From the NCBI RefSeq assembly GCF_003254475.1, contig NZ_QFYQ01000001.1, positions 1,674,001 through 1,738,000 on the forward strand: a stretch of DNA of 64,000 nt, written 5' to 3'. The stretch's first letter is position 1. Each line of letters begins with the position of its first letter. Shown here piece by piece: positions 1 through 64,000 of the stretch. The notes below the pieces were generated by a model, which made no database searches, was not told the DNA's origin, and saw nothing but the letters and a program-made list of their open reading frames with translations. Both the position numbers and the translations under genes were made by a program. The DNA is from Phenylobacterium soli (GTDB taxonomy: Bacteria > Pseudomonadota > Alphaproteobacteria > Caulobacterales > Caulobacteraceae).

Positions 1-776
1 GGCGCTGGATCACCACGGCCGGGCCGGAGTGGGAGAACCCGGGCGGGGGCCTTTGGGGCGGCTATCCGATCGGGCTGACGGTGCGGGTGCTGGAGGCCGA
101 AGCCGAGGCGGTGGGCGAGCCGGTGTGCCTGACCCTGACCTATGTGGACCGGCTGCCGGTGGGCGAGCTTTCGGTGCGCACGCGGCGCATGCGGCAGGGC
201 GGCTCGGTGGGCGTGTGGCAGGTGGACATCGGCCCGGCCGGCTCGGACGAGGTGAGCGTGCATGCGGTGGCCACCCTGGCGCGGCGCCCGCCGACGCCGG
301 ACTTCGCCTTCGCCGAGATGCCGCTTCTGGCCGACCCGGAGACCCTGCCGGCGCCGGAGAGCCCTGGTGGGCGGCGCCACTTCGGCGCCCAGGCCTTCGA
401 GCGGCGGACGACGGAGAGCTTCCCGATCCCGCCGGGCGGGGATTCGTTCTCCCTGGCCTGGGTGCGGCCGCGGATCGCGCCCTGGGACAAGGCGCTGATC
501 GGCATGGTGACCGACAATTCGCCGCCGCGGGCGTTCTACGCCCTGGGCTCCGGCGTGATGACCACGACCCTGTCGCTGACGGTCTATCTGCACGCCACGG
601 CGGCCGAGATCGCGGCGGCCGGCGACGACTACATCCTCATCGAGTGCGAGGGCCGGGTGGGCGGCGGCGGCGCCTCGGACGAGCGCTCCAGCTACTGGCG
701 GCGCGACGGCAAGCTGCTGGCGACCAGCGAGCAACTCGTCTGGTACCGGGAGCGGCGGCCGCAGGTGCCGGAATAG
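1..776 (+). CDS. Acyl-CoA thioesterase family protein (TesB-like double hot-dog), 5' end outside the window
   Basis: The reading frame is open from base 3 to the TAG at 774-776 and has no start inside the window, so the gene is cut by the left edge. The visible 257 residues resemble thioesterase-superfamily proteins that hydrolyse acyl-CoA to free acid and CoA. Near the left edge the segment GLWGGYPIGLTVR matches the conserved start of the first hot-dog helix in these proteins. A Pro-rich linker (about residues 95-125) separates two similar halves, and the second half carries the usual SLTVYLH strand. An in-frame GTG at 81 is internal. A relative lies at 19237-20013. Family assignment is fairly firm; the substrate is unknown. 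Confidence 0.75.
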   Translation, partial: RWITTAGPEWENPGGGLWGGYPIGLTVRVLEAEAEAVGEPVCLTLTYVDRLPVGELSVRTRRMRQGGSVGVWQVDIGPAGSDEVSVHAVATLARRPPTPDFAFAEMPLLADPETLPAPESPGGRRHFGAQAFERRTTESFPIPPGGDSFSLAWVRPRIAPWDKALIGMVTDNSPPRAFYALGSGVMTTTLSLTVYLHATAAEIAAAGDDYILIECEGRVGGGGASDERSSYWRRDGKLLATSEQLVWYRERRPQVPE

Positions 777-796
777 GGGTGGCCCAGGAGGATCCC

Positions 797-1282
797 GTGG
801 CCGAGCCGGTCCGCATCTGGCTGGGGGTTTCGCACCATGCGGCGTTCCGCGTCGCGGGCTGGGCCGTGGTGCGGGCCGACGAGGCCGGGGTGAGCGGCTT
901 CGCAGGCGGCGAGCGGCGGCTGGACGCCGAGCGCGGCGCGCTGCTGGCGCTGCTGGCGGCGCTCAAGGACCTGCCGGCGGGGCGGTCGGTCGTGCTGACG
1001 ACCAGCGACGCGATTGTCGCCGGGTTTCCGGCGCGCATGGCGGCGGCGCAGGCGGGCGGCGAGGCGCCGGCCGACAACCTCGACCTGTGGGCGGCGCTCT
1101 CGACGGCCCTCGCAGCGCGTGAGGTCAAGATCGTGCAGGCGGCCGCAGCACCCGGAACGCCCCCCGGGACGCCTTTAGCCTTCGCCGCGGCCTGGGCCGA
1201 GTTCGGCCGCGAGCGGGCGAAGGACAAGGGCCCGTTCACGGCGTCCATCCCGAAGCCCAACCTGGCGAAGGCGGGCGTGTAG
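797..1282 (+). CDS. RNase HI-fold protein with degenerate active site
   Basis: This 161-residue protein follows the thioesterase gene by 20 bases. I chose GTG 797 because AGGAGG lies 6 bases upstream; GTG 779 is possible but its ribosome site is too close. Order of segments follows ribonuclease HI: a first strand (RIWLGV), a helix after an ER motif (ERGALLALLAAL), a strand with TTSDAIV where RNase HI has TDSQYV, then DNLDLWAAL and a strand REVKIVQAA. The carboxylates expected in the first strand, in the first helix and in the TDS motif are Val/His, Ala and Thr here, so nuclease activity is unlikely. The C-terminal tail is basic (KDKGPF, PKPNLAK). The function is unknown; nucleic-acid binding without cleavage is my inference. 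Confidence 0.6.
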   Translation: MAEPVRIWLGVSHHAAFRVAGWAVVRADEAGVSGFAGGERRLDAERGALLALLAALKDLPAGRSVVLTTSDAIVAGFPARMAAAQAGGEAPADNLDLWAALSTALAAREVKIVQAAAAPGTPPGTPLAFAAAWAEFGRERAKDKGPFTASIPKPNLAKAGV

Positions 1283-1300
1283 GGGCGGGCGGTTTGGCCG

Positions 1301-2275
1301 CTAGAAGGTCTCGCCGACCATCTTTTCGCTGAGCGCCCAGAGGGCCTTGGCGCGGTCCGGATCGACGGCATAGGCGCGCACGCCGTCGCGGCCGGCCGAG
1401 ACATTGTCGACCACCTCCGCCACGTGGCAGTCCTCGCAGTAGTGGCCGCCGACGACGTCGGCCGGGGCCACGACGGCGGCCCAGACCGAGGTCGCCGCGC
1501 CCTGGGGCACGGTCTTCCACTCGAAGGCGCCGCCGCTGGCGGCCTGGGCGGCGGTGACGTTGGCCAGCATCTGCGCGCGCAGCTCGTCGGTCATGTGGCG
1601 GCCGAGCTCGGTCTGGATGCCGCCCGGGTGGATGGCCGTGGCGCGCACGCCGTGGCCCTTGTGGCGGCGGTCGAATTCGACGGCGAAGAGGACATTGGCG
1701 GTCTTGGCCCGGCCGTAGGCGGCGAAGGGCTCGTAAGGGGTGCGCTCGAAGCCCGGATCCTCGAGGTTGACGTCTGAGAAGCGGTGCCCGGCGGAGGCCA
1801 GGCTGACGACGCGCCCCCCCGCGCGGATCAGCGGGGCGATGCGGTTGACGAACACGAAGTGGCCGAGGTGATTGGTGCCGAACTGGGTCTCGAAGCCGTC
1901 GGCGGTCTTGCCGAACGGCGTGGCCATGACGCCGGCGTTGCAGATGACGACGTCGAACGGCCGGCCGTCGGCCAGCAGGGCGTCGGCGCAGGCGCGGACG
2001 CTCGTCAGGTCGGCGAGGTCGAGGGCGATCAGCTCCAGCGACCCGCCGTTCCTCGCATCGCGCCGGACGGCTTCGGTGGCGGCGCGGGCCTTGTCGAGGT
2101 CGCGGGCGGCGCCGACGATCTCGGCCCCATGCGCGGCGAGGGCGCGGGCGGTCTCGACGCCGAGGCCGGCGGAGACGCCGGTGATGAGGATGCGCGTGCC
2201 GGCGAGGTCGCGGCCGGCGAGGACGTCGTCGGTGGTCGACTTGGCGCCAAGCGGCGCGGCGGTGGTCTCGCTCAT
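1301..2275 (-). CDS. Short-chain dehydrogenase/reductase (SDR), retinol dehydrogenase-like
   Basis: This 324-residue NAD(P)-dependent oxidoreductase has the classical SDR marks: cofactor loop TGVSAGLG (residues 32-39), NAG (113-115), an active-site Ser near 158-161 and Tyr187-x3-Lys191 in AYGRAK. The length, with an extended C-terminus, fits the retinol dehydrogenase/WW-domain oxidoreductase-like subgroup rather than 250-residue SDRs. The substrate cannot be read from sequence. The start ATG 2275 faces a divergent TetR gene, and the shared 91-base gap holds two palindromes (2307-2319 and 2330-2342). The SDR is therefore probably repressed by that TetR protein and induced by a small hydrophobic compound (inference). 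Confidence 0.85.
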   Translation of the reverse strand: MSETTAAPLGAKSTTDDVLAGRDLAGTRILITGVSAGLGVETARALAAHGAEIVGAARDLDKARAATEAVRRDARNGGSLELIALDLADLTSVRACADALLADGRPFDVVICNAGVMATPFGKTADGFETQFGTNHLGHFVFVNRIAPLIRAGGRVVSLASAGHRFSDVNLEDPGFERTPYEPFAAYGRAKTANVLFAVEFDRRHKGHGVRATAIHPGGIQTELGRHMTDELRAQMLANVTAAQAASGGAFEWKTVPQGAATSVWAAVVAPADVVGGHYCEDCHVAEVVDNVSAGRDGVRAYAVDPDRAKALWALSEKMVGETF

Positions 2276-2306
2276 GACAGGCTCCGGGGTTGCGGCTATA
2301 AGAAGT

Positions 2307-2343
2307 GGAGGTTGCCTCCGGATAAATACGGAGGTCGCCTCCG
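2307..2343. promoter_or_regulatory. Twin palindromic operators between the SDR and TetR genes
   Basis: Two 13-base perfect inverted repeats, GGAGGTTGCCTCC (2307-2319) and GGAGGTCGCCTCC (2330-2342), lie with centres 23 bases apart (about two helical turns) in the divergent promoter region. Spacing and position are as expected for TetR-type autoregulatory operators covering both promoters. The intervening bases also allow an alternative hairpin, CCTCCG...CGGAGG. Assignment to the adjacent TetR gene is inference. Confidence 0.65.
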
Positions 2344-2366
2344 TTTTGCAAGTGCAGGGTCGTGAC

Positions 2367-2942
2367 GTGAGCGAAAGGGCGCGCAAGCCGCGGGCGGACA
2401 GCCTGCGCAACCGCGAGCAGCTTCTGGAGGCGGCCAAGGCGGCGTTCGGCGCGGACGGCGCTGACGTGGCCCTGGAGGAGATCGCGCGGCGGGCCGGCGT
2501 CGGCATCGGCACGCTCTACCGGCATTTCCCGACGCGCGACGCGCTGATGGCGGCGGTCTACCGGCGCGAAGTGGAGCAGCTCTCGGCCTCGGCCGAGCGG
2601 CTGCTGGCCGAGCGGTCGGCGAAGGGCGGAGCTGGGGCGGCGCTGGAGGCCTGGCTGCACCTGCTGGTCGACTACATGGCCACCAAGCGGGTGATCGCCC
2701 CGGCCCTGCAGGCCGGCGGCGAGGAGGGCGCGCAGGCCTATGCCTCGGCGGGGCCGGCGCTGTCGGGGGCGATGGAGCGGCTGGTGCAGGCGGCGCGGGC
2801 GGCCGGCGACATCCGCCCCGAAATCTCGCCGCAGGACCTCTACCGGATGCTGATGGGGGTGGCGTTCGGCTACGACCAGCCGGGCTGGGAGGCGAGCGCC
2901 CGCCGGCTGATCGGCGTGATCATGGCGGGGCTGAAGCCCTAA
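2367..2942 (+). CDS. TetR/AcrR-family transcriptional regulator
   Basis: This 191-residue regulator has an N-terminal TetR DNA-binding domain at about residues 12-58: a helix with REQLLEAAKAAF, then VALEEIARRAGVG and the recognition segment GTLYRHFPTRDAL. The rest is the helical ligand-binding and dimerisation domain. GTG 2367 is the likely start; GTG 2352 is an in-frame alternative. It is read away from the SDR gene and presumably represses both through the operators at 2307-2343. The ligand is unknown. The stop codon overlaps that of the convergent XRE gene by 4 bases. Confidence 0.85.
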   Translation: MSERARKPRADSLRNREQLLEAAKAAFGADGADVALEEIARRAGVGIGTLYRHFPTRDALMAAVYRREVEQLSASAERLLAERSAKGGAGAALEAWLHLLVDYMATKRVIAPALQAGGEEGAQAYASAGPALSGAMERLVQAARAAGDIRPEISPQDLYRMLMGVAFGYDQPGWEASARRLIGVIMAGLKP

Positions 2943-3340
2943 CCGCCGTCGCGGACGCAGGCGCGGACGAGGTCGAGCACGGCCCGGCGCGCGCCCGGCC
3001 GCCGCACGCGCGGGAAGCAGTCGGCGAGATCGATGCCCTCGGGCGTCAGCAGGAAGGCGCGGGCCGAGGTCAGCACCTGGTCGGCGGCGGCGGGCTCCGC
3101 ATCGTGCTCGCCCGGGAAGAAGGCGGCCGGATGCGTCTTCAGGACCCGGGCGATGTCCCAGAGCATCGAGGCGCTGACCCGGTTGGCCCCGCGCTCGTAT
3201 TTCTGGACCTGCTGGAAGGTGACGCCGATCGCCTCCGCCAGGCGCTCCTGGCTGACCTGAAGCGCCTTGCGCCGCAGCCGGATCTGCAGACCCACGTGAC
3301 GGTCCACAGCGTGCGCCTCGCCGTCCTCTCCATCCGCCAT
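2939..3340 (-). CDS. XRE-family (Cro/CI-type) transcriptional regulator
   Basis: This 133-residue protein carries a classical helix-turn-helix at about residues 20-65: GLQIRLRRKALQVSQERLAE, then TFQQVQKYERG, a pattern typical of the SinR/HTH_3 family that reads palindromic DNA. The C-terminal 60 residues have no recognisable domain. I start at ATG 3340, giving MADGEDGEAH; an upstream in-frame ATG at 3391 would add 17 basic residues unlike the family. It stands alone between small genes, and its targets cannot be deduced. Confidence 0.8.
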   Translation of the reverse strand: MADGEDGEAHAVDRHVGLQIRLRRKALQVSQERLAEAIGVTFQQVQKYERGANRVSASMLWDIARVLKTHPAAFFPGEHDAEPAAADQVLTSARAFLLTPEGIDLADCFPRVRRPGARRAVLDLVRACVRDGG

Positions 3341-3470
3341 GTCGCAGCCCCCCGCGCGGCGCCCAGCGAGCGAAAGCGAGCGCCGTAACAATCGAGAGTA
3401 GAGGTGGGGGCGGAGCGGCGGAACCGCGTTCCCTACTCAAATCGAGGAGCCGGGCGAAGAATCCCCTGCG

Positions 3471-3677
3471 TCAGGCGGGCAGGGTCGCCCGCGCCGGGAC
3501 GCGGGCGGCGATCTCCACCACATGCCCGGGCCCGGTGATCTGGATCCGCTCGCACTCCGGCATCTGCGCCAGCATGTTCAGCCCGCCAAGGCAGGCCGCC
3601 TCGATCGAACCGGCGACGAGGTAGAGCACCAGCGGCTCGCGCAGCGCCGCGCCGTACCCCGAGATCTTGAAACGCAT
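3471..3677 (-). CDS. Small hypothetical protein (68 aa)
   Basis: The frame encodes 68 residues beginning MRFKISGYGAALREPLVLYL. The middle (about residues 15-38) is hydrophobic with Ala/Leu/Gly, and the end is acidic then mixed (ERIQITGPGHVVEIAARV). There is no signal-peptide cleavage pattern, and the segment is too weak to call a membrane helix with confidence. The longer upstream extension of this frame is Arg-rich noise, which supports ATG 3677. The ribosome site is poor. I do not recognise a family, so it is a plausible but unproven gene. Confidence 0.45.
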   Translation of the reverse strand: MRFKISGYGAALREPLVLYLVAGSIEAACLGGLNMLAQMPECERIQITGPGHVVEIAARVPARATLPA

Positions 3678-4002
3678 GGGTGAAAAAGTTCGCCTAAAAG
3701 GAGATTGGCCAGCCGCCGTCCCAATCGTTCGAAACGCCGTTCTCTGCAAGGGGATTCGAGGAGAAAACGTCTCAAATCGGGGCGGCGCCGGCGTTTTGGG
3801 CGCATATTTATTTCGCCCTATACGCGAAAAGCGCGCGCGTCGCGCCGTTGAGGACCTCATCGGTGATCGGCGATCACCTGCGAATGCTATGGTCGCGGCC
3901 CGCGCCGGACCACGGACTGCCGCGGGCGCCGAGGTCGAATGCACCCAGGGCGGGCGTACCTAATGTTCCAGGTTCGCAGATGTTCGCAAGACGTTCCGTC
4001 GA
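3678..4002. promoter_or_regulatory. 325-base gap with an AT-richer stretch and a perfect palindrome
   Basis: No convincing gene lies here. It holds the upstream region of the 68-residue gene. Bases 3795-3835 are clearly AT-richer than the surroundings. A perfect inverted repeat, GGTGATCGGCGATCACC (3862-3878, 7-base arms, GGC spacer), has no T-run and looks like an operator rather than a terminator. It also lies just beyond the 3' end of the winged-helix operon. The cognate regulator is unknown; the XRE protein at 2939-3340 is one candidate. Confidence 0.35.
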
Positions 4003-4998
4003 TTACCCATTTTGGGGAATTCGCCTGGCCGCCTCTGTTCTCGGATTGAGCTGGTCCCAGACCTCCAGCACCCCGAGCTGGGCGAGCCCGGCGAACATAC
4101 GGTGCAGGTTGGTCAGGTTGTCGACCATGAACTGGATGAGCTGGCCGCCGGCCAGGGCGTCGGCCGGCACGACGAAGCCGGAGGGCAGGCGGCGCACGAA
4201 GCCGCGGTTCACCAGGCTCATGACGTGGCGGCGCGTGGTCTCGGGCGGCAGGCCGACGCGCTCGGCCAGGGCGTTGATGCGGATCGGCCGGCGCAGGCCG
4301 TCGTCCACGAAGTCGCGCGCCTGGACGCCGTCGGCGCCGCGAACGTCGTCGGACAGTCCCTCGACGTTGGCGCAGAAGATGGCCAGCACGACGAAGCCTT
4401 CGGCGAGGTCGCCGATCGACTGCAGCAGCGCCTCGATCACCCGCAGCACGTAGTCGGAGGCGAGGCGCGCGGTGGCGCGGACCGGCGCCTGGGCGGCGGC
4501 GAGGCCGACGGTGGGGCCGGGGAGCTGGGTCAAGAGGTCGAGGTCGCGCAGCTCGTAGTAGAAGACGCGCAGCCGCTCGTAGGCCTTGAAGGCGTTCTGC
4601 AGGTACTCCTGCGAGACCAGGATCTCGGTGGGGACGATGACCCCGCCCTCGACGATCTGGCACAGGCCCTGATCCACCAGCCCCTTGATGCGCCGGCGGG
4701 CGGTTTCGAAGGGCATGTTGAGCGAGCTGGCGATGGCGTTGATGCTGACCGGGCGGCGCAACTCGTCCGGCGGCGCCTCGTCGGCCGCGCCGAACGCCAC
4801 CTGCAGGTCGGCCCGGCGGCTGATCGAGGAGACGTTGGCCTGGACGATGGTGGCCATCAGCAGGGTGTCGAGCAGATGCCGGCCGTCGCGCGCGACGCCG
4901 ATGACGTCGAGCACGTAGCGGACCGCCAGGCGGTTGACGATCCGGGCGTCGGCCACGGACGCCTTGGATCCGAATACCTTCAGGCCATCCATGGACAT
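4003..4998 (-). CDS. Internally duplicated winged-helix protein, copy A (331 aa)
   Basis: The protein consists of two homologous halves, about residues 28-155 and 184-316. Each half has an N-terminal helical stretch rich in Leu/Val/Ala, then a winged helix-turn-helix (about 83-110 and 238-265), then a wing ending in VP (IVP, VVP), then a long helix with an aromatic/Leu pattern. The recognition helices share P-x-E-T-x-R-R: PFETARRR and PPETTRRH. GntR/MarR-like DNA binding is plausible, but no effector domain is recognisable. ATG 4998 has GGAG 9 bases upstream. It lies 25 bases downstream of a paralogue and is surely co-transcribed. The family is not one I can name. Confidence 0.7.
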   Translation of the reverse strand: MSMDGLKVFGSKASVADARIVNRLAVRYVLDVIGVARDGRHLLDTLLMATIVQANVSSISRRADLQVAFGAADEAPPDELRRPVSINAIASSLNMPFETARRRIKGLVDQGLCQIVEGGVIVPTEILVSQEYLQNAFKAYERLRVFYYELRDLDLLTQLPGPTVGLAAAQAPVRATARLASDYVLRVIEALLQSIGDLAEGFVVLAIFCANVEGLSDDVRGADGVQARDFVDDGLRRPIRINALAERVGLPPETTRRHVMSLVNRGFVRRLPSGFVVPADALAGGQLIQFMVDNLTNLHRMFAGLAQLGVLEVWDQLNPRTEAARRIPQNG

Positions 4999-5023
4999 GG
5001 CGGCGGCTCCGGGTTCCGGTCCA

Positions 5024-5935
5024 TCAGCCCGGCGACGGCTGGCCGGGCAGGCCGAGCCGCTCCCAGGCTTCGATAAGGCCGCGCTCGGCGAGGGCGGTGA
5101 ACAGGCGCTGGAGATTGATGGCGTTGTCGCGGAACAGGGCCCTCATCTCGGGCCGGGCGAGGATCTCCTCGCTGACGGTGAAGCCGCGGCCGGCGCGCAC
5201 GCACCAGCCGAGGTTGGCGAGCTCGGCCAGATGTCGGCGAACGGTCTCGTGCGGCATGCCGATCCGGCGCGCCAGCACGGCGGTGAGGCTGACCGGGGGC
5301 GGCAGGGTGTCGCCCGCGCTGAGCAGGCCGAACAGGGCGAGGCCCGAGATCACGTCGCCGGTGAGCCCCATCAGGAGCTCGGTGGTGCGCAGGAGGTAGT
5401 CGGAGATCAGCCGCAGCGAGGCGCGGATCGGCACCGTCGGCTCCGGCGGGTAGCGCGACGGCGGCAGCGGCTCCATCAGCCCGGCGGCGCGCACGTCCTG
5501 GTAAAAGCGGTGGAGCCGCAGGTGGGCGACGACCACGGACTGCAGATAGGCGGGGGAGGCGAGGAAGCTCTCCGGCACGATCGGGCCCTGGGGCGTCAGG
5601 GCGCAAACACCCAGCTCCTCCAGGCGCCGGGTGCGGCGGCGGACCGTTTCGTAGGGCAGGTTCAGGCTGGCGGCGATGGCGCTCAGCGACACCGGACGCC
5701 GCTCCTCGTCGGGGGCGGGCGATTCCAGTCCGCCGTAGCGCTGGCGCGCCTCCGGGTCGCGCGTCAGAGGGGCGATGTTGGCCTGGTTGATGGCCAGCAC
5801 CAGCAGCGAATCGCGGGTGTCCATGCCGGCGATCCCGGTCCGCGCCTGATCCAGCATGAAGGCGCCGCTGAGCGGGATGAGCGCCCGCTCGCGGAGCTCC
5901 ACCATGCGGTCGGGTGGGGTCAGGGTGTCGGCCAC
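5024..5935 (-). CDS. Internally duplicated winged-helix protein, copy B (303 aa)
   Basis: This is a paralogue of the downstream gene with the same two-half plan. Repeat 1 is about residues 25-153 with PYETVRRR near 94, and repeat 2 is about 180-292 with PHETVRRH near 228. Wing strands end PIVPESFL and FTVSEEIL, aligning with the matching segments of copy A. I chose GTG 5935 because GGGAG sits 5 bases upstream; an in-frame TTG at 5965 is the longest option and has no good ribosome site. Together the two genes encode four copies of one winged-helix unit. DNA binding as pseudo-tetrameric or paired regulators is inference; no known function. Confidence 0.7.
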   Translation of the reverse strand: MADTLTPPDRMVELRERALIPLSGAFMLDQARTGIAGMDTRDSLLVLAINQANIAPLTRDPEARQRYGGLESPAPDEERRPVSLSAIAASLNLPYETVRRRTRRLEELGVCALTPQGPIVPESFLASPAYLQSVVVAHLRLHRFYQDVRAAGLMEPLPPSRYPPEPTVPIRASLRLISDYLLRTTELLMGLTGDVISGLALFGLLSAGDTLPPPVSLTAVLARRIGMPHETVRRHLAELANLGWCVRAGRGFTVSEEILARPEMRALFRDNAINLQRLFTALAERGLIEAWERLGLPGQPSPG

Positions 5936-6238
5936 GTCGTCTCCCGCAACGCCCAGGGGCTTCAAGCGCTACCATTCACCATGATGGATTGACCACCCTA
6001 CGTGCGAACGACGCTCTTGGATGAGGCGTACTTGGCACATCTGACGGCGTGGCGGATTGATCCAGCGCATTCCCGCCTCCAAGACCCAAAGTGGGGAACA
6101 TGGTGTCGGGGAGCCGCTTTTCCACAGCCGCGTGGGGCCTGCGTCATCCCGTCATCTGCGCCGCTCCGAACGGCTCTGGCTTTGTGCGCCCGAGGGCGGC
6201 ACACACCTTAGGCTAGACATCCGGATTGGGGGGGCGAC
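5936..6238. other. 303-base gap, promoter region of the winged-helix operon
   Basis: I see no supportable gene. Short open frames on both strands here have unlikely composition and no ribosome sites. The region must contain the promoter of the leftward winged-helix operon and that of the small rightward gene at 6239. A single DnaA-box-like nonamer, TTTTCCACA (6118-6126, one mismatch to consensus), is present, but alone it does not indicate an origin. Confidence 0.4.
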
Positions 6239-6439
6239 GTGCCCGAAGCGACCTACGTGGCGTTCGTATCGAAGCGCCAGCGCGCCAAGCTGCGCACGGT
6301 TCTGCAGACCGAGGACATGGGCGAACTGACCTGGCGCGAGAAGAAGCGCCTGTTCGGCTCGGAATTCTATTTCTCCGGCCCGCCGACCCTGGCGCGCCAG
6401 GCGCACGCCTATGTGACCAAGTGGCTGTCCACCAACTGA
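6239..6439 (+). CDS. Small hypothetical protein (66 aa)
   Basis: GTG 6239 follows a G-rich run that can serve as ribosome site. The 66 residues (VPEATYVAFVSKRQRAKLR...) are basic and mixed alpha/beta in look, ending with an amphipathic stretch QAHAYVTKWLSTN. No signal peptide, membrane segment, Cys cluster or known motif is visible. Codon use is like that of the neighbours, with strong third-position GC, which supports a real gene. Function unknown. Confidence 0.55.
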   Translation: MPEATYVAFVSKRQRAKLRTVLQTEDMGELTWREKKRLFGSEFYFSGPPTLARQAHAYVTKWLSTN

Positions 6440-6483
6440 CGGGCCGGTGAGGCGGCGGGCTCGGATTCCGCCGGCGCGCGTTG

Positions 6484-6500
6484 CTTGACCTTGGGTCAAG
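6484..6500. promoter_or_regulatory. Perfect inverted repeat upstream of the dioxygenase pseudogene
   Basis: CTTGACCTTGGGTCAAG has 7-base arms and a TTG spacer and starts with a -35-like TTGACC. MerR-family activators bind such dyads inside long-spacer promoters. It sits 76 bases before the ATG at 6576 and just after the stop of the small gene. No MerR gene is in the window, and the matching -10 (TTCCAC near 6510) is weak, so the role is tentative. Confidence 0.35.
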
Positions 6501-6575
6501 GGCGGAGACTTCCACCCTGACAGCCTCCGGCGACCCGCGCGGCAGATCGCGAGCGTGGAGGCGGGAGGATCGTCC

Positions 6576-7833
6576 ATGATCACGCTGCCGCATCACTGCG
6601 AGTACCTGTCCGACGCCTGGATCGACGAGGCGCGGCGCTTCCTCGAGGCCGAGGTCGCGCGGCGCAAGGACGCCCTGGCCGGGCGGCCGTTCTCGTTGAG
6701 CGAGGGCTTCGACGAGGCCCCGCCGCACCTTGGGCTGCCGGACAACCGCGCCGCCTGGCACATGATCTGGGACGGCGAGAGGCTGACGGTCGGCCGCGGC
6801 TTCAAGGCCGACGCGGACCTGCGCATGGAGGGCGAGTACCAGGCGGCGCTGAGCGCGGCCCAGTACGTCGGCGTGCTGGCGCCGGGCGGCCGCGAGCACA
6901 TGCTGCGCGAGCTGAAGGCGCTGTTCGGCAAGGACGCGGTGAAGGCCAAGGGCCGGCTGGACAACCCGGCGGTCGGCGAGATGTTGGACCTGCTGCACGA
7001 CCACATGGGCCGGCGCACGGTGGAGAACCCCGACCTGGCGCACCGCGCCCGGCGCCTGGGCATCGCCAGCAAGATCCGCGAGATGGAGGAGGAGAGCTAC
7101 ACGGTGCTGGAGCGGGCGATCTCGCCCGAGTTCGCCGACGAGGTCCGCGAGGCGACGCTGCGGGCGCTGCTGCCGCACCAGACCGGCGGTCTCAACTGGA
7201 TGCTCTATCACGGGCGCGAGTTCGAGCAGCTGATCCAGAACCCGCTGCTGATGACCCTGGTCGACGCCTCGCTGGGGCGCGGGGCGGTGATCGCCTCGTT
7301 CTCCTCGATCAAGCGGGGGCCGGGGCCCGGGACGATCCCGATCCACACCGACTACGCCCACGTGCCCGAGCCCTATCCGGAGTTCGCCCTGACCGGCGTC
7401 GGGGTCTGGGCGCTGGAGGACTGGACGGTGGCGTCCGGCCCCGACCTGGATCGTGCCTGGGACCCACAAGCTGCGGCGCGCGCCGAAGAAGGGTGAGGGC
7501 CACAACGGCGGCGTTCCCATCGAGATGCCCAAGGGCTCGGTGGTGTTCTTCACCCACGGCGTCTGGCACTGGCAGGGCGACCGCACCGAGCCCAGCGACC
7601 GGGTGACCCTGCACGCCCACTTCAACCGCGGCATCCTGCGCAGCCTGGAGCCGAAGAAGACCGACGTGCAGATGCTGCACCGGAATGCGCCCCGGCTCGG
7701 CGAGATGCTCGGCGAGGACGACTGGTTCGACAAGATGAGCGCCCAGGGCCGCGACTACGGCCGCTTCGCCTACATGGCAAAGCTGCGGGCTTTCACCGAC
7801 CAGCGGAAGCGGGAGATCCTGGAGGGCGCCTGA
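6576..7833 (+). pseudogene. SCP2-like plus phytanoyl-CoA dioxygenase (PhyH)-like protein, frameshifted
   Basis: ATG 6576 has GGAGG 7 bases upstream. The first frame runs 306 codons to a TGA, but similarity leaves this frame after Pro289 and continues one base later. Removing one G near 7443 joins the parts into about 418 residues and restores PTWIVPGTHKLR. Residues 50-150 resemble an SCP2 sterol-carrier-like domain. The rest is an Fe(II)/2-oxoglutarate dioxygenase with the His-x-Asp pair at HTD (257-259) and a distal His and Arg in GVWHWQGDR and its sequel, beyond the break. Such enzymes hydroxylate lipids or small acids. Either this is a recent inactivating mutation or an assembly error; both halves retain good codon use, so decay is not old. 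Confidence 0.7.
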
Positions 7834-7900
7834 GGCTCTCGGCAGGCGGCGCGAGGCGGTGCTAGGCTTCCCTCCAAGAGGACGAAGAGGGAGGCTTTCC

Positions 7901-8677
7901 ATGACCCGCAGACACCTGACGGCGGCGCTCGCCGCGATGACCATCGGTGCGACGACCGGCGGACTGGGCTTGGGCGGCGCCGGCGCGATCGCCGCCGCGC
8001 CGAAGGTCCCGGCCAATATCACGGCCGCCCTGGCCGACAAGGCGCGGCCGGAGGCCGATGTGAAGCGCGACGCCGCGCGCCATCCCGGCGAACTGCTGGC
8101 CTGGGCCGGGGTGAAGAGCGGCGACAAGGCCGTCGATTTCATCATGGGCGGCGGCTACTTCACCCGCATCCTGTCGGCGGCGGTGGGGCCCAAGGGGCAT
8201 GTCTGGGCCTATCAGCCGAGCGAGTTCATCAAGTTCCGCGCCGCCTATGGCGAGGAGCAGAAGACCGTCGCGGGGGCCTATGCGAACGTGACGCCGATCA
8301 CCGCGCCGTTCGGCGAGCTGAAGCTGCCCGACGGGGTGGACCTGGTGCTGACGGTGCAGAACTACCACGACCTGCACCTCAAGCCGTTCCCCGCCGACAA
8401 CGCGGCCAAGCTGAACGCCGAGATCTTCCGCGCCCTGAAGCCCGGCGGGACCTATGTGGTGGTCGACCATGTCGGCCCGGCCGAGGAGGGCACGCCCGAC
8501 AAGCTGCACCGCATCGACCCGGCGCAGGTGAAGAAGGAGGTCGAGGCGGCCGGCTTCAAATTCGTCGGCGAGACCGACCTGCTGCGCGCCAAGGACGATC
8601 CGCACACCGCCAACGTCTTCGACCCCTCGATCCGCGGGAAGACGGACCAGTTCGCGATGAAGTTCCGCAAGCCTTAG
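7901..8677 (+). CDS. Exported class I SAM-dependent methyltransferase-like protein
   Basis: The 258-residue protein starts at ATG 7901 with GGGAGG 6 bases upstream. Residues 1-32 look like a signal peptide with a twin-arginine-like start (TRRHLTA) and an AIAAAP cleavage region. The following Rossmann-fold methyltransferase domain has motif I VDFIMGGGYFTRIL (usually D-x-G-x-G-x-G), an acidic strand end VDLVLTVQNYHDLH and KPGGTYVVVDH. Motif I is unusual in having Met-Gly-Gly-Gly. Export of a SAM-dependent enzyme is odd because SAM is cytosolic, although such proteins are common in Caulobacterales and their relatives. The substrate is unknown. Confidence 0.75.
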   Translation: MTRRHLTAALAAMTIGATTGGLGLGGAGAIAAAPKVPANITAALADKARPEADVKRDAARHPGELLAWAGVKSGDKAVDFIMGGGYFTRILSAAVGPKGHVWAYQPSEFIKFRAAYGEEQKTVAGAYANVTPITAPFGELKLPDGVDLVLTVQNYHDLHLKPFPADNAAKLNAEIFRALKPGGTYVVVDHVGPAEEGTPDKLHRIDPAQVKKEVEAAGFKFVGETDLLRAKDDPHTANVFDPSIRGKTDQFAMKFRKP

Positions 8678-8759
8678 AGACGATCCTCTTCCACAGGGGG
8701 AGGTGGCTGCAGGCCGGAGGAGGTCGGGAGGCAGGGCGTGCGACGCTCGTGGGCTTCGA

Positions 8760-8800
8760 CCCCCTCAGTCGCTTCGCGACAGCTCCCCCTGAAGGGGAGC
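8760..8800. repeat. REP-like dispersed palindromic repeat
   Basis: The sequence contains two consecutive hairpins: GTCGCTTCGCGAC (8768-8780) and GCTCCCC-CTGAA-GGGGAGC (8782-8800). Such CCCCCTCAGTCG...AGCTCCCC elements recur between genes in caulobacterial and sphingomonad genomes. It lies between two convergent genes and can also serve as a transcription barrier. Confidence 0.65.
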
Positions 8801-8809
8801 ATCGGACGC

Positions 8810-9775
8810 CTACAGCCAGTCGGATTTCCTGAAGCGCCAGAAGAGGACGGCGCAGAGGACGACGATCAGGCCGAGCACGTAGGCGTAGCCGAGGCGCCAG
8901 TGGAGCTCGGGCATGAACTCGAAGTTCATGCCGTAGATGCCAGCGATGGCGGTGGGCACGGCGAGGATCGCGGCCCAGGCCGCGAGCTTGCGGGTGATGA
9001 CGCCCTGGCGCTGCTGCTCCAGGAGGTTGGAGACCTCGAACACCTGCGAGAGGACGTCGCGCAGGCCGTCCACCAGGCTGGAGGTGCGGCGCACGTGGTC
9101 GGCCACGTCGCGGAAGTAAGGCCGCACCTCGGGATCGATGGCCGGCAGCTCCAGATGCTCGAGCCGGCTCGCCATCTCCTCCATGGGCGCCAGGATGCGG
9201 CGGAAGCGGACGAGCTGGCGGCGCAGCATGAAGATGCGGCGGATGTCGGCCCGGGCGAGGAAGGCGTCGAGGGTGCGCGCCTCCATCTGCAGCACCTCCT
9301 CCTCGATCTCCTGGACGATGGGCTGGTAGCCATCGACGATGAAGTCGAGCACGGCGTGGAGCACATAGTCGGGGCCGTGGCGGAGCAGGGCCGGCGCGGC
9401 CTCCATCTGCGCGCGCAGGGCGGTGTGGGCGCGGGCCGAGCCGTGGCGCACGGTGACGATGTAGGCGACGCCCATGAAGACGTGCGTCTCGCCATAGTGG
9501 ATGTGGTCGCCGTCGAGCTCGGCGGTGCGGGCGACAACGAACAGCTCGTCGCCATAGACCTCGACCTTGGGCAGCTGGTGGGCGTTGAGCGCGTCCTCCA
9601 CCGCCAGCGGATGGAGGTGGAAGTGGGTCGCGAGGAGACGAAGCTCCTCCATGTCCGGGTCGCAGAGCCCGATCCAGACGAACTCGCCGGGCCCGAGCGC
9701 CAGGCCCTGCTCGCTGAGCTGGGCCTCGCGGACGCGCTCGCCGTCCTTGTAGACGTAGGCCGCGACGACGGTCAT
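8810..9775 (-). CDS. corA: CorA-family magnesium/cobalt transporter
   Basis: This 321-residue inner-membrane channel protein imports Mg2+ (and Co2+/Ni2+). It has the large N-terminal cytosolic alpha/beta domain, the long stalk helix (about 170-250, with coiled Glu/Arg-rich sequence), two C-terminal membrane helices and the signature YGMNF with GMN at 282-284. The loop after it (EFMPELHW) and the basic tail FRKSDWL are typical. Length and domain order are normal. The gene is read leftward into the REP-like element that separates it from the convergent methyltransferase gene. Confidence 0.92.
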   Translation of the reverse strand: MTVVAAYVYKDGERVREAQLSEQGLALGPGEFVWIGLCDPDMEELRLLATHFHLHPLAVEDALNAHQLPKVEVYGDELFVVARTAELDGDHIHYGETHVFMGVAYIVTVRHGSARAHTALRAQMEAAPALLRHGPDYVLHAVLDFIVDGYQPIVQEIEEEVLQMEARTLDAFLARADIRRIFMLRRQLVRFRRILAPMEEMASRLEHLELPAIDPEVRPYFRDVADHVRRTSSLVDGLRDVLSQVFEVSNLLEQQRQGVITRKLAAWAAILAVPTAIAGIYGMNFEFMPELHWRLGYAYVLGLIVVLCAVLFWRFRKSDWL

Positions 9776-9808
9776 GGGCTGGCGCTCTCCGAACTCTAGC
9801 CCCGCACC

Positions 9809-10549
9809 CTAGCCTCTCTGGCGCAGGAAGAGGCCGATGGTAAGGGCGATCCCGAGAAGCACAACGAAGCCGCGGATGATCCGCTCGTCGACCCGTTTGA
9901 GGGCGAGCGCGCCGAGGTAGCCGCCGGCCATCGCCCCGGCGGCGACGACACCCACCCGCAGCCACGGGATGCCGGGGGTGAACAGGAAGATGGCCACCGC
10001 CGCGGCGTTCATGATCGAGGCCAGGACGTTCTTGGTCGAGCCGGCCTGGCGCACGGCCAGTCCCGCCGCGGTGAGCGCCGCCAGCATCAGGAAACCGATG
10101 CCGCCGCCGAAGTAGCCGCCGTAGACCGAGATCATGAACTGGATGACGCCGGCCGAGGCGCGGCTGAGCCGCGGGCCGTGCTCGGTGGGTTTGCGGAAGA
10201 AGCTCCCGTAGGCGAAGAGCCCGGTGGCGAAGAGAACGAGCCAGGGCACCAAGTGCGCGAAGAAGGACGAGGGCGTCAGCAGCAGCAGCACAGCGCCCAC
10301 CGCCCCGCCCGCCAGGCTGATCGCCACCAACGCCTTGAACGACAGGCCCGCCACGCCGCTGACCAGCTTGCGGCCGACCCAGCCGGTGGTGACCTGGCCC
10401 GGGAACAGGGCGAGGGTCGAGGCGATGTTGGCGGCCCGCGCGTCGAGCCCGGAGAGGATCAGCGCCGGCAGGGTCACGAAGGAGCCGCCGCCGGCCAGGG
10501 CGTTCTGGGCGCCGGCCCAGACGGCGACGCCGAAGAGCAGGAAGAGCAT
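9809..10549 (-). CDS. TSUP-family (TauE/SafE) membrane transporter
   Basis: This 246-residue protein has about eight hydrophobic segments in two similar halves. The first half has NALAGGGSFVTLPALI and the second has YGGYFGGGIGFLMLAAL, the paired Gly-rich motifs of the sulfite/organosulfonate exporter (TSUP) family. The substrate is an anion, but which one cannot be told. I start at ATG 10549 (MLFLLFGVAVW), directly at the first membrane helix; a TTG at 10600 would add 17 residues and would lie inside the 11-base tandem repeat. Confidence 0.82.
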   Translation of the reverse strand: MLFLLFGVAVWAGAQNALAGGGSFVTLPALILSGLDARAANIASTLALFPGQVTTGWVGRKLVSGVAGLSFKALVAISLAGGAVGAVLLLLTPSSFFAHLVPWLVLFATGLFAYGSFFRKPTEHGPRLSRASAGVIQFMISVYGGYFGGGIGFLMLAALTAAGLAVRQAGSTKNVLASIMNAAAVAIFLFTPGIPWLRVGVVAAGAMAGGYLGALALKRVDERIIRGFVVLLGIALTIGLFLRQRG

Positions 10550-10586
10550 GGCTGGGCTGTACCGTTCCGCGGCGTCGGTGGCCAGA

Positions 10587-10641
10587 GAAGAGGCGGGCAA
10601 GAGGCGGGGAAGAGGCGCGGAAGAGGCGCGGAAGAGGCGTG
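10587..10641. repeat. Five tandem copies of an 11-base unit
   Basis: Units are GAAGAGGCGGG, CAAGAGGCGGG, GAAGAGGCGCG, GAAGAGGCGCG and GAAGAGGCGTG, head to tail at 10587-10641. The array lies between the transporter start and the stop of the upstream 98-residue gene. It probably changes copy number by slippage. On the minus strand it reads as a CT-rich leader just upstream of the transporter start. Confidence 0.85.
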
Positions 10642-10643
10642 CC

Positions 10644-10940
10644 TCACGCCTTGGGCTGGCGGCGCCAGACGAGCGAGCGCGAGGATTTGCGGGTGTCGCT
10701 GAACGAGCGGTGCTCGCCGCTGACCACGTCGGGATGGGCGAGGGACATGGGCTTGTCGACGAGCCGGGTCAGGCGGCGCTCGGCGCGGATCAGCCAGGCC
10801 TCCGCCTCCTCGATCAGCCGGGTGCGCTCGTCCTCGTCGGTCACCGCGCCGGCCCGGGCGAAGGCGCGGTCGGCCTCGGCCAGGCAGCGCCGGACCTCGT
10901 CGAAGCGGGGATCTCGCGGATCGGAAGCGTCGGAGACCAT
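10644..10940 (-). CDS. Hypothetical protein (98 aa), helical
   Basis: The protein is highly charged and predicted helical: DEVRRCLAEADRAFARAGAV, EEAEAWLIRAERRLTRLVD. A less ordered, basic C-terminus (KSSRSLVWRRQPKA) follows. No signal peptide or membrane segment is visible. The gene ends two bases before the 11-base tandem array and is read in the same direction as the TSUP transporter gene. I do not recognise the family; codon bias supports a real gene. Confidence 0.55.
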   Translation of the reverse strand: MVSDASDPRDPRFDEVRRCLAEADRAFARAGAVTDEDERTRLIEEAEAWLIRAERRLTRLVDKPMSLAHPDVVSGEHRSFSDTRKSSRSLVWRRQPKA

Positions 10941-10977
10941 GCAGGCGAAACGAGCGCAGCCGCCCGCCGGTTCAGGC

Positions 10978-11169
10978 CTAGCGCGTCACACTAAAGAGAG
11001 AGGTCCCGTCGACGCGCACCTCGACCGACACGAGGTCCTCGCGATCGAGCAATTCCCGCGCCTTCTGCATCGCCTCCTCGGTGGAGTCGCAGGCGTAGAC
11101 GTGAACGCGCTTCTGACCCTCCTTGTTTTCGAGCTGGAGCTCGTACACCCGGTGCATACCGGTCTTCAT
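10978..11169 (-). CDS. Small hypothetical protein (63 aa)
   Basis: The 63 residues read like a small alpha/beta fold: strand HRVYELQL, strand KRVHVYACD, helix STEEAMQKARELLDRED, strand LVSVEVRV. This resembles other small caulobacterial proteins without assigned function. It lies 37 bases upstream of the 98-residue gene in the same direction, so a small operon is possible. An internal Met at residue 5 is an alternative start. Confidence 0.6.
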   Translation of the reverse strand: MKTGMHRVYELQLENKEGQKRVHVYACDSTEEAMQKARELLDREDLVSVEVRVDGTSLFSVTR

Positions 11170-11258
11170 GGCGGGGCGTCGCTCTGCCCGCCTTGAGGAG
11201 GATCAACGAATACACTGCGCGGCGAGGTTGTCCGACCTGCCGGCTTGAGGCGCCCGCT

Positions 11259-11384
11259 TCAGGCGTCGCGGTGGGCGACGGTGAACAGGGTGTAGGCGGT
11301 CGTCAGCGCCAGCCAGGCGCTCACGAACGGGTGGGTCGCGGCAAAGTCGCCCGCGCCCGAAAGAATGGCTGACAGTCTGATCAT
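11259..11384 (-). CDS. Very small membrane-like protein (41 aa)
   Basis: ATG 11384 is preceded by GGAG at an 8-base spacing (CTGGAGACCCGC). The frame gives 41 residues, starting MIRLSAILSGAGDF, with one hydrophobic helix (about residues 18-36, FVSAWLALTTAYTLFTVA) and a polar end AHRDA, then TGA at 11259. The good ribosome site, the Met-rich start and a single compact membrane helix make a true small protein likely. Its role is unknown. Confidence 0.5.
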   Translation of the reverse strand: MIRLSAILSGAGDFAATHPFVSAWLALTTAYTLFTVAHRDA

Positions 11385-11502
11385 GCGGGTCTCCAGAAGC
11401 GGGAGATCCGTCCCTCGAAGGACGAGTATCGTCGACAAGTCTTCACCGTCCCCGAACGAGCGGGGTTAACGGCGAGGTGACCTTCGTCCGGGTTCGAAGC
11501 GC

Positions 11503-12228
11503 TCAGCGCAGGAGGTGGAGGTAGCTGGGGTTGAAGCCGGCGAGCGACTCGAGGCCTGCGACGTCGAGGATGCGGAGGCGCCCGGACCGCCATTTGATGA
11601 GGCCCGCCTCGCGCAGGTCCTGGACGATGCGGTTCACGTGGACGGCGGAAAGGCCGACGGTGTCGGCGAGGTCGGCCTGGGTCAGGGGGAAGTCCATTTC
11701 GCCGTCCTCGGCGAGGCCCGTGGCGCGAAGGCGAGCGAGGAGTTCGCAGAACAGGTGCGCTATCCGCTGCTCGCCCGGGCGGCGGCCGAGGTTGACCAGC
11801 CACTCGCGCAGGATCGCCGCGTCCACCAGGGTGGCCCACCAGAAGGCGCGGGCCAGGGCCGGGTGGCGGTCGGTGATCTCTTCCATGCCGTTGCGCGGCA
11901 GGAGCGCCAGGCGCGAGGGGCTGAGGGTCGCGACCGCGTGGTCCATGGCCCCGAGGACGGCGACGTGGAGGTCGCAGAAGTCGCCGGGGGTCAGCCAGGC
12001 CATGATCTGGCGGCCGCCGTCCGGCAGGGTCTTGTAGCGGCAGGCGAAGCCGGAAAGCACCACGTGGACATGGGGCGGGCAGTCGCCCTCGCGCACCAGC
12101 TCGGCGTGGGCTGGGAGCTCGATGGCTTGCGCGGTTAGGGCCTCGAGCACGGCGCGGTCTTCGGCCCTCAGCGCGGTGGCGTGCTGAAGCTTGGCGATGA
12201 CAGGATTGCGCACCCGGATCTCACTCAT
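11503..12228 (-). CDS. Crp/Fnr-family transcriptional regulator (first of two divergent paralogues)
   Basis: The 241-residue regulator has an N-terminal cyclic-nucleotide-binding-like beta barrel (about 30-140; HVVLSGFACRYKTLPDGGRQ) and a C-terminal Crp-type HTH (about 165-225; FPLTQADLADTVGLSAVHVN, then RIVQDLREAGLI). No N-terminal Cys cluster is present, so it is not an oxygen-sensing FNR, and the cAMP-binding Arg/Glu set is not obvious. It is closely similar to the protein at 12637-13353 and transcribed away from it. A TATAAC box (12249-12254, read leftward) is a likely -10. Confidence 0.85.
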   Translation of the reverse strand: MSEIRVRNPVIAKLQHATALRAEDRAVLEALTAQAIELPAHAELVREGDCPPHVHVVLSGFACRYKTLPDGGRQIMAWLTPGDFCDLHVAVLGAMDHAVATLSPSRLALLPRNGMEEITDRHPALARAFWWATLVDAAILREWLVNLGRRPGEQRIAHLFCELLARLRATGLAEDGEMDFPLTQADLADTVGLSAVHVNRIVQDLREAGLIKWRSGRLRILDVAGLESLAGFNPSYLHLLR

Positions 12229-12313
12229 CGGGGCGCATCTTAAACCATGTTATAGGCGCCATACTCACTTTCGGGCCTCGCGCGTTAGGGCGGTGGGCCA
12301 CGGACATGAGTGC

Positions 12314-12556
12314 ATGAGACTGACTCTGCAGCCTGTGCTGGTTCAGACCGGCGAGGAGGGGCAGGGCCTTCTCGCCTTCAGGAACGGATGGCTGGTCGCC
12401 GTGCTCGTCCAGCTCTCGGAGATCCACGGCGATCAGGCTGGACACTGGTTCCTGGAGAAGGGCTTCGGCGTTCTCGATGGGCCGCAGCCTCCGGTTTTTC
12501 CTGACGTGCAGGTCGCTGAGCGGTGGATCGCCGAGCGGCTCGATGGCAGCGCTTAG
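12314..12556 (+). CDS. Small hypothetical protein (80 aa)
   Basis: ATG 12314 opens an 80-residue protein with strands (LTLQPVLVQ, GLLAFRNGWLVAVLVQLS), then an acidic/aromatic stretch (HGDQAGHWFLEKGFGVLDG) and a C-terminal helix (VQVAERWIAERL). Small proteins of this pattern are common in alphaproteobacteria but have no assigned function as far as I know. It sits between the two divergent Crp/Fnr genes and is read towards the second one, 80 bases upstream of its start, so it may be co-expressed. Confidence 0.65.
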   Translation: MRLTLQPVLVQTGEEGQGLLAFRNGWLVAVLVQLSEIHGDQAGHWFLEKGFGVLDGPQPPVFPDVQVAERWIAERLDGSA

Positions 12557-12636
12557 GCGGCGGCTGCATGAAATGGGGGGCAAGACTTAACCTAGTTTAT
12601 TCGTCAACAGCGCGACCCGTGGTTTTCGAGGGTCGA

Positions 12637-13353
12637 ATGCTGATCCGACTTGCCGAGAACCTGAGTCTCTACGGCGCCTTGACCGAGGAGGATCGGCGAG
12701 CGGTCGGGGCCCTGCCGGCGGCGATGCGACGCTTCCCGGCCGGCGAAGACATCGTCATCGAAGGTGACGCGCCGGCGCAGTGCCGGGTGCTGATCTCCGG
12801 CCAGGCGTTCCGCCACCGGACCCTGCCCGACGGGCGGCGACAGATCATGTCGTTCCACGCCCAGGGCGAGATCTGCGACATCGAGGGCCTGCTGCTCAGC
12901 ATGGACCATACGGTGACCGCCCTGTCGCCCTGCGAGGTGGCCTTCGTGCCGCACGTCGCCCTCGAGACCTTGCTGGAGGCGCATCCGAACGTGATGCGCG
13001 CGCTGTGGCGGGCGAGCCTGATCGATGGGGCGATCTTCCGCGAGTGGATGCTGGGCATGGGCCGGCGCACAGCCAAGGCGCGCATCGCGCACCTGTTCTG
13101 CGAGGTGTTCACCCGCATGCGCATGGCCGGCCTGGTGGAAAAGAACCGCTGCCGGTTCCCGGTCACCCAGACCCACCTCAGCGACGCCCTGGGTCTCTCG
13201 GTGGTGCACACCAACCGTGTCCTGCAGGAGCTGCGCGGCGAGGGGCTGATCGCCTTCCGCGGCGGCGAACTGGCGGTCCTTAACTGGGCGGGCTTGCAGG
13301 CGGCCGGCGAATTCGACCCCAGCTATCTGCACCTGGGCGCGTCGCGCCGCTAG
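12637..13353 (+). CDS. Crp/Fnr-family transcriptional regulator (second divergent paralogue)
   Basis: This 238-residue protein aligns along its whole length with the regulator at 11503-12228. Both have LPDGxRQIM in the sensor barrel, RIAHLFCE in the dimer helix, GLSxVHxNR in the recognition helix and the ending DPSYLHL or NPSYLHL. ATG 12637 fits the paralogue's start; the longer in-frame extension upstream is not conserved. The effector is unknown. An AT-rich sequence, TTAACCTAGTTTATT (12587-12601), lies upstream and resembles one before the paralogue. Confidence 0.85.
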   Translation: MLIRLAENLSLYGALTEEDRRAVGALPAAMRRFPAGEDIVIEGDAPAQCRVLISGQAFRHRTLPDGRRQIMSFHAQGEICDIEGLLLSMDHTVTALSPCEVAFVPHVALETLLEAHPNVMRALWRASLIDGAIFREWMLGMGRRTAKARIAHLFCEVFTRMRMAGLVEKNRCRFPVTQTHLSDALGLSVVHTNRVLQELRGEGLIAFRGGELAVLNWAGLQAAGEFDPSYLHLGASRR

Positions 13354-13452
13354 GCGCCTGGATCAAAGCGCCAAGCTTCGCGTTGAACCATGGTCGAGCT
13401 CGCTCTTTGGGGAAGCGGGCCGGCGTCCTCAAATCTCGCCCGGACGGCCGCC

Positions 13453-13827
13453 ATGACCGCGTCGCTCTCGAAGGCCTTCACCTCTCCCCTTGTCGGACAG
13501 GCCGCCACCGGCGTGGCTGTGGCGCTGGCTGTCGCCCTGGCGGTGGTCAGCGCGCGGGACGCACGCCGCGAGGCCGAACTGCGCGGCCAGCTCGCCAGCC
13601 TGACCGAGGCCAGCGCCCGCGCCAGCCAGACCTGGCGCGCCGAGCTCGCCGGCTGCCACACCGAGGCGGCGCGGCGGTCGCCGGCCGAAGGCGCGATCAC
13701 CCGCGTCATCCAGCCCGGCGAGGACATGGCCACACGGCTCGCGAGCCAGGGGCCCGCCGGAATCGACGTCTGCGCCCGGATGGAGGCGGCCGACGCCGCG
13801 GTGCTGGCGAGCCTGGGCAATCGATGA
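13453..13827 (+). CDS. Putative inner-membrane spanin-like protein (Rz-type)
   Basis: The 124-residue protein has one N-terminal membrane helix (about residues 14-34, GQAATGVAVALAVALAVV) followed by a charged helical region with RREAELRGQLASLTEASARA and a looser C-terminus holding two Cys (HTEAA context and DVCARM). Type II membrane anchor, helical periplasmic stalk and length match phage i-spanins. Its stop overlaps the start of a small Pro-rich lipoprotein gene in ATGA, the usual spanin pair arrangement. Upstream in-frame GTG/ATG codons (13390) would extend it but are unlikely. Without phage neighbours the assignment is tentative. Confidence 0.5.
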   Translation: MTASLSKAFTSPLVGQAATGVAVALAVALAVVSARDARREAELRGQLASLTEASARASQTWRAELAGCHTEAARRSPAEGAITRVIQPGEDMATRLASQGPAGIDVCARMEAADAAVLASLGNR

Positions 13828-14159
13828 GACGGCGAACGATCCCGGCGGCGGCGATGGCGGGGCTGGCGCTCGCCGGCTGCGCCGCCGTGGCGCGGCCGCC
13901 GCCGTTGCTGGCCGCCGCGCCGCCGCCGCCGCTTCCGCCGCCGGCCGCGCCGCGGGAGGTGATCGTCAGGGTTCCGACGCCGGTGCGATCGGCCTGCGTG
14001 CCGCGCAACCTGCCGCCGCCGCCGAAATACCCCGACACGCCTGCCGCCCTGCGGGCCGCCGGCGGGGCCGCCGACCGCTACCAGCTGATCGCCGCGGGCC
14101 GGATCCTGCGCGCCAAGCGGCTCGCCCTGCTGGAGCGGGTGATCGAGGGTTGCCGCTGA
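13824..14159 (+). CDS. Pro-rich lipoprotein, putative outer-membrane spanin (Rz1-type)
   Basis: The 111-residue protein starts in the ATGA overlap with the upstream gene. Its lipoprotein signal is LALAGC with the lipidated Cys19. A Pro/Ala stretch follows (PPPLLAAAPPPPLPPPAAP), then a strand EVIVRVPTPV, a Cys, and a segment NLPPPPKYPDTPAAL before a C-terminal helix (ILRAKRLALLERVIEGCR). Short Pro-rich lipoproteins coupled to a membrane-anchored partner are the hallmark of Rz1/o-spanins, which fuse outer and inner membrane at phage lysis. A structural envelope pair is the alternative. Confidence 0.55.
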   Translation: MRRRTIPAAAMAGLALAGCAAVARPPPLLAAAPPPPLPPPAAPREVIVRVPTPVRSACVPRNLPPPPKYPDTPAALRAAGGAADRYQLIAAGRILRAKRLALLERVIEGCR

Positions 14160-14202
14160 GCACGCTTGAAAGCGGGCGCGGGCGGCGGTAGGGGCGCATC
14201 CC

Positions 14203-14451
14203 ATGACCGACACCCCGCCCGACCGCCTCTCCGTCGATCCCAGCAGCCCCTACTATGACGCCGACGCCCTGGCGCGCGGCGTGGGCGTGCGCTTCAAGGG
14301 CCAGGAGAAGACCAATGTCGACGAATACTGTGTCTCGGAAGGCTGGGTGCGGGTGGTGGCCGGCAACGCCAAGGACCGCCGGGGCCAGCCGCTGACGCTG
14401 AAACTGCAGGGTCCGGTGGAGCCCTATTTCCGAAACGGCGAGGCGGAGTAG
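14203..14451 (+). CDS. DUF3297 family protein
   Basis: This 82-residue protein begins MTDTPPDRLSVDPSSPYYD and carries the family pattern GVRFKGQEKTNVDEYCVSEG followed by WVRV and a Gly/Lys-rich turn, then LTLKLQGPVEPYF. DUF3297 proteins are small, widespread in Proteobacteria and of unknown function. Length is typical. It lies 43 bases after the lipoprotein gene and may be read on from it, but a separate promoter is equally possible. Confidence 0.85.
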   Translation: MTDTPPDRLSVDPSSPYYDADALARGVGVRFKGQEKTNVDEYCVSEGWVRVVAGNAKDRRGQPLTLKLQGPVEPYFRNGEAE

Positions 14452-14538
14452 GCGGGTTCGCCTGCGCGCTTGCGCCGCAGAGGGTGCGACGCGCCGACAT
14501 AGCGGCTTGACCGGTCCGACGGTGACAGAACACCACTT

Positions 14539-14577
14539 GGACGAGCGCCGTTCGTCCAGAACGGGTTGGGACGAACC
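14539..14577 (+). promoter_or_regulatory. Hairpin in the leader of the 70-aa gene
   Basis: GGACGA (14539-14544) pairs with TCGTCC (14552-14557), and a third related segment, GGGACGAACC, follows at 14568-14577, directly before ATG 14580. Two mutually exclusive pairings are possible: TTCGTCC can pair with either GGACGA copy, and the second pairing would cover the ribosome site. It may regulate translation; this is inference from pairing only. Confidence 0.25.
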
Positions 14578-14579
14578 GA

Positions 14580-14792
14580 ATGACCGATTTCACCGTCGTG
14601 GCGCGCCACGGGCTCTGGATGCTCGTGGACGACGAGGACGACGCCGAGCTCGGCGCCTACGCCAGCCAGGCCGAGGCGCTGAAGGCGGCTGGCGACCACG
14701 CCCGGGTCGACCAGGAGCCGCGCCACGTGTTGATCCAGGATCCGGGCGGCGACTGGGACGAAGAGCTGGTGGAGCCGGCGCCGCTGCACTGA
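14580..14792 (+). CDS. Small acidic hypothetical protein (70 aa)
   Basis: The frame gives FTVVARHGLWMLVDDEDDAE, then LGAYASQAEALKAAGDHARV and a strand HVLIQDPGGDWDEELVEP. The strand-helix-strand plan with a conserved helix start resembles small DUF2188-like proteins, and the 58-residue protein at 16043-16219 has a similar plan. It has no signal or membrane segment. Function unknown. Confidence 0.6.
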   Translation: MTDFTVVARHGLWMLVDDEDDAELGAYASQAEALKAAGDHARVDQEPRHVLIQDPGGDWDEELVEPAPLH

Positions 14793-14834
14793 CACTGGAT
14801 TGACCACACCCGCGGCTGCGCCTCTGGTGGCGCG

Positions 14835-15134
14835 ATGATCGCGATCTTGTGGAGATACGCCGCGGCGCCGGGGGCCGAGGCCCGCTTCGCCGAAGTCTAC
14901 GGCCCGAAGGGCGACTGGGCGCGACTGTTCGGCCGCGCCCCGGGCTATGTGCGCACCGAGCTGCTGCGCGGCGCGGACGGCGGCTTCGCCACCCTCGATT
15001 ACTGGGATGGGCCGGAGAGTTTCGAGGCCTTCAAGGCCGCGTTCGGCGAGGCCTACGCCGAGCTGGACGCCCGCTGCGAGGCGCTCACCGAACGCGAGGA
15101 GAAGGTCGGGGTGTTCGAGGTCGTCGGCGGCTAG
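14835..15134 (+). CDS. Antibiotic biosynthesis monooxygenase-like (dimeric alpha/beta barrel) protein
   Basis: This 99-residue protein has the ferredoxin-like barrel plan: strand MIAILWRYAAAPG, helix EARFAEVYG, a central strand FATLDYWDGPESFEAFKAAF and a final strand GVFEVVG. Members act as small cofactor-free oxygenases, haem-degrading enzymes or stress proteins. The substrate cannot be told. A second member lies at 28325-28618. Its stop shares the 4 bases CTAG with the stop of the convergent pirin gene. Confidence 0.7.
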   Translation: MIAILWRYAAAPGAEARFAEVYGPKGDWARLFGRAPGYVRTELLRGADGGFATLDYWDGPESFEAFKAAFGEAYAELDARCEALTEREEKVGVFEVVGG

Positions 15135-15829
15135 GCGGCGTCGACCAGCACCACCTCGGCGTCTTCGAGGGCGGTGACGGTCAGCCCCGTCTCGCCGGTG
15201 ATCGCCGCCCCGTCACGAGCGTCGAGCCGCACGCCGTTGACCTCCACCGCACCGACGGCCGGCACCAGATAGGCGTGGCGGTCGGACGCGAGGGCGTAGG
15301 TGGCGCTCTCGCCGGCCCGGATGGTCGCGCCGAGCACGCGGGCGTCGGTGCGGATCGGCAGGGCGTCCTCGTCGCCGGCCATGCCGGAGGCGAGCGTCAC
15401 GAACCGGCCGGCGCGGTCATCCTTGGGGAACGGCTTGGCCCCCCAGGTCGGCGCGCCGCCGCGGGCGGTGGGCTCGATCCAGATCTGGAAGATCCGGGTG
15501 GTCTCGGGCTCGAGGTTGTACTCGGCGTGGCGGATGCCGGAGCCGGCGCTCATCACCTGCACGTCGCCGGCGGCGGTGCGGCCCTGGTTGCCGAGGCTGT
15601 CCTGATGGGTGATCGCCCCCTGCCGGACATAGGTGATGATCTCCATGTCGGCGTGCGGATGGGGCGGGAAGCCGCTGCGCGAGGCGATCTCGTCGTCGTT
15701 CCAGACGCGCAGGGATCCCCAGCTCATGCGCTTGGGATCGTAGTAGTTGGCGAACGAGAAGTGGTGCTTGGCCTTGAGCCAGCCGTGGTCGGCGCCGCCG
15801 AGGCCGTCGAAGGGTCGTCTTTCGATCAT
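15131..15829 (-). CDS. Pirin family protein (bicupin)
   Basis: The 232-residue protein has the bacterial pirin signature in the first cupin: GFPPHPHADMEIITYV, with the metal-binding His pair, then GDVQVMSAGSGIRHAEYN with a further His and Glu. The second cupin (about 150-230) lacks metal ligands, as is usual. Bacterial pirins such as YhhW oxidise quercetin or act as iron-dependent regulators; which applies here is unknown. ATG 15829 is followed by MIERRPFDGLGGADHGWLKA, the common start of the family. The upstream 213-base gap has no gene other than that at 16043. Confidence 0.88.
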   Translation of the reverse strand: MIERRPFDGLGGADHGWLKAKHHFSFANYYDPKRMSWGSLRVWNDDEIASRSGFPPHPHADMEIITYVRQGAITHQDSLGNQGRTAAGDVQVMSAGSGIRHAEYNLEPETTRIFQIWIEPTARGGAPTWGAKPFPKDDRAGRFVTLASGMAGDEDALPIRTDARVLGATIRAGESATYALASDRHAYLVPAVGAVEVNGVRLDARDGAAITGETGLTVTALEDAEVVLVDAA

Positions 15830-16042
15830 GGAAGGTCTCCTCGCCAGCCAAGATAGGGCGGCGAAACGCGAAACAAAGGCGTCGCGGCGGAGGAGATTGT
15901 TTCCGGATCGGAATGAGTGGCGCGGGCCGCCGATCATTTGGCGGTGCTGCGACATCAGGTAGCGGGCCTGCGAAAACACGCGCCCTTGTTGTGTTAACCG
16001 CATTCACCTAGTGCAGCGCTTCCTCACGCGGCGCAGGGCGGC

Positions 16043-16219
16043 ATGAAGTACGAAGTCATCGAGAACAGCGGCGAGTGGATCGTGGAATCCGAAGGGGTCG
16101 AACTCGCCCGCTTCGGCGACCAGACCGCCGCCCTGGACCACGTGGCCGGTCGCTTGCGCGAGGCCGAACCGGGCCAGGACGCCGTGTCTCTGCGCGTCCG
16201 CTATCAGGCGCGCGGGTAG
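16043..16219 (+). CDS. Small hypothetical protein (58 aa)
   Basis: ATG 16043 is preceded by CAGGGCGGC, a modest ribosome site. The 58 residues (MKYEVIENSGEWIVESEGVE and on to VSLRVRYQARG) form strand-strand-helix-strand, with the helix QTAALDHVAGRLREAE. This plan is like DUF2188-type proteins and like the 70-residue protein at 14580. The frame is short but has consistent codon bias, and a clean TAG at 16217-16219. Function unknown. Confidence 0.55.
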   Translation: MKYEVIENSGEWIVESEGVELARFGDQTAALDHVAGRLREAEPGQDAVSLRVRYQARG

Positions 16220-16236
16220 GGCCGTCGTAGGGTCGT

Positions 16237-16521
16237 TCAGGCCCGCATTTCGAAATAGGCCACGCCGCTGCCGGAAGAGTGGCCCAGCATGGTGATCCGG
16301 TAAGTGGCGCCGCTCTCGAGGGTGAGCTCGCCGTCGCCGTCGCGGAAGACCTGTTCGGCGACCTCGGGGGTGGACGTCAGCGAGCCTCTCAGGCGCGAGG
16401 GGCCGGGACGGAGCGTCGTGGGCTCGCCCTGGATCTGGTAGTCCACCTGACCACGATAGCCGCGGCACTTGAGCTCGCCGGCGCCCAGGTTGGCGGGAAG
16501 CTGTTTCCGGATGCGCGCCAT
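16237..16521 (-). CDS. Small hypothetical protein (94 aa)
   Basis: ATG 16521 has AAGGA 8 bases upstream, a good site. The protein (MARIRKQLPANLGAGELKCR...) is mostly beta: RGYRGQVDYQIQGEP, GELTLESGATYRITMLGH, GVAYFEMRA. A basic N-terminus precedes these strands. No signal peptide is seen. I do not recognise a family. It converges with the 58-residue gene, with 17 bases between the stops. Confidence 0.6.
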   Translation of the reverse strand: MARIRKQLPANLGAGELKCRGYRGQVDYQIQGEPTTLRPGPSRLRGSLTSTPEVAEQVFRDGDGELTLESGATYRITMLGHSSGSGVAYFEMRA

Positions 16522-16613
16522 CCGATTTCCTTTTTTTGGTTTGGAAGCTGTCCTCCCATAACGGCCGAGGCGCAGGTTCGATCCCGCGCCGGACGAGCGA
16601 CCGGACCGTCGCG

Positions 16614-16793
16614 CTAGTCCGGACGGCGACGCAGGCGCAGGACGCAGGTGGGGCCTTCCCAGACCTCGACGGCGTGGAAGCGCTGCAGGTGGGAATGGGC
16701 GATCTCGCGCATGCGCGCCCGTTCGCTCGGCGGGAGACGCTCGGCGAACGCAGGCTCACCGGCCTCGTTCAGCCCGTACAGCAACAGATCCAA
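16614..16793 (-). CDS. Small hypothetical protein (59 or 81 aa)
   Basis: TTG 16793 is preceded by GGGGGA at 6 bases and yields LDLLLYGLNEAGEPAFAERL and so on to TCVLRLRRRPD. ATG 16859 gives 81 residues but has no ribosome site and adds a Pro/Arg/Gly-rich lead that looks non-coding. The shorter form has a helix ERARMREIAHSHLQRFHAVE and a strand EGPTCVLRLRRR. Function unknown. Confidence 0.5.
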   Translation of the reverse strand: MDLLLYGLNEAGEPAFAERLPPSERARMREIAHSHLQRFHAVEVWEGPTCVLRLRRRPD

Positions 16794-16922
16794 GGCGCGT
16801 CCCCCGTGAGCGCCGACCCTAGGCGCCCGGGGGAGGTCGGTCTGCCCGAGACCCGACATAGCGGCGCAGCGTCAAATGATGCGATTGCGAAGCCAAGACC
16901 CGCGTTCCGCGTTGTCCCGGCG

Positions 16923-17624
16923 ATGCCCTGGGAGAACCATTTCCTCGACGCCCTCGATGCGGCCGATGCGGAGCGGCTCAGGCCCGACCTGGTGCTGACG
17001 GACCTCGCCCGCAACCAGCTGCTCGACGAGGCCGGGCGGCCGATGGCGCATGTTTACCTGCCGGTGGACTGCATCCTGTCGGTGCTGACGGTGATGAAGG
17101 ACGGCGCCCAGGTGGAGAGCCGCACCATCGGGCGCGAGAGCGGCTATGGCCTGCTGCAGGCCCTCGGCGCGCCGATCAGCTACGAGCGGACCCTCGCCCA
17201 GGTGGCCGGCCGCGCCTGGCGCGCGCCGCTGGCCAGCCTGCGCCAGGCGGCCGAGGAGAGCTCGGCGGTGCGCGAGGCGATCGTGCGCCACGCCCAGGCC
17301 TCCCTGCTGCAGGCCGCCCAGTCGACGGCCTGCAACACCCTGCACCGGGTGGAGCAACGGCTCTGCCGCTGGCTGCTGCTGACCGAGGACCGGCTGGCCT
17401 CCGAGACCCTGCCGCTCACCCAGGAGCACCTCGCCATCATGCTTGGCGTGCAGCGCACGACGGTGACGGCGGCGGCCTCGCAACTGCAGGAGCGAGGGGT
17501 GATCGCCTATACCCGCGGCAAGATCCGGGTGATGGACCGGCCGGCCCTGACCCGCTGCGCCTGCGAGTGCTACGAGGCCATCCAGCGGGGCGCCTCGCTC
17601 ATGCTGGCCGAGCCCGTGGACTGA
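16923..17624 (+). CDS. Crp/Fnr-family transcriptional regulator
   Basis: This 233-residue regulator begins MPWENHFLDALDAADAERLR, typical of a large alphaproteobacterial Crp subgroup. The sensor barrel spans about 15-130 (HVYLPVDCILSVLTVMKDG, VESRTIGRESGYGLLQALG) and the winged HTH about 155-215 (LPLTQEHLAIMLGVQRTTVT). No FNR-type Cys cluster is present in the N-terminus; Cys residues cluster only near the end (RCACECYEAI). It is more distant from the pair at 11.5-13.4 kb than those are from each other. It is the third Crp/Fnr gene within about 6 kb. Confidence 0.85.
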   Translation: MPWENHFLDALDAADAERLRPDLVLTDLARNQLLDEAGRPMAHVYLPVDCILSVLTVMKDGAQVESRTIGRESGYGLLQALGAPISYERTLAQVAGRAWRAPLASLRQAAEESSAVREAIVRHAQASLLQAAQSTACNTLHRVEQRLCRWLLLTEDRLASETLPLTQEHLAIMLGVQRTTVTAAASQLQERGVIAYTRGKIRVMDRPALTRCACECYEAIQRGASLMLAEPVD

Positions 17625-17732
17625 GCCACGGCTTCGCCGCCCGCGCCGTCCTTTACGCCAGGGAAGACTTGAACATCGCCGCGCAGGCGCGCCTCATCGA
17701 AAGAAAAAAGAAGTTTCGAGGAGGAGACCACG

Positions 17733-19175
17733 GTGGCGGGCGGATCGACGGCCGGCGGCGGCCTGGCGCATGAGCGCCTTCCCGATGAATCCCTTCCCTT
17801 GTGGCGGACCATCGTCTTCGGCGGCGCCGGCCTGCCGATCGGGGCCCTGGCCGCGGCGCTGCTGATCTATCTGCCGCCGCACCTGGCGACCCAGCTCGGC
17901 GTGCCGCTGGTGGTGGTCGGCGGGGTGTGGGCCAGCGTGCGCCTGATCGACATCGGCTTCGACCCGATCCTCGGCATGCTGATGGACCGCACCCGCACCC
18001 CGATCGGCCGCTACCGGCCCTGGATGCTGGCCGGCGCCCCGCTGCTGATGCTGGGCATCGCCCTGCTGTTCTTCGCCCCGGTCGGGATCGGCAAGTTCTA
18101 CCTGATCGGCGGGCTCCTGGTGCTCTATGCGGCGCTGTCGATCCTCGGCCTGTCGCATCCGGCGTGGGCCGCCACCCTGGCGCGCAGCTACCACGACCGG
18201 TCGCGGATCTTCGGGGTGATGGCCGCGGTCGGCATCGTCGCCCTGCTGGCGGTGCTGAGCATCCCGGTGATCGTCGCCAAACGCGGCGACAGCGGCGCGG
18301 TGCACGCCATGGGCTGGTTCCTGCTGATCCTGACGCCGATCGCCATCGGGCTCGCCGCCTGGCTCACGCCCGAACGGCAGACCCCGCGGGGCCACGGCCA
18401 CAGCTTCGCCCTCGGCGATGTCTGGACGGTGCTGAAGACGCCGAACCTGCTGCGGCTCTATGCGGCGCAGCTGGCCATGGGCCTGGGGCCAGGCTGGATG
18501 AGCTCGCTCTACCTGTTCTTCGCCAAGGACTACATGGGCTTCACCAGCGCCCAGGCCTCGGTGCTGCTGCTCTTCTATGTGCTCGCGGGCCTGGCCGGGG
18601 CGCCGACGACGGCCTGGCTCGCCAACCGCATCGGCAAGCACCGAGCGATCATGGCCGTGGCCGTGGCCTATTCGGTGGGCCTCCTCACCGTGCTGCTGCC
18701 GCCGAAGGGCGTGCTCCTGAACTCGATCCCGGTGAACCTGTGGTGCGGTTTCGCCGGCGCCGGCTTCGAGATGACCATCCGCTCGATGCTGGCCGACGTC
18801 GCCGACGAGGTGCGGCTGAAGGACGGCCGCGACCGGCTCTCGCTGATCTATGCGCTGAACACCGCGGCGGCGAAGCTGGCGGCGGCGCTGGCCATCATCA
18901 TCACCTTCCCGATGCTAGGGCGGCTGGGCTTCGTGCCGGCGCTGGGCCTCGGCAACTCGCCGGAAGCCATCCGGGGCCTGGGGATCATGTTCGTCGCCGG
19001 GCCGATCGGCTGCGTGATCCTCGGGGCAGTGTGCATGGTCGGCTGGAAGCTCACGGCCGAGCGGCACGCCGAGATCCGGGCGGCGCTGGAGGCGCGGGAC
19101 GCCGAAGCGGCACTGGGCGCGATGGATGGCGAGCACGTGGCCGACGCCGCGGCGGCGGAAGGCCTGGTGGCATGA
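17733..19175 (+). CDS. GPH-type (MelB-like, MFS_2) sugar/cation symporter
   Basis: The 480-residue protein has about twelve membrane helices and the family loops GFDPILGMLMDRTRTPIGRY (between helices 2 and 3, with the Asp/Arg set of glycoside-pentoside-hexuronide symporters) and RPWMLAGAPLLM. Members couple uptake of sugars or glycosides to Na+ or H+. The substrate is not evident. GTG 17733 has GGAGGAG 6 bases upstream. The C-terminal cytosolic tail is Ala/Glu-rich. No sugar-catabolic gene lies beside it, so its role is open. Confidence 0.85.
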   Translation: MAGGSTAGGGLAHERLPDESLPLWRTIVFGGAGLPIGALAAALLIYLPPHLATQLGVPLVVVGGVWASVRLIDIGFDPILGMLMDRTRTPIGRYRPWMLAGAPLLMLGIALLFFAPVGIGKFYLIGGLLVLYAALSILGLSHPAWAATLARSYHDRSRIFGVMAAVGIVALLAVLSIPVIVAKRGDSGAVHAMGWFLLILTPIAIGLAAWLTPERQTPRGHGHSFALGDVWTVLKTPNLLRLYAAQLAMGLGPGWMSSLYLFFAKDYMGFTSAQASVLLLFYVLAGLAGAPTTAWLANRIGKHRAIMAVAVAYSVGLLTVLLPPKGVLLNSIPVNLWCGFAGAGFEMTIRSMLADVADEVRLKDGRDRLSLIYALNTAAAKLAAALAIIITFPMLGRLGFVPALGLGNSPEAIRGLGIMFVAGPIGCVILGAVCMVGWKLTAERHAEIRAALEARDAEAALGAMDGEHVADAAAAEGLVA

Positions 19176-19236
19176 GTGGGCTGGCGGCTTAGAGGCTAGG
19201 CGAAGCTGGGGTGAATCGGCATAGCTGCCGGCCATT

Positions 19237-20013
19237 ATGGCCAACACTCCATTCTTCACCGTCAAAGGGGACCATTACCTCCCCACCGAAGCCGGCAAGG
19301 GGCCGTGGAACGCAAACTCGCTGCATGGGCGGGTGATCATCGGGCTGCTGGGCCACGAGATCGAGCGGCTGCACGGCGCGCCGGAGTTCCTGCCCGCCCG
19401 GCTGACCGTCGACATGTACCGCCTGCCGGACATGTCGCCCGTCGAGATCGTCACCCGGGTGGTCCGGGAGGGCTACCGCATCAAGGTGATCGACGCCGAG
19501 TTCATCTCCGGCGGCGTCTCCGCCGGCCGCGCCACCTGCCAGCTGCTGCGCAAGACCGAGCGCCCGGAGGGCGAGGTCTGGAAGCCGCCCTCCTGGGACG
19601 TGCCGCGTCCCGAGGACATCCCGCCGCCCGAGCCGCGCACCACGCCCATGGGCGGCATGTGGTCGAGCCGGCTGATCACCGGCGGCTTCATGACCGGCGA
19701 GCGCCGACGGATGTGGATGGCCGAGGTGCGCGAGCTGGTGGAAGGCCGCCCCCTGACGCCGTTCCAGCGTGTGGCGGTCGCGGCCGATTTCGCCAGCCCC
19801 GCGGCCAACGCCGGGGACAAGGGCCTGAAGTACATCAACTCCGACGTCACCATCTATCTGCACCGCGAGCCGGTCAGCGAGTGGGTGGGCTTCGAGGTCA
19901 CCGACCATGGGGACAGCCACGGCGTCGCCTTCGGCGAAACCCGGCTCTACGACGTCGACGGGCCGATCGGCATGGCGAGCTGCTGCGCCCTGGCGCAGAA
20001 GCGGAGCACCTGA
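19237..20013 (+). CDS. Acyl-CoA thioesterase family protein (double hot-dog)
   Basis: The 258-residue protein fits the thioesterase superfamily: FTVKGDHYLPTEAGKGPWNA, then LHGRVIIGLLGHEIERL (first hot-dog helix), the strands PARLTVDMYRLPDMSPVEIV, and a second half with DVTIYLHREPVSEWVGFEVT and the typical end FGETRLYDVDGPIGMA. It resembles the truncated gene at the left edge. The catalytic residues are not firmly identifiable. It lies 61 bases after the transporter gene and only 7 bases before the TPR gene. Confidence 0.78.
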   Translation: MANTPFFTVKGDHYLPTEAGKGPWNANSLHGRVIIGLLGHEIERLHGAPEFLPARLTVDMYRLPDMSPVEIVTRVVREGYRIKVIDAEFISGGVSAGRATCQLLRKTERPEGEVWKPPSWDVPRPEDIPPPEPRTTPMGGMWSSRLITGGFMTGERRRMWMAEVRELVEGRPLTPFQRVAVAADFASPAANAGDKGLKYINSDVTIYLHREPVSEWVGFEVTDHGDSHGVAFGETRLYDVDGPIGMASCCALAQKRST

Positions 20014-20020
20014 TCCCCGC

Positions 20021-21667
20021 ATGACCGAGGAGCCGACCCCGCGGGAGCTCTTGGACCGGGCGGTGGCGGCGCACCGGGCGGGGCGTCTGGACGAGGCGGC
20101 GGCGCTCTACCGCGCGGTGCTGACTCAGGCGCCGGAGGAGCCCAACGCCCTGACCAACCTCGGCACGGTCGCCCTGCAACAGGGGCGACTGGACGAGGGC
20201 GTGGCCCTGATCGAGGCCTCGCTGAAGATCCGGCCGGACCAGTCCAACGCGATCAACAACCGGGCCAATGCGCTGATGACGCTCGGCCGCCTGGACGAGG
20301 CGCTGGCCGGCTTCACCCGCGCCATCGAGCTGGACGCCGGCAATGTGGAGGCGCACGCCAACCAGGCTGGCGTGCTGCGCGACCTCGGGCGGCTGAGCGA
20401 GGCGCAGGCCGCCTACGAGCGGGCGATCGCCCTGCAGCCCACCTTCCTCGACGCCCTGAACGGGCTCGCCAACACCCTCGAGGCGCTGGGCCAGGCGGAG
20501 GCCGCGGCGGGGATCTACGATCGGGCGCTGGAGCTCGCGCCGCAGGCCTGGGAGCTGCACTTCAACCGCGGCAACGCCCTGCGCGCGACCAACCGCCCGG
20601 CCGAGGCGGTGGCCGCGTATGACCGGGCCGCGGCGCTCAATCCGGCGAGCGCGGAGGTCTGGGCCAATCGCGCGGCGCCCCTGCAGGCCCTGAAGCGGCT
20701 GGACGAGGCCATGGCGTCCTGCGAGCGGGCGCTGGCGCTCGACCCGGACCACGCCAACGCCAACTGGAACAAGGCCCTGCTGCTGCTGCTCGCGGGCGAC
20801 GAGGCGGCGGGCTGGCGGCAGTACGAGTGGCGCTGGCGACAGCCGTCCTTCGTCGGCACGGTCCCGCCGGAGGGGCCGCGCTGGCTCGGCGAGACGCCGC
20901 TCGACGGCAAGCGGCTGCTGATCGTCTGCGAGCAGGGGTTCGGCGACACCATCCAGATGCTGCGCTACGCGCGCGTGGCCGCGGAGCGGGCGGACGAGGT
21001 GCTGGCCATCGTCCAGCCGCCGCTCTCCGAGCTGGCGGCGAGCGTGGCGGGCATCGACCGGGTGCTGACCGGCGGCGAGCCGATCACCTACGACGCCTGG
21101 ATCCCGATGATGTCGCTGCCGCACGCCTTCGGGGCGCCGCCCTACGGGACGCCGTACATGGCCGCCCCCGCGGACAAGCGGCAGGCCTGGGCCGACCGGC
21201 TGGGCCCGCGGACGCGGCCGCGCGTCGGCCTGGTGTGGTCGGGCCGGGCGAACCACGGCAACGACGCCAACCGCTCGCTGAGCCTGGCGGCCCTGGCGCC
21301 GCTGCTGGCGGCGGACGCGGACTTCATCTCCCTGCAGACGGAATACCGCGACGCGGACCGTGCGGTGCTCGCGGCCGAGCCGCGCATCCGCGACGTGTCG
21401 GGCGAGCTGGCCAGCTTCAGCGACACCGCCGGGCTGATCGAGGCGCTGGACCTGGTGATCAGCGTCGACACCTCGGTGGCGCACCTGGCCGGCGCGCTCG
21501 GCAGGCCGCTCCTGATCCTGCTGCCGTTCTCGCCGGATTTCCGCTGGCGCGCCGAAGGGCCCTCGAGCGCCTGGTATCCGAGCGCGCGGCTCCTGCGACA
21601 ACCCGCCTTTGGAGCATGGGGCCCGGTGATCGCGCAGGCCCTGGAGGCGGTTCGCGACCTGCGCTAG
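20021..21667 (+). CDS. TPR-repeat protein with C-terminal glycosyltransferase-like domain
   Basis: The 548-residue protein starts with about seven tetratricopeptide repeats (residues 5-265; A-x3-Y-RA-AL-P patterns such as NRANALMTLGRLDEALAGF). After a linker with GWRQYEWRWRQP the second part (about 290-545) has GKRLLIVCEQGFGDTIQMLR, PRVGLVWSGRANHGNDANRS and VDTSVAHLAGALGRP. These match heptosyltransferase/GT9-like domains found in bacterial TPR proteins. They may modify proteins or surface sugars, but acceptor and donor are unknown. No signal peptide is present, so it is cytosolic. Confidence 0.82.
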   Translation: MTEEPTPRELLDRAVAAHRAGRLDEAAALYRAVLTQAPEEPNALTNLGTVALQQGRLDEGVALIEASLKIRPDQSNAINNRANALMTLGRLDEALAGFTRAIELDAGNVEAHANQAGVLRDLGRLSEAQAAYERAIALQPTFLDALNGLANTLEALGQAEAAAGIYDRALELAPQAWELHFNRGNALRATNRPAEAVAAYDRAAALNPASAEVWANRAAPLQALKRLDEAMASCERALALDPDHANANWNKALLLLLAGDEAAGWRQYEWRWRQPSFVGTVPPEGPRWLGETPLDGKRLLIVCEQGFGDTIQMLRYARVAAERADEVLAIVQPPLSELAASVAGIDRVLTGGEPITYDAWIPMMSLPHAFGAPPYGTPYMAAPADKRQAWADRLGPRTRPRVGLVWSGRANHGNDANRSLSLAALAPLLAADADFISLQTEYRDADRAVLAAEPRIRDVSGELASFSDTAGLIEALDLVISVDTSVAHLAGALGRPLLILLPFSPDFRWRAEGPSSAWYPSARLLRQPAFGAWGPVIAQALEAVRDLR

Positions 21668-21676
21668 CCAAGGGCC

Positions 21677-22840
21677 ATGTTCCCGCCTGTCGCGCGCCCC
21701 GAGGTGCTGGCCCTCCGTTCGTCGAAGATCCGCGAGGTGGCGAACGCCGCCTGGGGCCGGGAGGGGGTGCTGCCCTTCTGGTTCGGCGAGAGCGACCGCC
21801 CGACACCGGAGTTCATCCGGGCGGCGGCGGCCGAGGCCCTGACCGCGGGGCGGACCTACTACACGCCCAACCTCGGCACGGCGGAGCTGCGCCAGGCGCT
21901 GGCCGACTATCTCACCGGCCTGCACGACCGCCCGATCGGCATGGAGCGGCTGGCGGTCACCAACTCGGGCGTCAACGCCCTGATGATCGCGGCCCAGGCG
22001 GTGGTCTCGCCCGGCGACCGGGTGGTGGTGGTCACGCCCGTCTGGCCCAATGTGGCGGAGATCCCGCGCATCCTGTCGGCCAAGCTGACGACGGTGTCGC
22101 TGGAGCCGGCGCAGGGCCGATGGCGACTCGATCTCGACCGGCTGATGGCCGCGCTGACGCCGGACACGCGGGCGCTGTTCCTGAATTCGCCGAACAATCC
22201 GACGGGCTGGACCCTGCCGGCGGAGGACCGGGCGGCGATCCTCGAGCGCTGCCGCGCGTACGGGATCTGGCTGGTGGCGGACGACGTCTACGAGCGGCTG
22301 GTGTTCGACGGGGGCGGCTGCGCGCCCTCGTTCCTGGCCGTGGCCGAGGACGGCGATCGGGTGATCGGGGCCAACTCCTTCTCCAAGGGCTGGCGGATGA
22401 CCGGCTGGCGGCTCGGCTGGCTGACCCTGCCGCCGGCGCTCACCGAGGCGGTCGGCGTGCTCCTCGAATACAACACCTCCTGTGCGCCCGATTTCGTGCA
22501 GGCCGCCGCGGTCAAGGCGCTGGCCGAGGGCGAGCCGCACGTCGCCGAGTTGCGCGGCGAGCTGACGGCCGCGCGCGACCAGGTGCTGGGCGCGCTCCGG
22601 GCGATGCCCGGCGTCGAGGCGCCGGAGCCGGCGGGCGGCATGTACGCCTTCTTCCGCATCGCCGGCTGCGCGGACTCGGTGGCCCTGGCGACGGCGCTGA
22701 TCGACCAGGCGGGCCTGGGCCTCGCCCCCGGCGCGGCGTTCGGCGACGAGGGCGAGGGCTGGCTGAGGTGGTGCTTCGCCCAGCGGCCGGAGAAGAACGC
22801 CGAGGGCCTGCGGCGCCTGGCGGGGTTCCTCAAGGCCTGA
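21677..22840 (+). CDS. Class I/II pyridoxal-phosphate aminotransferase
   Basis: This 387-residue protein is a fold-type I aminotransferase of the aspartate aminotransferase superfamily. The PLP Lys is K237 in NSFSKGWRMTGWRLGW. Other marks are the phosphate-binding SGVNALMIA (97-105), SPNNPTG (171-177) with the substrate/cofactor Asn, DDVY (202-205) and a C-terminal carboxylate-binding Arg in LRWCF. The substrate pair (keto acid, amino acid) cannot be decided from sequence. It starts 9 bases after the TPR gene, suggesting co-transcription. Confidence 0.88.
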   Translation: MFPPVARPEVLALRSSKIREVANAAWGREGVLPFWFGESDRPTPEFIRAAAAEALTAGRTYYTPNLGTAELRQALADYLTGLHDRPIGMERLAVTNSGVNALMIAAQAVVSPGDRVVVVTPVWPNVAEIPRILSAKLTTVSLEPAQGRWRLDLDRLMAALTPDTRALFLNSPNNPTGWTLPAEDRAAILERCRAYGIWLVADDVYERLVFDGGGCAPSFLAVAEDGDRVIGANSFSKGWRMTGWRLGWLTLPPALTEAVGVLLEYNTSCAPDFVQAAAVKALAEGEPHVAELRGELTAARDQVLGALRAMPGVEAPEPAGGMYAFFRIAGCADSVALATALIDQAGLGLAPGAAFGDEGEGWLRWCFAQRPEKNAEGLRRLAGFLKA

Positions 22841-22856
22841 GGTCGGTCGGGGCGAA

Positions 22857-23492
22857 CTAGTTCGGCTTGGCGTCGGCGCTGGGCGCGTCGGGCGCCGCCG
22901 CCGCCGCGGTGGCGGGCGCTTCGGCAGGAGCCTCGGCGGGGGTCTCGTCGCCATTGCCCCGGAACGCCGGGCCCATGAGGACGGCGCGCTTGTGGAGGCT
23001 GTCGGCGGTGGCGCTGCAGCGGGACGGCAGGGTCCAGCTCATCCATTCCTGGGCGACGCGCGCCTTGGGCGTGCTGGGCGTCACGGTCCAGATGGCGTGG
23101 CCCTTCTTCACCGCCTCGGCGCCGACGGTGTTGATCGGCCGGGCGCTGGCCTTCTCGGCGGCGGTGAGGGCGACCTGGAAGCGCTTGAGGTCGGCCTTCG
23201 CCTGCTTCTGCTGGTCGGCGTAGACCTTGAGGTCGTCGGCGAGCTTGGTCCCGGGCTTGCGGAACTCGGATTCGATGCGCGTGACCTCGGGCATCACCTC
23301 GTCGTGCAGGTCGACGTAGCCGCGCAGGGCGCCGTAACACCAGGCCACCAGCTCGTAGTCGCCGCGCGGGGCGCCGGCTGGCCAGGGGGCGTCCACAGAG
23401 TCCGCGGCGGGCGCCGGCGCGGGTTGCGCGGCGTCGGCCGCGGCGGGCGTGTCGGCGAGCAGCAGGGCAAGCGCGAAGGCGAGGGCGGGCAT
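22857..23492 (-). CDS. Exported hypothetical protein (211 aa)
   Basis: A short signal peptide (MPALAFALALLLADTPAAAD) is followed by a Pro/Ala segment. The body is helical: a stretch with YELVAWCYGALRGYVDLHDE, and later YADQQKQAKADLKRFQVALT, then a region with two Cys-flanked turns (SRCSATAD). The end is an Ala/Pro/Glu-rich tail of low complexity (about residues 180-211). It is periplasmic by prediction. It follows the 5-oxoprolinase gene by 20 bases in the same direction. I know no family function. Confidence 0.65.
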   Translation of the reverse strand: MPALAFALALLLADTPAAADAAQPAPAPAADSVDAPWPAGAPRGDYELVAWCYGALRGYVDLHDEVMPEVTRIESEFRKPGTKLADDLKVYADQQKQAKADLKRFQVALTAAEKASARPINTVGAEAVKKGHAIWTVTPSTPKARVAQEWMSWTLPSRCSATADSLHKRAVLMGPAFRGNGDETPAEAPAEAPATAAAAAPDAPSADAKPN

Positions 23493-23512
23493 CAAGGCTC
23501 CTTGAGCTGGTT

Positions 23513-27085
<3,573 letters not shown>

Positions 27086-27148
27086 AACTTAACGTCCCAC
27101 AGAATTGTGTTCGCCCGCCATCGGGCTTAAGCCTGCCCCTTAGTCAAC

Positions 27149-27844
27149 ATGAGCTTCTGGCGCAAAATCGCTGGCCTCGCGGTGAAGAACCTGGACGAGG
27201 CCGAATGTCCGGACTGTCCGGCCGGTCTGCCCGGGGAGGATCCTGCCTTCTCGACGGCGGTGACGGCGCTTGGGGCCAAGCTCGCCAAGGCCGACGGCAA
27301 GGCCCAGGCCAGCGAATACGATGCTTTCTCCGAAGTGTTCCAGCCCGACCCGGGCTCGGAGGGCAATGTCCGGCGCCTCTACCAGCTCGCCCGGCAGACG
27401 ACCCGCGGGTTCGAGAGCTATGCCCGACGGCTGGCCAAGCGCTACCGCCATTGCCCGCAGCTCCTGGAGGACGTGCTCGACGGCCTGTTTTACATCGCCG
27501 GCGCCGACGGGGCGGTGACCCACGAGGAGCTGACGTACCTGGAGCGGGTGGGCGAGCTGTTCGGCTTCTCGCCGCTGGTGTTCCGCCGGCTGAAGGCGAC
27601 GCACCTCGGGGCCGACAACGACGATCCCTACACCGTGCTCGGCGTGCGGCACGACGCCACGGACGAGCAGCTGCGGGCGGCCTGGAAGGCGCAGCTCGCC
27701 GAGGCCCATCCCGACCGCGCCCGCGCCCGCGGCCTGCCCACCGAGTTCATCGAGGTGGCGGAAGCCAAGGCGGCGGCCATCAACGCCGCCTTCGACGCGG
27801 CCATGCGCGAAAGGCGGGCGATGGCGCTCGCCGGCGCCGCATAA
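27149..27844 (+). CDS. DjlA-like cochaperone: TerB domain plus C-terminal J domain
   Basis: The 231-residue protein has a TerB/DjlA-type helical domain (about 33-150; FSTAVTALGAKLAKADGKAQ, and GLFYIAGADGAVTHEE with paired acidic helices) and a C-terminal J domain (about 158-225) with DPYTVLGV and the HPD motif at 187-189, which stimulates DnaK ATPase. Unlike enterobacterial DjlA it has no N-terminal membrane helix. A CPDC pair at 20-23 could bind metal. It is the usual short alphaproteobacterial form. Confidence 0.85.
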   Translation: MSFWRKIAGLAVKNLDEAECPDCPAGLPGEDPAFSTAVTALGAKLAKADGKAQASEYDAFSEVFQPDPGSEGNVRRLYQLARQTTRGFESYARRLAKRYRHCPQLLEDVLDGLFYIAGADGAVTHEELTYLERVGELFGFSPLVFRRLKATHLGADNDDPYTVLGVRHDATDEQLRAAWKAQLAEAHPDRARARGLPTEFIEVAEAKAAAINAAFDAAMRERRAMALAGAA

Positions 27845-27960
27845 AGGCCACCAAGCCGCGCCATGGGTAACATCCGCGTTTGTCCTAGGTTGACGTGTGG
27901 AACCCTGAGGCAGACATATCTCGTTATGGCCCACGCCTCCGGGCCCAAGGAAAAGCCGCC

Positions 27961-28242
27961 ATGGTGAAGCAATTCGCCGCCCGTCACGGATCCGCCCTGC
28001 GCAGCCTGGCCGCCATCGGGGCGACGCTCGCCGCCGCGGCGGCTGTGGTCGTCGGCGCGGTCCTGGCGGTGGTGTTCGCCGCCACGGTCGCGGTGATCGC
28101 GATCATGTCCAGCGCCCTGCTGGCGCTCGCCGGCCTGGCCCTGCGCGCCCGCCGCACCGCCCGGCGCGACGACGGCGTCATCGAAGCCCGCCACCTCGGC
28201 GGCCACCACTGGGTGGCCTACGGCTGGAACGAGCGCTCTTAA
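27961..28242 (+). CDS. Small membrane protein (93 aa)
   Basis: ATG 27961 (MVKQFAARHG) opens a 93-residue protein with one long hydrophobic region (about residues 18-60) that can make two membrane helices with almost no loop, rich in Ala/Val. A basic segment RARRTARRDD follows and the tail ends HLGGHHWVAYGWNERS. A GTG at 27895 would extend it by 22 residues. Function unknown. Confidence 0.6.
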   Translation: MVKQFAARHGSALRSLAAIGATLAAAAAVVVGAVLAVVFAATVAVIAIMSSALLALAGLALRARRTARRDDGVIEARHLGGHHWVAYGWNERS

Positions 28243-28324
28243 CGGCCTTCCCTCAGCGTCACGCTTGAGAGTCCGCGCGCCGGGCTCTACCGTCCCCATT
28301 CAAACATTCGTTGGGAGGTAAGGC

Positions 28325-28618
28325 ATGACCATCGGCGTGATCGCGACGCTCAAGATCCAGGACGGCAAGGGCCCCGAGTTCGAGGCGTTCTTCACCGAGC
28401 TCGCCAAGCAGGTGCGCGCCAATGAGCCGGGCAACCTCGCCTACCAGCTCACCAAGAGCCGCACCGAGCCCAACACCTACAAGGTGCTCGAGCTCTATAA
28501 GGATCAGGACGCCCTGACCCACCACGGCGGCACGGACTACTTCAAGGCGGCCGGCGCCAAGTTCGGCGCGGTGCTCGGCGGTCGTCCTGAGATCGAGTAC
28601 CTCGACGGCGTGGGCTGA
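28325..28618 (+). CDS. Putative quinol monooxygenase (ABM family)
   Basis: The 97-residue protein has the YgiN/ABM pattern: MTIGVIATLKIQDGKGPEFE, then LAYQLTKSRTEPNTYKVLEL, YKDQDALTHHGGTDYFKAAG and a final strand. ABM proteins form dimeric ferredoxin-like barrels; some are cofactor-free oxygenases of quinols or polyketides. GGGAGG lies 8 bases before ATG 28325. Only 5 bases separate it from the acyl-CoA dehydrogenase gene, so the two are an operon; a shared role in breaking down an acyl or aromatic compound is inference. Confidence 0.82.
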   Translation: MTIGVIATLKIQDGKGPEFEAFFTELAKQVRANEPGNLAYQLTKSRTEPNTYKVLELYKDQDALTHHGGTDYFKAAGAKFGAVLGGRPEIEYLDGVG

Positions 28619-28623
28619 AGCCG

Positions 28624-29853
28624 ATGGCCATGGACCTGGATTTCAGCCCTGAGGACCTGAAGTTCCGCGACGAGGTGCGGGCCTTCATCTCCGAGGCGTA
28701 CGGCGACGACATGCGGGCCCACATGGCCCAGTCGAAGAACCACCACCTCAACAAGGCTGGCCAGGTCCGCTGGCTGAAGCGCCTGAACGACAGGGGTTGG
28801 ATCGCGCCCGACTGGCCCGTCGAGTACGGCGGCACCGGCTGGAGCCTGACCCAGAAGTACATCTTCGAGATGGAGATGGCCCTGGCGGGCGCACCTTCGA
28901 CGTCCAACATGGGCCTGAAGATGTGCGCGCCGGTGATCATGGCGTTCGGCACCGACGCGCAGAAGAAGCAGCACCTGCCGAAGATCTTCTCCACCGACGT
29001 CTGGTGGTGCCAGGGCTATTCGGAACCGGGCGCGGGCTCCGACCTCGCCTCCCTGGCGCTGAAGGCCGAGCGCGACGGCGACCACTATGTGCTGTCGGGC
29101 TCGAAGATCTGGACGACCTACGCCCAGTGGGCGGACTGGATGTTCTGCCTCGTGCGGACCAGCCAGGAGTCCATCAAGCAGATGGGCATCTCCTTCCTGC
29201 TGCTCGACATGAAGACCCCGGGGATCGAGATCGTCCCCCTGCCGACCCTCGACGGGCCGCGCGAGGGCGACCAGGAGATCAACCAGGTCTTCTTCGACAA
29301 CGTGCGGGTGCCGGTCGCCAACCGGATCGGCGAGGAAGGCCAGGGCTGGACCTACGCCAAGTACCTGCTGCAGTTCGAGCGCGGCTCGGCCTATGCGCCG
29401 GGCCTCACCGAGATGCTGAACAAGGTCAAGAAGATCGCCAAGCTGGAGCGCGACGACCGCGGCGGCCGGATGATCGACGACCCGGACTTCCGCAAGAAGC
29501 TCTCCGAGGCCGAGATCAAGACCGAGGCGCTCAACGCCACCGAGCTTCGGGTCTTCGCCGGGCGCGCCAACGGCGAGGCGATGGGGGCGGTGTCCTCCAT
29601 GCTGAAGCTGGAGGGCAGCCAGATGCAGCAGACGATGACCGAACTGGCGCTCGAGGCGGCGGGGATCTACGCCGCGCCCTTCGTGCAGGACACCTGGGCC
29701 GAGATCGAGGGGCGGACCAACGCCCCGCGCGCCGGCCCCGACTACGCCGCCACGGTCGCGCCGATGTACTTCAACTACCGCAAGACCTCGATCTACGCCG
29801 GATCCAACGAGATCCAGCACAACATCATGGCCAAGATGGTGCTGGGACTCTGA
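28624..29853 (+). CDS. Acyl-CoA dehydrogenase family protein
   Basis: The 409-residue FAD enzyme follows the acyl-CoA dehydrogenase plan: N-terminal helical domain (to about 120), beta domain with WCQGYSEPGAGSDLASLALK (FAD/substrate contact) and GSKIWTTYAQWADW, then a C-terminal four-helix domain ending YAGSNEIQHNIMAKMVLGL, the flavin-binding Gly-Ser-Asn-Glu-Ile-Gln. The sequence style is that of the large FadE-type group acting on branched, cyclic or steroid acyl-CoAs. The last 29 bases overlap the end of the convergent histidine-kinase gene. Confidence 0.9.
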   Translation: MAMDLDFSPEDLKFRDEVRAFISEAYGDDMRAHMAQSKNHHLNKAGQVRWLKRLNDRGWIAPDWPVEYGGTGWSLTQKYIFEMEMALAGAPSTSNMGLKMCAPVIMAFGTDAQKKQHLPKIFSTDVWWCQGYSEPGAGSDLASLALKAERDGDHYVLSGSKIWTTYAQWADWMFCLVRTSQESIKQMGISFLLLDMKTPGIEIVPLPTLDGPREGDQEINQVFFDNVRVPVANRIGEEGQGWTYAKYLLQFERGSAYAPGLTEMLNKVKKIAKLERDDRGGRMIDDPDFRKKLSEAEIKTEALNATELRVFAGRANGEAMGAVSSMLKLEGSQMQQTMTELALEAAGIYAAPFVQDTWAEIEGRTNAPRAGPDYAATVAPMYFNYRKTSIYAGSNEIQHNIMAKMVLGL

Positions 29854-31213
29854 CCGGCTCCTCCGCGGCCGGCTGGTCCGGCCGCGGGAACACCAGGGTG
29901 AAGCGGAGGCCTTCGGCGGCATAGTCGAAGGCCGCCCGACCCTTCAGATCGCCGCGGGCGAGCTTGCTGATGAGACGCGTCCCGAAACCCGTGCGCGTGG
30001 GCTGACGCGCCGGAGGCCCGCCGCGTTCGGTCCACGCGAGGCAGACCTCGCGACCCTCGACCCGCCAGTCGACGGCGATGGCGCCGTCCGCGGAGAGCGC
30101 GCCGTGCTTGGCCGCATTGGTCGCCAACTCGTGCAGCACCAGACCCATGGCCAGGGCCGCGCCGGACGGCAGGGCGACGTCGGGGCCAGAGAGGCTCACC
30201 CGACCCCCGAAGCCCTGCAGTTCGCGACCGACGATCTCGGCGAGCCCGGCGCTCGACCAGGCGCGGGCGGTCAGCACGTCGTGGGTGCGGGCGAGCGACA
30301 CCAGGCGGCCCTCGAAGGTGTCGAGGAAAGTCGGCAGGTCGGGCGACACCCGGCCGGTCTGCACGGCGATCGACTGCACGGTGGCGAGGTTGTTCTTCAC
30401 CCGGTGGTTCAGCTCGGCGAGCAGCAGGCGCTCCTGCTCGCGCGCCTGGACCTCGGCGGTGATGTCGAGGGTGGTGCCGAGCACGCGCACCGCGCGGCCG
30501 CAGTCGTCGAAGAGCACCTGGCCGGAACTGCGCAGAGAGCGTCCCTCGCGGGTGCGGTGCACGGTGGTGTAGGCGCCGCCGTTGTGGCCCGCGAGGGCGG
30601 CGCGGTAGGCGGCGTGGGCGGCCTCGGCGTCCTCCGGGTGCAGGCGCGAGCTGTAGAGGGCGAAGTCGATCGCCCCCTCGGCCGGCACGCCGTAGAGGTC
30701 GCGCATGCGCCGGTCCCAGATCACGCGGTCCTCGGCGATCCGATATTCCCAAAGGCCCAGATGGGTGGCCTCCATGGCGACCTTCAGGCGCTGGCGCTCC
30801 TCCGCCGCCTGGATCTCGGCGGACTTGCGGGCGCTGATGTCGACGAGGACGAAGCCGACGCGCGGCAGCCTTCCGGGCAGGGGCGAGAAGGTGCCGAGAT
30901 ACCAGCCCGTCCGGCCCGCATGCTCGAAGGCGTATTCGAGCGTCACCGTCTTCTGGTGTTCCCAGACGTGGCTTAGCGTGGTCATGCGCCGGTCGATCTG
31001 CTCGCGCGTGACCTGCAGCTCGCGGCCCGTACGGCCGATCATTTCGGCCGGCGCCATGCCGTAGAAGGCGGCGGTGTTCCGATTGAGCGCCAGGTAGCGA
31101 TAGTCGTCGTCCAGCAGCTCGAAGACGCCGGCAAACACGTCGGCGGCGTTGAACATCGCCGCCAGCAGGCCCTCGGCCGCGCCCTCGACAGAAATCAGGC
31201 TTGTTGGGCTCAC
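29825..31213 (-). CDS. HWE-family sensor histidine kinase with two PAS domains
   Basis: This 462-residue kinase has two PAS domains (about 20-130 and 140-255, the second with GLWEYRIAEDRVIWD), then the HWE dimerisation/phosphoacceptor helix LLLAELNHRVKNNLATVQS with His270, an HATPase region (HELATNAAKHGALS) and the W-x-E mark LAWTERGGPP. It has no membrane helix, so it senses a cytosolic cue. No response regulator is adjacent; HWE kinases often feed general-stress or light pathways. I chose GTG 31213 because AGGGA lies 8 bases upstream; TTG 31240 is an alternative. Its end overlaps the convergent dehydrogenase gene by 29 bases. Confidence 0.85.
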   Translation of the reverse strand: MSPTSLISVEGAAEGLLAAMFNAADVFAGVFELLDDDYRYLALNRNTAAFYGMAPAEMIGRTGRELQVTREQIDRRMTTLSHVWEHQKTVTLEYAFEHAGRTGWYLGTFSPLPGRLPRVGFVLVDISARKSAEIQAAEERQRLKVAMEATHLGLWEYRIAEDRVIWDRRMRDLYGVPAEGAIDFALYSSRLHPEDAEAAHAAYRAALAGHNGGAYTTVHRTREGRSLRSSGQVLFDDCGRAVRVLGTTLDITAEVQAREQERLLLAELNHRVKNNLATVQSIAVQTGRVSPDLPTFLDTFEGRLVSLARTHDVLTARAWSSAGLAEIVGRELQGFGGRVSLSGPDVALPSGAALAMGLVLHELATNAAKHGALSADGAIAVDWRVEGREVCLAWTERGGPPARQPTRTGFGTRLISKLARGDLKGRAAFDYAAEGLRFTLVFPRPDQPAAEEPVRVPAPSWP

Positions 31214-31303
31214 CCCAAATTCCCTCGCCAGCCGTGGCAAAGCCTAGGCCTCTAATCCGCAGGACCGCCAGCCCCGGAGGGCCGGCGGGCTGTCATGTCG
31301 CAA

Positions 31304-31750
31304 CTATTTGGAGAGCTGTCCGCGGATCGCGCCCGCCTTGAAGGCGTCGGAGTGGACGTTGACGTAGTAGGCGCCGGGGTTCTGGATCAGGTCCTTGGCC
31401 AGGGCGGCGTCGGCGCTCGCGCAGCCCTTGCTGTGGCCGGTGGCGTCCGGCGGGGTGAGCGCCAGGGCCACGGGACCGGCCTCGGCCGTGCCGCCCTTGT
31501 GGATGTGGGCCATGGTGGGCTGGGCGAGGTTCTCCACCATCAGGTCCCAGCAGACCTGGTTCTGGCCCAGGTTCACCGTGACGTGGGCCATGCCGGTCGC
31601 CTTGGCGTCGCCGGGCGTCGGCTTCTCGTTGGCGCCGTTGAGGCTGGCCATCAGCGGCCGGCCGCCGGTCTCGTGGGCGGGCTTGGCGAGGGCGGTCGGG
31701 GCGGCGAGGCCGGATGCGAGCGCGGCCAGAAGAACGACCCTGGTCGTCAT
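31304..31750 (-). CDS. Exported CHRD-domain protein
   Basis: ATG 31750 has GGAGG 7 bases upstream. The 148-residue protein has a signal peptide (MTTRVVLLAALASGLAAPTA, cleaved near LAKPA) and a CHRD domain: MASLNGANEKPTPGDAKATG, QVCWDLMVENLAQPTMAHIH, then GAYYVNVHSDAFKAGAIRGQ. CHRD domains, first seen in chordin, occur in many bacterial secreted proteins; their role is unclear, with a metal or superoxide link proposed through conserved His. Length is usual for the single-domain form. Confidence 0.88.
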   Translation of the reverse strand: MTTRVVLLAALASGLAAPTALAKPAHETGGRPLMASLNGANEKPTPGDAKATGMAHVTVNLGQNQVCWDLMVENLAQPTMAHIHKGGTAEAGPVALALTPPDATGHSKGCASADAALAKDLIQNPGAYYVNVHSDAFKAGAIRGQLSK

Positions 31751-31897
31751 GATTGTATCCTCCCTGGTCCCCCGACCTGGGACGGCGATTGGAGCCTTCG
31801 GCGCGCGGCCCGTCAATGGCGCGGCTTTGCGCCAGCTCAAGGCGAAGCTTTACCGACGCGTGCAGCGTGCCGCCATCTTTGGCAGGAGCATCCGACC

Positions 31898-32392
31898 ATG
31901 ACCGCCCTCAAGACCCTCGCCGCGGGGCTCTGCGCCCTGACCCTGTCCGGAGCGCTCGCCGGCTGCGAGACGCTCGGCGACATGAGCGACCGGGAGATGA
32001 CCGGCACGATTGTCGGCGGCGCGCTCGGCGGCGTCGTCGGCTCGCAGTTCGGCGGCCGCCACACCGACCGGGCGATGATGACCGGCCTCGGCGTGGCGCT
32101 CGGCGCCTATGTGGGCAACCGAATCGGCCACGCCATGGACGAGCGCGACATGGCCCGTCACGACCAGGCCGCCCAGGAGGCCATGTGGTCCCATCGCTCG
32201 GGCCAGCCCTACGCCTGGCAGGGCGACAACGCCTCCGGCCGGGTCGCGCCCATGGCCGACGCCTACCGCGACCGCGACGGCCGCTCCTGCCGCCGGTTCA
32301 ACGACACGGTGACCTTCCGCGACGGCTATCGCCGCAGCGTCGAGGGCACGGCGTGCCTGAACGCCGACGGCCAGTGGGTGGTGGTGGGCTGA
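31898..32392 (+). CDS. Glycine-zipper surface lipoprotein (17 kDa antigen-like)
   Basis: The 164-residue protein has a lipoprotein signal with lipobox SGALAGC (Cys23). A glycine zipper follows (GTIVGGALGGVVGSQFGG at about 36-53, and GVALGAYVGNRIGHAMDE), which may insert in the outer membrane. The C-terminal half has WSHRSGQPYAWQGDNASGRV, CRRFNDTVTFRDGYRRSVEG and a terminal strand. This is the RT0821/17 kDa-antigen-like plan common in alphaproteobacteria. AGGAG lies 8 bases upstream of ATG 31898. Confidence 0.85.
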   Translation: MTALKTLAAGLCALTLSGALAGCETLGDMSDREMTGTIVGGALGGVVGSQFGGRHTDRAMMTGLGVALGAYVGNRIGHAMDERDMARHDQAAQEAMWSHRSGQPYAWQGDNASGRVAPMADAYRDRDGRSCRRFNDTVTFRDGYRRSVEGTACLNADGQWVVVG

Positions 32393-32401
32393 AACGAAAA
32401 G

Positions 32402-32426
32402 CGGCCTCCGCTGAGCGCGGAGGCCG
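32402..32426 (-). terminator. Intrinsic terminator of the P450 gene
   Basis: A perfect 10-base stem, CGGCCTCCGC / GCGGAGGCCG, with loop TGAGC. Read leftward it is followed by TTTTCGTTT (32400 down to 32392), a standard rho-independent signal, 50 bases after the P450 stop codon. On the plus strand it can also stop read-through from the lipoprotein gene, though without a good T-run. Confidence 0.85.
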
Positions 32427-32475
32427 ACGTTCGAGATGGATCCCGGCCTGCGCGGGGACCAGTCCGCTTGGCGGC

Positions 32476-33753
32476 TCAGTTCCGGGTCGGGATGACGACC
32501 GGCAGGTGCTCGTAGCCGTGCACGAACGAGGAGTAGATCCGCTTCGGCTGGCCGACGACCTCGATGCGCGGGAAGCGCTTGAGGATCTCTTCCCAGATGA
32601 TCTTGAGCTGCAGCTCGGCCAGGCGGTTGCCCACGCAGCGGTGGATGCCGAAGCCGAAGGAGATGTGGCGGCGGGGGTTCGGGCGCTCGATCCAGTAGTC
32701 GTTCGGACGCTCGATCACTTCCTCATCGCGGTTGCCCGAGATGTACCACATGGCGACCTTGTCGCCTTCCTTGATCTTCTTGCCGCCGATCTCGATGTCC
32801 TGCAGGGCGCGGCGACGCATGTAGGCCAGGGGCGTCTGCCAGCGGATGGTCTCGGAGACCATATTCGGGATCATCGACGGGTTGGCGCGCAGGATGCGGT
32901 CCTGCTCGGGGTTCTGGTTGAGGGCGTAGATCGAGCCGGAGATGGTGTTCCGGGTCGTGTCGTTGCCGCCGACGATCAGCAGGATGAGGTTCCCGAGGTA
33001 CTCCATGCGGTCCATGTTCTTGGTGGACTCGCCATGGGCCAGCATCGAGATCAGGTCCGGACCCGGGGCGGCCTTGGAGCGCTCGTCCCAGAGGCGCTGG
33101 AAGTAGTCGACGCACTCAAACAGCGCCATGCGGCGCTTCTGCTCGAACTCCTCCGGGTCGGTGGTGCCGAGGATGCCGCTCTCCGGCGCCGCGGTGGCCA
33201 CGTCCGACCAGAAGGTCAGCTTGCGGCGGTCTTCCCAGGGGAAGTCGAAGAGGGTGGCGAGCGTCATGGTGGTGAGCTCGATGGACACCTTGTCGACCCA
33301 GTCGATCTCCTCGCCGATGGGCAGGTCGTCGAGGATCTTGGCGGCGCGCTCGCGGATGACCGGCTCAAGGCGCGCGAGGTTCGGCGGGGCGACGATCGGG
33401 CTGACCGTCTTGCGCTGCTCATCGTGCTTGGGCGGGTCCATGGCGATGAACATGGGCAGGGTGAAGTCTTCGTCCGGATCCGGCAGGACGATGGTCGGGA
33501 TCGACGAGAAGACCTGGTGGTTGGTGTCCACCGCCATGATGTCGTTGTACTTGGTGATCGACCAATAGCCGCCGACCTGCTCCTCGGGCGAGGTCGCCCA
33601 GTGCACCGGGTTCTCCTTGCGCAGGCGCTCGAAGTAGGGGTGCCAGGTGTCCGTCCGGAAGAGCTCCGGATTGGAGGGGTCGATCTCCTCGATCGGCATG
33701 GAATAGGCCGCCTCGCGCGCGGCGCGTTGGATGTCGATGGAGCCGTCGTCCAT
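32476..33753 (-). CDS. Cytochrome P450, CYP153-like (medium-chain alkane/fatty acid hydroxylase)
   Basis: The 425-residue soluble P450 has the haem-ligand loop FGFGIHRCVGNRLAEL with Cys373, the I-helix GNDTTRNTISG (oxygen activation), ETIRWQTPL (ExxR region) and MDPPKHDEQRKTVSPIVAP. The whole wording, including MWYISGNRDEEVIE, is close to CYP153 enzymes, which hydroxylate alkane ends in hydrocarbon-using bacteria. CYP153 needs ferredoxin and ferredoxin reductase; neither is adjacent. A CYP153 neighbour of unusual function (terpene or steroid) is possible. A terminator follows at 32402-32426. Confidence 0.9.
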   Translation of the reverse strand: MDDGSIDIQRAAREAAYSMPIEEIDPSNPELFRTDTWHPYFERLRKENPVHWATSPEEQVGGYWSITKYNDIMAVDTNHQVFSSIPTIVLPDPDEDFTLPMFIAMDPPKHDEQRKTVSPIVAPPNLARLEPVIRERAAKILDDLPIGEEIDWVDKVSIELTTMTLATLFDFPWEDRRKLTFWSDVATAAPESGILGTTDPEEFEQKRRMALFECVDYFQRLWDERSKAAPGPDLISMLAHGESTKNMDRMEYLGNLILLIVGGNDTTRNTISGSIYALNQNPEQDRILRANPSMIPNMVSETIRWQTPLAYMRRRALQDIEIGGKKIKEGDKVAMWYISGNRDEEVIERPNDYWIERPNPRRHISFGFGIHRCVGNRLAELQLKIIWEEILKRFPRIEVVGQPKRIYSSFVHGYEHLPVVIPTRN

Positions 33754-33843
33754 GGTCTTCCTCCTCCGAGGCCGGGCGTAAGGGGGAGCCAGCCTTCCGT
33801 GAAACCCGAACGATGATCTGCCTGAGGCGGGGAGTCAAGAAAA

Positions 33844-33857
33844 TGACGTGGGCGTCA
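33844..33857. promoter_or_regulatory. Inverted repeat upstream of the P450 gene
   Basis: TGACGTGGGCGTCA has 5-base arms. Read leftward it includes TTGACG, a possible -35, and a second TTGAC lies 19 bases on. It sits 91 bases before the P450 start and 65 bases before the divergent GFA gene. It could be an operator for a hydrocarbon-responsive regulator, but none is adjacent. Confidence 0.3.
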
Positions 33858-33921
33858 AGTTTGTGAAAGCGGACCCTTGCGGACATCATGCTGGCAGCAG
33901 GACGGGCCTAGGTTGAACCCC

Positions 33922-34392
33922 ATGAGCGAATTCACCGGAGGGTGCGCCTGCGGCGCGGTTCGGTACCGGCTGACGTCGGGCCCGATGTTCGTCCATTGCT
34001 GCCACTGCCAGGACTGCCAGCGGCAGGCCGGCTCGGCGTTCGCCGCCAACGCCCTGATCGAGACCGACCGCATCGTGATCGAACAGGGCAGGACGAGCGC
34101 CTATCCGATGCCGACGGACTCCGGGTGGCCGCACGACATCCACCGCTGCGAGGCCTGCGGCACGGCCCTGTGGTCGGACTACGGCCGGCGGCCGGCGATC
34201 CGCTTCGTGCGGGCGACGACGCTCGACGACCGCGGCGCGCTGGAGCCGGACGTTCACATCTTCACCCGCTCCAAGCTGCCGTGGGTGCGGCTGGCGGAGG
34301 GGGCGCGGGTCTTCGAGGTCTATTACGACATGCGGCGAGAATGGCCGCCCGAGAGCCTGGAACGGCGGCGGGCGGCCCTGGGCGACGTCTAG
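33922..34392 (+). CDS. GFA (glutathione-dependent formaldehyde-activating)/CENP-V domain protein
   Basis: The 156-residue protein has the Zn-binding GFA pattern: GGCACGAVRYRLTSG, then FVHCCHCQDCQRQAGSAFAA and later IHRCEACGTALWSDYG, giving the Cys sets of the two zinc sites. Gfa converts formaldehyde and glutathione to S-hydroxymethylglutathione, although most such small proteins have unknown function. The stop overlaps that of the convergent SMP-30 gene in CTAG. ATG 33922 matches the family start. Confidence 0.85.
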   Translation: MSEFTGGCACGAVRYRLTSGPMFVHCCHCQDCQRQAGSAFAANALIETDRIVIEQGRTSAYPMPTDSGWPHDIHRCEACGTALWSDYGRRPAIRFVRATTLDDRGALEPDVHIFTRSKLPWVRLAEGARVFEVYYDMRREWPPESLERRRAALGDV

Positions 34393-35300
34393 GCGTTGAA
34401 GTTGAGCTTCAGGCCCGGACGCGGCCAGCGGCACTTGTAGAGCTTGCCGGTGGAGGAGGCGGTAATCCAGGCGTCCATCATGTAGTCGCCGCCGAAGCAG
34501 ATGTTGGTGCAGATCAGGTCCGGGAACGGGAAGTGCTCGGTCGTCCCGTTCGGGTCGAAGGCGGTGATGCCGCCGTTGATGATGGTGGCGACGCAGACCT
34601 TGCCCGAGGCCTCGACGGCGAGGCTGTCGAGGAGCTGGTAGTCCGGCAGGTTGCAGATCACCCGGCCCGGGGCGAAGCCCGGCGGCGGCGTCAGAACGCC
34701 CGGCTGGGCGATGTCGAAGCCCCAGAGCCGGCCGAGGTTGGTGTCGGCCACATAGACCACCTTCTCGTCCGGCGAGAGACCGACGCCGTTGGGCGAGATC
34801 AGGTGGTCGCGCTGGCGGCTGATCATGCTGCCGTCGGTCTTGGCGTAGTAGAGGCCGCCGTACTTCTTGCCCTCCGGCGTGGAGCAGCCGTGGTCGGTGA
34901 ACCAGACGCCGCCCTGCTTGTCGAAGACGAGGTCGTTGGGCCCGATCAGGCGCTTGCCCTCGCAGGAATCGTAGACGGTCTCGAGCTTGCCGGTCTTGAA
35001 GTCATAGCGCTGCAGCGAGCCGCCGGTGTGCGAGGGCGGCGTCGGGCCGGGGATCACCAGGCCCTGGTTGTCCAGCCATTCGAAGGAGCCGCCGTTGTTG
35101 GTAATCCAGATCGCGCCGTCCGGGCCGATGGCCGCCCCGTTCGGGCCGCCGGGGACGTCGCAGACCTTCTCCTTGCGCCCGTCCGGATAGACGCGGGTCA
35201 GGCGCTGGCCCTTGATCTCGGTGAGGATCACCGAGCCATCGGCCATGGCGATCGGGCCCTCGGGGAATTCGAGGCCTTCGGTGACGAGCTGGATATCCAT
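34389..35300 (-). CDS. SMP-30/gluconolactonase-like beta-propeller protein
   Basis: The 303-residue protein has a six-bladed propeller plan: LEFPEGPIAMADGSVILTEI, a Glu metal ligand near the N-terminus, GPNGAAIGPDGAIWITNNGG, GPNDLVFDKQGGVWFTDHGC with Asn/Asp metal ligands, SPNGVGLSPDEKVVYVADT and SLAVEASGKVCVATI. SMP-30 family enzymes are metal-dependent lactonases that open sugar or aromatic lactones. The presence of the P450 gene nearby suggests but does not prove a shared degradation path. Confidence 0.88.
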   Translation of the reverse strand: MDIQLVTEGLEFPEGPIAMADGSVILTEIKGQRLTRVYPDGRKEKVCDVPGGPNGAAIGPDGAIWITNNGGSFEWLDNQGLVIPGPTPPSHTGGSLQRYDFKTGKLETVYDSCEGKRLIGPNDLVFDKQGGVWFTDHGCSTPEGKKYGGLYYAKTDGSMISRQRDHLISPNGVGLSPDEKVVYVADTNLGRLWGFDIAQPGVLTPPPGFAPGRVICNLPDYQLLDSLAVEASGKVCVATIINGGITAFDPNGTTEHFPFPDLICTNICFGGDYMMDAWITASSTGKLYKCRWPRPGLKLNFNA

Positions 35301-35384
35301 GGCGGCGGTCTCTCTCCCGGTTCGTTATCGTTGATCGGTTGGGCGCGACTATAGCCGTGCGACGTGGCGGAATGGGAAGAGGCT

Positions 35385-35903
<519 letters not shown>

Positions 35904-35961
35904 GGGCCGGTTCTAGCCGGACGGCGTGGCAGCGTCACCGGGCGGCCGCTATAGAAAGGGC

Positions 35962-36819
35962 ATGCGCCGCATCGCCCTCACCGCCGCCCTCGCCCTTCTG
36001 CTCCTGCCGGCGCCCGCGCTCGCCTGGACCAACGAGGGGCACCAGATCGTCGCCCGCCTCGCCTACGAGCAGCTGACGCCCAAGGCGAAGGCCGCCTACG
36101 ACGCCCTGATGAAGGCCGCGCCCGGGCAGGCGACGCCCTCCTGTCCGGCGGCGACGCCCGAGGACGTCGGCGTCTGGGCCGACTGCGTGCGGCCGCTGAA
36201 GGAGCGGTTCGATTACCTGGCCCCGTTCCACTACGAGCACCGGGCGCTGTGCGAGAAGCCGGACCCGAAGCTGACCTGCGCCGACGGCAAGTGCGTCACC
36301 GCCGAGGTCCCCCGCGCCGAGACGGTGCTGAAGGACAAGGCGCGGCCCGCGACCGAGCGGCTGCTGGCGCTCGAGGAGCTGGTGCACTTCATCGCCGACC
36401 TGCACCAGCCGCTGCACACCGCCGACCATGTCGACGACGGCGGGTGGTTCGTCGCCGTCGAAGGCAAGGTGGAAGGTCAGGCCCTCAGCAAGAACCTGCA
36501 CCTCGTCTGGGACGACGACGTGGTGCGCTCGGCGCTGGGCGCCGATCCGGCCAAGGCCGACGACCAGCTCCGGCCGCTGATGAGGGCGAAGGCCAAGGCC
36601 TGGTCCGGCGGCGAGGTCGAGGACTGGGTGAGCGAGAGCTTCGACCTGGCCAGGACCTATGCCTACGGCCAGCTTCCCGCGCCGCCGGCCTGCGGCAAGG
36701 TGGCTGGCAAGCAGGCGCTGCCGGAAAGCTATCTGAAGGGCGCGGCCCCGATCGTGCGCGAGCGGCTGGTCAAGGCCTCGCTGCGGCTGGCCAAGGTGCT
36801 GAACCGCGACCTCGGCTAG
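35962..36819 (+). CDS. Exported S1/P1-type nuclease
   Basis: The 285-residue protein has a signal peptide ending ALA before Trp, so mature Trp1 would supply a zinc ligand, as in fungal P1/S1 and bacterial phospholipase C. Other ligands appear in NEGHQIVARLAYEQL, FHYEH and the central HFIADLHQPLHTADHVDDGG, and in NLHLVWDDDVV. The enzyme cuts single-stranded nucleic acids with three zinc ions. It is periplasmic or secreted. ATG 35962 gives a normal signal length. Confidence 0.9.
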   Translation: MRRIALTAALALLLLPAPALAWTNEGHQIVARLAYEQLTPKAKAAYDALMKAAPGQATPSCPAATPEDVGVWADCVRPLKERFDYLAPFHYEHRALCEKPDPKLTCADGKCVTAEVPRAETVLKDKARPATERLLALEELVHFIADLHQPLHTADHVDDGGWFVAVEGKVEGQALSKNLHLVWDDDVVRSALGADPAKADDQLRPLMRAKAKAWSGGEVEDWVSESFDLARTYAYGQLPAPPACGKVAGKQALPESYLKGAAPIVRERLVKASLRLAKVLNRDLG

Positions 36820-36826
36820 GCGTCGG

Positions 36827-37291
36827 TCACTTGCCGGTCGGCACCCCAGCTTCGCGCAAGATCGCTTCCAACTGCGACTTGTCGAACATGGCGCCGAGCT
36901 TGTTCATCTGGGCGAGCGCGTGCGGCTCGGAGAGCATGTTGCGCCCTGCGACCTGACCGAGAAGCTGGAATCCGTAGTCGAAGGCGGCGGGGCCTTCGTA
37001 CTTCATCGCGGCGATGGTTTGCGTGCGGCAGTCCTTCAGAATGAGGCGCTCGAAGAGCTCGACGACGGATTTGTTGTAGGCGTCACGCTGGGCTTCGGTG
37101 ACCGTGGACAGCGCCTTCAAGTCAGGATTGGCTGAGGCAGCCGCGAAGAGCCATTGCACGAGGGTGGTCTGATCCTTCGGCGACGCGGAGGCGACCAGGC
37201 ACTTCCCGAAATCGTCCGAATAGGGGCCGGCCCACGCCACGGCAGGGGCGAGCACGGCGGCGGCAATGGCCGCGATAGCGAAGCGTTTCAT
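36827..37291 (-). CDS. Exported hypothetical protein (154 aa)
   Basis: A signal peptide (MKRFAIAAIAAAVLAPAVAW, cleavage near AWA-GP) precedes a helical domain: YSDDFGKCLVASASPKDQTT, LVQWLFAAASANPDLKALS, LFERLILKDCRTQTIAAMKY and so on. Two Cys (about 31 and 88) could form a disulfide. This length and Cys spacing recall small periplasmic proteins of caulobacteria with no assigned function. It converges with the nuclease gene (8 bases between stops). Confidence 0.65.
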   Translation of the reverse strand: MKRFAIAAIAAAVLAPAVAWAGPYSDDFGKCLVASASPKDQTTLVQWLFAAASANPDLKALSTVTEAQRDAYNKSVVELFERLILKDCRTQTIAAMKYEGPAAFDYGFQLLGQVAGRNMLSEPHALAQMNKLGAMFDKSQLEAILREAGVPTGK

Positions 37292-37357
37292 TCAATTCCC
37301 CCCATGGCCGCGTGGCGCGGCGGGATCAACCGTAGCGGGAATTGTGCTCGGAGGCCA

Positions 37358-38218
37358 TCAAACCGCGATGGGGGCCGAGATGCTCGGGTGGGCCTTGTAG
37401 CCCTCGAGCTGGAAGTCCTCGTACTCGAAGGCGAAGAGGTCGCGCTTGTCGGCGACCCGCAAAGTCGGCAGGGGCAGGGGCTCGCGGCCGAGCTGCTCGC
37501 GCGCCTGGTCGAGGTGATTCAGGTAGAGGTGCGCGTCGCCGAGGGTGTGGACGAACTCGCCCGGCTCGTAGCCCGTCACCTTGGCCATCATCAGGGTGAG
37601 CAGGGCGTAGCTGGCGATGTTGAACGGCACACCGAGGAAGACGTCGGCCGAGCGCTGGTAGAGCTGGCAGGAGAGCTTGCCGCCTCCTGTTTCGCTTGGG
37701 GCGACGAAGAACTGGAACAGGCAGTGGCAGGGCGGCAGGGCCATGTCGTCGACGTCGGCCGGGTTCCAGGCCGAGACGATGTGGCGGCGCGAATTCGGGT
37801 TGGTCTTGAGGCTTTCGACGACGCCGGCGATCTGGTCGATGACGCGGCCGTCGGGCGCGGTCCAGGAGCGCCACTGCTTGCCGTAGACCGGGCCGAGCTC
37901 GCCCTGCTCATCCGCCCATTCGTCCCAGATGCTGACGCCGCGCTCCTGCAGCCAGCGGACATTGGTGTCGCCGCGCAGGAACCACAGCAGCTCCAGGATT
38001 ATCGACTTGCGGTGCAGCTTCTTGGTGGTGAGGAGCGGGAAGCCCTTGGCAAGGTCGAACCGCATCTGGCGGCCGAAGACGCCGAGCGTGCCGGTGCCCG
38101 TGCGGTCGCCGCGCTGGACGCCGTTGGCCAGGATGTCGGCCAGGAGGTCGAGGTACTGCCGCTCGGGATGATCCTGGGCGGCCTCGGGGCGCTCGGCGAT
38201 GGCGACGTGGGCGTTCAT
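37358..38218 (-). CDS. thyA: Thymidylate synthase
   Basis: This 286-residue enzyme methylates dUMP to dTMP with methylene-tetrahydrofolate. The N-terminal folate/dUMP contact region has [20 protein letters not shown], the catalytic Cys164 is in [10 protein letters not shown], and the dUMP set follows in [20 protein letters not shown] and a stretch with [13 protein letters not shown]. The terminal sequence ISAPIAV is the conserved Val end. An in-frame upstream ATG at 38278 would add 20 residues that do not fit the family. The dihydrofolate it makes is recycled by folA nearby. Confidence 0.96.
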
Positions 38219-38303
38219 TGGCGATGAGGGTCGCCCAGCAAGTGATTCGCGAACAGAGGGCGCAGGGTCGCGCTCCACAGCCTCCGGCCAATCGTCCCCA
38301 GCT

Positions 38304-38846
38304 TCAGCCCGCGAAGCCGCCGTCGTCGAGGAAGGCCTGCTCGTCGGGCGTCGTGACGCGGCCGAGGGCGGCGTTGCGGTGCGGGAAGCGGCCGAAGCGG
38401 TCGATGATGTCGCGGTGGATCTCGGCCCACTTCAGCGTGTCGGCGTCGGCATGGGCGGCGCACAGGCGCACCGACTCGGCCTGGTCCTTCGGATCCTCCG
38501 AATGCTCGAACGGCAGGAAGAAGAAGGGGACGAGCTCGGCCTCGACCTCCTTGTGGAAGCCCTGCCCGACGGCGGCGCGGGCGATCGCACGGGCCTTGGG
38601 GTCGGTGGCGTAGGAATGGGCCGAGCCGCGGTAGAGGTTGCGGGGGAACTGGTCGAGGAGGATGAGCAGGGCGAGCGCGCCCTCGGCGGCGCCGGCCCAG
38701 GCGTCGTACTCGCCGCGGGCGGCGGCGTGGTGGACGGGCTCGAACTTCAGGCGGATCGCGGCGTCGAATTTCGCCGACTTCTTGAACCACTGCTTGGGGC
38801 CCGCTTCGCGCCAGAAGTGCAGGATGTCGTTGGGCGTGGCGGTCAC
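38304..38846 (-). CDS. DUF924 family protein
   Basis: The 180-residue protein begins [20 protein letters not shown] and contains [20 protein letters not shown] and [20 protein letters not shown], the marks of DUF924. It is a helical, TPR-like fold with unknown function, widespread in Proteobacteria. Length is typical. It is read leftward, 86 bases before thyA. Confidence 0.88.
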
Positions 38847-38989
38847 GGGCGGCTCCGGTCAGGCTGGACGGCACAGTTGGTGCAGTCGCAGGCTCGTTCA
38901 AGCCCGGTTCAGCCGAACTGGCGCAGGTCTGGTGGCCGAGAGGACGTTTTTGTGAGCCCGAGAACCGGCCTCACGAGGTTCGAAGAGAG

Positions 38990-39976
38990 ATGAAGACCAA
39001 GATCGCGGCCGCCAAGATCGCATCCCTGGCCGCCCTGCTGCTGGCGGGCAGCGCCACCGCGGCCCTGGCTCAGGAGCAGACCGGCCGCGAGGACCGCGGC
39101 GACCGGCCCTTCCGTCCGCACGGCCAGGAGCACGTGCGGCCGCAGCAGCAGCAGCAGCAGCAGCAGCCCCAGGGCTTCCGGCCGCAGCCTCAGGTCCAGG
39201 CGCCGGCCCAGCCGCCCGCGCCGCCGCAGCCCCAGGCCGCGCCCCAGGCGCGCGAGCCGCGCAGCTTCGGTCCCGGCGTCCGCACAGAAGGGCCGCGCCG
39301 GCCGCAGAACGACGGCGGCGCGGCGCGCCATCCCGGCCGCTGGAGGGACACCGAGGGCGACGACACCAGCCAGGGCCTTTCCGGGCCGGACCGGGCGGAC
39401 CAGGAGGATCGGCAGGAGCTGCGCGACTGGCGCCGCTACAACGGCGGCCGCACGCCGGGCGTCGAGGATCAGCGCCGGCCCGAGCCGCGGCGGCCCAACG
39501 AGCATGTCCGCGAGTCCGACCGCCGCACCCACGACGGCGCGCCCGGCGGGGTGTGGGACCGCGATCGCGACCGCGACCAGAACAGGCAGGGCGACTGGCA
39601 GAGGGACCGCCAGGGCGACCGGCGTGGAGACCCGCGCGACGGCGGCCGCTGGGATCGCGAGCACGCCCGTGACCGCGACCACCGCGATCGCCCGCAATGG
39701 CGCCCCGGCGTCTGGCCTCACGCCTACGAGAGCCATCGCCGCTTCCGCGCGCCGGCCTATCGCCGTCCGCCGCACTTCTACGTGCACGTCTGGAGCTTCG
39801 GCGACATCCTGCCGCCGACCTGGTACGGGCCGGAGTATGTGCTGTGGGACTGGTGGGCCTACGATCTGCCGGCCCCGCCCTACGGCTACGACTGGGTGCG
39901 GGTGGGCGACGACGCCCTGCTGGTGGACGACTTCACCGGCCGTGTCGTGCAGGTGGTCCGCGGCCTTTTCTGGTAG
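38990..39976 (+). CDS. RcnB-family periplasmic protein with low-complexity linker
   Basis: The 328-residue protein has a signal peptide (MKTKIAAAKIASLAALLLAG, cleaved after ALA). A long disordered region follows, with Q8, Pro/Gln and then Arg/Asp repeats (about 30-240). The C-terminal 80 residues form the RcnB-like domain: FGDILPPTWYG, then YGYDWVRVGDDALLVDDFTG and RVVQVVRGLFW. RcnB in Escherichia coli modulates nickel and cobalt homeostasis in the periplasm; this homologue is far longer because of the linker. A role in metal or envelope stress is plausible. Confidence 0.8.
   Translation: MKTKIAAAKIASLAALLLAGSATAALAQEQTGREDRGDRPFRPHGQEHVRPQQQQQQQQPQGFRPQPQVQAPAQPPAPPQPQAAPQAREPRSFGPGVRTEGPRRPQNDGGAARHPGRWRDTEGDDTSQGLSGPDRADQEDRQELRDWRRYNGGRTPGVEDQRRPEPRRPNEHVRESDRRTHDGAPGGVWDRDRDRDQNRQGDWQRDRQGDRRGDPRDGGRWDREHARDRDHRDRPQWRPGVWPHAYESHRRFRAPAYRRPPHFYVHVWSFGDILPPTWYGPEYVLWDWWAYDLPAPPYGYDWVRVGDDALLVDDFTGRVVQVVRGLFW
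39143..39166 (+). repeat. CAG trinucleotide repeat, eight copies
   Basis: Eight perfect CAG units encode Gln residues at about 52-59 of the RcnB-like protein. A perfect 24-base trinucleotide array is a likely slippage site that would change linker length without altering the frame. Confidence 0.9.
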
Positions 39977-39979
39977 CGG

Positions 39980-40450
39980 CTAGAGATACCCGAGGGCGTG
40001 GAGCTGCTCGATCGAGCGCTTCGCGTCCTTGTGGTGGATGAAGATCCCGCCCTCGTTTTCCCAGAGGTGGCGGTGCTTGTCGCGGTCGTCGACCAGCACG
40101 TCGCCAGGATGCCGGTGCTCGTGCTTCAGGGCCGCCATGGTGGTGATCACCGGCACGTCCGGGAAGTGGCGGGCGGCCCAGCGGCGCTTCTGCGGCTCGG
40201 CCCAGTTTCCGCGCGGCATGCCGGTGAGGATCACGGGGTTCCGGTGGCGGACCGCCTCGTAGAGCTCCATGGCGTCGGGCATCAGCGGCAGGGAGCCGAA
40301 GAAGTCGGCGGTGCGCGCCAGCCGCTTCCAGAATTCGCCCGAACCGTAGCGCTTCTCGAACTGGGCGGGCGGCAGGCCGAGGATGGCTTCGGCGCCCTTG
40401 TCGAAATCGGCCAAGACCCCGTCGCAATCGAGGAAGATCTGTCTGCGCAT
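39980..40450 (-). CDS. HAD-superfamily 5'(3')-deoxyribonucleotidase-like protein
   Basis: This 156-residue protein starts MRRQIFLDCDGVLADFDKGA with the DxDG nucleophile motif of HAD phosphatases. It continues with LPLMPDAMELYEAVRHRNPV, ILTGMPRGNW (motif II Thr) and DVLVDDRDKHRHLWENEGG, an acidic motif IV. The order matches the NT5C/YorS-type nucleotidase group that dephosphorylates dNMPs. ATG 40450 places the nucleophile at the usual distance. The small size and lack of a large cap domain are normal. Confidence 0.82.
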   Translation of the reverse strand: MRRQIFLDCDGVLADFDKGAEAILGLPPAQFEKRYGSGEFWKRLARTADFFGSLPLMPDAMELYEAVRHRNPVILTGMPRGNWAEPQKRRWAARHFPDVPVITTMAALKHEHRHPGDVLVDDRDKHRHLWENEGGIFIHHKDAKRSIEQLHALGYL

Positions 40451-40493
40451 GGGTCGGGTCAACGCGCGCCGGCGAGGGCCGGTTCAGCCGCGC

Positions 40494-40979
40494 TCACGCG
40501 CGCCGGCACGCCGGGCAGAGGCCGCGCGCTTCCAGGGTGATGGTGGTGACCTCGTAGCCGGCCGCCTCGGCCGCGGCGCGCTGGGCGGAGAAGTCCGGCT
40601 CGAACTCCTCGGCCGCCCCGCAGCAGTCGCAGATCAGGAAGGCGGCCTGGTGGCCCTCGCCCTCGCGCCGGCAGGGGACGTAGGCGTTGAGGCTCTCGAT
40701 ACGGTGCGCGAAGCCGAGGCGCTCGAGGAACTCCAGGGCGCGATAGACGGTGGGCGGCTTGGCGGGCTCGCCGCTGGCCCCGAAGGCGGCGATCAGGTCG
40801 TAGGCCTTCAACGGGGCGTCGGCCTCCAGCAGCAGCTCCAGCACACGCCGGCGGGGCGAGGTCAGGCGCTCCTGGATCTCGCCGCAACGGCGCTCGGCCT
40901 CGACCAGGGCATGGCGCAGGGCGTGGCCCTTCAGCCCCGGATGGACGTGGTCGTCGTGCTGGCACGTGGCCGTGTGCAT
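40494..40979 (-). CDS. zur: Zinc uptake regulator Zur (Fur family)
   Basis: The 161-residue repressor has the winged helix (about 30-95; LTSPRRRVLELLLEADAPLK, PPTVYRALEFLERLGFAHRI) and the Fur-family dimer domain. Zinc ligands appear as Cys103, a His/Gln run near 110, C117-x2-C120 (with Cys119) and C155-x2-C158. The short N-terminus with His/Cys (MHTATCQHDDHVH) is typical of Zur rather than Fur. A dyad at 41031-41049 just upstream is a strong Zur box, so it likely regulates itself and the divergent TonB receptor gene. Confidence 0.9.
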   Translation of the reverse strand: MHTATCQHDDHVHPGLKGHALRHALVEAERRCGEIQERLTSPRRRVLELLLEADAPLKAYDLIAAFGASGEPAKPPTVYRALEFLERLGFAHRIESLNAYVPCRREGEGHQAAFLICDCCGAAEEFEPDFSAQRAAAEAAGYEVTTITLEARGLCPACRRA

Positions 40980-41020
40980 GGCTTTCCAGCTAACCCGCGA
41001 TACGCCAAGCGGCAACAGGC

Positions 41021-41049
41021 TTGACGACGCGTTATGTTATTTCATAACA
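41021..41049 (+). promoter_or_regulatory. Zur box overlapping the TonB-receptor promoter
   Basis: The sequence GTTATGTTATTTCATAACA (41031-41049) contains nested dyads GTTATG...CATAAC and TGTTAT-TTC-ATAACA, matching the Zur-box form known in Proteobacteria. A -35-like TTGACG (41021-41026) is 17 bases from ATAACA (41044-41049), so the -10 lies inside the operator. Zinc-loaded Zur would block the receptor promoter and probably its own. Confidence 0.85.
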
Positions 41050-41113
41050 CCACAACCGCAAGTTCCTCCCCGGACACTTCCTGCGTTTCCGCCTGCGTAT
41101 CCCGAGGTCATTC

Positions 41114-43222
41114 ATGTCGCCGAAGCTCCTCCTCCTGGCGGCCGCGAGCACGGTCTCGCTCGCCGCATCGGCCGCCCACGCGCAGGCCGTCAGCGACACG
41201 GGCCAGGTCTCGGAGGTGGTGGTCACGGCCCAGCGGCTCGACGCGGCGCGCTCGGCCATCGAGCCGTCGCTGGGGGCCACGAGCTACGTCCTGCCCAAGG
41301 CGTTCATCACCAACCTGCCGGGCGGCGCCAACACCCAGCTCAACCAGGTGGTCCTGCAGGCGCCGGGCGTGGCGCAGGACAGCTTTGGCCAGCTGCACGT
41401 GCGCGGCGACCACGGCAACATCCAGTACCGGCTGAACAACGTCATCCTGCCCGAGGGCCTGCAGGTGTTCGGCCAGACGCTGTCGCCGCGCCTGGCCCAG
41501 TCGATCCAGCTCGTCACCGGCGCACTGCCGGCGCAGTACGGCCTGCGCACCGCCGGCATCATCAACATCACCACCAAGAGCGGCTTCAAGACCGAGGGCG
41601 AGGCCTCGCTCTACGGCGGCGGCGCGGGCGTGATCACGCCGAGCGCCGAGTATGGCGGCTCGTTCGGCCGCTCGAGCGCCTTCGGCTCGCTGAGCTACAC
41701 CGGCACCGACGTCGGCATCGAGAGCCCCGACGGCAGCGCCCGGCCGGTCCACGACCACTCCGACCAGCTGCAGGGCTTCGGCTACTTCGACCACATCCTG
41801 AACGACGAGAGCCGGGTCTCGGCCATCGTCGGCACCTCCCAGCAGTCGTTCGAGATCCCCAACACCCCCGGCCTGCAGCCGGACCTCGGCCTGACGGTGC
41901 GCGGCCAGACCGCGTTCCCGAGCGCCCGGCTAAACGAGCGCCAGCGGGAGGGGACGACCTACGCCATCGGGACCTACCAGCGCTCGACCGAGAGGTTCAC
42001 CGGCCAGGCCTCGGTCTTCACCCGCTATTCGGCGCTGCGCTACTCGCCCGACTGGCAGGGCGAGCTGCTCTACAACGGCATCGCACAGGCGGCCCGCAAG
42101 ACCGACCTGGCGCTCGGGCTGCAGCTCGAGGGCGTCTACAATCTGAACGATGCGCACACGGTGCGTGGCGGCCTCGTGCTCCAGCACGACCGCACGACCA
42201 GCAAGACGAATGCGCAGGTGCTGCCGGTGGACGCCGCCGGCGTGCAGACCTCCGACCAGCCGCTGACCATCGTCGACAACGGGCGCCGCACGGCCACAAC
42301 CTATTCGGTCTTCCTGCAGGACGAGTGGAAGATCGCCGACGCCCTGACGCTGAACTACGGGCTGCGCTTCGACGAGGTCGAGGCGTTCCGCACCGAGAGC
42401 CAGCTTTCGCCGCGGGTGAACCTCGTCTGGACCCCCGCCGAAGGGACCAGCGTGCACCTGGGCTATGCGCGCTACTTCACGCCGCCGGCCTTCGAGCTGG
42501 TGGCGAGCCAGACCATCGCCCGGTTCGCCGGCACCACCGCCGAGCCGCCGGGGACCCTGAACGATGCGCCGCGCGCCGAGCGCTCGCACTATTTCGACCT
42601 CGGCGTGGAGCAGAAGCTCGGCGGCCTCACCCTCGGCGCCGACGCCTACTACAAGAAGAGCCGCAACCTGCTGGACGAGGGCCAGTTCGGGGCGCCGATC
42701 ATCCTGACCCCGTTCAACTACAGGGAAGGCTACGCCAAGGGCGTCGAGCTGAGCGCCAACTACACGCGCGGGCCGCTGTCGGCCTATGGCAACCTGGCGC
42801 TCTCCCAGGCCGAGGGCCGCGGCATCGTCTCCAGCCAGTTCAACTTCGATCCGGACGAACTCGCCTATATCCAGGGCCACTGGATCCACCTCGACCACGA
42901 CCAGACGATCACCGCCTCGGCCGGAGCGGCCTATCGCCTGGGCGAGACGCGGCTGTCGGGGGATGTGATCTACGGCTCGGGCCTGCGGGCGACGCCGGCC
43001 GGCGCGGCGCCGAACTCCGGCCACCTGCCGGCTTACACCCAGGTGAATCTGGCGGTGAGCCACGACATCGAGCTGAAGGGCGGGCCGCTGACGGTGCGCT
43101 GTGACCTGATCAACGCCTTCGACGAGAAGTACCAGATCCGCGACGGCTCGGGCGTCGGCGTCGGGGCGCCCCAGTGGGGTCCGCGCCGCGGAGTGTTCGT
43201 CGGCGTCAGCAAGACGTTCTGA
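41114..43222 (+). CDS. TonB-dependent outer-membrane receptor (probably zinc-related)
   Basis: This 702-residue receptor has a signal peptide (MSPKLLLLAAASTVSLAASA, then AHA), a TonB-box-like VSEVVVTAQR near residue 37, a plug domain (about 50-170; NLPGGANTQLNQVVLQAPGV, LRTAGIINITTKSG) and a beta-barrel ending in the terminal aromatic (GVFVGVSKTF). The usual substrate classes are metal chelates and vitamin B12. The Zur box upstream implies uptake of zinc or a zinc carrier under low zinc. It is divergent from zur, with 134 bases between the starts. Length is typical. Confidence 0.9.
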   Translation: MSPKLLLLAAASTVSLAASAAHAQAVSDTGQVSEVVVTAQRLDAARSAIEPSLGATSYVLPKAFITNLPGGANTQLNQVVLQAPGVAQDSFGQLHVRGDHGNIQYRLNNVILPEGLQVFGQTLSPRLAQSIQLVTGALPAQYGLRTAGIINITTKSGFKTEGEASLYGGGAGVITPSAEYGGSFGRSSAFGSLSYTGTDVGIESPDGSARPVHDHSDQLQGFGYFDHILNDESRVSAIVGTSQQSFEIPNTPGLQPDLGLTVRGQTAFPSARLNERQREGTTYAIGTYQRSTERFTGQASVFTRYSALRYSPDWQGELLYNGIAQAARKTDLALGLQLEGVYNLNDAHTVRGGLVLQHDRTTSKTNAQVLPVDAAGVQTSDQPLTIVDNGRRTATTYSVFLQDEWKIADALTLNYGLRFDEVEAFRTESQLSPRVNLVWTPAEGTSVHLGYARYFTPPAFELVASQTIARFAGTTAEPPGTLNDAPRAERSHYFDLGVEQKLGGLTLGADAYYKKSRNLLDEGQFGAPIILTPFNYREGYAKGVELSANYTRGPLSAYGNLALSQAEGRGIVSSQFNFDPDELAYIQGHWIHLDHDQTITASAGAAYRLGETRLSGDVIYGSGLRATPAGAAPNSGHLPAYTQVNLAVSHDIELKGGPLTVRCDLINAFDEKYQIRDGSGVGVGAPQWGPRRGVFVGVSKTF

Positions 43223-43250
43223 ACAAGGACGAGCGCTGAACAACGAAAAA

Positions 43251-43269
43251 GGGGCCGCGGCGCGACCCC
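43251..43269 (-). terminator. Intrinsic terminator downstream of the DUF4167 gene
   Basis: Read leftward, an 8-base stem (GGGGTCGC / GCGGCCCC with one T-G pair, 3-base loop) is followed by TTTTT (43250-43246). It lies 53 bases past the DUF4167 stop, with the dispersed repeat in between, and may also act on the receptor transcript coming from the left. Confidence 0.65.
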
Positions 43270-43317
43270 TCATCCGTCAGCCTGCGGCCGACACCTTCTC
43301 CCGCAAGGGGAGAAGGT
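43266..43317. repeat. REP-like dispersed repeat
   Basis: The segment CCCCTCATCCGTCAGCCTGC is followed by ACCTTCTCCC-GCAA-GGGGAGAAGGT, a strong hairpin at 43293-43317. This is the second common type of caulobacterial intergenic repeat and differs from the one at 8760-8800. It is placed between two convergent genes. Confidence 0.65.
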
Positions 43318-43321
43318 TCTC

Positions 43322-44317
43322 TTAGGCTTCCTCGGACTCGCTGCTCGGCGCGCCGTCGCCTTCGAAGGTGCGCGGGGCGCGGCGGCGGCGGGGGCGGCGG
43401 GCCGGAGCCTCGTCCTCGGCGCCCGCTTCGGGGCGGCTGGCGGACTGCTGCAGGAAGGCGGGGGCGTGGCTCTCGCCGCCCTCGGCGTCGCGCAGCACGG
43501 CGGCGGGACGATCCTCGACCAGCGGCTGGGCCTGCGGCTCGACCACCGCCAGCGGGTCGCGGTCCTGGCGCTCGTAGCGGTCGCGACGTTCGTCGCGGTC
43601 CCGGTCACGATCGCGGGGACGCTCGTCACGCGGGCGATCGTCACGCGGGCGATCGTCGCGGGGTCGATCATCGCGGGGACGCTCATCCCGGGGCCGGTCA
43701 TCGCGCTGGCGATCGTCACGGGAACGGTCGTCGCGGGGGCGGTCGTCACGGTCACGGCGTTCGTCGCGGTCGCCGCGCGGGCGGTCATCGCGATCGCGAT
43801 CCCGGCGCTCGTCGCGTTCGCGCCAGCGGTCGCGGCCCCGATCGCGGTCGCGGCCTTCACGCGGACGGTCGTCGCGGTCGCGGCGCTCCTCGCGGGGACG
43901 GTCCTGCCAGCCGCCGCGGTCGCGGGCCTCCTGGCCCTCTTCGCCGGCCTCGGCCTCGTCGGGAACCTCGGGCTGGGCCTGGGCGCCGCTCTCGTCCTCG
44001 AAATCGATGTCGAAGCCGGAGGCGAACTGGTCGCGGCCGAGAATCTCGCTGGCCGGGCGCTGGGGCTGGATGGCGCGCAGCAGGCGGAAATAGTGCTCGG
44101 CGTGCTGCAGGTAGTTCTCGGCGAGCACGCGGTCGCCGGCGGAGGCGGCGTCACGGGCGAGCTGCTGATACTTTTCGAAGACGTGCTGGGCGTTGCCGCG
44201 GACCTTGATCCCCTCGGGACCGTTGGAATCGAACGCCCGGTTCGCGTTCTGCTGAGGCTTGCCGCCACCGCCGCGATTGCGCCCACGCTGGCGCTTCATA
44301 CCCTTGAAATCTCTCAT
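43322..44317 (-). CDS. DUF4167 domain protein with Arg/Asp repeat region
   Basis: The 331-residue protein starts MRDFKGMKRQRGRNRGGGGK and has the DUF4167 domain at about 25-85: AFDSNGPEGIKVRGNAQHVF, EKYQQLARDAASAGDRVLAE and NYLQHAEHYFRLL. A disordered middle (about 131-254) is almost only Arg, Asp, Glu and Pro and includes nine tandem pentapeptides of type DDRPR (191-235). The C-terminus is basic (RRPRRRRAPR). The family, seen next to prmC/prfA in alphaproteobacteria, has no proven role; RNA or ribosome contact is inference from the RGRNRG start. It is read after prmC, with a 248-base gap in which I see nothing definite. Confidence 0.85.
   Translation of the reverse strand: MRDFKGMKRQRGRNRGGGGKPQQNANRAFDSNGPEGIKVRGNAQHVFEKYQQLARDAASAGDRVLAENYLQHAEHYFRLLRAIQPQRPASEILGRDQFASGFDIDFEDESGAQAQPEVPDEAEAGEEGQEARDRGGWQDRPREERRDRDDRPREGRDRDRGRDRWRERDERRDRDRDDRPRGDRDERRDRDDRPRDDRSRDDRQRDDRPRDERPRDDRPRDDRPRDDRPRDERPRDRDRDRDERRDRYERQDRDPLAVVEPQAQPLVEDRPAAVLRDAEGGESHAPAFLQQSASRPEAGAEDEAPARRPRRRRAPRTFEGDGAPSSESEEA
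43613..43747 (-). repeat. Nine tandem 15-base units coding for DDRPR pentapeptides
   Basis: Units differ by a few bases around gatcgtcacgcgggc and encode DDRPR, DDRSR, DDRQR, DDRPR, DERPR, then DDRPR three times, then DERPR. Length variation here would preserve the frame, so copy number probably differs between strains. Confidence 0.85.
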
Positions 44318-44565
44318 TTATCTTGTGACCGTTCGTCTGGCTCTTCCCCGAGCGACCTCACAGGAGGTCGGCCTGGCCTTTGCGGGATCGGGCGGCGGCC
44401 CGTGGCTTGTTGAAGTCGCGAAGTGTTCCCCGTCTTCCGCCCGGAAGCTGTTCGGCGAAAGGCCCTGTTCGGGGCGTCGCGCCTGCCGGGGTGGCCTTCG
44501 ACGTCCGGGGCGGACGCGTCAACCTGAAGCCGGCGATTGGGTGGAGACAGGACTTAAGTAGCGAG

Positions 44566-45432
44566 TCAGGCCTTCGTTTCCAAGGGCTTTTTCGCACCCG
44601 CGACAACCCGGTCCCGATCGCCGAGGTCGCGGAAGGTCTTCACGTCCAGCGCGCCGGCCGCCCGGAAGAGCTCTTCGACGGCCTCCTTCTGGTCGTAACC
44701 GATCTCCACCGCGAAGCGGCCGCCGGGCTTCAGCACGCGCAGGATCTCAGGGGCGAGGTCGCGGTAGGCGGCTAGGCCGTCCGGTCCGCCGTCGAGGGCG
44801 AGCCGGGGCTCCCACTGGCGCACTTCCGGCTCCAGGGTCTCGATCACCTCGCTGGCGATGTAGGGCGGATTGGCCACCACGAGATCGAAGTTCTCGGACG
44901 CCAGGCCCTCGGTCCAGTCGCCGCGCAGGAGGGCGGTGCGGCCGGCGAGGCCGAGGTGGGCGGCGTTGTCGCGGGCGACCGCCAGGGCCTCCTCCGAGAT
45001 GTCGACGCCCAGCCCCTTGGCGGCGGGCCGCTCGGCGAGGATCGCCAGCAGGATGGCGCCGGAACCAACGCCGAGGTCGAGCACCGACCAGGGCGCGCGC
45101 TCGGGGAAGTCGCGGAGCACCAGCTCGACCACGGTCTCGGTGTCCGGCCGCGGGGTGAGCACGTTGTGGTTCACCTGCAGCATGATCTTCCAGAAGCCCT
45201 TGCGGCCGAGGATGTGGCTGACGGGCTCGCGGTGCTCGCGGCGGGCCAGGTAGTCGGCGAGCGTGGCTTCCTGCTCGGCCGTGAGCTGGCGGTAGGGATC
45301 GGTGACGATATCGAGGCGGGTGCAGTCGGCGGCAGCCTCGACGAGCAGGCGCGCGTCGATCACCGGCCCGGCGAGGCCGGCCTTCTCGAGGCGCTGCTTG
45401 GCGCCCTGCCAGGCCTGGAGGAGGGAGGTCAC
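44566..45432 (-). CDS. prmC: Release-factor glutamine methyltransferase
   Basis: This 288-residue enzyme methylates the Gln of the GGQ loop in release factors 1 and 2 using SAM. It has an N-terminal helical RF-binding domain (1-85), the Rossmann motif VLDLGVGSGAILLAI (118-132) and NPPY (188-191), which binds the target Gln. Its target prfA lies two genes upstream. The start overlaps the MOSC gene stop by 4 bases, so prfA, the MOSC gene and prmC form a coupled operon. Confidence 0.95.
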   Translation of the reverse strand: MTSLLQAWQGAKQRLEKAGLAGPVIDARLLVEAAADCTRLDIVTDPYRQLTAEQEATLADYLARREHREPVSHILGRKGFWKIMLQVNHNVLTPRPDTETVVELVLRDFPERAPWSVLDLGVGSGAILLAILAERPAAKGLGVDISEEALAVARDNAAHLGLAGRTALLRGDWTEGLASENFDLVVANPPYIASEVIETLEPEVRQWEPRLALDGGPDGLAAYRDLAPEILRVLKPGGRFAVEIGYDQKEAVEELFRAAGALDVKTFRDLGDRDRVVAGAKKPLETKA

Positions 45433-46223
45433 GCCAACGCCTCCTGCGCGGCGCCTTCCGCCTGCGGGATGGTGACGGCGTCGCCGAGGCCGAGGCGGCC
45501 CGCCTTGGTCATGCGCACGTAGATCCCGCAGTTCATGTGGCCGAAGGCGTCGAACAAGGCCTTGGGGATCTGGGCGTCGCGCTCGGCGGTGGCCGGGTTC
45601 ACCTCGGTGGCGGCGCAGCGGACGATGGGCTTGAAGACTTCGGCCTCGCCCCAGCCGAGCATCAGCCGCCGGCCGGTCCAGTCGTTCTCCGCCCAGGCGG
45701 GCCAGCCCTCGACATAGAGGTTGGCGCGGAAGCGCAGGGGATCGAGCTCGACGCCCATGCGGCGCGACAGGTCGGCGACGCTGGCGAGGTTGATGATCGA
45801 GACCTGGCCGAGCGGATGGTCGGTGAAGCGCCAGGGATCGGGCGCGGCCACCACCTTCAGCGGACCGGTGGCCTCCTCGCCCAGGAAGGCAGTCAGCCAG
45901 GCGGCGAAGGCGGCGCGGCCGGCCTCCTCGGCGAGCTTGCCGAAGAAGGGCGCCGCGCCGGGGGCGCTGGCCTCCATCTCGCCCGAGGCGTCATGGTAGC
46001 GGGTGCGGACGAGGCCGACCTTGGGCAGGGCGGCGAGGACGGTGAACTTCTGCTTCGGCACGAAGGCCGGCGCGTCGGGGTCGAAGCCCGAGGGGCCGTT
46101 CTCGACGGCGTAGATGCGGTCGCCCGGGAAGCCCTGGCCGGGCGCCAGGTCGACCGCCTGCAGCGGCTCGGGCGTGAAGCCCTTCACCGGGTGGCGAAAG
46201 AGGCCGGCGACGAGGCCGCTCAC
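45429..46223 (-). CDS. MOSC-domain protein
   Basis: This 264-residue protein begins with GTG 46223, overlapping the prfA stop in GTGA. It has the N-terminal beta-barrel part [20 protein letters not shown] and GDRIYAVEN, and the MOSC core with [33 protein letters not shown] and [17 protein letters not shown], where Cys is the conserved sulfur-carrying position. MOSC proteins bind or transfer sulfur near molybdenum cofactor enzymes; the substrate here is unknown. Being sandwiched between prfA and prmC is a notable position. Confidence 0.85.
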
Positions 46224-47296
46224 GCGAGCTCTTCCTCGAGCGCGGCCAGGCGCGCGGCCTGGTCCTCGGCGATCAGGGGCTCGATGACGTCGTCCAGCGC
46301 CTCGCCCTCGATGATCTTGGGCAGGTTGTAGAGCGTCAGGTTGATGCGGTGGTCTGTGACCCGCCCCTGCGGGAAGTTGTAGGTGCGGATGCGCTCGGAG
46401 CGGTCGCCCGAGCCCACCTGGGCCTTGCGGCTCTCGGCCCGGGCGGTGTGGGCGGCCTCGCGCTGCTGGTCGTAGAGCTTGACCTGCAGGGCCTTCATGG
46501 CGCGGGCCCGGTTCTGGTGCTGCGACTTCTCCGAGGAGGTCACCACGATGCCGGTGGGCAGGTGGGTGATGCGCACCGCGGAGTCGGTCTTGTTGACGTG
46601 CTGGCCGCCGGCGCCGGAGGAGCGGTAGGTGTCGATCCGGATGTCCTGGTCGCGGATCTCGATGTCGATGTCCTCCGGCTCGGGCAGCACGGCGACCGTG
46701 GCGGCCGAGGTGTGGATGCGTCCCTGCGCCTCGGTGGCGGGCACGCGCTGGACCCGGTGGACCCCGCTCTCGAACTTCAGCCGGCCGAACACGCCGTCTC
46801 CGGTGATCGAGGCGATGATCTCCTTGTAGCCGCCCATCTCGCCCTCGGAGGCGCTTTCCACCTCCACGCGCCAGCCGTGGTTCTGGGCGTAGCGCTGGTA
46901 CATGCGGAAGAGATCGCCGGCGAACAGGGCCGCCTCGTCGCCGCCGGTGCCGGCGCGCACCTCGAGGATGGCCGAGGCGTTCTCGTCCTTGTCCTTGGGG
47001 GCGAGCAGCAGGGCGACCTGGCGCTCGAGCTCGGGGAGCCGGTCCTTCAGGACGATCAGCTCGCCTTCGGCGAGTTCGGCCATCTCCTTGTCGCCGGAGG
47101 AGACCATCTCCTCGAGTTCGGGCAGCTCGGCGCGGGCGCGCTCCAGGGTCTGCACGGCCTCGGCCACCGGCTTCAGCTCGGCGTGCTCCTTGGACAGGCG
47201 GACGATCTCGGCGCCGTCGGAGGCCGCGCCCATGCGCGCCTCGACCTCGCGGAAGCGGTCGAGAACCTGGTCGAGCCTGGCCTGGGGAAGTCGCAA
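46220..47296 (-). CDS. prfA: Peptide chain release factor 1
   Basis: The 358-residue factor reads UAA and UAG stop codons. The codon-recognition tripeptide PAT is at 186-188 (RVPATEAQG), and the GGQ catalytic loop at 230-232 ([15 protein letters not shown]). The coiled N-terminal domain and the end [20 protein letters not shown] are typical. The start is TTG 47296 with GAGG 7 bases upstream; no ATG fits. The GGQ Gln should be methylated by the prmC product downstream. Confidence 0.96.
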
Positions 47297-47416
47297 ATCG
47301 AACCTCGGAGAGAAGGGACCGCTTCTCTACCGTCACTGGGCATAGGCTTCAAACAGGCCCTTTGCGCGCGGCGGGGAAGGTGGTCAGCTTCGAGGCAGAT
47401 AGGGAGGAGGCCGCCG

Positions 47417-47995
47417 ATGTTCCACGAGGGCAACCGGGCGCTGCAGGACGCCTTCGGCAGCCGCGCGCTCGCCGACCGGCTCGAGGAGAAGCTGCGGCGC
47501 GAGCGGTTCAACGACGACGATGCGGCCTTCGTCGCCTCGCTCGGCTTCTTCTTCCTGGCGACGGCCGACGCCGAGGGGCGGCCGGACTGCTCGTTCAAGG
47601 GCGGCCCGGCGGGGTTCGTGCGGGTGCTGGCGCCGGACCTGCTGGTGTTTCCCGACTACGACGGCAACGGCATGTTCAAGAGCCTGGGCAACATCGCCGC
47701 CAATCCGCAGGTGGGGCTGCTGTTCATGACCATGAGCGAGGCGCCGCGCCGGCTGCGGGTGAACGGGCGGGCCGAGGTGGTCGCCGACGATCCCCTGATC
47801 GCCGACATTCCCGGCGCCCAGCTCCTGGTGAAGGTGACGCCGAGGGACATCTTCCCGAACTGCCCGCGCTATATCCCGAACCTCGAAGGCCAGACGGCCT
47901 CGCCGTACCTGCCGCAGGCGGGGACCCAGCCGGTGGAGCCCAAGTGGAAGAGCTTCGAGATCTTCGCCGACGTCGTCCCGCCGCGCAGGAGGTGA
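47417..47995 (+). CDS. Pyridoxamine 5'-phosphate oxidase-like flavin-binding protein
   Basis: The 192-residue protein begins MFHEGNRALQDAFGSRALAD and then has the split-barrel pattern FVASLGFFFLATADAEGRPD, CSFKGGPAGFVRVLAPDLLV, FPDYDGNGMFKSLGNIAANP and VGLLFMT. Such proteins bind FMN or F420 and act on various substrates; true PdxH activity is not indicated. AGGGAGGAGG (47401-47410) is the ribosome site. It is read away from prfA, across a 120-base gap. Confidence 0.82.
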   Translation: MFHEGNRALQDAFGSRALADRLEEKLRRERFNDDDAAFVASLGFFFLATADAEGRPDCSFKGGPAGFVRVLAPDLLVFPDYDGNGMFKSLGNIAANPQVGLLFMTMSEAPRRLRVNGRAEVVADDPLIADIPGAQLLVKVTPRDIFPNCPRYIPNLEGQTASPYLPQAGTQPVEPKWKSFEIFADVVPPRRR

Positions 47996-48087
47996 AGCCG
48001 AGTGAAGGCTGGGCTCGGAAGCTCGGCTGTGGGAACGCCGTTCTTTGTCCGGGTGTTACGGCGCAGGTGACACCTGGAGACTAACCT

Positions 48088-48393
48088 ATGGCTACCGAAC
48101 GAATTACCGAACATCCGGACGGCTCGACCGACCGCGTGGTCGAGCGCGACAGCGGCACGACCTATGTGGATCGCGGTGGCTCCGGCGTCGGCGGGGTCAT
48201 CATCGGCATCGCCGTGCTGGCGCTGGTGGCGATCGTCGCCTTCTTCCTGATCACCCAGAACCGCAACGACAACCTGCGAACTGACGCGGTGACCGGCGCG
48301 GCCTCGAGCGTCAGCCACGCGGCCGACAATGTCGGCAGCGCCGCGAGCAAGGCGGCCGACAGCGCTTCCGACGCGGCGACCCCGGGCAAGTAG
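48088..48393 (+). CDS. Small single-span membrane protein (101 aa)
   Basis: The 101-residue protein has a polar, charged N-terminus (ATERITEHPDGSTDRVVERD), one membrane helix (about 34-56, GVIIGIAVLALVAIVAFFLI) and an Ala/Ser/Asp-rich tail (VTGAASSVSHAADNVGSAAS...) with heptad-like Ala spacing, predicted helical and periplasmic. It resembles small stress or envelope proteins of caulobacteria. No known function. A bidirectional terminator follows at 48428-48457. Confidence 0.68.
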   Translation: MATERITEHPDGSTDRVVERDSGTTYVDRGGSGVGGVIIGIAVLALVAIVAFFLITQNRNDNLRTDAVTGAASSVSHAADNVGSAASKAADSASDAATPGK

Positions 48394-48427
48394 CCGGCGC
48401 CGTCCGTCTCGGACGACGAATAACAAA

Positions 48428-48457
48428 AAGGCCCGCTCCGTCGCCGGAGCGGGCCTT
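48428..48457. terminator. Bidirectional intrinsic terminator
   Basis: A perfect 13-base stem, AAGGCCCGCTCCG / CGGAGCGGGCCTT, with a 4-base loop TCGC. A-rich (AACAAAAAG) on the left and TTCTG on the right. It separates the convergent genes ending at 48393 and 48482 and should stop transcription best in the leftward direction, where TTTTTGTT follows. Confidence 0.88.
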
Positions 48458-48481
48458 CTGCTGCGCGGTTGCGCGAAAGGC

Positions 48482-48775
48482 TTAGACGCGCTCGCCGGTC
48501 AGCGGCGCATTGCCGAACATGCCGAGCTTGACGTTGCCGGTCATCTTGTCGCCGTCGACCGTCGCGGTGAACTCGAGGGTCATCGGCATCGGGCTGGTGA
48601 TGTTGGCGCTCCAGGTGAGGGTATTGCCGTCCACCTTGCCGCTCACTTCCTGCGAGCCCATCTGGCCCTCGGTCTTGCCGGTGAAGGTGTCACCGCTGGT
48701 CGTGATGGACGCATTCACAGTCTGCGCGCCCATCGGGGTGTTGATCGTGATCTTCCAGTTGCCGTCCGCGGACAT
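48482..48775 (-). CDS. Small beta-rich hypothetical protein (97 aa)
   Basis: The 97-residue protein (MSADGNWKITINTPMGAQTV) is made almost wholly of alternating beta strands: NASITTSGDTFTGKTEGQMG, SQEVSGKVDGNTLTWSANIT and TLEFTATVDGDKMTGNVKLG, ending in FGNAPLTGERV. The repeated Gly-Asp-Thr turns recall lipocalin-like or FABP-like small barrels. No signal peptide, so cytosolic. Unknown function, seen in related bacteria. Confidence 0.7.
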   Translation of the reverse strand: MSADGNWKITINTPMGAQTVNASITTSGDTFTGKTEGQMGSQEVSGKVDGNTLTWSANITSPMPMTLEFTATVDGDKMTGNVKLGMFGNAPLTGERV

Positions 48776-48969
48776 CGGTCCCTCCCGGTTTTGGGGCGCT
48801 CACCTAACCGCAATCGGCGAAGGCGCACAAGGGTGACGCCAGCGTCATCTTAGAAGGAAAGGAATGGCGGGTCGGCGGGGGCGGACTCCAGCGGTGGGCC
48901 TTCAGTTTCCAAGCGGAACAATGCGCGCAGGACGCCGGTTGCAGCCGGGCCAATCCTGGGAGGAAATCC

Positions 48970-49227
48970 ATGATCCGCCTGATCGCCGCGGCCGCCCTCG
49001 TGCTGACCTTCGCCGCCACCGAGGCCTCGGCCAAGACCTGCCGCGATGCGGCCGGCAAGTTCACCAAGTGCCCGGCGGCGGCGACCGCTGGCCCGTGCCG
49101 CGACAAGACCACCAAGAAGTTCGCCAAGTGCGACGCGCCGAACGCCGAGCGCATGCCGATGGCCGCGACCTCGACCACCATGAAGTCCAAGAAGTCGACG
49201 ACCTCGACGGCGACGACAAAGAAGTAG
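48970..49227 (+). CDS. Small exported Lys/Thr-rich protein (85 aa)
   Basis: Signal peptide MIRLIAAAALVLTFAATEAS then AKTCRDAAGKFTKCP. The mature part holds a repeated motif, C-R-D-[AK]-x-[GT]-K-[FK]-x-K-C, with four Cys in two pairs (about 24, 34, 43, 54), which could form disulfides or bind metal. The tail is a basic Thr/Ser/Lys run (TTMKSKKSTTSTATTKK). GGGAGG lies 8 bases upstream. Function unknown. Confidence 0.65.
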   Translation: MIRLIAAAALVLTFAATEASAKTCRDAAGKFTKCPAAATAGPCRDKTTKKFAKCDAPNAERMPMAATSTTMKSKKSTTSTATTKK

Positions 49228-49231
49228 GCGC

Positions 49232-50377
49232 CTACTCGGCCGCGGCGAGCGGCTTGGGAGAGCTGGCGGCGGCGAGCTCGGCGGCCTTGGCCTCGACGAG
49301 CTCGACGATGTGGTCGACCATCCGGTCGTTGTCCATCTTGTGGTCCGGCTTGCCGGCCAGATAGACCATGCCCGCGCCCTTGCCGCCGCCGGTGAAGCCG
49401 ACGTCGGTCATCAGCGCCTCTCCCGGGCCGTTCACCACGCAGCCGATGATCGACAGGCTCATCGGCGTGGAGATGTGCGCCAGCCGCTGCTCCAGCGCCT
49501 CGACGGTGGCGATGACGTTGAAGCCCTGCCGCGCGCAGGACGGGCAGGCGATGATGTTCACCCCGCGGTGGCGCAGGCCGAGGGACTTCAGGATGTCGAA
49601 GCCGACCTTGATCTCCTCCACCGGGTCGGCGGCGAGGCTGACCCGGATGGTGTCGCCGATCCCCGCCCAGAGCAGGTTGCCGAGGCCGATGGAGGACTTC
49701 ACCGTCCCGGTCCGGGTGGCGCCGGCTTCGGTGATGCCCAGGTGCAGTGGGCAGTCGATCGCCTCGGCCAGGGCCTGGTAGGCGGCGACCGTCATGAAGA
49801 CGTCGGACGCCTTCACGCTGATCTTGAATTCGTGGAAGTCGTGATCCTGCAGGATGCGGGCGTGGCTGAGCGCGCTCTCGACCATGGCGTCGGGACAGGG
49901 CTCGCCGTACTTCTCGAGGAGGTCGCGCTCCAGGGAGCCGGCGTTGACCCCGATGCGGATCGAGCAGCCGTGGTCGCGGGCGGCCTGGATCACCTCGCGG
50001 ACGCGGTCGGGCGAGCCGATGTTGCCGGGGTTGATGCGCAGGCAGGCCGCGCCGGCCTGGGCCGCCTCGATGGCGCGGCGGTAGTGGAAGTGGATGTCGG
50101 CGACGAGCGGGACCTTGGCCGCCTTGGCGATGGTCGAGAACGCCGCGGTCGAGGCCTCGTCCGGGCAGGAGACGCGGACGATGTCGGCGCCGGCTTCCTC
50201 CAGCCGGCGGATCTGGTCGATGGTCGCCCCCGCGTCGGCGGTGAGCGTGTTGGTCATCGACTGGACGGTGATCGGCGCATCGCCGCCCACCTCCACGTCG
50301 CCCACGCGGATCTTGCGGCTCTTGCGGCGCTCGATGGCGCGCCAGGGGCGGTGGTGGGCGGCGTCTTGGGCGGTCAT
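49232..50377 (-). CDS. ispG: 4-hydroxy-3-methylbut-2-en-1-yl diphosphate synthase (MEP pathway)
   Basis: The 381-residue [4Fe-4S] enzyme converts ME-cPP to HMBPP. The TIM-barrel part has [20 protein letters not shown] and [12 protein letters not shown], and the C-terminal cluster-binding part has [14 protein letters not shown] and later [13 protein letters not shown], giving the three Cys ligands plus Glu. Length is normal for bacteria. ATG 50377 starts 40 bases after the stop of the RodZ-like gene, in the same direction, so they probably form one transcript. Confidence 0.96.
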
Positions 50378-50417
50378 GGAGCCGGAAAATAGGCGGTTTT
50401 GATCCCGCCCCCAAGCG

Positions 50418-51491
50418 TCACTGCGGCGGTTTCGGCGCCGGCTTGGCGGCGGGCGCTTGCGGCTTGGCCGCGGCCGGCGCCGGCTGGGCGCTCGCCGTCG
50501 CAGGTGCGGCGGGCTTCGGGGCGGCGGCCGGCGGCGGCGCCGGAGTCGGAGCCGGGGCGACCAGCTTGGCCACCGGGGTGAGCGGCTGGGGCAGGACGCC
50601 GCGCGACTGGCCGCCGGAGAACACCTGGAAGGCCTCGGGCTCTGAGACGTCGACGGTGAGGCCGGCGAGATTGGCCGCGCGGTAGGCTTCGCCCTCGGCG
50701 AGCTGGCGGGCGAAATAGACGGAGCCGTCGGCGCCCTTGATGACCAGGAAGGCCGGCTTGAGCGCCTGCAGGATCACCGCGCCCTGGGCGGCGGGCGCGC
50801 CGTAGATCTGACCCTTCGGGGTGAAGGTGCCGGCGAGGTTCATCTCCGGCGCCGGCTGGGCGGCCTGGGGCGGGACTAGCGGCTGGCCCTCGGCGTTGAC
50901 CGCCTTGTCGAGGCCCGGCGTCACATAGGGCGGCGGGGTGGTCGACTCCACGGGCGCGGGCAGGGGCGCGCCGAGCGAGACGGGGCCGGCGGTGGTGTTG
51001 GCCAGCGCCTTCTGGGCCACGGTCTCGGAGGCCGTCGGCGGGGCCGGCGCGGTCTCGGTCATGATCCGCTGGACGACGTTCCAGGCGACGATCGCGCCGA
51101 TGATCACCACCGCGCCGGCGACGATGGCGGCGAGGCGCGGATCGCGTTCGTCGCGCACGCCGACCGGCTCGGGCAGCGGCTCGTCGAGCACCGGCTCTTC
51201 GGCCTTGAAGCGATGGACCGCCTCGTCGGCGTCGGCGCCCAGGGCCTGGGCGTAGGCGCGGATGTAGCCGACGACGAAGGGACGCGAGGGCAGCTTCTCG
51301 AGCTGCATCTCCTCCAGCGCCTCGAGGTAGCTGGCGCGGACGCGGGTGGCTTCGGCGAGTTGGTCGAGCGTCAGGCCGCGCGCCTCACGCATGGCCTTCA
51401 GCGCCTGGCCGACATCGGCTCCGGACTGCAGGGTGGGGCCGTCGGCCGCCGAGGTCTCCACCTCGCTCAGCCCGCCAGTGTCGAGCGGCAT
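50418..51491 (-). CDS. RodZ-like HTH/DUF4115 membrane protein
   Basis: The 357-residue protein has a cytosolic HTH_25 domain (about 25-90; [20 protein letters not shown], then [18 protein letters not shown]), one membrane helix (about 120-142) and a periplasmic part: a Pro-rich linker, a DUF4115 beta domain (about 240-305; [33 protein letters not shown]) and a final Ala/Pro/Lys-rich tail. RodZ joins MreB to the cell-wall machinery and sets rod shape. The ATG 51491 has GGGGG 5 bases upstream. A hairpin, ACTCAA...TTGAGT (51554-51573), lies in its leader. Confidence 0.85.
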
Positions 51492-51637
51492 GGACACCCC
51501 CGAAGACGCCCGCGATCGCGCCGCGCGGCCTGGGCCGGGCGCAGATCTTCACGACTCAAATGAAGCCTTGAGTTGCAGTTCGCGTAACACGCGCGCCTGG
51601 GGTCCTCAATGCGGTGATCCGTCACTGCCCCGGCTCC

Positions 51638-53905
51638 TCAGACGGCCAGGTAAATCTTGCGCGCGAGGGTTTCGATTTCGTTGCGCACCGAGCCAGCGCC
51701 GCTCTTGAGCAGGGCCGAGACGCCGCGGCGCGCGGCCTCGCGGTCGCAGGACAGCACCATGCGCTTCACCGGGCCGACGCCGGCCGGCGGCATGGAGAGC
51801 GCCTCGAAGCCGAGGGCCACGAGGGTGAAGGCCTCCAGCGGGCGGCCGGCCATCTCGCCACAGACGCTGACCGGCGTGCCGGTCTCGGCGCAGGCGCGCT
51901 GGATCTGCTCGAGCGCGCGCAGCGCCGGTGGCGAGAGCGGGTCGTAGCGGTCGGAGACCCTGGGATTCCCGCGGTCGGCGGCGAACAGGTACTGCATCAG
52001 GTCGTTGGTGCCGACCGAGACGAAGTCGGTCATCGGCAGGAGGGCGTCGAGGTGCCAGATCACCGACGGGGCCTCGATCATCGCCCCGACGTCGAGGCGC
52101 GAGGGGGCCGGGCGGCCGCGGCGCTGGGCCCAGGCGACCTCGTGGTCGACCAGGGCGCGGGCGGTGCGGAACTCCTCCACGCTGGCGACCAGCGGGAACA
52201 TGATGCGCAGCGGCCGGCCCTTGGCGGCGGTGATCAGGGCGCGGATCTGCACGCGCAGCAGGGCCGGGCGGTCGAGGCCCATGCGGATCGCCCGCCAGCC
52301 GAGCGCCGGATTGTCCTCCCGCTCGGCCTCCAGGTACGGCAGCACCTTGTCGCCGCCGAGATCCAGGGTGCGGAAGGTCACCGGCATGTCGCCGGCGGCG
52401 TCCATCACCCTGCCGTAGAGCGTGGCCTGGGCGTCGAGCCGGGGCATCTCCTCGGCGACCATGAACTGGAACTCGGTGCGGAAGAGGCCGATGCCTTCGG
52501 CGCCGGTCTCGCCCAGGATGTCGAGGTCGACGTCGAGGCCGGCGTTCATCAGGAGGCTGACCTTGGCCCCGTCGCGCGTGAAGGCCGGGGTGTCGCGCAG
52601 CTTGGCGAACTCGGCCCGCCGCTGGGCGCGCACGTCGATCCGCGCCTGGATCGCCTTCACCACGTCGGGCCGCGGGCGCAGGTAGGCCTCGGCGGTCTCT
52701 GCGTCGACGATCACCGGGTCGCCTTCGGAGACGAGGTCGCGCAGGCCCGGCAGGCGGCCGACGCAGGGGATGTCGAGGGCGCGGGCGACGATCGCCGCGT
52801 GGCTGGCCGCCGAGCCTTCCTCGAGCAGCAGGCCGCGTAGCTTGGTGCGGTCGTATTCCAGCAGGTCGGCCGGGCCGAGGTTACGGGCGATCAGCACCGC
52901 GTTCTCGGGCAGCTCGCGGGCCATGTGGCCATCGCCGGCCAGGTGGCGCAGCAGCCGGTCGTTGAGGTCCTCGAGGTCGTGCAGCCGTTCGCGCAGGTAG
53001 GGGTCGCGCGCCTGGCCGAGGCGGGCGCGGTGCTCGGAGCGGACGCGCTCGACGGCGGCCTCGGCGGTCAGGCCGTTGCGCACCGCGTCCTCGAGGCTGC
53101 GGTTCCAGCCCCGGTCGTGGGCGAACATGCGATAGGTCTCGAGCACCTCGAAGGAGGCCTCGATCAGGCCCGCCTGGCCCTCGAGCATCTGGTCGATCTG
53201 GGTCTGCAGGCCGGCCACGGCGGTCTTGAGGCGCGCCTCCTCGGCGGCCACGTCATCGGAGAGCAGTTGCGAGGGCGCGACCGGCGGCTCGTGCAGGACC
53301 GCGACGCCATAAGCGAGGCCGTCGGCGAAGCGCGAGCCCTTGAGCCGCTCGGGCCGGCGGGGCGCGAGCTCGACGCCCTTGAGCTCGTCCTGGCTGATCA
53401 GCTCGCCCGAGGCCACCATCTCGGCCAGGACCATGGCGACGATCTGCAGGTCCTCGACCTCGTCCTCGGTGTAGACGCGGGCGGTGCGGTTCTGGACGAC
53501 GAGCACGCCGATGGCGCGGCCGCCGCGCAGCAGCGGCACGCCGAGGAAGGCGTGATAGGGGTCTTCGCCGGTTTCCGGGCGATAGGAGAAGGCTGGGTGC
53601 TCAGGGGCGTCGGCCAGGTTCAGCGGCCGGCCCTGGCGCATGATCTCGCCCACCAGGCCCTCGCCCGGCTTCAGGCGGGTGACGTGGACGGCCTTGGGAT
53701 CGAGGCCTTCGGTGGCGAACAGCTCGAGATCGCCGGCGGCGGCGCGGCGCATGTAGAGCGAGCACACCTCGGCCACCATGGAGCGCGCGATGATCCGCAC
53801 GACCATGTCGAGGCGCGCCTGGGCCGGACCGCCCGAGGCGAGCGCCTCGCGGATCTGCTTGAGCAGACTCCGCTGACCTCGAATTGCCACGCCCGGCGCC
53901 GCCAT
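51638..53905 (-). CDS. ptsP: Phosphoenolpyruvate-protein phosphotransferase of the nitrogen PTS (EI-Ntr)
   Basis: This 755-residue enzyme has an N-terminal GAF domain (about 20-165), the PEP-utiliser HPr-binding region (about 180-340), the phosphohistidine domain with His369 in GSAASHAAIVARALDIP, and the C-terminal PEP-binding barrel (LFRTEFQFMVAEEMPRLDAQ, IEAPSVIWHLD, VSVCGEMAGRP). It phosphorylates NPr, which passes phosphate to EIIA-Ntr; in Caulobacter relatives this path links nitrogen status to (p)ppGpp. ATG 53905 gives the usual N-terminus. It precedes the RodZ-like gene. Confidence 0.95.
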   Translation of the reverse strand: MAAPGVAIRGQRSLLKQIREALASGGPAQARLDMVVRIIARSMVAEVCSLYMRRAAAGDLELFATEGLDPKAVHVTRLKPGEGLVGEIMRQGRPLNLADAPEHPAFSYRPETGEDPYHAFLGVPLLRGGRAIGVLVVQNRTARVYTEDEVEDLQIVAMVLAEMVASGELISQDELKGVELAPRRPERLKGSRFADGLAYGVAVLHEPPVAPSQLLSDDVAAEEARLKTAVAGLQTQIDQMLEGQAGLIEASFEVLETYRMFAHDRGWNRSLEDAVRNGLTAEAAVERVRSEHRARLGQARDPYLRERLHDLEDLNDRLLRHLAGDGHMARELPENAVLIARNLGPADLLEYDRTKLRGLLLEEGSAASHAAIVARALDIPCVGRLPGLRDLVSEGDPVIVDAETAEAYLRPRPDVVKAIQARIDVRAQRRAEFAKLRDTPAFTRDGAKVSLLMNAGLDVDLDILGETGAEGIGLFRTEFQFMVAEEMPRLDAQATLYGRVMDAAGDMPVTFRTLDLGGDKVLPYLEAEREDNPALGWRAIRMGLDRPALLRVQIRALITAAKGRPLRIMFPLVASVEEFRTARALVDHEVAWAQRRGRPAPSRLDVGAMIEAPSVIWHLDALLPMTDFVSVGTNDLMQYLFAADRGNPRVSDRYDPLSPPALRALEQIQRACAETGTPVSVCGEMAGRPLEAFTLVALGFEALSMPPAGVGPVKRMVLSCDREAARRGVSALLKSGAGSVRNEIETLARKIYLAV

Positions 53906-54230
53906 GATCTCGGCGTCAGCCTCCCTGTTCCTTCGCCCGCGGCCCGGCCGGGGGCGGTCCCCTATCAGCATCGCGTGTCCGAACCGAGACGGAAAGAGCC
54001 CGGTTGCGGCGATCTGCGCAACCTGCCTCGCCGTGCGCACGGCCGCAGCTGCGCGCACAGCTTAGGTAGGCGAGACCAAGGCTTTCTAAAGACCGCGGCG
54101 GAGAAATCCCTCGCCACGGCGCCGCTTGCGGCTGCGGCGCCTGAAATAGAGGCGCCCTCTCGCCGGTTGAGCTTTCGCCGCTTCCGGCTCATCGTCGGGC
54201 CAAGGGCAAGGCGATCGGGGGGACGCCGCG
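53906..54230. other. 325-base gap between ptsP and the hydrolase gene
   Basis: No gene is seen. It holds the divergent promoters of ptsP and the hydrolase gene. A dyad with perfect 8-base arms, GGCGCCGC / GCGGCGCC (54118-54141, 8-base loop), is followed by a third GGCGCC, so several alternative pairings exist. No T-run follows. It may mark the left edge of the accessory segment between ptsP and lysC. Confidence 0.4.
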
Positions 54231-55958
54231 ATGCGGAAATGGGGGCTTTTCGCGCTCGGCTGGGCGCTGATCCTGGCGGGCGCCTTGCTGGCGCACAGGA
54301 TCCAGACGGCGGGCGGCGTGCGGGTGGCGGACGTGCGCTTCAAGGGCGACGGGATCGAGCAGAGCGCGCTGCTCTACACCCCGCCGTCGGCCACTCCGGC
54401 CCATCCGGCGCCGGCCGTGCTGGTCAGCCACGGCTACATCAACACCCGCGAGATGCAGTCCCCCTTCGCCATCGAGCTGGCGCGGCGCGGCTTCGTGGTG
54501 CTGGCCATCGACATGGCCGGCCACGGCTATTCGCAAGGCGCGGTGTTCAATCCACGGGACGCGGGCGGGCCGGCGGCGCTGGCCTATCTCCGGAGCCTGC
54601 CCTTTGTGGACAAGGCGAACGTCGGGCTGGAAGGCCATTCGATGGGCGGCATCCCGATCGGGGCGGCCGCCGCGGCCGAGCCGGACGGCTACCGCGCGAT
54701 CGTCTTCGAGGGCTCGACGCCCGGCTTCCTGGGCGCGCCGAGCCCGCCGGCGTTCCACAATCTCGAAGTCGTCTTCGGCCAGTACGACGAGTTCGCCCCG
54801 CTGATGTGGGGCGCGCCCAAGGGCTCGCTCGTCGCGGCGACGCCAAAGATGGCCGCGACCTTCGGCGTCCCCGGGCCGGTGATCGTCGGCCACACCTACG
54901 GCGCGACGGCCGACGGCACGGCCCGACGGCTGCTGAACCCGCCGGTGACCCATCCCTGGGAGCACTTCTCCCGCGCCGGGGTGGCGGGCGCGGTCGACTG
55001 GTTCCAGATGACCCTCGCGGGCGCGGCCCACCCGCTGCCGCCGGGCGACCAGATCTGGATCTGGAAGGAGGTCGGCACGGGCCTGTCGTTCGTCGGCCTG
55101 ATCGTGCTCCTGATGGGGACCTTCGAGCTGCTGCTGACCCTGCCGGCCTTCGCGGCCCTGCGCCGACCGATGGAGCCCGTCGCCGAGCGGCGCGGCGGTC
55201 GCTGGTGGCTGGCGTTCCTGCTGACGGCGGCGGTCCCGGCCCTGACCTACTACCCCTTCATGGGCTGGGGGCAGGCCTTCATCCCCATGCGCCTCTTTCC
55301 GCAGTACGTGCAAAACCAGCTCCTGGTGTGGGCGCTGCTGAACGGGCTTCTCACGCTTCTGCTGAGCCTCGTCCTGCGCGGCGGGCGGCCGGTGTTCAGC
55401 AACCGCTGGGCGGGCGCCGTCGGGATCGCCGCGGCCACCCTGGCGGTGGGCTATCTCTCGCTCGTCCTGGTCGACCGCCTCTGGCACGTGGACTTCCGGT
55501 TCTGGGTGCTGGGCCTCAAGCCGCTGGACGGCCGGCACACGGCGATGGCGGCCCCCTATTTCGTGCTCTGGGCGGTCTATTTCCTCATCGCCCTGCGGGC
55601 GCTCTCGGCGAACCTGGCGGTGAAGGGCGAAGGCTTCCTCCTGCAGGTAGGCGCCTGGAAGATCGCGCTCAGCCTGGGGTTCGCGGTGCTGCTCGCTTAC
55701 GAGTATGCGACGCTGTTCTCCACCGGGCTGCTGGCCACCCCGACCGAGCCGCTCAACACCATCGTGGCGATCCAGTTCGTGCCGCTGCTGGCGAGCGTCG
55801 GGGCGATCGCCGCACTCACCTACCGGCGCACCAGTTCTTACGTGCCCGGGGCGCTGATCTGCGCAGGCCTGCTGGCCTGGTACGTGACGGCGGGCACGGC
55901 GACCCACTGGTATCCCGGGTTCAAGGTCCAGCCGCCGGCCGCCGCGCGCAGCCGCTGA
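54231..55958 (+). CDS. Alpha/beta hydrolase fused to a polytopic membrane domain
   Basis: The 575-residue protein has an N-terminal membrane anchor (about 5-22), an alpha/beta hydrolase domain outside it (about 30-270) with oxyanion region VLVSHGYINTREMQ, the nucleophile Ser137 in GHSMGG and DMAGHGYSQG. About seven to eight hydrophobic helices follow (from about 285 to the end). The C-terminal membrane part has aromatic/Pro turns (LTYYPFMGWGQ, HVDFRFWVLGLKP) and no transporter signature I know. A lipid or surface-polymer substrate is plausible because the catalytic domain sits by the membrane. It reads alone towards the MFS gene. Confidence 0.75.
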   Translation: MRKWGLFALGWALILAGALLAHRIQTAGGVRVADVRFKGDGIEQSALLYTPPSATPAHPAPAVLVSHGYINTREMQSPFAIELARRGFVVLAIDMAGHGYSQGAVFNPRDAGGPAALAYLRSLPFVDKANVGLEGHSMGGIPIGAAAAAEPDGYRAIVFEGSTPGFLGAPSPPAFHNLEVVFGQYDEFAPLMWGAPKGSLVAATPKMAATFGVPGPVIVGHTYGATADGTARRLLNPPVTHPWEHFSRAGVAGAVDWFQMTLAGAAHPLPPGDQIWIWKEVGTGLSFVGLIVLLMGTFELLLTLPAFAALRRPMEPVAERRGGRWWLAFLLTAAVPALTYYPFMGWGQAFIPMRLFPQYVQNQLLVWALLNGLLTLLLSLVLRGGRPVFSNRWAGAVGIAAATLAVGYLSLVLVDRLWHVDFRFWVLGLKPLDGRHTAMAAPYFVLWAVYFLIALRALSANLAVKGEGFLLQVGAWKIALSLGFAVLLAYEYATLFSTGLLATPTEPLNTIVAIQFVPLLASVGAIAALTYRRTSSYVPGALICAGLLAWYVTAGTATHWYPGFKVQPPAAARSR

Positions 55959-56019
55959 GCCTTGGCCGCGCGCCTGGCTGCGCCTATCTGAGCCGCTCCA
56001 ACCGCGAGCGGGGGCCGAC

Positions 56020-57438
56020 GTGCAAGCTGAGGTTTCAGAGGACCGGAGACCCGCGAGCTGGGCCGACCTCCTGTCCGACGGCCGCCTGCCGCGCTTCGCG
56101 CTGATCTGCCTGGGCGTGTGGCTGAACGCGGCCGACAGCCTGGTCACCGCGACCATCATGCCGAGCGTCGGCAAGGAGCTCGGCGGCTACGGCTACTTCA
56201 GCTGGGCGACCGCGGGCTATCTGGTGGGCGCGATCCTCGCCGGCGCCAGCGCCGGCCGGCTCTCGGAGCTGTTCGGCCTTCGCCGGGCGACCGCGCTCGC
56301 CGGCCTGGTGATGGTGGGCGGGTGCGTGATGAGCGCGCTGGCGCCGGAGGTCGGCCTGTTCCTCACCGGCCGCGTGATCCAGGGGCTCGGCTCAGGCTGG
56401 ATCTCGGGGTTCGCCATGGTGGCGATCGCCCTCTTGTTCCCCGAGCGGCACCTGGCGCGGGTGTTCGCCAGCGTCTCCGGCGTCTGGGGCGTGGCGACCC
56501 TGATCGGGCCGCTGATCGGCGGCGTGTTCGCGGTGGGCGGCCACTGGCGCGAGTGCTTCTGGGTGTTCGCCGCCCACTCGCTGGCCTTCAGCCTTGCCGC
56601 GCCCTTCCTGCTCAAGGGCGAGCAGCGCGGCCCGAGGGGGCCCGGCATTCCGTGGATCCAGCTCCTCGTCCTGGCGGCGGGCGTCGGGGCCATCGCCGTG
56701 GCCGACATCACCCGCGGCGCGGCGGCCTCGCTTGGCCTCGTGGCGGTCGGTCTCGTGCTGCTCGCGGCGGTGCTCCGGATCGACGGCCGCGCCCGGGTGC
56801 GGCTGCTGCCCCATCGGGCCGGCGACCTCGCGACGACCTGCGGCGCCGGCTATGCGGCGATGTTCGCCCTGACCGCCGCCTCCATGGGTTTTGCGATCTA
56901 CGCCCCGCCGATCCTCCAGACCCTGGCGGGCATGTCGCCGCTGTGGGCCGGCTATGTGATCGGCGCGGAGTCCCTGGCCTGGACGGCCGCGGCCTTCATG
57001 GTCGCCCACCAGACCGGCGCCTGGGACGCGCGCTGGGTCCGCATCGGCGCGCTGAGCGTGCCGACGAGCCTCGTCATCCTGGCCTGGGCGACGCCGCAGG
57101 TGGCGATGGTCTGGATCGTCCTCGGCGGCGCCTTGCTGGGCGCGGCCTTCGGCTGGTCGTGGAGCTTCATGGGCCGGCGGGTGATGGCGGCGCTTTCCGA
57201 CGAGGACCGGGCGATCGGCTCCTCGGCGATCACGGCCGTGCGCCAGACCGGCGCGGCGGTGGGCGCGGCGATCTCCGGGGCGGCGGCGAACCTGGCCGGC
57301 TTCTCCGAGGGGCTCACCGACGCCACCGCCCGGGCGACCGGCGTCTGGATCTACCTGGCGGTCATCCCGCTGGGGCTCGCCGGCGTCTGGGCGGCGTTCC
57401 GGCTGACCGGCATCGCGGCGGCCGCCCCGAGGGGCTAG
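56020..57438 (+). CDS. MFS transporter (drug-efflux type)
   Basis: The 472-residue protein has about 14 hydrophobic segments. Marks are ALICLGVWLNAADSLVTATI, motif A-like AGRLSELFGLRRATALA and the helix-5-like VWGVATLIGPLIGGVFAVGG (motif C type, typical of exporters). Start is GTG 56020. It follows the hydrolase gene by 61 bases and may be co-transcribed. Its stop shares CTAG with the convergent emrB-like gene. Substrate unknown. Confidence 0.82.
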   Translation: MQAEVSEDRRPASWADLLSDGRLPRFALICLGVWLNAADSLVTATIMPSVGKELGGYGYFSWATAGYLVGAILAGASAGRLSELFGLRRATALAGLVMVGGCVMSALAPEVGLFLTGRVIQGLGSGWISGFAMVAIALLFPERHLARVFASVSGVWGVATLIGPLIGGVFAVGGHWRECFWVFAAHSLAFSLAAPFLLKGEQRGPRGPGIPWIQLLVLAAGVGAIAVADITRGAAASLGLVAVGLVLLAAVLRIDGRARVRLLPHRAGDLATTCGAGYAAMFALTAASMGFAIYAPPILQTLAGMSPLWAGYVIGAESLAWTAAAFMVAHQTGAWDARWVRIGALSVPTSLVILAWATPQVAMVWIVLGGALLGAAFGWSWSFMGRRVMAALSDEDRAIGSSAITAVRQTGAAVGAAISGAAANLAGFSEGLTDATARATGVWIYLAVIPLGLAGVWAAFRLTGIAAAAPRG

Positions 57439-58994
57439 TCGGCCGCCGCGTGGGTCCCGCCCTGGCTGAGCGCCTTGCGGGTGAACCAGATGCCGGGGAT
57501 CAGCAGGAAGATCAGGATCGAAGCCACCCGGAATATGTCGATGGTGGCCAGCAGATAGGCCTGGCCGACAGCCTGCTGGGTGACGGCGGCGAGCGCCTGC
57601 TGGGCGCTCATCCCGGCGGCCTGGAGCTTCTGCAGCGTGATGGCGAAGGTCGGCGACTGTGCGCCGATGACCTCGGCGAGCCGGGTCTGGTGGAGGGCCG
57701 CGGAGCGGTCCCAGGCGGTGGTGACGATCGAGGCCGCGAAGCTGCCGGCGATGATCCGGGCGAAGTTGTAGAGGCCCGAGGCGGCCGGCACCTGGGGGGC
57801 CGGGATGCCGTTCAGCGCCATGGTGATCATCGAGACGAAGAAGGTGGCCATGGCGACGCCCTGCACGAGCATGGGGATGACCAGGGCGTAGAAGTCCACG
57901 TCGCTCGTGAACCTGGAACGCAGGTAGTAGGAGAGGGCGAAGGCGGCGAGCGACAAGCTGGCGGTGAAGCGCGCGTCGATGCGGTTCATGATCGGCGCGG
58001 CCAGCGGCGTCAGCACCACCGCCACCACGCCGGACGGCGCGGCGACCAGGCCGGCCCAGGTGGCGATGTAGCCCATCCGCGTCTGCAGCCAGAGCGGCTG
58101 CAGGAGGTTGGTGCCGAAGAAGATCGCGAAGGCGAGGCACGAGACCGTCGTCGCCAGGACGAAGTTGCGCGACTTGAGCAGCGACAGGTCGACGATCGGG
58201 TGCTCCTCGTTGAGCTCCCAGATCAGCCACGCGGCGAAGCCGATGGCGGCGATGATCGCCTCGCCGACGATGACGGGCGAGTTGAACCAATCGGCGTCCT
58301 TGCCGGTGTCGAGCATGACCTGAAGCGCGCCGACCCAGACCAGCAGCAGCAGGAAGCCGGTGCGGTCGATGGGGTTCTTGCGGGTCGGGGTCTCGCGGCT
58401 GCGCATGTTGAGCCAGCAGACCACCGCGCAGATCACGCCCACCGGCAGGTTGATGAGGAAGATCCACGGCCAGGAGATGTTGTCCGAGATGTAGCCGCCG
58501 AGGATCGGCCCGCAGATCGGCGCGACCAGGGTGGTCAGCGACCAGATGGCGAGCGCGGTCCCCCGCTTCTGCGGCGGGAAAATCATGATCAGTAGGGCCT
58601 GGGAGCCGGGGATCATCGGCCCGGAGACCGCTCCCTGGAGGATCCGGAAGACGATCAGCGAGGGCAGGTTCCAGGACACCCCGCAGAGGAACGAGGCGAT
58701 GGTGAACATCACCACCGAGCCGACGAAGGTCTTCACCACGCCGTAGCGGCCCATCAGCCAGCCGGTCAGCGGCACCGAGGCGCCGTTGGCCACGGCGAAG
58801 GCGGTGACCACCCAGGTGCCCTGGTCGGAACTGACGCCGAGGTTGCCGGCGATGGTCGGCAGCGAGACGTTGGCGATGGTGGTGTCGAGCACCTGCATGA
58901 AGGTGCCGAGCGCGAGGGCGATGGAGGTGATGGCGAGGGTCATCCCCGTCATCGGGGCGGGCCCGCCGCCACCGCCCGCTGTATCCTTGGCCAT
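57435..58994 (-). CDS. emrB: EmrB-type DHA2 multidrug transporter (14 helices)
   Basis: The 519-residue transporter has the DHA2 pattern: FMQVLDTTIANVSLPTIAGN (motif D1), GWLMGRYGVVKTFVGSV (motif A) and LAIWSLTTLVAPICGPILGG (motif C). It uses the proton gradient to expel drugs through the EmrA adaptor and the outer-membrane factor, both encoded just upstream in the same operon. Length and 14-helix layout fit. Gene symbol is by function and operon. Confidence 0.92.
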   Translation of the reverse strand: MAKDTAGGGGGPAPMTGMTLAITSIALALGTFMQVLDTTIANVSLPTIAGNLGVSSDQGTWVVTAFAVANGASVPLTGWLMGRYGVVKTFVGSVVMFTIASFLCGVSWNLPSLIVFRILQGAVSGPMIPGSQALLIMIFPPQKRGTALAIWSLTTLVAPICGPILGGYISDNISWPWIFLINLPVGVICAVVCWLNMRSRETPTRKNPIDRTGFLLLLVWVGALQVMLDTGKDADWFNSPVIVGEAIIAAIGFAAWLIWELNEEHPIVDLSLLKSRNFVLATTVSCLAFAIFFGTNLLQPLWLQTRMGYIATWAGLVAAPSGVVAVVLTPLAAPIMNRIDARFTASLSLAAFALSYYLRSRFTSDVDFYALVIPMLVQGVAMATFFVSMITMALNGIPAPQVPAASGLYNFARIIAGSFAASIVTTAWDRSAALHQTRLAEVIGAQSPTFAITLQKLQAAGMSAQQALAAVTQQAVGQAYLLATIDIFRVASILIFLLIPGIWFTRKALSQGGTHAAAD

Positions 58995-59017
58995 GGGAGG
59001 CTCCTGGGGGCGATGCG

Positions 59018-60109
59018 TCAGCGGGCGCCGGAGACGTCGATGGCGGCCTTCATGGAGAGGCCGACGCGCAGCGGGTGTTCGGCCAGCTCCTTCGGGTCGA
59101 GGGTGATCCGCACGGGCAGGCGCTGGACGACCTTGATCCAGTTGCCCGAGGCGTTCTGGGCCGGGATCAGCGAGAAGGCCGAGCCGGTGCCGCCGGAGAG
59201 GCCGGTGACCCGGCCATGGAACTTCACGCCGCGGCCGTAGAGGTCGGAGGTGAGCGTCACCGGCTGGCCGACGCGCACCTTCTCGAGCTGCACTTCCTTG
59301 AAGTTGGCGTCGACGTAGGCGGCGTAGACCGGAACCACGGCCATCAACGGGGTCCCGGCCTGGACCTCCTGGCCGACCTGGACGGATTTCTTGGAGACCA
59401 CGCCGTCGAGCGGGGCGCGGATCACGGTGCGGGCGAGCGCCAGCCGGGCGGCGTCGAGCCTGGCGCGCGCGGCGGCCACCTCCGGGTTCTGCTCCAGCGG
59501 CGCGCCGGCGATCAGCACCTGGTTGGCCTCACGGGCGCCCTGGGCGGCGCGCAGATTGGCCTCTGCCTGGGCGACCTGGGCCTCGGCGGCGGCGAAGGCG
59601 TTCTTGGCCGTGGTCAGCTCCTCGCCCGAGACCGCGCCGGAGCCGGCGAGGTTCTGGCGTCGGGCGAGGTCGGTCCTGGCCATGGTCAGGTTGGCCTGGG
59701 CGCGCATGAGATCGGCCTGGCGGGCGCCGACCTGGCCGCCGAGGGCGGTGTCGTTGGCGGCGTAGCCCTTCACCTTCCGCTCCGCCTGGCCGAGCGCGGC
59801 CTCGGCCTGGGCGACGGCGATGCGGGCGTCGGCGTCGTCGAGCACCACCAGTGGCTGGCCGGCCTTTACGGTCTCGGTCTCGCGGACCAGGACCTTGGCG
59901 ACGGGGCCGGGGATGAGCGGCGTCACCTGGGCCACCTCGGCGCCGACATAGGCGTTGTCGGTCTTCACCGTGCGCCCGGCGAAGAGGAGGGCGTAGGCGA
60001 TCCAGAGGACCGCGCCCACGGCGACCGCGACGACGAGCCAGGTGAGGAGCTGGCGGCGGCGCGCGATCGAGGAGCGGACGGGCGGAGCGGCGGTGGCGGT
60101 GTCGGACAT
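59018..60109 (-). CDS. emrA: EmrA-type membrane-fusion protein (HlyD family)
   Basis: The 363-residue adaptor has one N-terminal membrane helix (about 21-43), a lipoyl half-motif VTPLIPGPVAKVLVRETETV, a helical hairpin (about 95-200; AQAEAALGQAERKVKGYA...), the second lipoyl half with APLDGVVSKKSVQVGQEVQA and a beta-barrel end. It joins EmrB to the outer-membrane channel. I start at ATG 60109 with GAGG 6 bases upstream; GTG 60154 overlaps the upstream stop in GTGA and could also be used by translational coupling. It is read 23 bases before emrB. Confidence 0.9.
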   Translation of the reverse strand: MSDTATAAPPVRSSIARRRQLLTWLVVAVAVGAVLWIAYALLFAGRTVKTDNAYVGAEVAQVTPLIPGPVAKVLVRETETVKAGQPLVVLDDADARIAVAQAEAALGQAERKVKGYAANDTALGGQVGARQADLMRAQANLTMARTDLARRQNLAGSGAVSGEELTTAKNAFAAAEAQVAQAEANLRAAQGAREANQVLIAGAPLEQNPEVAAARARLDAARLALARTVIRAPLDGVVSKKSVQVGQEVQAGTPLMAVVPVYAAYVDANFKEVQLEKVRVGQPVTLTSDLYGRGVKFHGRVTGLSGGTGSAFSLIPAQNASGNWIKVVQRLPVRITLDPKELAEHPLRVGLSMKAAIDVSGAR

Positions 60110-60150
60110 GGAAGCCTCGGCGGCTGAGGTCTTGATGGGAGTGTCGGGGG

Positions 60151-61602
60151 TCACGGAGCGGCGCGATAGCCGCCGCCGAGCGCGCGCACGAGGGCGACGT
60201 CGGCGGCGAAGGCGCGGCCCTGCAGCCGGGCGACGGCGCGCCGGCGGGAGAGCACGCCCTGCTCGGCGAGCAGGACCGAAGAGTAGGGGCTGAGCCCGCC
60301 CTGATAGCGCAGGCGGGCGACCTTGTAGGCGTCCTCGCTGGCGGCCAGGGCGGCGCGGCTGGTGTCGATCTGGGCGGCCACGGAGCGCTTGGAGGCCAGG
60401 GCGTCGGCCACCTGGTGGAAGGCCTCGGCGACCGCGGCGTCGTAGTTGGCCACGGCCGCGTCGCGATCGGCCTCGGCGCCGCGCAGGCCGGCGCGCAGCC
60501 GGCCGCCTTCGAAGACCGGCAGGGTCAGGGCCGGGCCGATGGAGCCGACGTCCGAGCCCGACTTGAAGAACTCGTTCAGCTTCAGCGACTGGTAGCCGAC
60601 GAAGCCGACCAGGTTGACGTTCGGATAGAACGCCGCCTTGGCCTCGCGGATGCGGCTGGCGGCGGCCTCGGCGCGCCAGCGGGCGGCGGTCACGTCCGGC
60701 CGGCGGCCGACGAGCTCGGCCGCAAGCGAGGCGGGCAGGCCCAGGGTCACCGGCGGCGGCTCGGTCGGCCGGGGGATGGCGAGTCCGCGGTCGGGGCCGG
60801 CGCCGAGCAGGGCCGCCAGCCTGTGGCGGGTCAGGAGGATCTGCTCGTCGATGGCGGCGAGCTCGGCCTGAGAGGCCAGGGGCTCGGCTTCCGCCTGGCG
60901 CTGCGTGCCACGGGTGTCGAGCCCGTTGGCGACCCGGTTGCGGACCAGCTGGCTGGTCTCGTTCTGCAGGTCGATGGCGCGGGCGACCACGTCCCGGTCG
61001 GTGTAGAGCCGGCCGAACTCGGCGTAGGCGAGGGCGATGTTGCTGGCCAGCATCAGCCGGGCCTCGGCGGCCTCGGCCTCGGCGGCGCGGGCCTCGGAGG
61101 TGGCGGCGGCGACCGCCGCGCGGTTCTTGCCCCAGAAGTCGAGCTCCCAGGAGAAGTCGAGGGCGAGCTTGCCGTAGTCGTTGTAGCCCTGCGGCACGAA
61201 CTCGGCGGGAATGCCGATGTTGTAGCTCTGCTTCATCTCCTTGGCGGAGGCTTCGGCGGAGACGGTGGGCAGCTCGGCTCCCCGGGCCTGGGCGGCGAGC
61301 GCCTCGGCGCGGCGCACCCGGGCGTTGGTGGCGGCGAGGGTGGGGGAGCCCTTCAGGGCCTCGTCGATGAGCTGGCTCAGCTGGGCGTCGTGGTATCCGG
61401 TCCACCAGGCGTCGATGGGCCAGTCGGCGGCCGGGGCGGCGAGGCTCTGGGACGCGGCGTAGCTCTCCGCCGGCTTGGCGATGCGGGCCGGGGCGGCTGG
61501 CGGCAGGGTCGCGCAGGCGGCGAGCGCCAGGCCCGAGAGGCCGGCGACGAGCGCGACCTTGGCCGAGCGGGTGCGGTTCGCGTCAGGAGGGGGGGCGGTC
61601 AT
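60151..61602 (-). CDS. NodT/OprM-type outer-membrane efflux lipoprotein
   Basis: The 483-residue outer-membrane factor has a lipoprotein signal with LALAAC (Cys30). Repeats of two helical hairpins follow, with SPTLAATNARVRRAEALAAQ and VSAEASAKEM, and LSWELDFWG-like FSWELDFWGKNRAAVAAATS, the standard mark of the family; the second half has GRRPDVTAARWRAEAAASRI. As a trimer it forms the exit duct for EmrAB. GGAGG lies 9 bases upstream of ATG 61602. First gene of the operon, behind the operators at 61622-61694. Confidence 0.92.
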   Translation of the reverse strand: MTAPPPDANRTRSAKVALVAGLSGLALAACATLPPAAPARIAKPAESYAASQSLAAPAADWPIDAWWTGYHDAQLSQLIDEALKGSPTLAATNARVRRAEALAAQARGAELPTVSAEASAKEMKQSYNIGIPAEFVPQGYNDYGKLALDFSWELDFWGKNRAAVAAATSEARAAEAEAAEARLMLASNIALAYAEFGRLYTDRDVVARAIDLQNETSQLVRNRVANGLDTRGTQRQAEAEPLASQAELAAIDEQILLTRHRLAALLGAGPDRGLAIPRPTEPPPVTLGLPASLAAELVGRRPDVTAARWRAEAAASRIREAKAAFYPNVNLVGFVGYQSLKLNEFFKSGSDVGSIGPALTLPVFEGGRLRAGLRGAEADRDAAVANYDAAVAEAFHQVADALASKRSVAAQIDTSRAALAASEDAYKVARLRYQGGLSPYSSVLLAEQGVLSRRRAVARLQGRAFAADVALVRALGGGYRAAP

Positions 61603-61621
61603 CGTCGGGGCCTCCTTGCCA

Positions 61622-61694
61622 ACCGTACTGTACGGTCATATTTCGGCCATATAAGGGACGGTTTGTCACAGTCAAGGCAACCGTACGGTACGGT
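61622..61694. promoter_or_regulatory. Two TetR operators and promoter of the efflux operon
   Basis: Perfect 15-base palindromes ACCGTACTGTACGGT (61622-61636) and ACCGTACGGTACGGT (61680-61694) lie 58 bases apart. Leftward, TTGACT (61675-61670) is 16 bases from TATATG, a good promoter whose start region overlaps the first operator. The second operator is 11 bases before the regulator's ATG, so it can repress itself. Looping between the two sites is possible. Confidence 0.85.
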
Positions 61695-61704
61695 CAGAAA
61701 AATA

Positions 61705-62325
61705 ATGCAAGGTCGCCCGAAACTCGACAGGGACGCACGGCGCGAAGCCATACTGGACGTGGCCGAAGATGTCTTCGTGTCCGAGGGCTTCGCCGCGGCC
61801 TCGATGTCGGAGATCGCCGCCCGGCTCGGCGGCTCGAAGGGCACGCTCTACAACTACTTCAAGAGCAAGGAGGAGCTGTTCGAGGCCTATGTGCTTCGGC
61901 GCTGCATCCTCAACATGGACGGCATCTACGCCCTGCCGGGGGGCGGCGAAGGCGTCGCGGAGACCCTGACGCGGATAGGACGGGCCTATCTGCGCCGCGT
62001 GCTGTCGGACGAGAACCTCCGCCACTTCCGGCTGATCATCGCCGAGGCCGAGCGCTATCCCGAGATCGGCAAGGCCTTCTACGAGGCCGGGCCGGGACGC
62101 GGCTCGGAGCGCCTGGCGGACGAGATCCGCGCCTGGGTGAAAGCCGGCCTGCTCGAGGTCGACGACCCGCAGATGGCGGCGTTCCACTTCACCGGCCTGT
62201 GCCAGAACCGCTACATGAAGGCGCGGCTGTGCAACTACGTGCCCGAGCTCTCCGATGCGGAGATCGAGGCCGAGGTGGCGGCGGCGGTGAAGACCTTCCT
62301 GCGGGCCTACGGGCCGCGCGGCTAG
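61705..62325 (+). CDS. TetR/AcrR-family repressor of the efflux operon
   Basis: The 206-residue regulator has an HTH at about 10-55: AILDVAEDVFVSEGFAAASM, SEIAARLGGSKGTLYNYFKS. The C-terminal domain (TetR_C, seen in AcrR/EmrR-like regulators) is helical with Cys and Tyr. Start ATG 61705 is close to the second operator. It is divergent from the efflux operon and almost certainly represses it until a drug or lipid binds. Its stop is 5 bases from the end of the convergent lysC gene. Confidence 0.9.
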   Translation: MQGRPKLDRDARREAILDVAEDVFVSEGFAAASMSEIAARLGGSKGTLYNYFKSKEELFEAYVLRRCILNMDGIYALPGGGEGVAETLTRIGRAYLRRVLSDENLRHFRLIIAEAERYPEIGKAFYEAGPGRGSERLADEIRAWVKAGLLEVDDPQMAAFHFTGLCQNRYMKARLCNYVPELSDAEIEAEVAAAVKTFLRAYGPRG

Positions 62326-62329
62326 GCGA

Positions 62330-63580
62330 TCAGAGCTTGTCCAGGCCGTAGGCGGCGTGCAGGGCGCGCACCGCCAGCTCGGTGTAGGCCGCGTCGATCA
62401 GCACGCTGATCTTGATCTCCGAGGTGGAGATCACCTGGATGTTGACGCCCTTGTCCGCCAGCGCCTTGAACATCGACTGGGCGACGCCCGCGTGGCTGCG
62501 CATGCCGACGCCGATGACCGACACCTTGGCGACGTCCTCGTCGCAGGTGGCGCCCTCAAAGCCGATCTTGGCCTTGACCTTGTCGACGATCTCCATGGCG
62601 CGGGCCGCGTCGCGCTTGCCAACGGTGAACTCCATGTTGGCCGTGTCGGCCGAGCGCGCATGGCTCTGGACGATCATGTCGACGTTCACGTTGGCGTCGG
62701 CGAGGGCGCCGAAGATCTCGGACGAGACGCCCGGATGGTCGGGCAGGCCGAAGAGGCTGATCTTCGCCTCGTCGCGGCTGTAGGCGACGCCGCTCACGAT
62801 CCGCTTTTCCACGATCTCCTCCTCGTCGCAGACGATGGTGCCCTGGCCAGGGGCTTCGCCCGGCTCGACAAAACTGGAAAGGACCCGCACCGGCACATGA
62901 TAGGCCATGGCGAGCTCGACGGAGCGGGTCTGCAGGACCTTGGCCCCGAGCGAGGCCATCTCGAGCATCTCCTCGTAGGAGATCTTCTCGAGCTTGCGGG
63001 CCTTGGACTCGATGCGCGGGTCGGTGGTGTAGACCCCGTCCACGTCGGTGTAGATGTCGCAGCGCTCGGCCTTGAGGGCGGCCGCCACGGCCACGGCCGA
63101 GGTGTCCGAGCCGCCGCGGCCCAGGGTGGCGATGCGGCCGTCGCGGGTGACGCCCTGGAAGCCGGCGATCACCGCCACCTCGCCGCCGTCCATCGCCGCC
63201 CCGAGCTTCTCGGGCGGGATGCCGTCGATGCGCGCCTTGCCGTGCGCGTCGTCGGCGATGATCGGGATCTGCCAGCCGAGCCAGGACTTGGCCCGCACCC
63301 CCATGTTGCGCAGCGTCATGGAGAGCAGGCCGGCGGTCACCTGTTCGCCGGAGGCCACCACCACGTCGTATTCGTCGTCGGAGGGCTCGATGCCCTCGGC
63401 CGCCGCGCCGGCGCCGTCCGTCCAGGCGACCAGCTCGTTGGTCTTGCCGGCCATGGCCGAGACCACCACGGCCACCTTGTGACCCGCTTCCACCTCGGCG
63501 TTGACCAGCCGGGCGACGCGCCGGATGCGCTCCAGGTCGGCCACCGACGTGCCGCCGAATTTCATCACCAGCCGGGACAT
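62330..63580 (-). CDS. lysC: Aspartokinase
   Basis: The 416-residue enzyme phosphorylates aspartate in the first step of lysine, methionine and threonine synthesis. Marks are MKFGGTSVADLERI (Lys7 region), GRGGSDTSAVAVAAALKAE, the Asp/Thr-rich DVDGVYTTDPRI, and two ACT domains (about 265-400), the second with SVIGVGMRSHAGVAQSM and IQVISTSEIKISVLI, which bind lysine or threonine. Length is that of the single-function alphaproteobacterial enzyme. No riboswitch-like fold is evident upstream. Confidence 0.96.
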   Translation of the reverse strand: MSRLVMKFGGTSVADLERIRRVARLVNAEVEAGHKVAVVVSAMAGKTNELVAWTDGAGAAAEGIEPSDDEYDVVVASGEQVTAGLLSMTLRNMGVRAKSWLGWQIPIIADDAHGKARIDGIPPEKLGAAMDGGEVAVIAGFQGVTRDGRIATLGRGGSDTSAVAVAAALKAERCDIYTDVDGVYTTDPRIESKARKLEKISYEEMLEMASLGAKVLQTRSVELAMAYHVPVRVLSSFVEPGEAPGQGTIVCDEEEIVEKRIVSGVAYSRDEAKISLFGLPDHPGVSSEIFGALADANVNVDMIVQSHARSADTANMEFTVGKRDAARAMEIVDKVKAKIGFEGATCDEDVAKVSVIGVGMRSHAGVAQSMFKALADKGVNIQVISTSEIKISVLIDAAYTELAVRALHAAYGLDKL

Positions 63581-63712
63581 GAGGCTTTGGTTCTGGCCTG
63601 CGTTCTTAAAGAGTTGTGCGCCCGCGAAGGGCGGAGCCTTCTAGCGGCGCGTCGGCAGGGCTGCAACGGGTAGGACGTTTCGCGTTGGCGCGGCCGGCGC
63701 TATCTAGCGGGC

Positions 63713-64000
63713 ATGACCTCCCCAGCCGAAGCCCGATCCAGCATCGATCCTGCCGAAGTCGAGCGGTTCTCGAAGATCGCGGCCGAGTGGTGGGACCCGC
63801 GCGGCAAGTTCGCGCCCCTGCACAAATTCAACCCTGTCCGGCTGAGCTTCATCCGCGACCAGGCGCTCTATCGTTTCGGCCGCGATCCGCAGGCCCGCCG
63901 GCCGTTCGAGGGCCTGCGGCTGCTCGACATCGGCTGCGGCGGCGGCCTGCTCTCCGAGCCCATGGCGAGGCTGGGCTTCCAGGTGGTCGGCGTCGACGCC
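63713..64000 (+). CDS. ubiG: 3-demethylubiquinol/polyprenyl-dihydroxybenzoate O-methyltransferase, 3' end outside
   Basis: The first 96 codons are seen before the window ends. The start [20 protein letters not shown] is followed by [20 protein letters not shown] and PVRLSFIR, the standard UbiG opening, then the SAM motif [19 protein letters not shown] and a following VVGVDA with the acidic ribose contact. UbiG makes two O-methylations in ubiquinone synthesis. Divergent from lysC, with 132 bases between the starts. Confidence 0.95.

Follow-up and report, generated by a model that had tools for sequence, protein, structure and literature searches.

YpdQ and YpeP of Bacillus are bacterial homologues of RNase HI that have been reported to be without RNase H activity. 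PMC4993169 instead credits YpeP with a likely RNase H-like role. Inactive RNase H domains are described in two other settings in PMC5603734: the RNase H-like domain of the spliceosomal protein Prp8 is inactive and was retained in a structural or regulatory capacity, and the connection (tether) domain of retroviral reverse transcriptase is a degenerated second RNase H which links or tunes. The protein analyzed in this work differed from both. The Prp8 domain is a part of a large eukaryotic protein, whereas the present protein is a stand-alone bacterial RNase HI relative of 161 amino acids; the connection domain shares its polypeptide with an active RNase H next to it, whereas here the active RNase HI is encoded by a separate gene. 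No free-standing bacterial RNase HI pseudoenzyme with an invariant tail was described in the abstract openings of the literature searched, among the matches listed. The protein, named pseudo-RNase HI here, may represent a stand-alone bacterial counterpart to the inactive RNase H domains, carried by many genomes of one family, the Caulobacteraceae. As a member of the pseudoenzyme class of the Prp8 and reverse transcriptase domains, it has support for the fold and for the loss of catalytic acids, selection is indicated, and a non-catalytic role is predicted from sequence and models.

The pseudo-RNase HI gene was located at positions 797..1282 on the forward strand of the window, which is the whole stretch of 64,000 nucleotides of Phenylobacterium soli that was analyzed. 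It encodes 161 amino acids from a GTG start at 797 to a stop codon at 1280-1282, and a Shine-Dalgarno sequence, AGGAGG, lies at 786..791 on the same strand, 5 nt ahead of the GTG. The GC contents of the three codon positions (0.78/0.59/0.93) followed the pattern of a real gene, and this open reading frame is a genuine gene, with relatives of at most 63% identity in other genomes. The statement of the sequence-only reading that it stands directly downstream of a thioesterase gene was borne out: an acyl-CoA thioesterase gene with PF13622 and PF20789 (3..776, forward strand), truncated by the window start, ends at 776 and leaves a gap of 20 bp to the GTG. This thioesterase was found beside none of 70 other loci searched, many of them just 3.4 kb long, and therefore says little on the function of pseudo-RNase HI. 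On the other side, an open reading frame resembling a short-chain dehydrogenase by eye (1301-2512, reverse strand) is convergent with the gene and ends 18 bp past its stop codon; a similar gene was near one other searched locus, L055. The genome also encodes an ordinary rnhA plus rnhB, so pseudo-RNase HI need not substitute for them.

The relationship to RNase HI was faint when the window protein was searched alone. The NCBIfam RNase HI model gave 17.7 bits (E 0.002) against a model cut-off of 160 bits, the best PDB match was 1wsg (E 0.0061), Pfam RNase_H was absent among the matches listed at E<=10, and no RNase H match passed the cut-offs of Pfam, NCBIfam and PHROGs. Profile A1, built from 44 family members, matched E. 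coli RNase HI entries with an E value of 1.8e-14 over positions 1-119; when the members were scanned singly at E<=0.01, hits to the NCBIfam RNase HI model were obtained for 33 of the 44 and hits to Pfam RNase_H for 6. The AlphaFold2 model, obtained from the window protein and one relative, reached a pLDDT of 75 and a pTM of 0.76, with the order of elements of RNase H. RNase HI stood on top of the Foldseek results for this model (1wsj_C, E 6.5e-9), and a second structural aligner gave Z 13.0 and rmsd 3.4 with 134 residues aligned. A second model, in which the relative L032 was placed first, was poorer (pLDDT 61). The RNase HI fold of the window protein, which had been proposed from the sequence, is thus well supported, since predicted structure and family profile both point to RNase HI. 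The residue register is shared with RNase HI (rnhA; PF00075, NF001236) over positions 1-119, in which GGW, G38 and L49 of the core were retained. Compared with RNase HI, D10/E48/D70, H124, N44, N45 and the handle were missing in most or all members of the family, and a tail replaces the third of the protein that holds H124 and D134.

Matches to the window protein at E<=0.001 were obtained in 127 of 299 Caulobacteraceae genomes, at least three of which (G008, G048 and G057) are doubtful, being partial with E values of 2e-4 to 1e-3. Within the genus of the window the gene was present in 59 of 73 sampled genomes and missing from 14; it is therefore dispensable. The profile used to collect family members included the tail, and the score cut-off was 60 bits. 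At 120 loci, spread over 119 genomes, 121 distinct sequences were obtained; the genomes were 118 of the 127 matching ones and that of L032, a locus in a Caulobacteraceae metagenome-assembled genome; the matching genomes left out of the alignment were G008, G048, G050, G057, G105, G229, G236, G260 and G293. All counts over 120 refer to one sequence per locus, the window included. At one locus, L124 in genome G121, the gene was found in two frame-shifted pieces, owing to real decay or an assembly error, and one piece represents it in the counts. The whole profile found matches in 367 of 385 genomes across the class, which, among the matches listed, covered mostly positions 1 to about 120, like RNase HI. 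No relatives were detected in plasmids and phages by tblastn with the window protein, or in viral contigs with family profile A1 and one tail pattern, so nothing at this sensitivity pointed to an origin from mobile elements or phages.

The catalytic positions were assigned by alignment to the ordinary RNase HI that this genome encodes, whose D10/E48/D70 numbering matches that of E. coli. In the window protein, the place of Asp10 is occupied by Gly10 (codon 824..826, forward strand), that of Glu48 by Ala48 (938..940, forward strand; also in the alignment to the best PDB match), and that of Asp70 by Ser70 (1004..1006, forward strand), which is followed by Asp71. The sequence-only reading had given Val/His, Ala and Thr at these places; all three acids are lost and Ala48 was correct, but the other two residues were misassigned. 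The loss turned out to be a family trait, as 116 of 120 members were without at least one of the three acids. D10 was kept in 4/120, E48 in 7/120 and D70 in 20/120, and only L043, L045, L157 and L158 retained all three together. Any acid at all was found at position 10 in 30 members (Glu in 26), at 48 in 7 and at 71 in 62, and 72 members had no acid at 10, 48 or 70, including the L124 fragment, which is gapped at two of these positions. As for acids moved to shifted positions, no complete shifted set of three was seen in the 120 members.

Compared to 34 canonical rnhA sequences, in which D10, E48, D70, N16, N44, N45, N100, W85, W90, W104 and H124 were all kept in 34/34 (for D10 partly by construction, as the filter demanded TDG near the start), H124 was retained in 0/120 family members. 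Different residues were put at D134 by two MAFFT alignments, and the conserved tail acids 135/139 did not align with it. By alignment, the window protein lacks the D10/E48/D70 and H124 residues that mark a type 1 RNase H, and catalysis appears to be gone from most of the family.

The last third of RNase HI, with the H124/D134 region, is replaced in the family by a tail of about 33 residues, of which residues 129-158 of the window protein are encoded at 1181..1270 (forward strand). The family pattern was F129-x3-W133-A-[DE]135-x3-[DE]139 ... K142-x2-G145-x-F147-x3-I151-P152-[KR]153-x-N155-[LMV]-x-K158, and the window protein carries F-x3-W-A-E-x3-E ... G-x-F ... I-P-K-x-N-L-x-K. W133, P152 and N155 together, as well as K/R153, were present in 120/120 members, followed by I151 (119/120), F147 (118), D/E139 (116), G145 (115) and D/E135 (115), and the invariant residues persisted even in members only 32% identical to the window protein. 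Among 72 representatives of less than 80% identity, conservation averaged 3.14 bits per column in the tail vs 2.26 in the body. Because the collecting profile included the tail, the search somewhat favoured sequences that carry it, and with them the observed invariance. The median net charge over the 120 members was +3 for the tail and -1 for the body; the window protein has +3 over residues 129-161 and +2 as a whole, so the basic C-terminus noted earlier is a mild one.

A profile of the tail only (46 rows, 33 positions) matched strongly in 22 of the 299 genomes sampled from the order, all of them Caulobacteraceae, and in 1 of 385 genomes of the class sample, the window's own. One partial match in another family of the order (E 0.006, 15-22 of 33 positions, the locus judged from 300 bases) was discounted, as were six partial matches at class level (E 0.0016-0.0098, 15-22 of 33 positions). 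No convincing match was found outside Caulobacteraceae in the sampled order (299) and class (385) genomes; since the samples come from larger groups, the tail may occur elsewhere. In the AlphaFold2 model with the window protein first, the tail was predicted as a strand and a short helix; in the model with L032 first its pLDDT was mostly <50 and the strand was unsupported. The two models do not agree on the conformation of the tail.

To trace the history of the family, a quick tree (154 rows, 115 columns) was built from the shared region, with the three catalytic columns removed. As canonical rnhA, 35 loci were chosen (29 from the class, that of the own genome, and five adjoining family genes), of which 34 passed the filter and L095 failed. 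A branch with support 99 parted the family from canonical rnhA. The four D/E/D members formed one clade (support 99) beside L041, L052 and the L034 group and outside a clade of 110 rows that held other members (support 83). This placement suggests that enzyme-like members came first and that the acids were lost stepwise later; the order of loss is only a suggestion, because the columns were few and the branches long, as the program warned. Among the pairs listed, the 25 closest by dS, which are not mutually independent, included 23 with a dN/dS of 0.05-0.37, and the other two, of 64% identity and dN/dS about 1, were set aside as saturated. The median was 0.76 for the full set of 6270 pairs, with a maximum of 1.60, and 0.32 for 57 disjoint pairs, with a maximum of 1.39; we judge these values unusable because synonymous sites saturate at this GC3. 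The closest pairs indicate purifying selection on the family gene.

The gene neighbourhoods were compared at 80 loci, namely 39 of a first set, 40 added partly to extend known clades, and the 3.4-kb locus of the window. Neighbour identities were taken from representatives, and the gene caller overlooked the family gene itself in several loci. Five arrangements recurred. The order lolC>lolD>gene>dnaE was found at 4/80 loci. At 16/80 loci ruvC lay downstream on the same strand, in 8 of them no more than 110 bp away; here the gene was often preceded by yebC or mgtC, and ruvC followed by ruvA and ruvB. A dinB gene lay downstream on the same strand at 10/80 loci, followed by clpS and clpA in 7 of the 10. 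At 12/80 loci rnhA was convergent and separated from the gene by a MarR gene. At 9/80 loci there was a TPR-like gene of group g22, so named by eye, accompanied by mgsA in 7 of the 9. None of the five arrangements occurred at 29/80 loci, the window included. In total, dnaE, ruvC, dinB or rnhA was near the gene at 42/80 loci and absent at 38/80, including the window and the nine g22 loci. The four different settings, with genes for DNA polymerase III alpha, RuvC, Pol IV or RNase HI, give a hint of a role in DNA replication or repair, from a gene list drawn up post hoc and with no background rate.

Taken together, the alignments and models suggest that pseudo-RNase HI is probably a binding or docking protein and not an enzyme. 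The fuller proposal, to which we give slightly less than an even chance, is a non-catalytic adaptor or regulator in replication or repair, in which an RNase H platform carries a docking tail. Under this proposal, a copy of RNase HI would have arisen in an ancestor of the Caulobacteraceae alongside the normal rnhA, the last third of that copy would have been swapped for the tail of about 33 residues, and the catalytic acids would then have dropped out stepwise. The RNase H fold would be retained as a structural platform with the tail as functional surface, most likely docking on a conserved partner, through which the protein could serve DNA replication or repair in an adaptor or regulatory capacity. 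The order of loss, the docking by the tail and the existence of a partner are what we infer, and the link to replication and repair is drawn from gene neighbourhoods alone. Of the two roles raised by the sequence-only reading, hybrid binding received less support than the RNase HI fold and the loss of the acids across the family did, and a scaffold is favoured because the tail is invariant.

That first role, a non-cutting binder of RNA-DNA hybrids such as R-loops or primers that would shield or mark them, appears rather unlikely. In its favour, the protein shares the fold of an enzyme that binds such hybrids, and some copies lie near rnhA, ruvC, dnaE or dinB. RNase HI contacts its substrate through N16, N44, N45 and N100, and T43 belongs to its phosphate pocket. 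T43 was kept in 56/120 members and W104 in 100/120, and the window protein has Asn94 at the place of N100. However, N44 and N45 were retained in 0/120, N16 in 2/120, N100 in 12/120 and H124 in none, while W85 and W90 of the handle were gapped in 70/120 and 103/120. The window protein has no Asn at 16, 44 or 45 and Asp in place of T43, and the median net charge of the body (-1) speaks against hybrid binding as well. The hybrid-recognition set of RNase HI thus seems mostly lost in the family, which makes docking to protein likelier than hybrid binding.

Explanations that keep or rebuild an activity were weighed on the same alignments. A rebuilt site is possible because conserved acids exist elsewhere, and a new cryptic enzymatic or ligand site could consist of D/E39, R40, D/E96, R108, D/E135, D/E139, K142 and N155: acids were found at 39 in 109/120, at 96 in 111, at 135 in 115 and at 139 in 116 members, K/R at 40 in 118/120 and at 108 in 112/120, and N155 in all. 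We consider such a site unlikely, as the long C-terminal helix of the model places acids 135 and 139 a single turn from each other, which fits a docking surface too, and acid 96 is also conserved in canonical rnhA (position 102) and may therefore be structural. An RNase HI of reduced or altered activity, borrowing acids from neighbours such as Asp71 or Glu10, can draw on the four members with D10/E48/D70, on acid 71 in about half of the family and on Glu10 in 26 members; against it stand the 72 members without acid at 10, 48 and 70, the Gly10/Ala48/Ser70 of the window protein, and the alignments, in which H124 is unmatched and D134 lacks a certain equivalent, so that this explanation is very unlikely. 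Patchy presence in 127 of 299 genomes, varied gene contexts and one frame-shifted copy would be expected of a decaying, functionless remnant of a duplicated rnhA, but the low dN/dS of the closest pairs listed and the tail residues held invariant down to 32% identity leave it highly improbable. The adaptor or regulator with a docking tail is preferred to each of these. A narrower form of it, in which the protein is a docking factor of the replication or repair machinery, its tail recruits or regulates a polymerase, a resolvase or RNase HI, and the D/E/D members are living intermediates, is possible yet doubtful. With the acids still present in some members, the passage from enzyme to binder would be open to stepwise dissection, and the invariant tail offers a direct handle for finding the partner.

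Two further observations were made at single loci. Genome G217 contained two copies of the family gene (L071 and L072), each with its own MarR gene and rnhA, which may reflect a segment duplication or contamination. The D/E/D members L043 and L045 adjoin a gene for a large histidine kinase with PAS and receiver domains, which lies at 2183-4933 on the reverse strand of L043, as assigned by clustering with the L045 copy, and at 5562-8360 on the forward strand of L045, where it was identified by Pfam.

Follow-up and report, generated by a model that had tools for sequence, protein, structure and literature searches.

A probable domesticated spanin pair on the chromosome of Phenylobacterium soli

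Two overlapping genes on the chromosome of Phenylobacterium soli were found to be, on the basis of sequence similarity, homologues of real phage spanins. The pair lies in the 64,000-nucleotide stretch of DNA analysed here (the window), and quite probably represents a domesticated two-component spanin that would form a host-owned bridge between the inner and outer membranes, with a proposed role in membrane fusion or tethering. No phage lysis cassette was found at the pair, which is therefore called "spanin-derived" here rather than a phage spanin. Related bacteria have long kept the pair in an altered form, so that P. soli itself probably uses it. Among the options offered by the initial annotation, the best fit is a pair of phage origin that the host retained for work at its envelope; the envelope function is the part that we infer.

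To our knowledge, nearly all studies of spanins have dealt with the final stage of phage lysis or with lysis clusters that retain a holin and an endolysin. A literature search on Phenylobacterium spanins found no relevant paper. A genus that keeps a spanin pair alone offers a natural experiment on spanin action outside the burst, and opens to testing the idea that phage fusogens are put to use by bacteria in vesiculation, in membrane contact, in controlled lysis, or in the blocking of phage release. It also shows that spanin-like pairs in bacterial genomes are no sure sign of a prophage.

Architecture of the gene pair

The coordinates of the pair and its neighbours are given in Table 1. The first protein (i-protein) contains a single hydrophobic segment (residues 14-32; best Kyte-Doolittle window, 2.13), and the AlphaFold2 model of the single chain consists of one predicted helix of 72 residues (residues 12-83; pLDDT ~97 at residues 21-60), in agreement with the initial annotation, which had described a single-span membrane protein with a helical stalk. 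The ATGA overlap with the gene of a Pro-rich lipoprotein carrying a LALAGC lipobox, also read there, was confirmed, both reading frames being found at the positions listed. The i-gene start at 13453 is favoured by homologues over an in-frame ATG at 13390.

In the second protein (o-protein), the +2 residue is Ala, and the Asp inner-membrane retention signal is absent. The lipobox is retained in the chromosomal and phage o-members measured. The single-chain model of the o-protein shows a linker without regular structure, followed by a predicted C-terminal helix. The C-terminal halves of both proteins are strongly conserved among relatives, and the cysteines (Cys68 and Cys107 of the i-protein, Cys58 and Cys110 of the o-protein) are kept in most or all members.

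Table 1. Features of the spanin-derived pair and its neighbours (window positions).
Feature	Position	Strand	Basis or remark
Upstream neighbour, Crp/Fnr-type regulator (host gene)	12637..13353	+	Pfam PF00027, PF13545
i-spanin-like gene, 124 aa	13453..13827	+	ORF list and homology to phage i-spanins L064, L102
Putative i-protein layout: single membrane span near the N-terminus, then a helical stalk in the periplasm, then an interaction motif at the C-terminus	13453..13827	+	
Transmembrane segment, residues 14-32	13492..13548	+	Hydropathy; inside continuous predicted helix
C-terminal PAGIDVCARMEAADAAVL of i-protein	13753..13806	+	Its most conserved stretch; common to phage members
ATGA shared by i-gene stop and o-gene start	13824..13827	+	
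o-spanin-like lipoprotein gene, 111 aa	13824..14159	+	Homologous to phage o-spanins
Lipobox LALAGC, predicted lipidated Cys19	13863..13880	+	Cleavage LALAG/C
Proline-rich linker of o-protein	13881..13994	+	38 residues, 13 Pro
Conserved C-terminal domain of o-protein: Cys58, YPD, GAADRYQL.AAGR.LR, Cys110	13995..14156	+	Predicted helix 82-110
Downstream neighbour, DUF3297 (host gene)	14203..14451	+	Also near group-A pairs of other species

The pair thus shows most of the features by which two-component spanins are recognised: an i-component whose single transmembrane domain is N-terminal and whose C-terminus is presumably periplasmic, an o-component predicted to be an outer-membrane lipoprotein with a lipobox, adjacent and overlapping genes, a candidate periplasmic cysteine for an intermolecular disulfide, and homology to recognised spanins (pairs behind endolysins). 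Of the features examined, location in a phage lysis cassette is the one that was not seen.

Homology to phage spanins

Neither window protein had a significant direct match in Pfam or in phage records. A search against spanin profiles, proposed in the initial annotation, yielded only a weak direct PHROG match (Rz-like spanin phrog_4349, E 0.0026), and the homology emerged through intermediates, when a search with aligned relatives picked up three viral contigs and significant similarity to pairs behind endolysins was found. The window o-protein matched the o-protein of locus L064 with an E-value of 9e-17, and the window i-protein matched the i-proteins of L064 and L102 with 2e-9, all being single-comparison E-values. 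The window and phage members align most closely at their C-termini, the presumed meeting place of spanin partners.

In the viral contigs, and likewise in prophage-like loci of Phenylobacterium, the related pair comes immediately after an endolysin gene or a short distance downstream of one. The preceding endolysin is of the GH24 type in L062 (E 4.8e-36) and of the GH108 type in L104, whereas weaker matches point to an M15-type enzyme in L064 (just under the Pfam cut-off) and to GH19-like enzymes in L102 and L103 (below the Pfam cut-off). With five endolysin queries, an endolysin relative was found just upstream of the pair in 6 of 16 further family loci (the independent loci L129, L132, L133, L136, L141, and L143). 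The spanin identity suggested by the initial annotation is upheld by this homology to pairs behind endolysins in phages and prophages.

The phage members of the family match PHROGs 3580 and 3774, the families of the nearest phage members, and several Rz-like spanin families, all weakly. The o-protein of L062 extends the family to more distant Pseudomonas phages, including D3, in which orf31, annotated as an endolysin, is followed by orf32/orf33 with the same ATGA overlap. Foldseek comparison with viral structures gave no significant match; the i-model hit a single entry, from Xanthomonas phage XAJ24 (putative i-spanin), at a non-significant E-value of 7.7.

The pair is therefore like the phage two-component spanins (lambda Rz/Rz1, P2 LysB/LysC, D3 orf32/orf33) in its topology, overlap architecture, lipobox, cysteines, C-terminal helices, and detectable homology to members behind endolysins. 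It differs from them in having no nearby endolysin, in its recurring chromosomal positions, in its slightly shorter i-protein, and in an o-protein linker that is about twice as long and far richer in proline.

A chromosomal lineage with a remodelled linker

Chromosomal-type pairs were detected as strong matches in 24 of 60 Phenylobacterium genomes, a count that leaves out a prophage copy in genome G054 and the weak matches to proline-rich segments; many of the relatives are draft MAGs. High-scoring matches are nearly confined to the genus, and more than half of its genomes lack the pair, which is thus dispensable. All 36 full chromosomal pairs, including that of the window, share a four-base overlap (32 ATGA and 4 GTGA), so that the two-gene arrangement exceeds chance. 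The initial annotation had named, as counting against its reading, homologues that always occur in non-lysis operons; this holds for the chromosomal lineage only, the wider family being found in lysis cassettes.

Synteny revealed three recurring chromosomal sites. Site A, near DUF3297, includes the window pair, and the presence of DUF3297 near group-A pairs elsewhere marks the same chromosomal site. Site B lies ahead of a DUF6894 gene and holds a second copy of the pair in the P. soli genome (L009, 10088-10845; G000:C1 ~2440 kb), and site C is flanked by a SPOR-domain protein and a TonB-receptor/dioxygenase-like region. In a tree of the joined pairs, groups A (without the window pair), B, and C were supported, and the positions of the window copy and prophage L062 had weak support. 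The pair may have been captured once and then moved, or captured several times.

Values of dN/dS between close pairs (NG86) were 0.16-0.51 for both genes, indicating, at the level of sequence, that the chromosomal pairs are under purifying selection. The window i-gene is strongly diverged, with dN/dS up to 0.94 against L040, a comparison whose distance and GC bias make NG86 unreliable; the window copy may perhaps be under relaxed constraint. This divergence and the phage ancestry would also be expected of a non-functional prophage remnant, but that reading is highly improbable in view of the intact frames of both genes in 36 pairs, the purifying selection, the recurring synteny, and the second copy in the same genome.

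A consistent structural change lies in the o-protein linker, measured from the lipidated cysteine to the next conserved cysteine. In the 36 chromosomal o-proteins the linker has 36-46 residues with 8-22 Pro, whereas in the 14 phage-type o-proteins it has 20-24 residues with 3-6 Pro, ranges that do not overlap, although these sequences are kin and do not amount to 50 independent observations. The chromosomal linker is thus about twice the phage length, a consistent change relative to the prophage spanins of the same hosts. Phenylobacterium prophage o-proteins keep the short linker, so the width of the host periplasm does not explain the long one.

Endolysins and lytic systems elsewhere in the genome

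Using tblastn with seven endolysin queries, no endolysin relatives were found in the 64-kb window or in 35 chromosomal loci (486 kb), whereas the same search was positive in 12 of 12 phage-type loci, 6 of which had supplied queries. The pair was accordingly an orphan, as first described, standing in ordinary chromosome; the statement that it lies outside any prophage applies to the pair and not to the genome, which holds prophage material elsewhere.

One such element is a prophage lysis cassette (L160, 5970-7658; G000:C3, minus strand) with a GH24 endolysin, a small transmembrane protein, and an Rz-like spanin (phrog_1403, E 2.6e-9), in which an Rz1-like lipoprotein is apparently embedded. The idea that the window pair serves as a helper spanin for this prophage was rejected, as L160 owns its unrelated Rz-like spanin next to the GH24 endolysin. 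About 0.38 Mb from the pair, a P22-like portal gene (PF16510, E 2.7e-207) stands beside a small lysozyme (L161, 8195-10096; G000:C1 ~2070694-2072595), which, from its gene content, is a podoviral prophage or a remnant of one.

The nearest known kind of system is the type 10 secretion system (T10SS; Serratia ChiWXYZ, Yersinia YenLC), in which, as here, a spanin pair outside any phage is owned by the bacterium. T10SS show that bacteria can own spanins, clustered with holin and endolysin (PMC10847048); here only the spanins were found, and no endolysin is clustered near the pair. A dispersed module of this kind, in which the pair would act with a holin and an endolysin from other loci to finish host-programmed lysis or the release of proteins, is fairly unlikely. 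One candidate partner is a conserved membrane-anchored GH24 lysozyme, and holin/endolysin/spanin clusters do exist outside phages (PMC10847048). The P. soli genome indeed encodes a protein with a GH24 phage-lysozyme domain (L162, 6827-8110; G000:C1 ~2340326-2341609) that has no signal peptide and carries a long acidic/proline linker along with two hydrophobic helices at the C-terminus; by its sequence it looks like a domesticated membrane-anchored endolysin. It is of relevance because C. crescentus has been reported to have no canonical holin-endolysin homologues (PMC13236601). Of 40 genomes of the genus, 37 contain GH24 matches, mostly within reading frames of 417-939 aa, and the Caulobacter vibrioides control is positive as well. 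However, GH24 is about equally frequent in pair-free genomes, which indicates no special coupling, and no endolysin stands near any chromosomal pair examined.

A lysis module of a gene transfer agent (GTA) or tailocin encoded elsewhere, as the initial annotation had also offered, was examined with one marker per system (GTA_TIM for GTA, HK97 for capsid, sheath for tailocin). GTA lysis genes can be remote, C. crescentus lypABC lying ~2.4 Mb from the GTA cluster (PMC13236601). Like the pair, for which a lysis role would be presumed, the Caulobacter hub LypABC represents a host-encoded lysis function in the same bacterial family, but its proteins are described as unrelated (CARD-NLR-like). GTA_TIM was found in 3 of 60 genus genomes, all of them pair-free, and in the Caulobacter vibrioides control; its absence from every pair-bearing genome led to rejection of the GTA option. 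The HK97 capsid marker was absent from the P. soli genome and from most pair-bearing genomes searched. Tail sheath exceeded the cut-off in 2 of 40 genomes, that of P. soli not among them, and the tailocin option was dropped likewise. Together, these results largely refute such a module, whose probability is close to negligible.

Proposed mechanism and role

By analogy with lambda Rz/Rz1, and with the disulfide and linker features of spanins described by Kongari et al. 2018 (PMC6139136), the domesticated pair would be expected to form a periplasm-spanning, peptidoglycan-gated complex. The i-protein would be anchored in the inner membrane, the o-protein would be lipidated in the outer membrane, and the conserved C-termini would bind each other through the peptidoglycan mesh, giving the host a bridge between its two membranes. 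Peptidoglycan would restrain this bridge, as in phage lambda, and a breach of the wall would allow the membranes to be drawn together.

That the cysteines and C-terminal motifs have been kept favours continued binding between i- and o-proteins, and the change in the linker speaks for a different mechanical task, insofar as either can be read from sequence. With its long linker, the device may work more slowly or more loosely than a phage spanin does, and its possible role would be in opening of the outer membrane under host control, in vesiculation, or in tethering of the membranes, and not in phage release. A bolder proposal, advanced tentatively and with some doubt, is that a captured phage fusion device, its proline linker doubled, has become a standing host fusogen or tether of the inner and outer membranes that acts without a dedicated holin or endolysin.

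Alternatively, the host pair might form mixed complexes with phage spanins during infection by way of the C-termini that both share, the long linker poisoning such complexes and delaying phage release. The C-termini are common to same-genus prophage spanins while the linker is diagnostically different, and the distribution among species is patchy, as for defence genes; however, no defence-island context was seen and the positions are stable, and interference of this kind appears quite improbable.

Upstream elements

Just 5′ of the pair lie two paralogous Crp/Fnr-type regulator genes on opposite strands (11503-12228, minus; 12637-13353, plus). No LexA, CtrA, FNR, sigma-32, or ECF motifs were found upstream, and no match to a sigma-70 consensus or a terminator within 13200-14500. 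Group-C pairs (e.g., L051, L058, and L059) carry a conserved upstream element resembling GAAAWGGCCACAGCGGCGCCGTTGAC just before a TTGAC box, which pattern counts placed mainly at the pair locus. A genome-wide regulon for this element was considered and rejected, 7 of its 16 matches being at the pair and the other 9 at about the control level. Other blocks are conserved upstream of the pairs in groups A and B.
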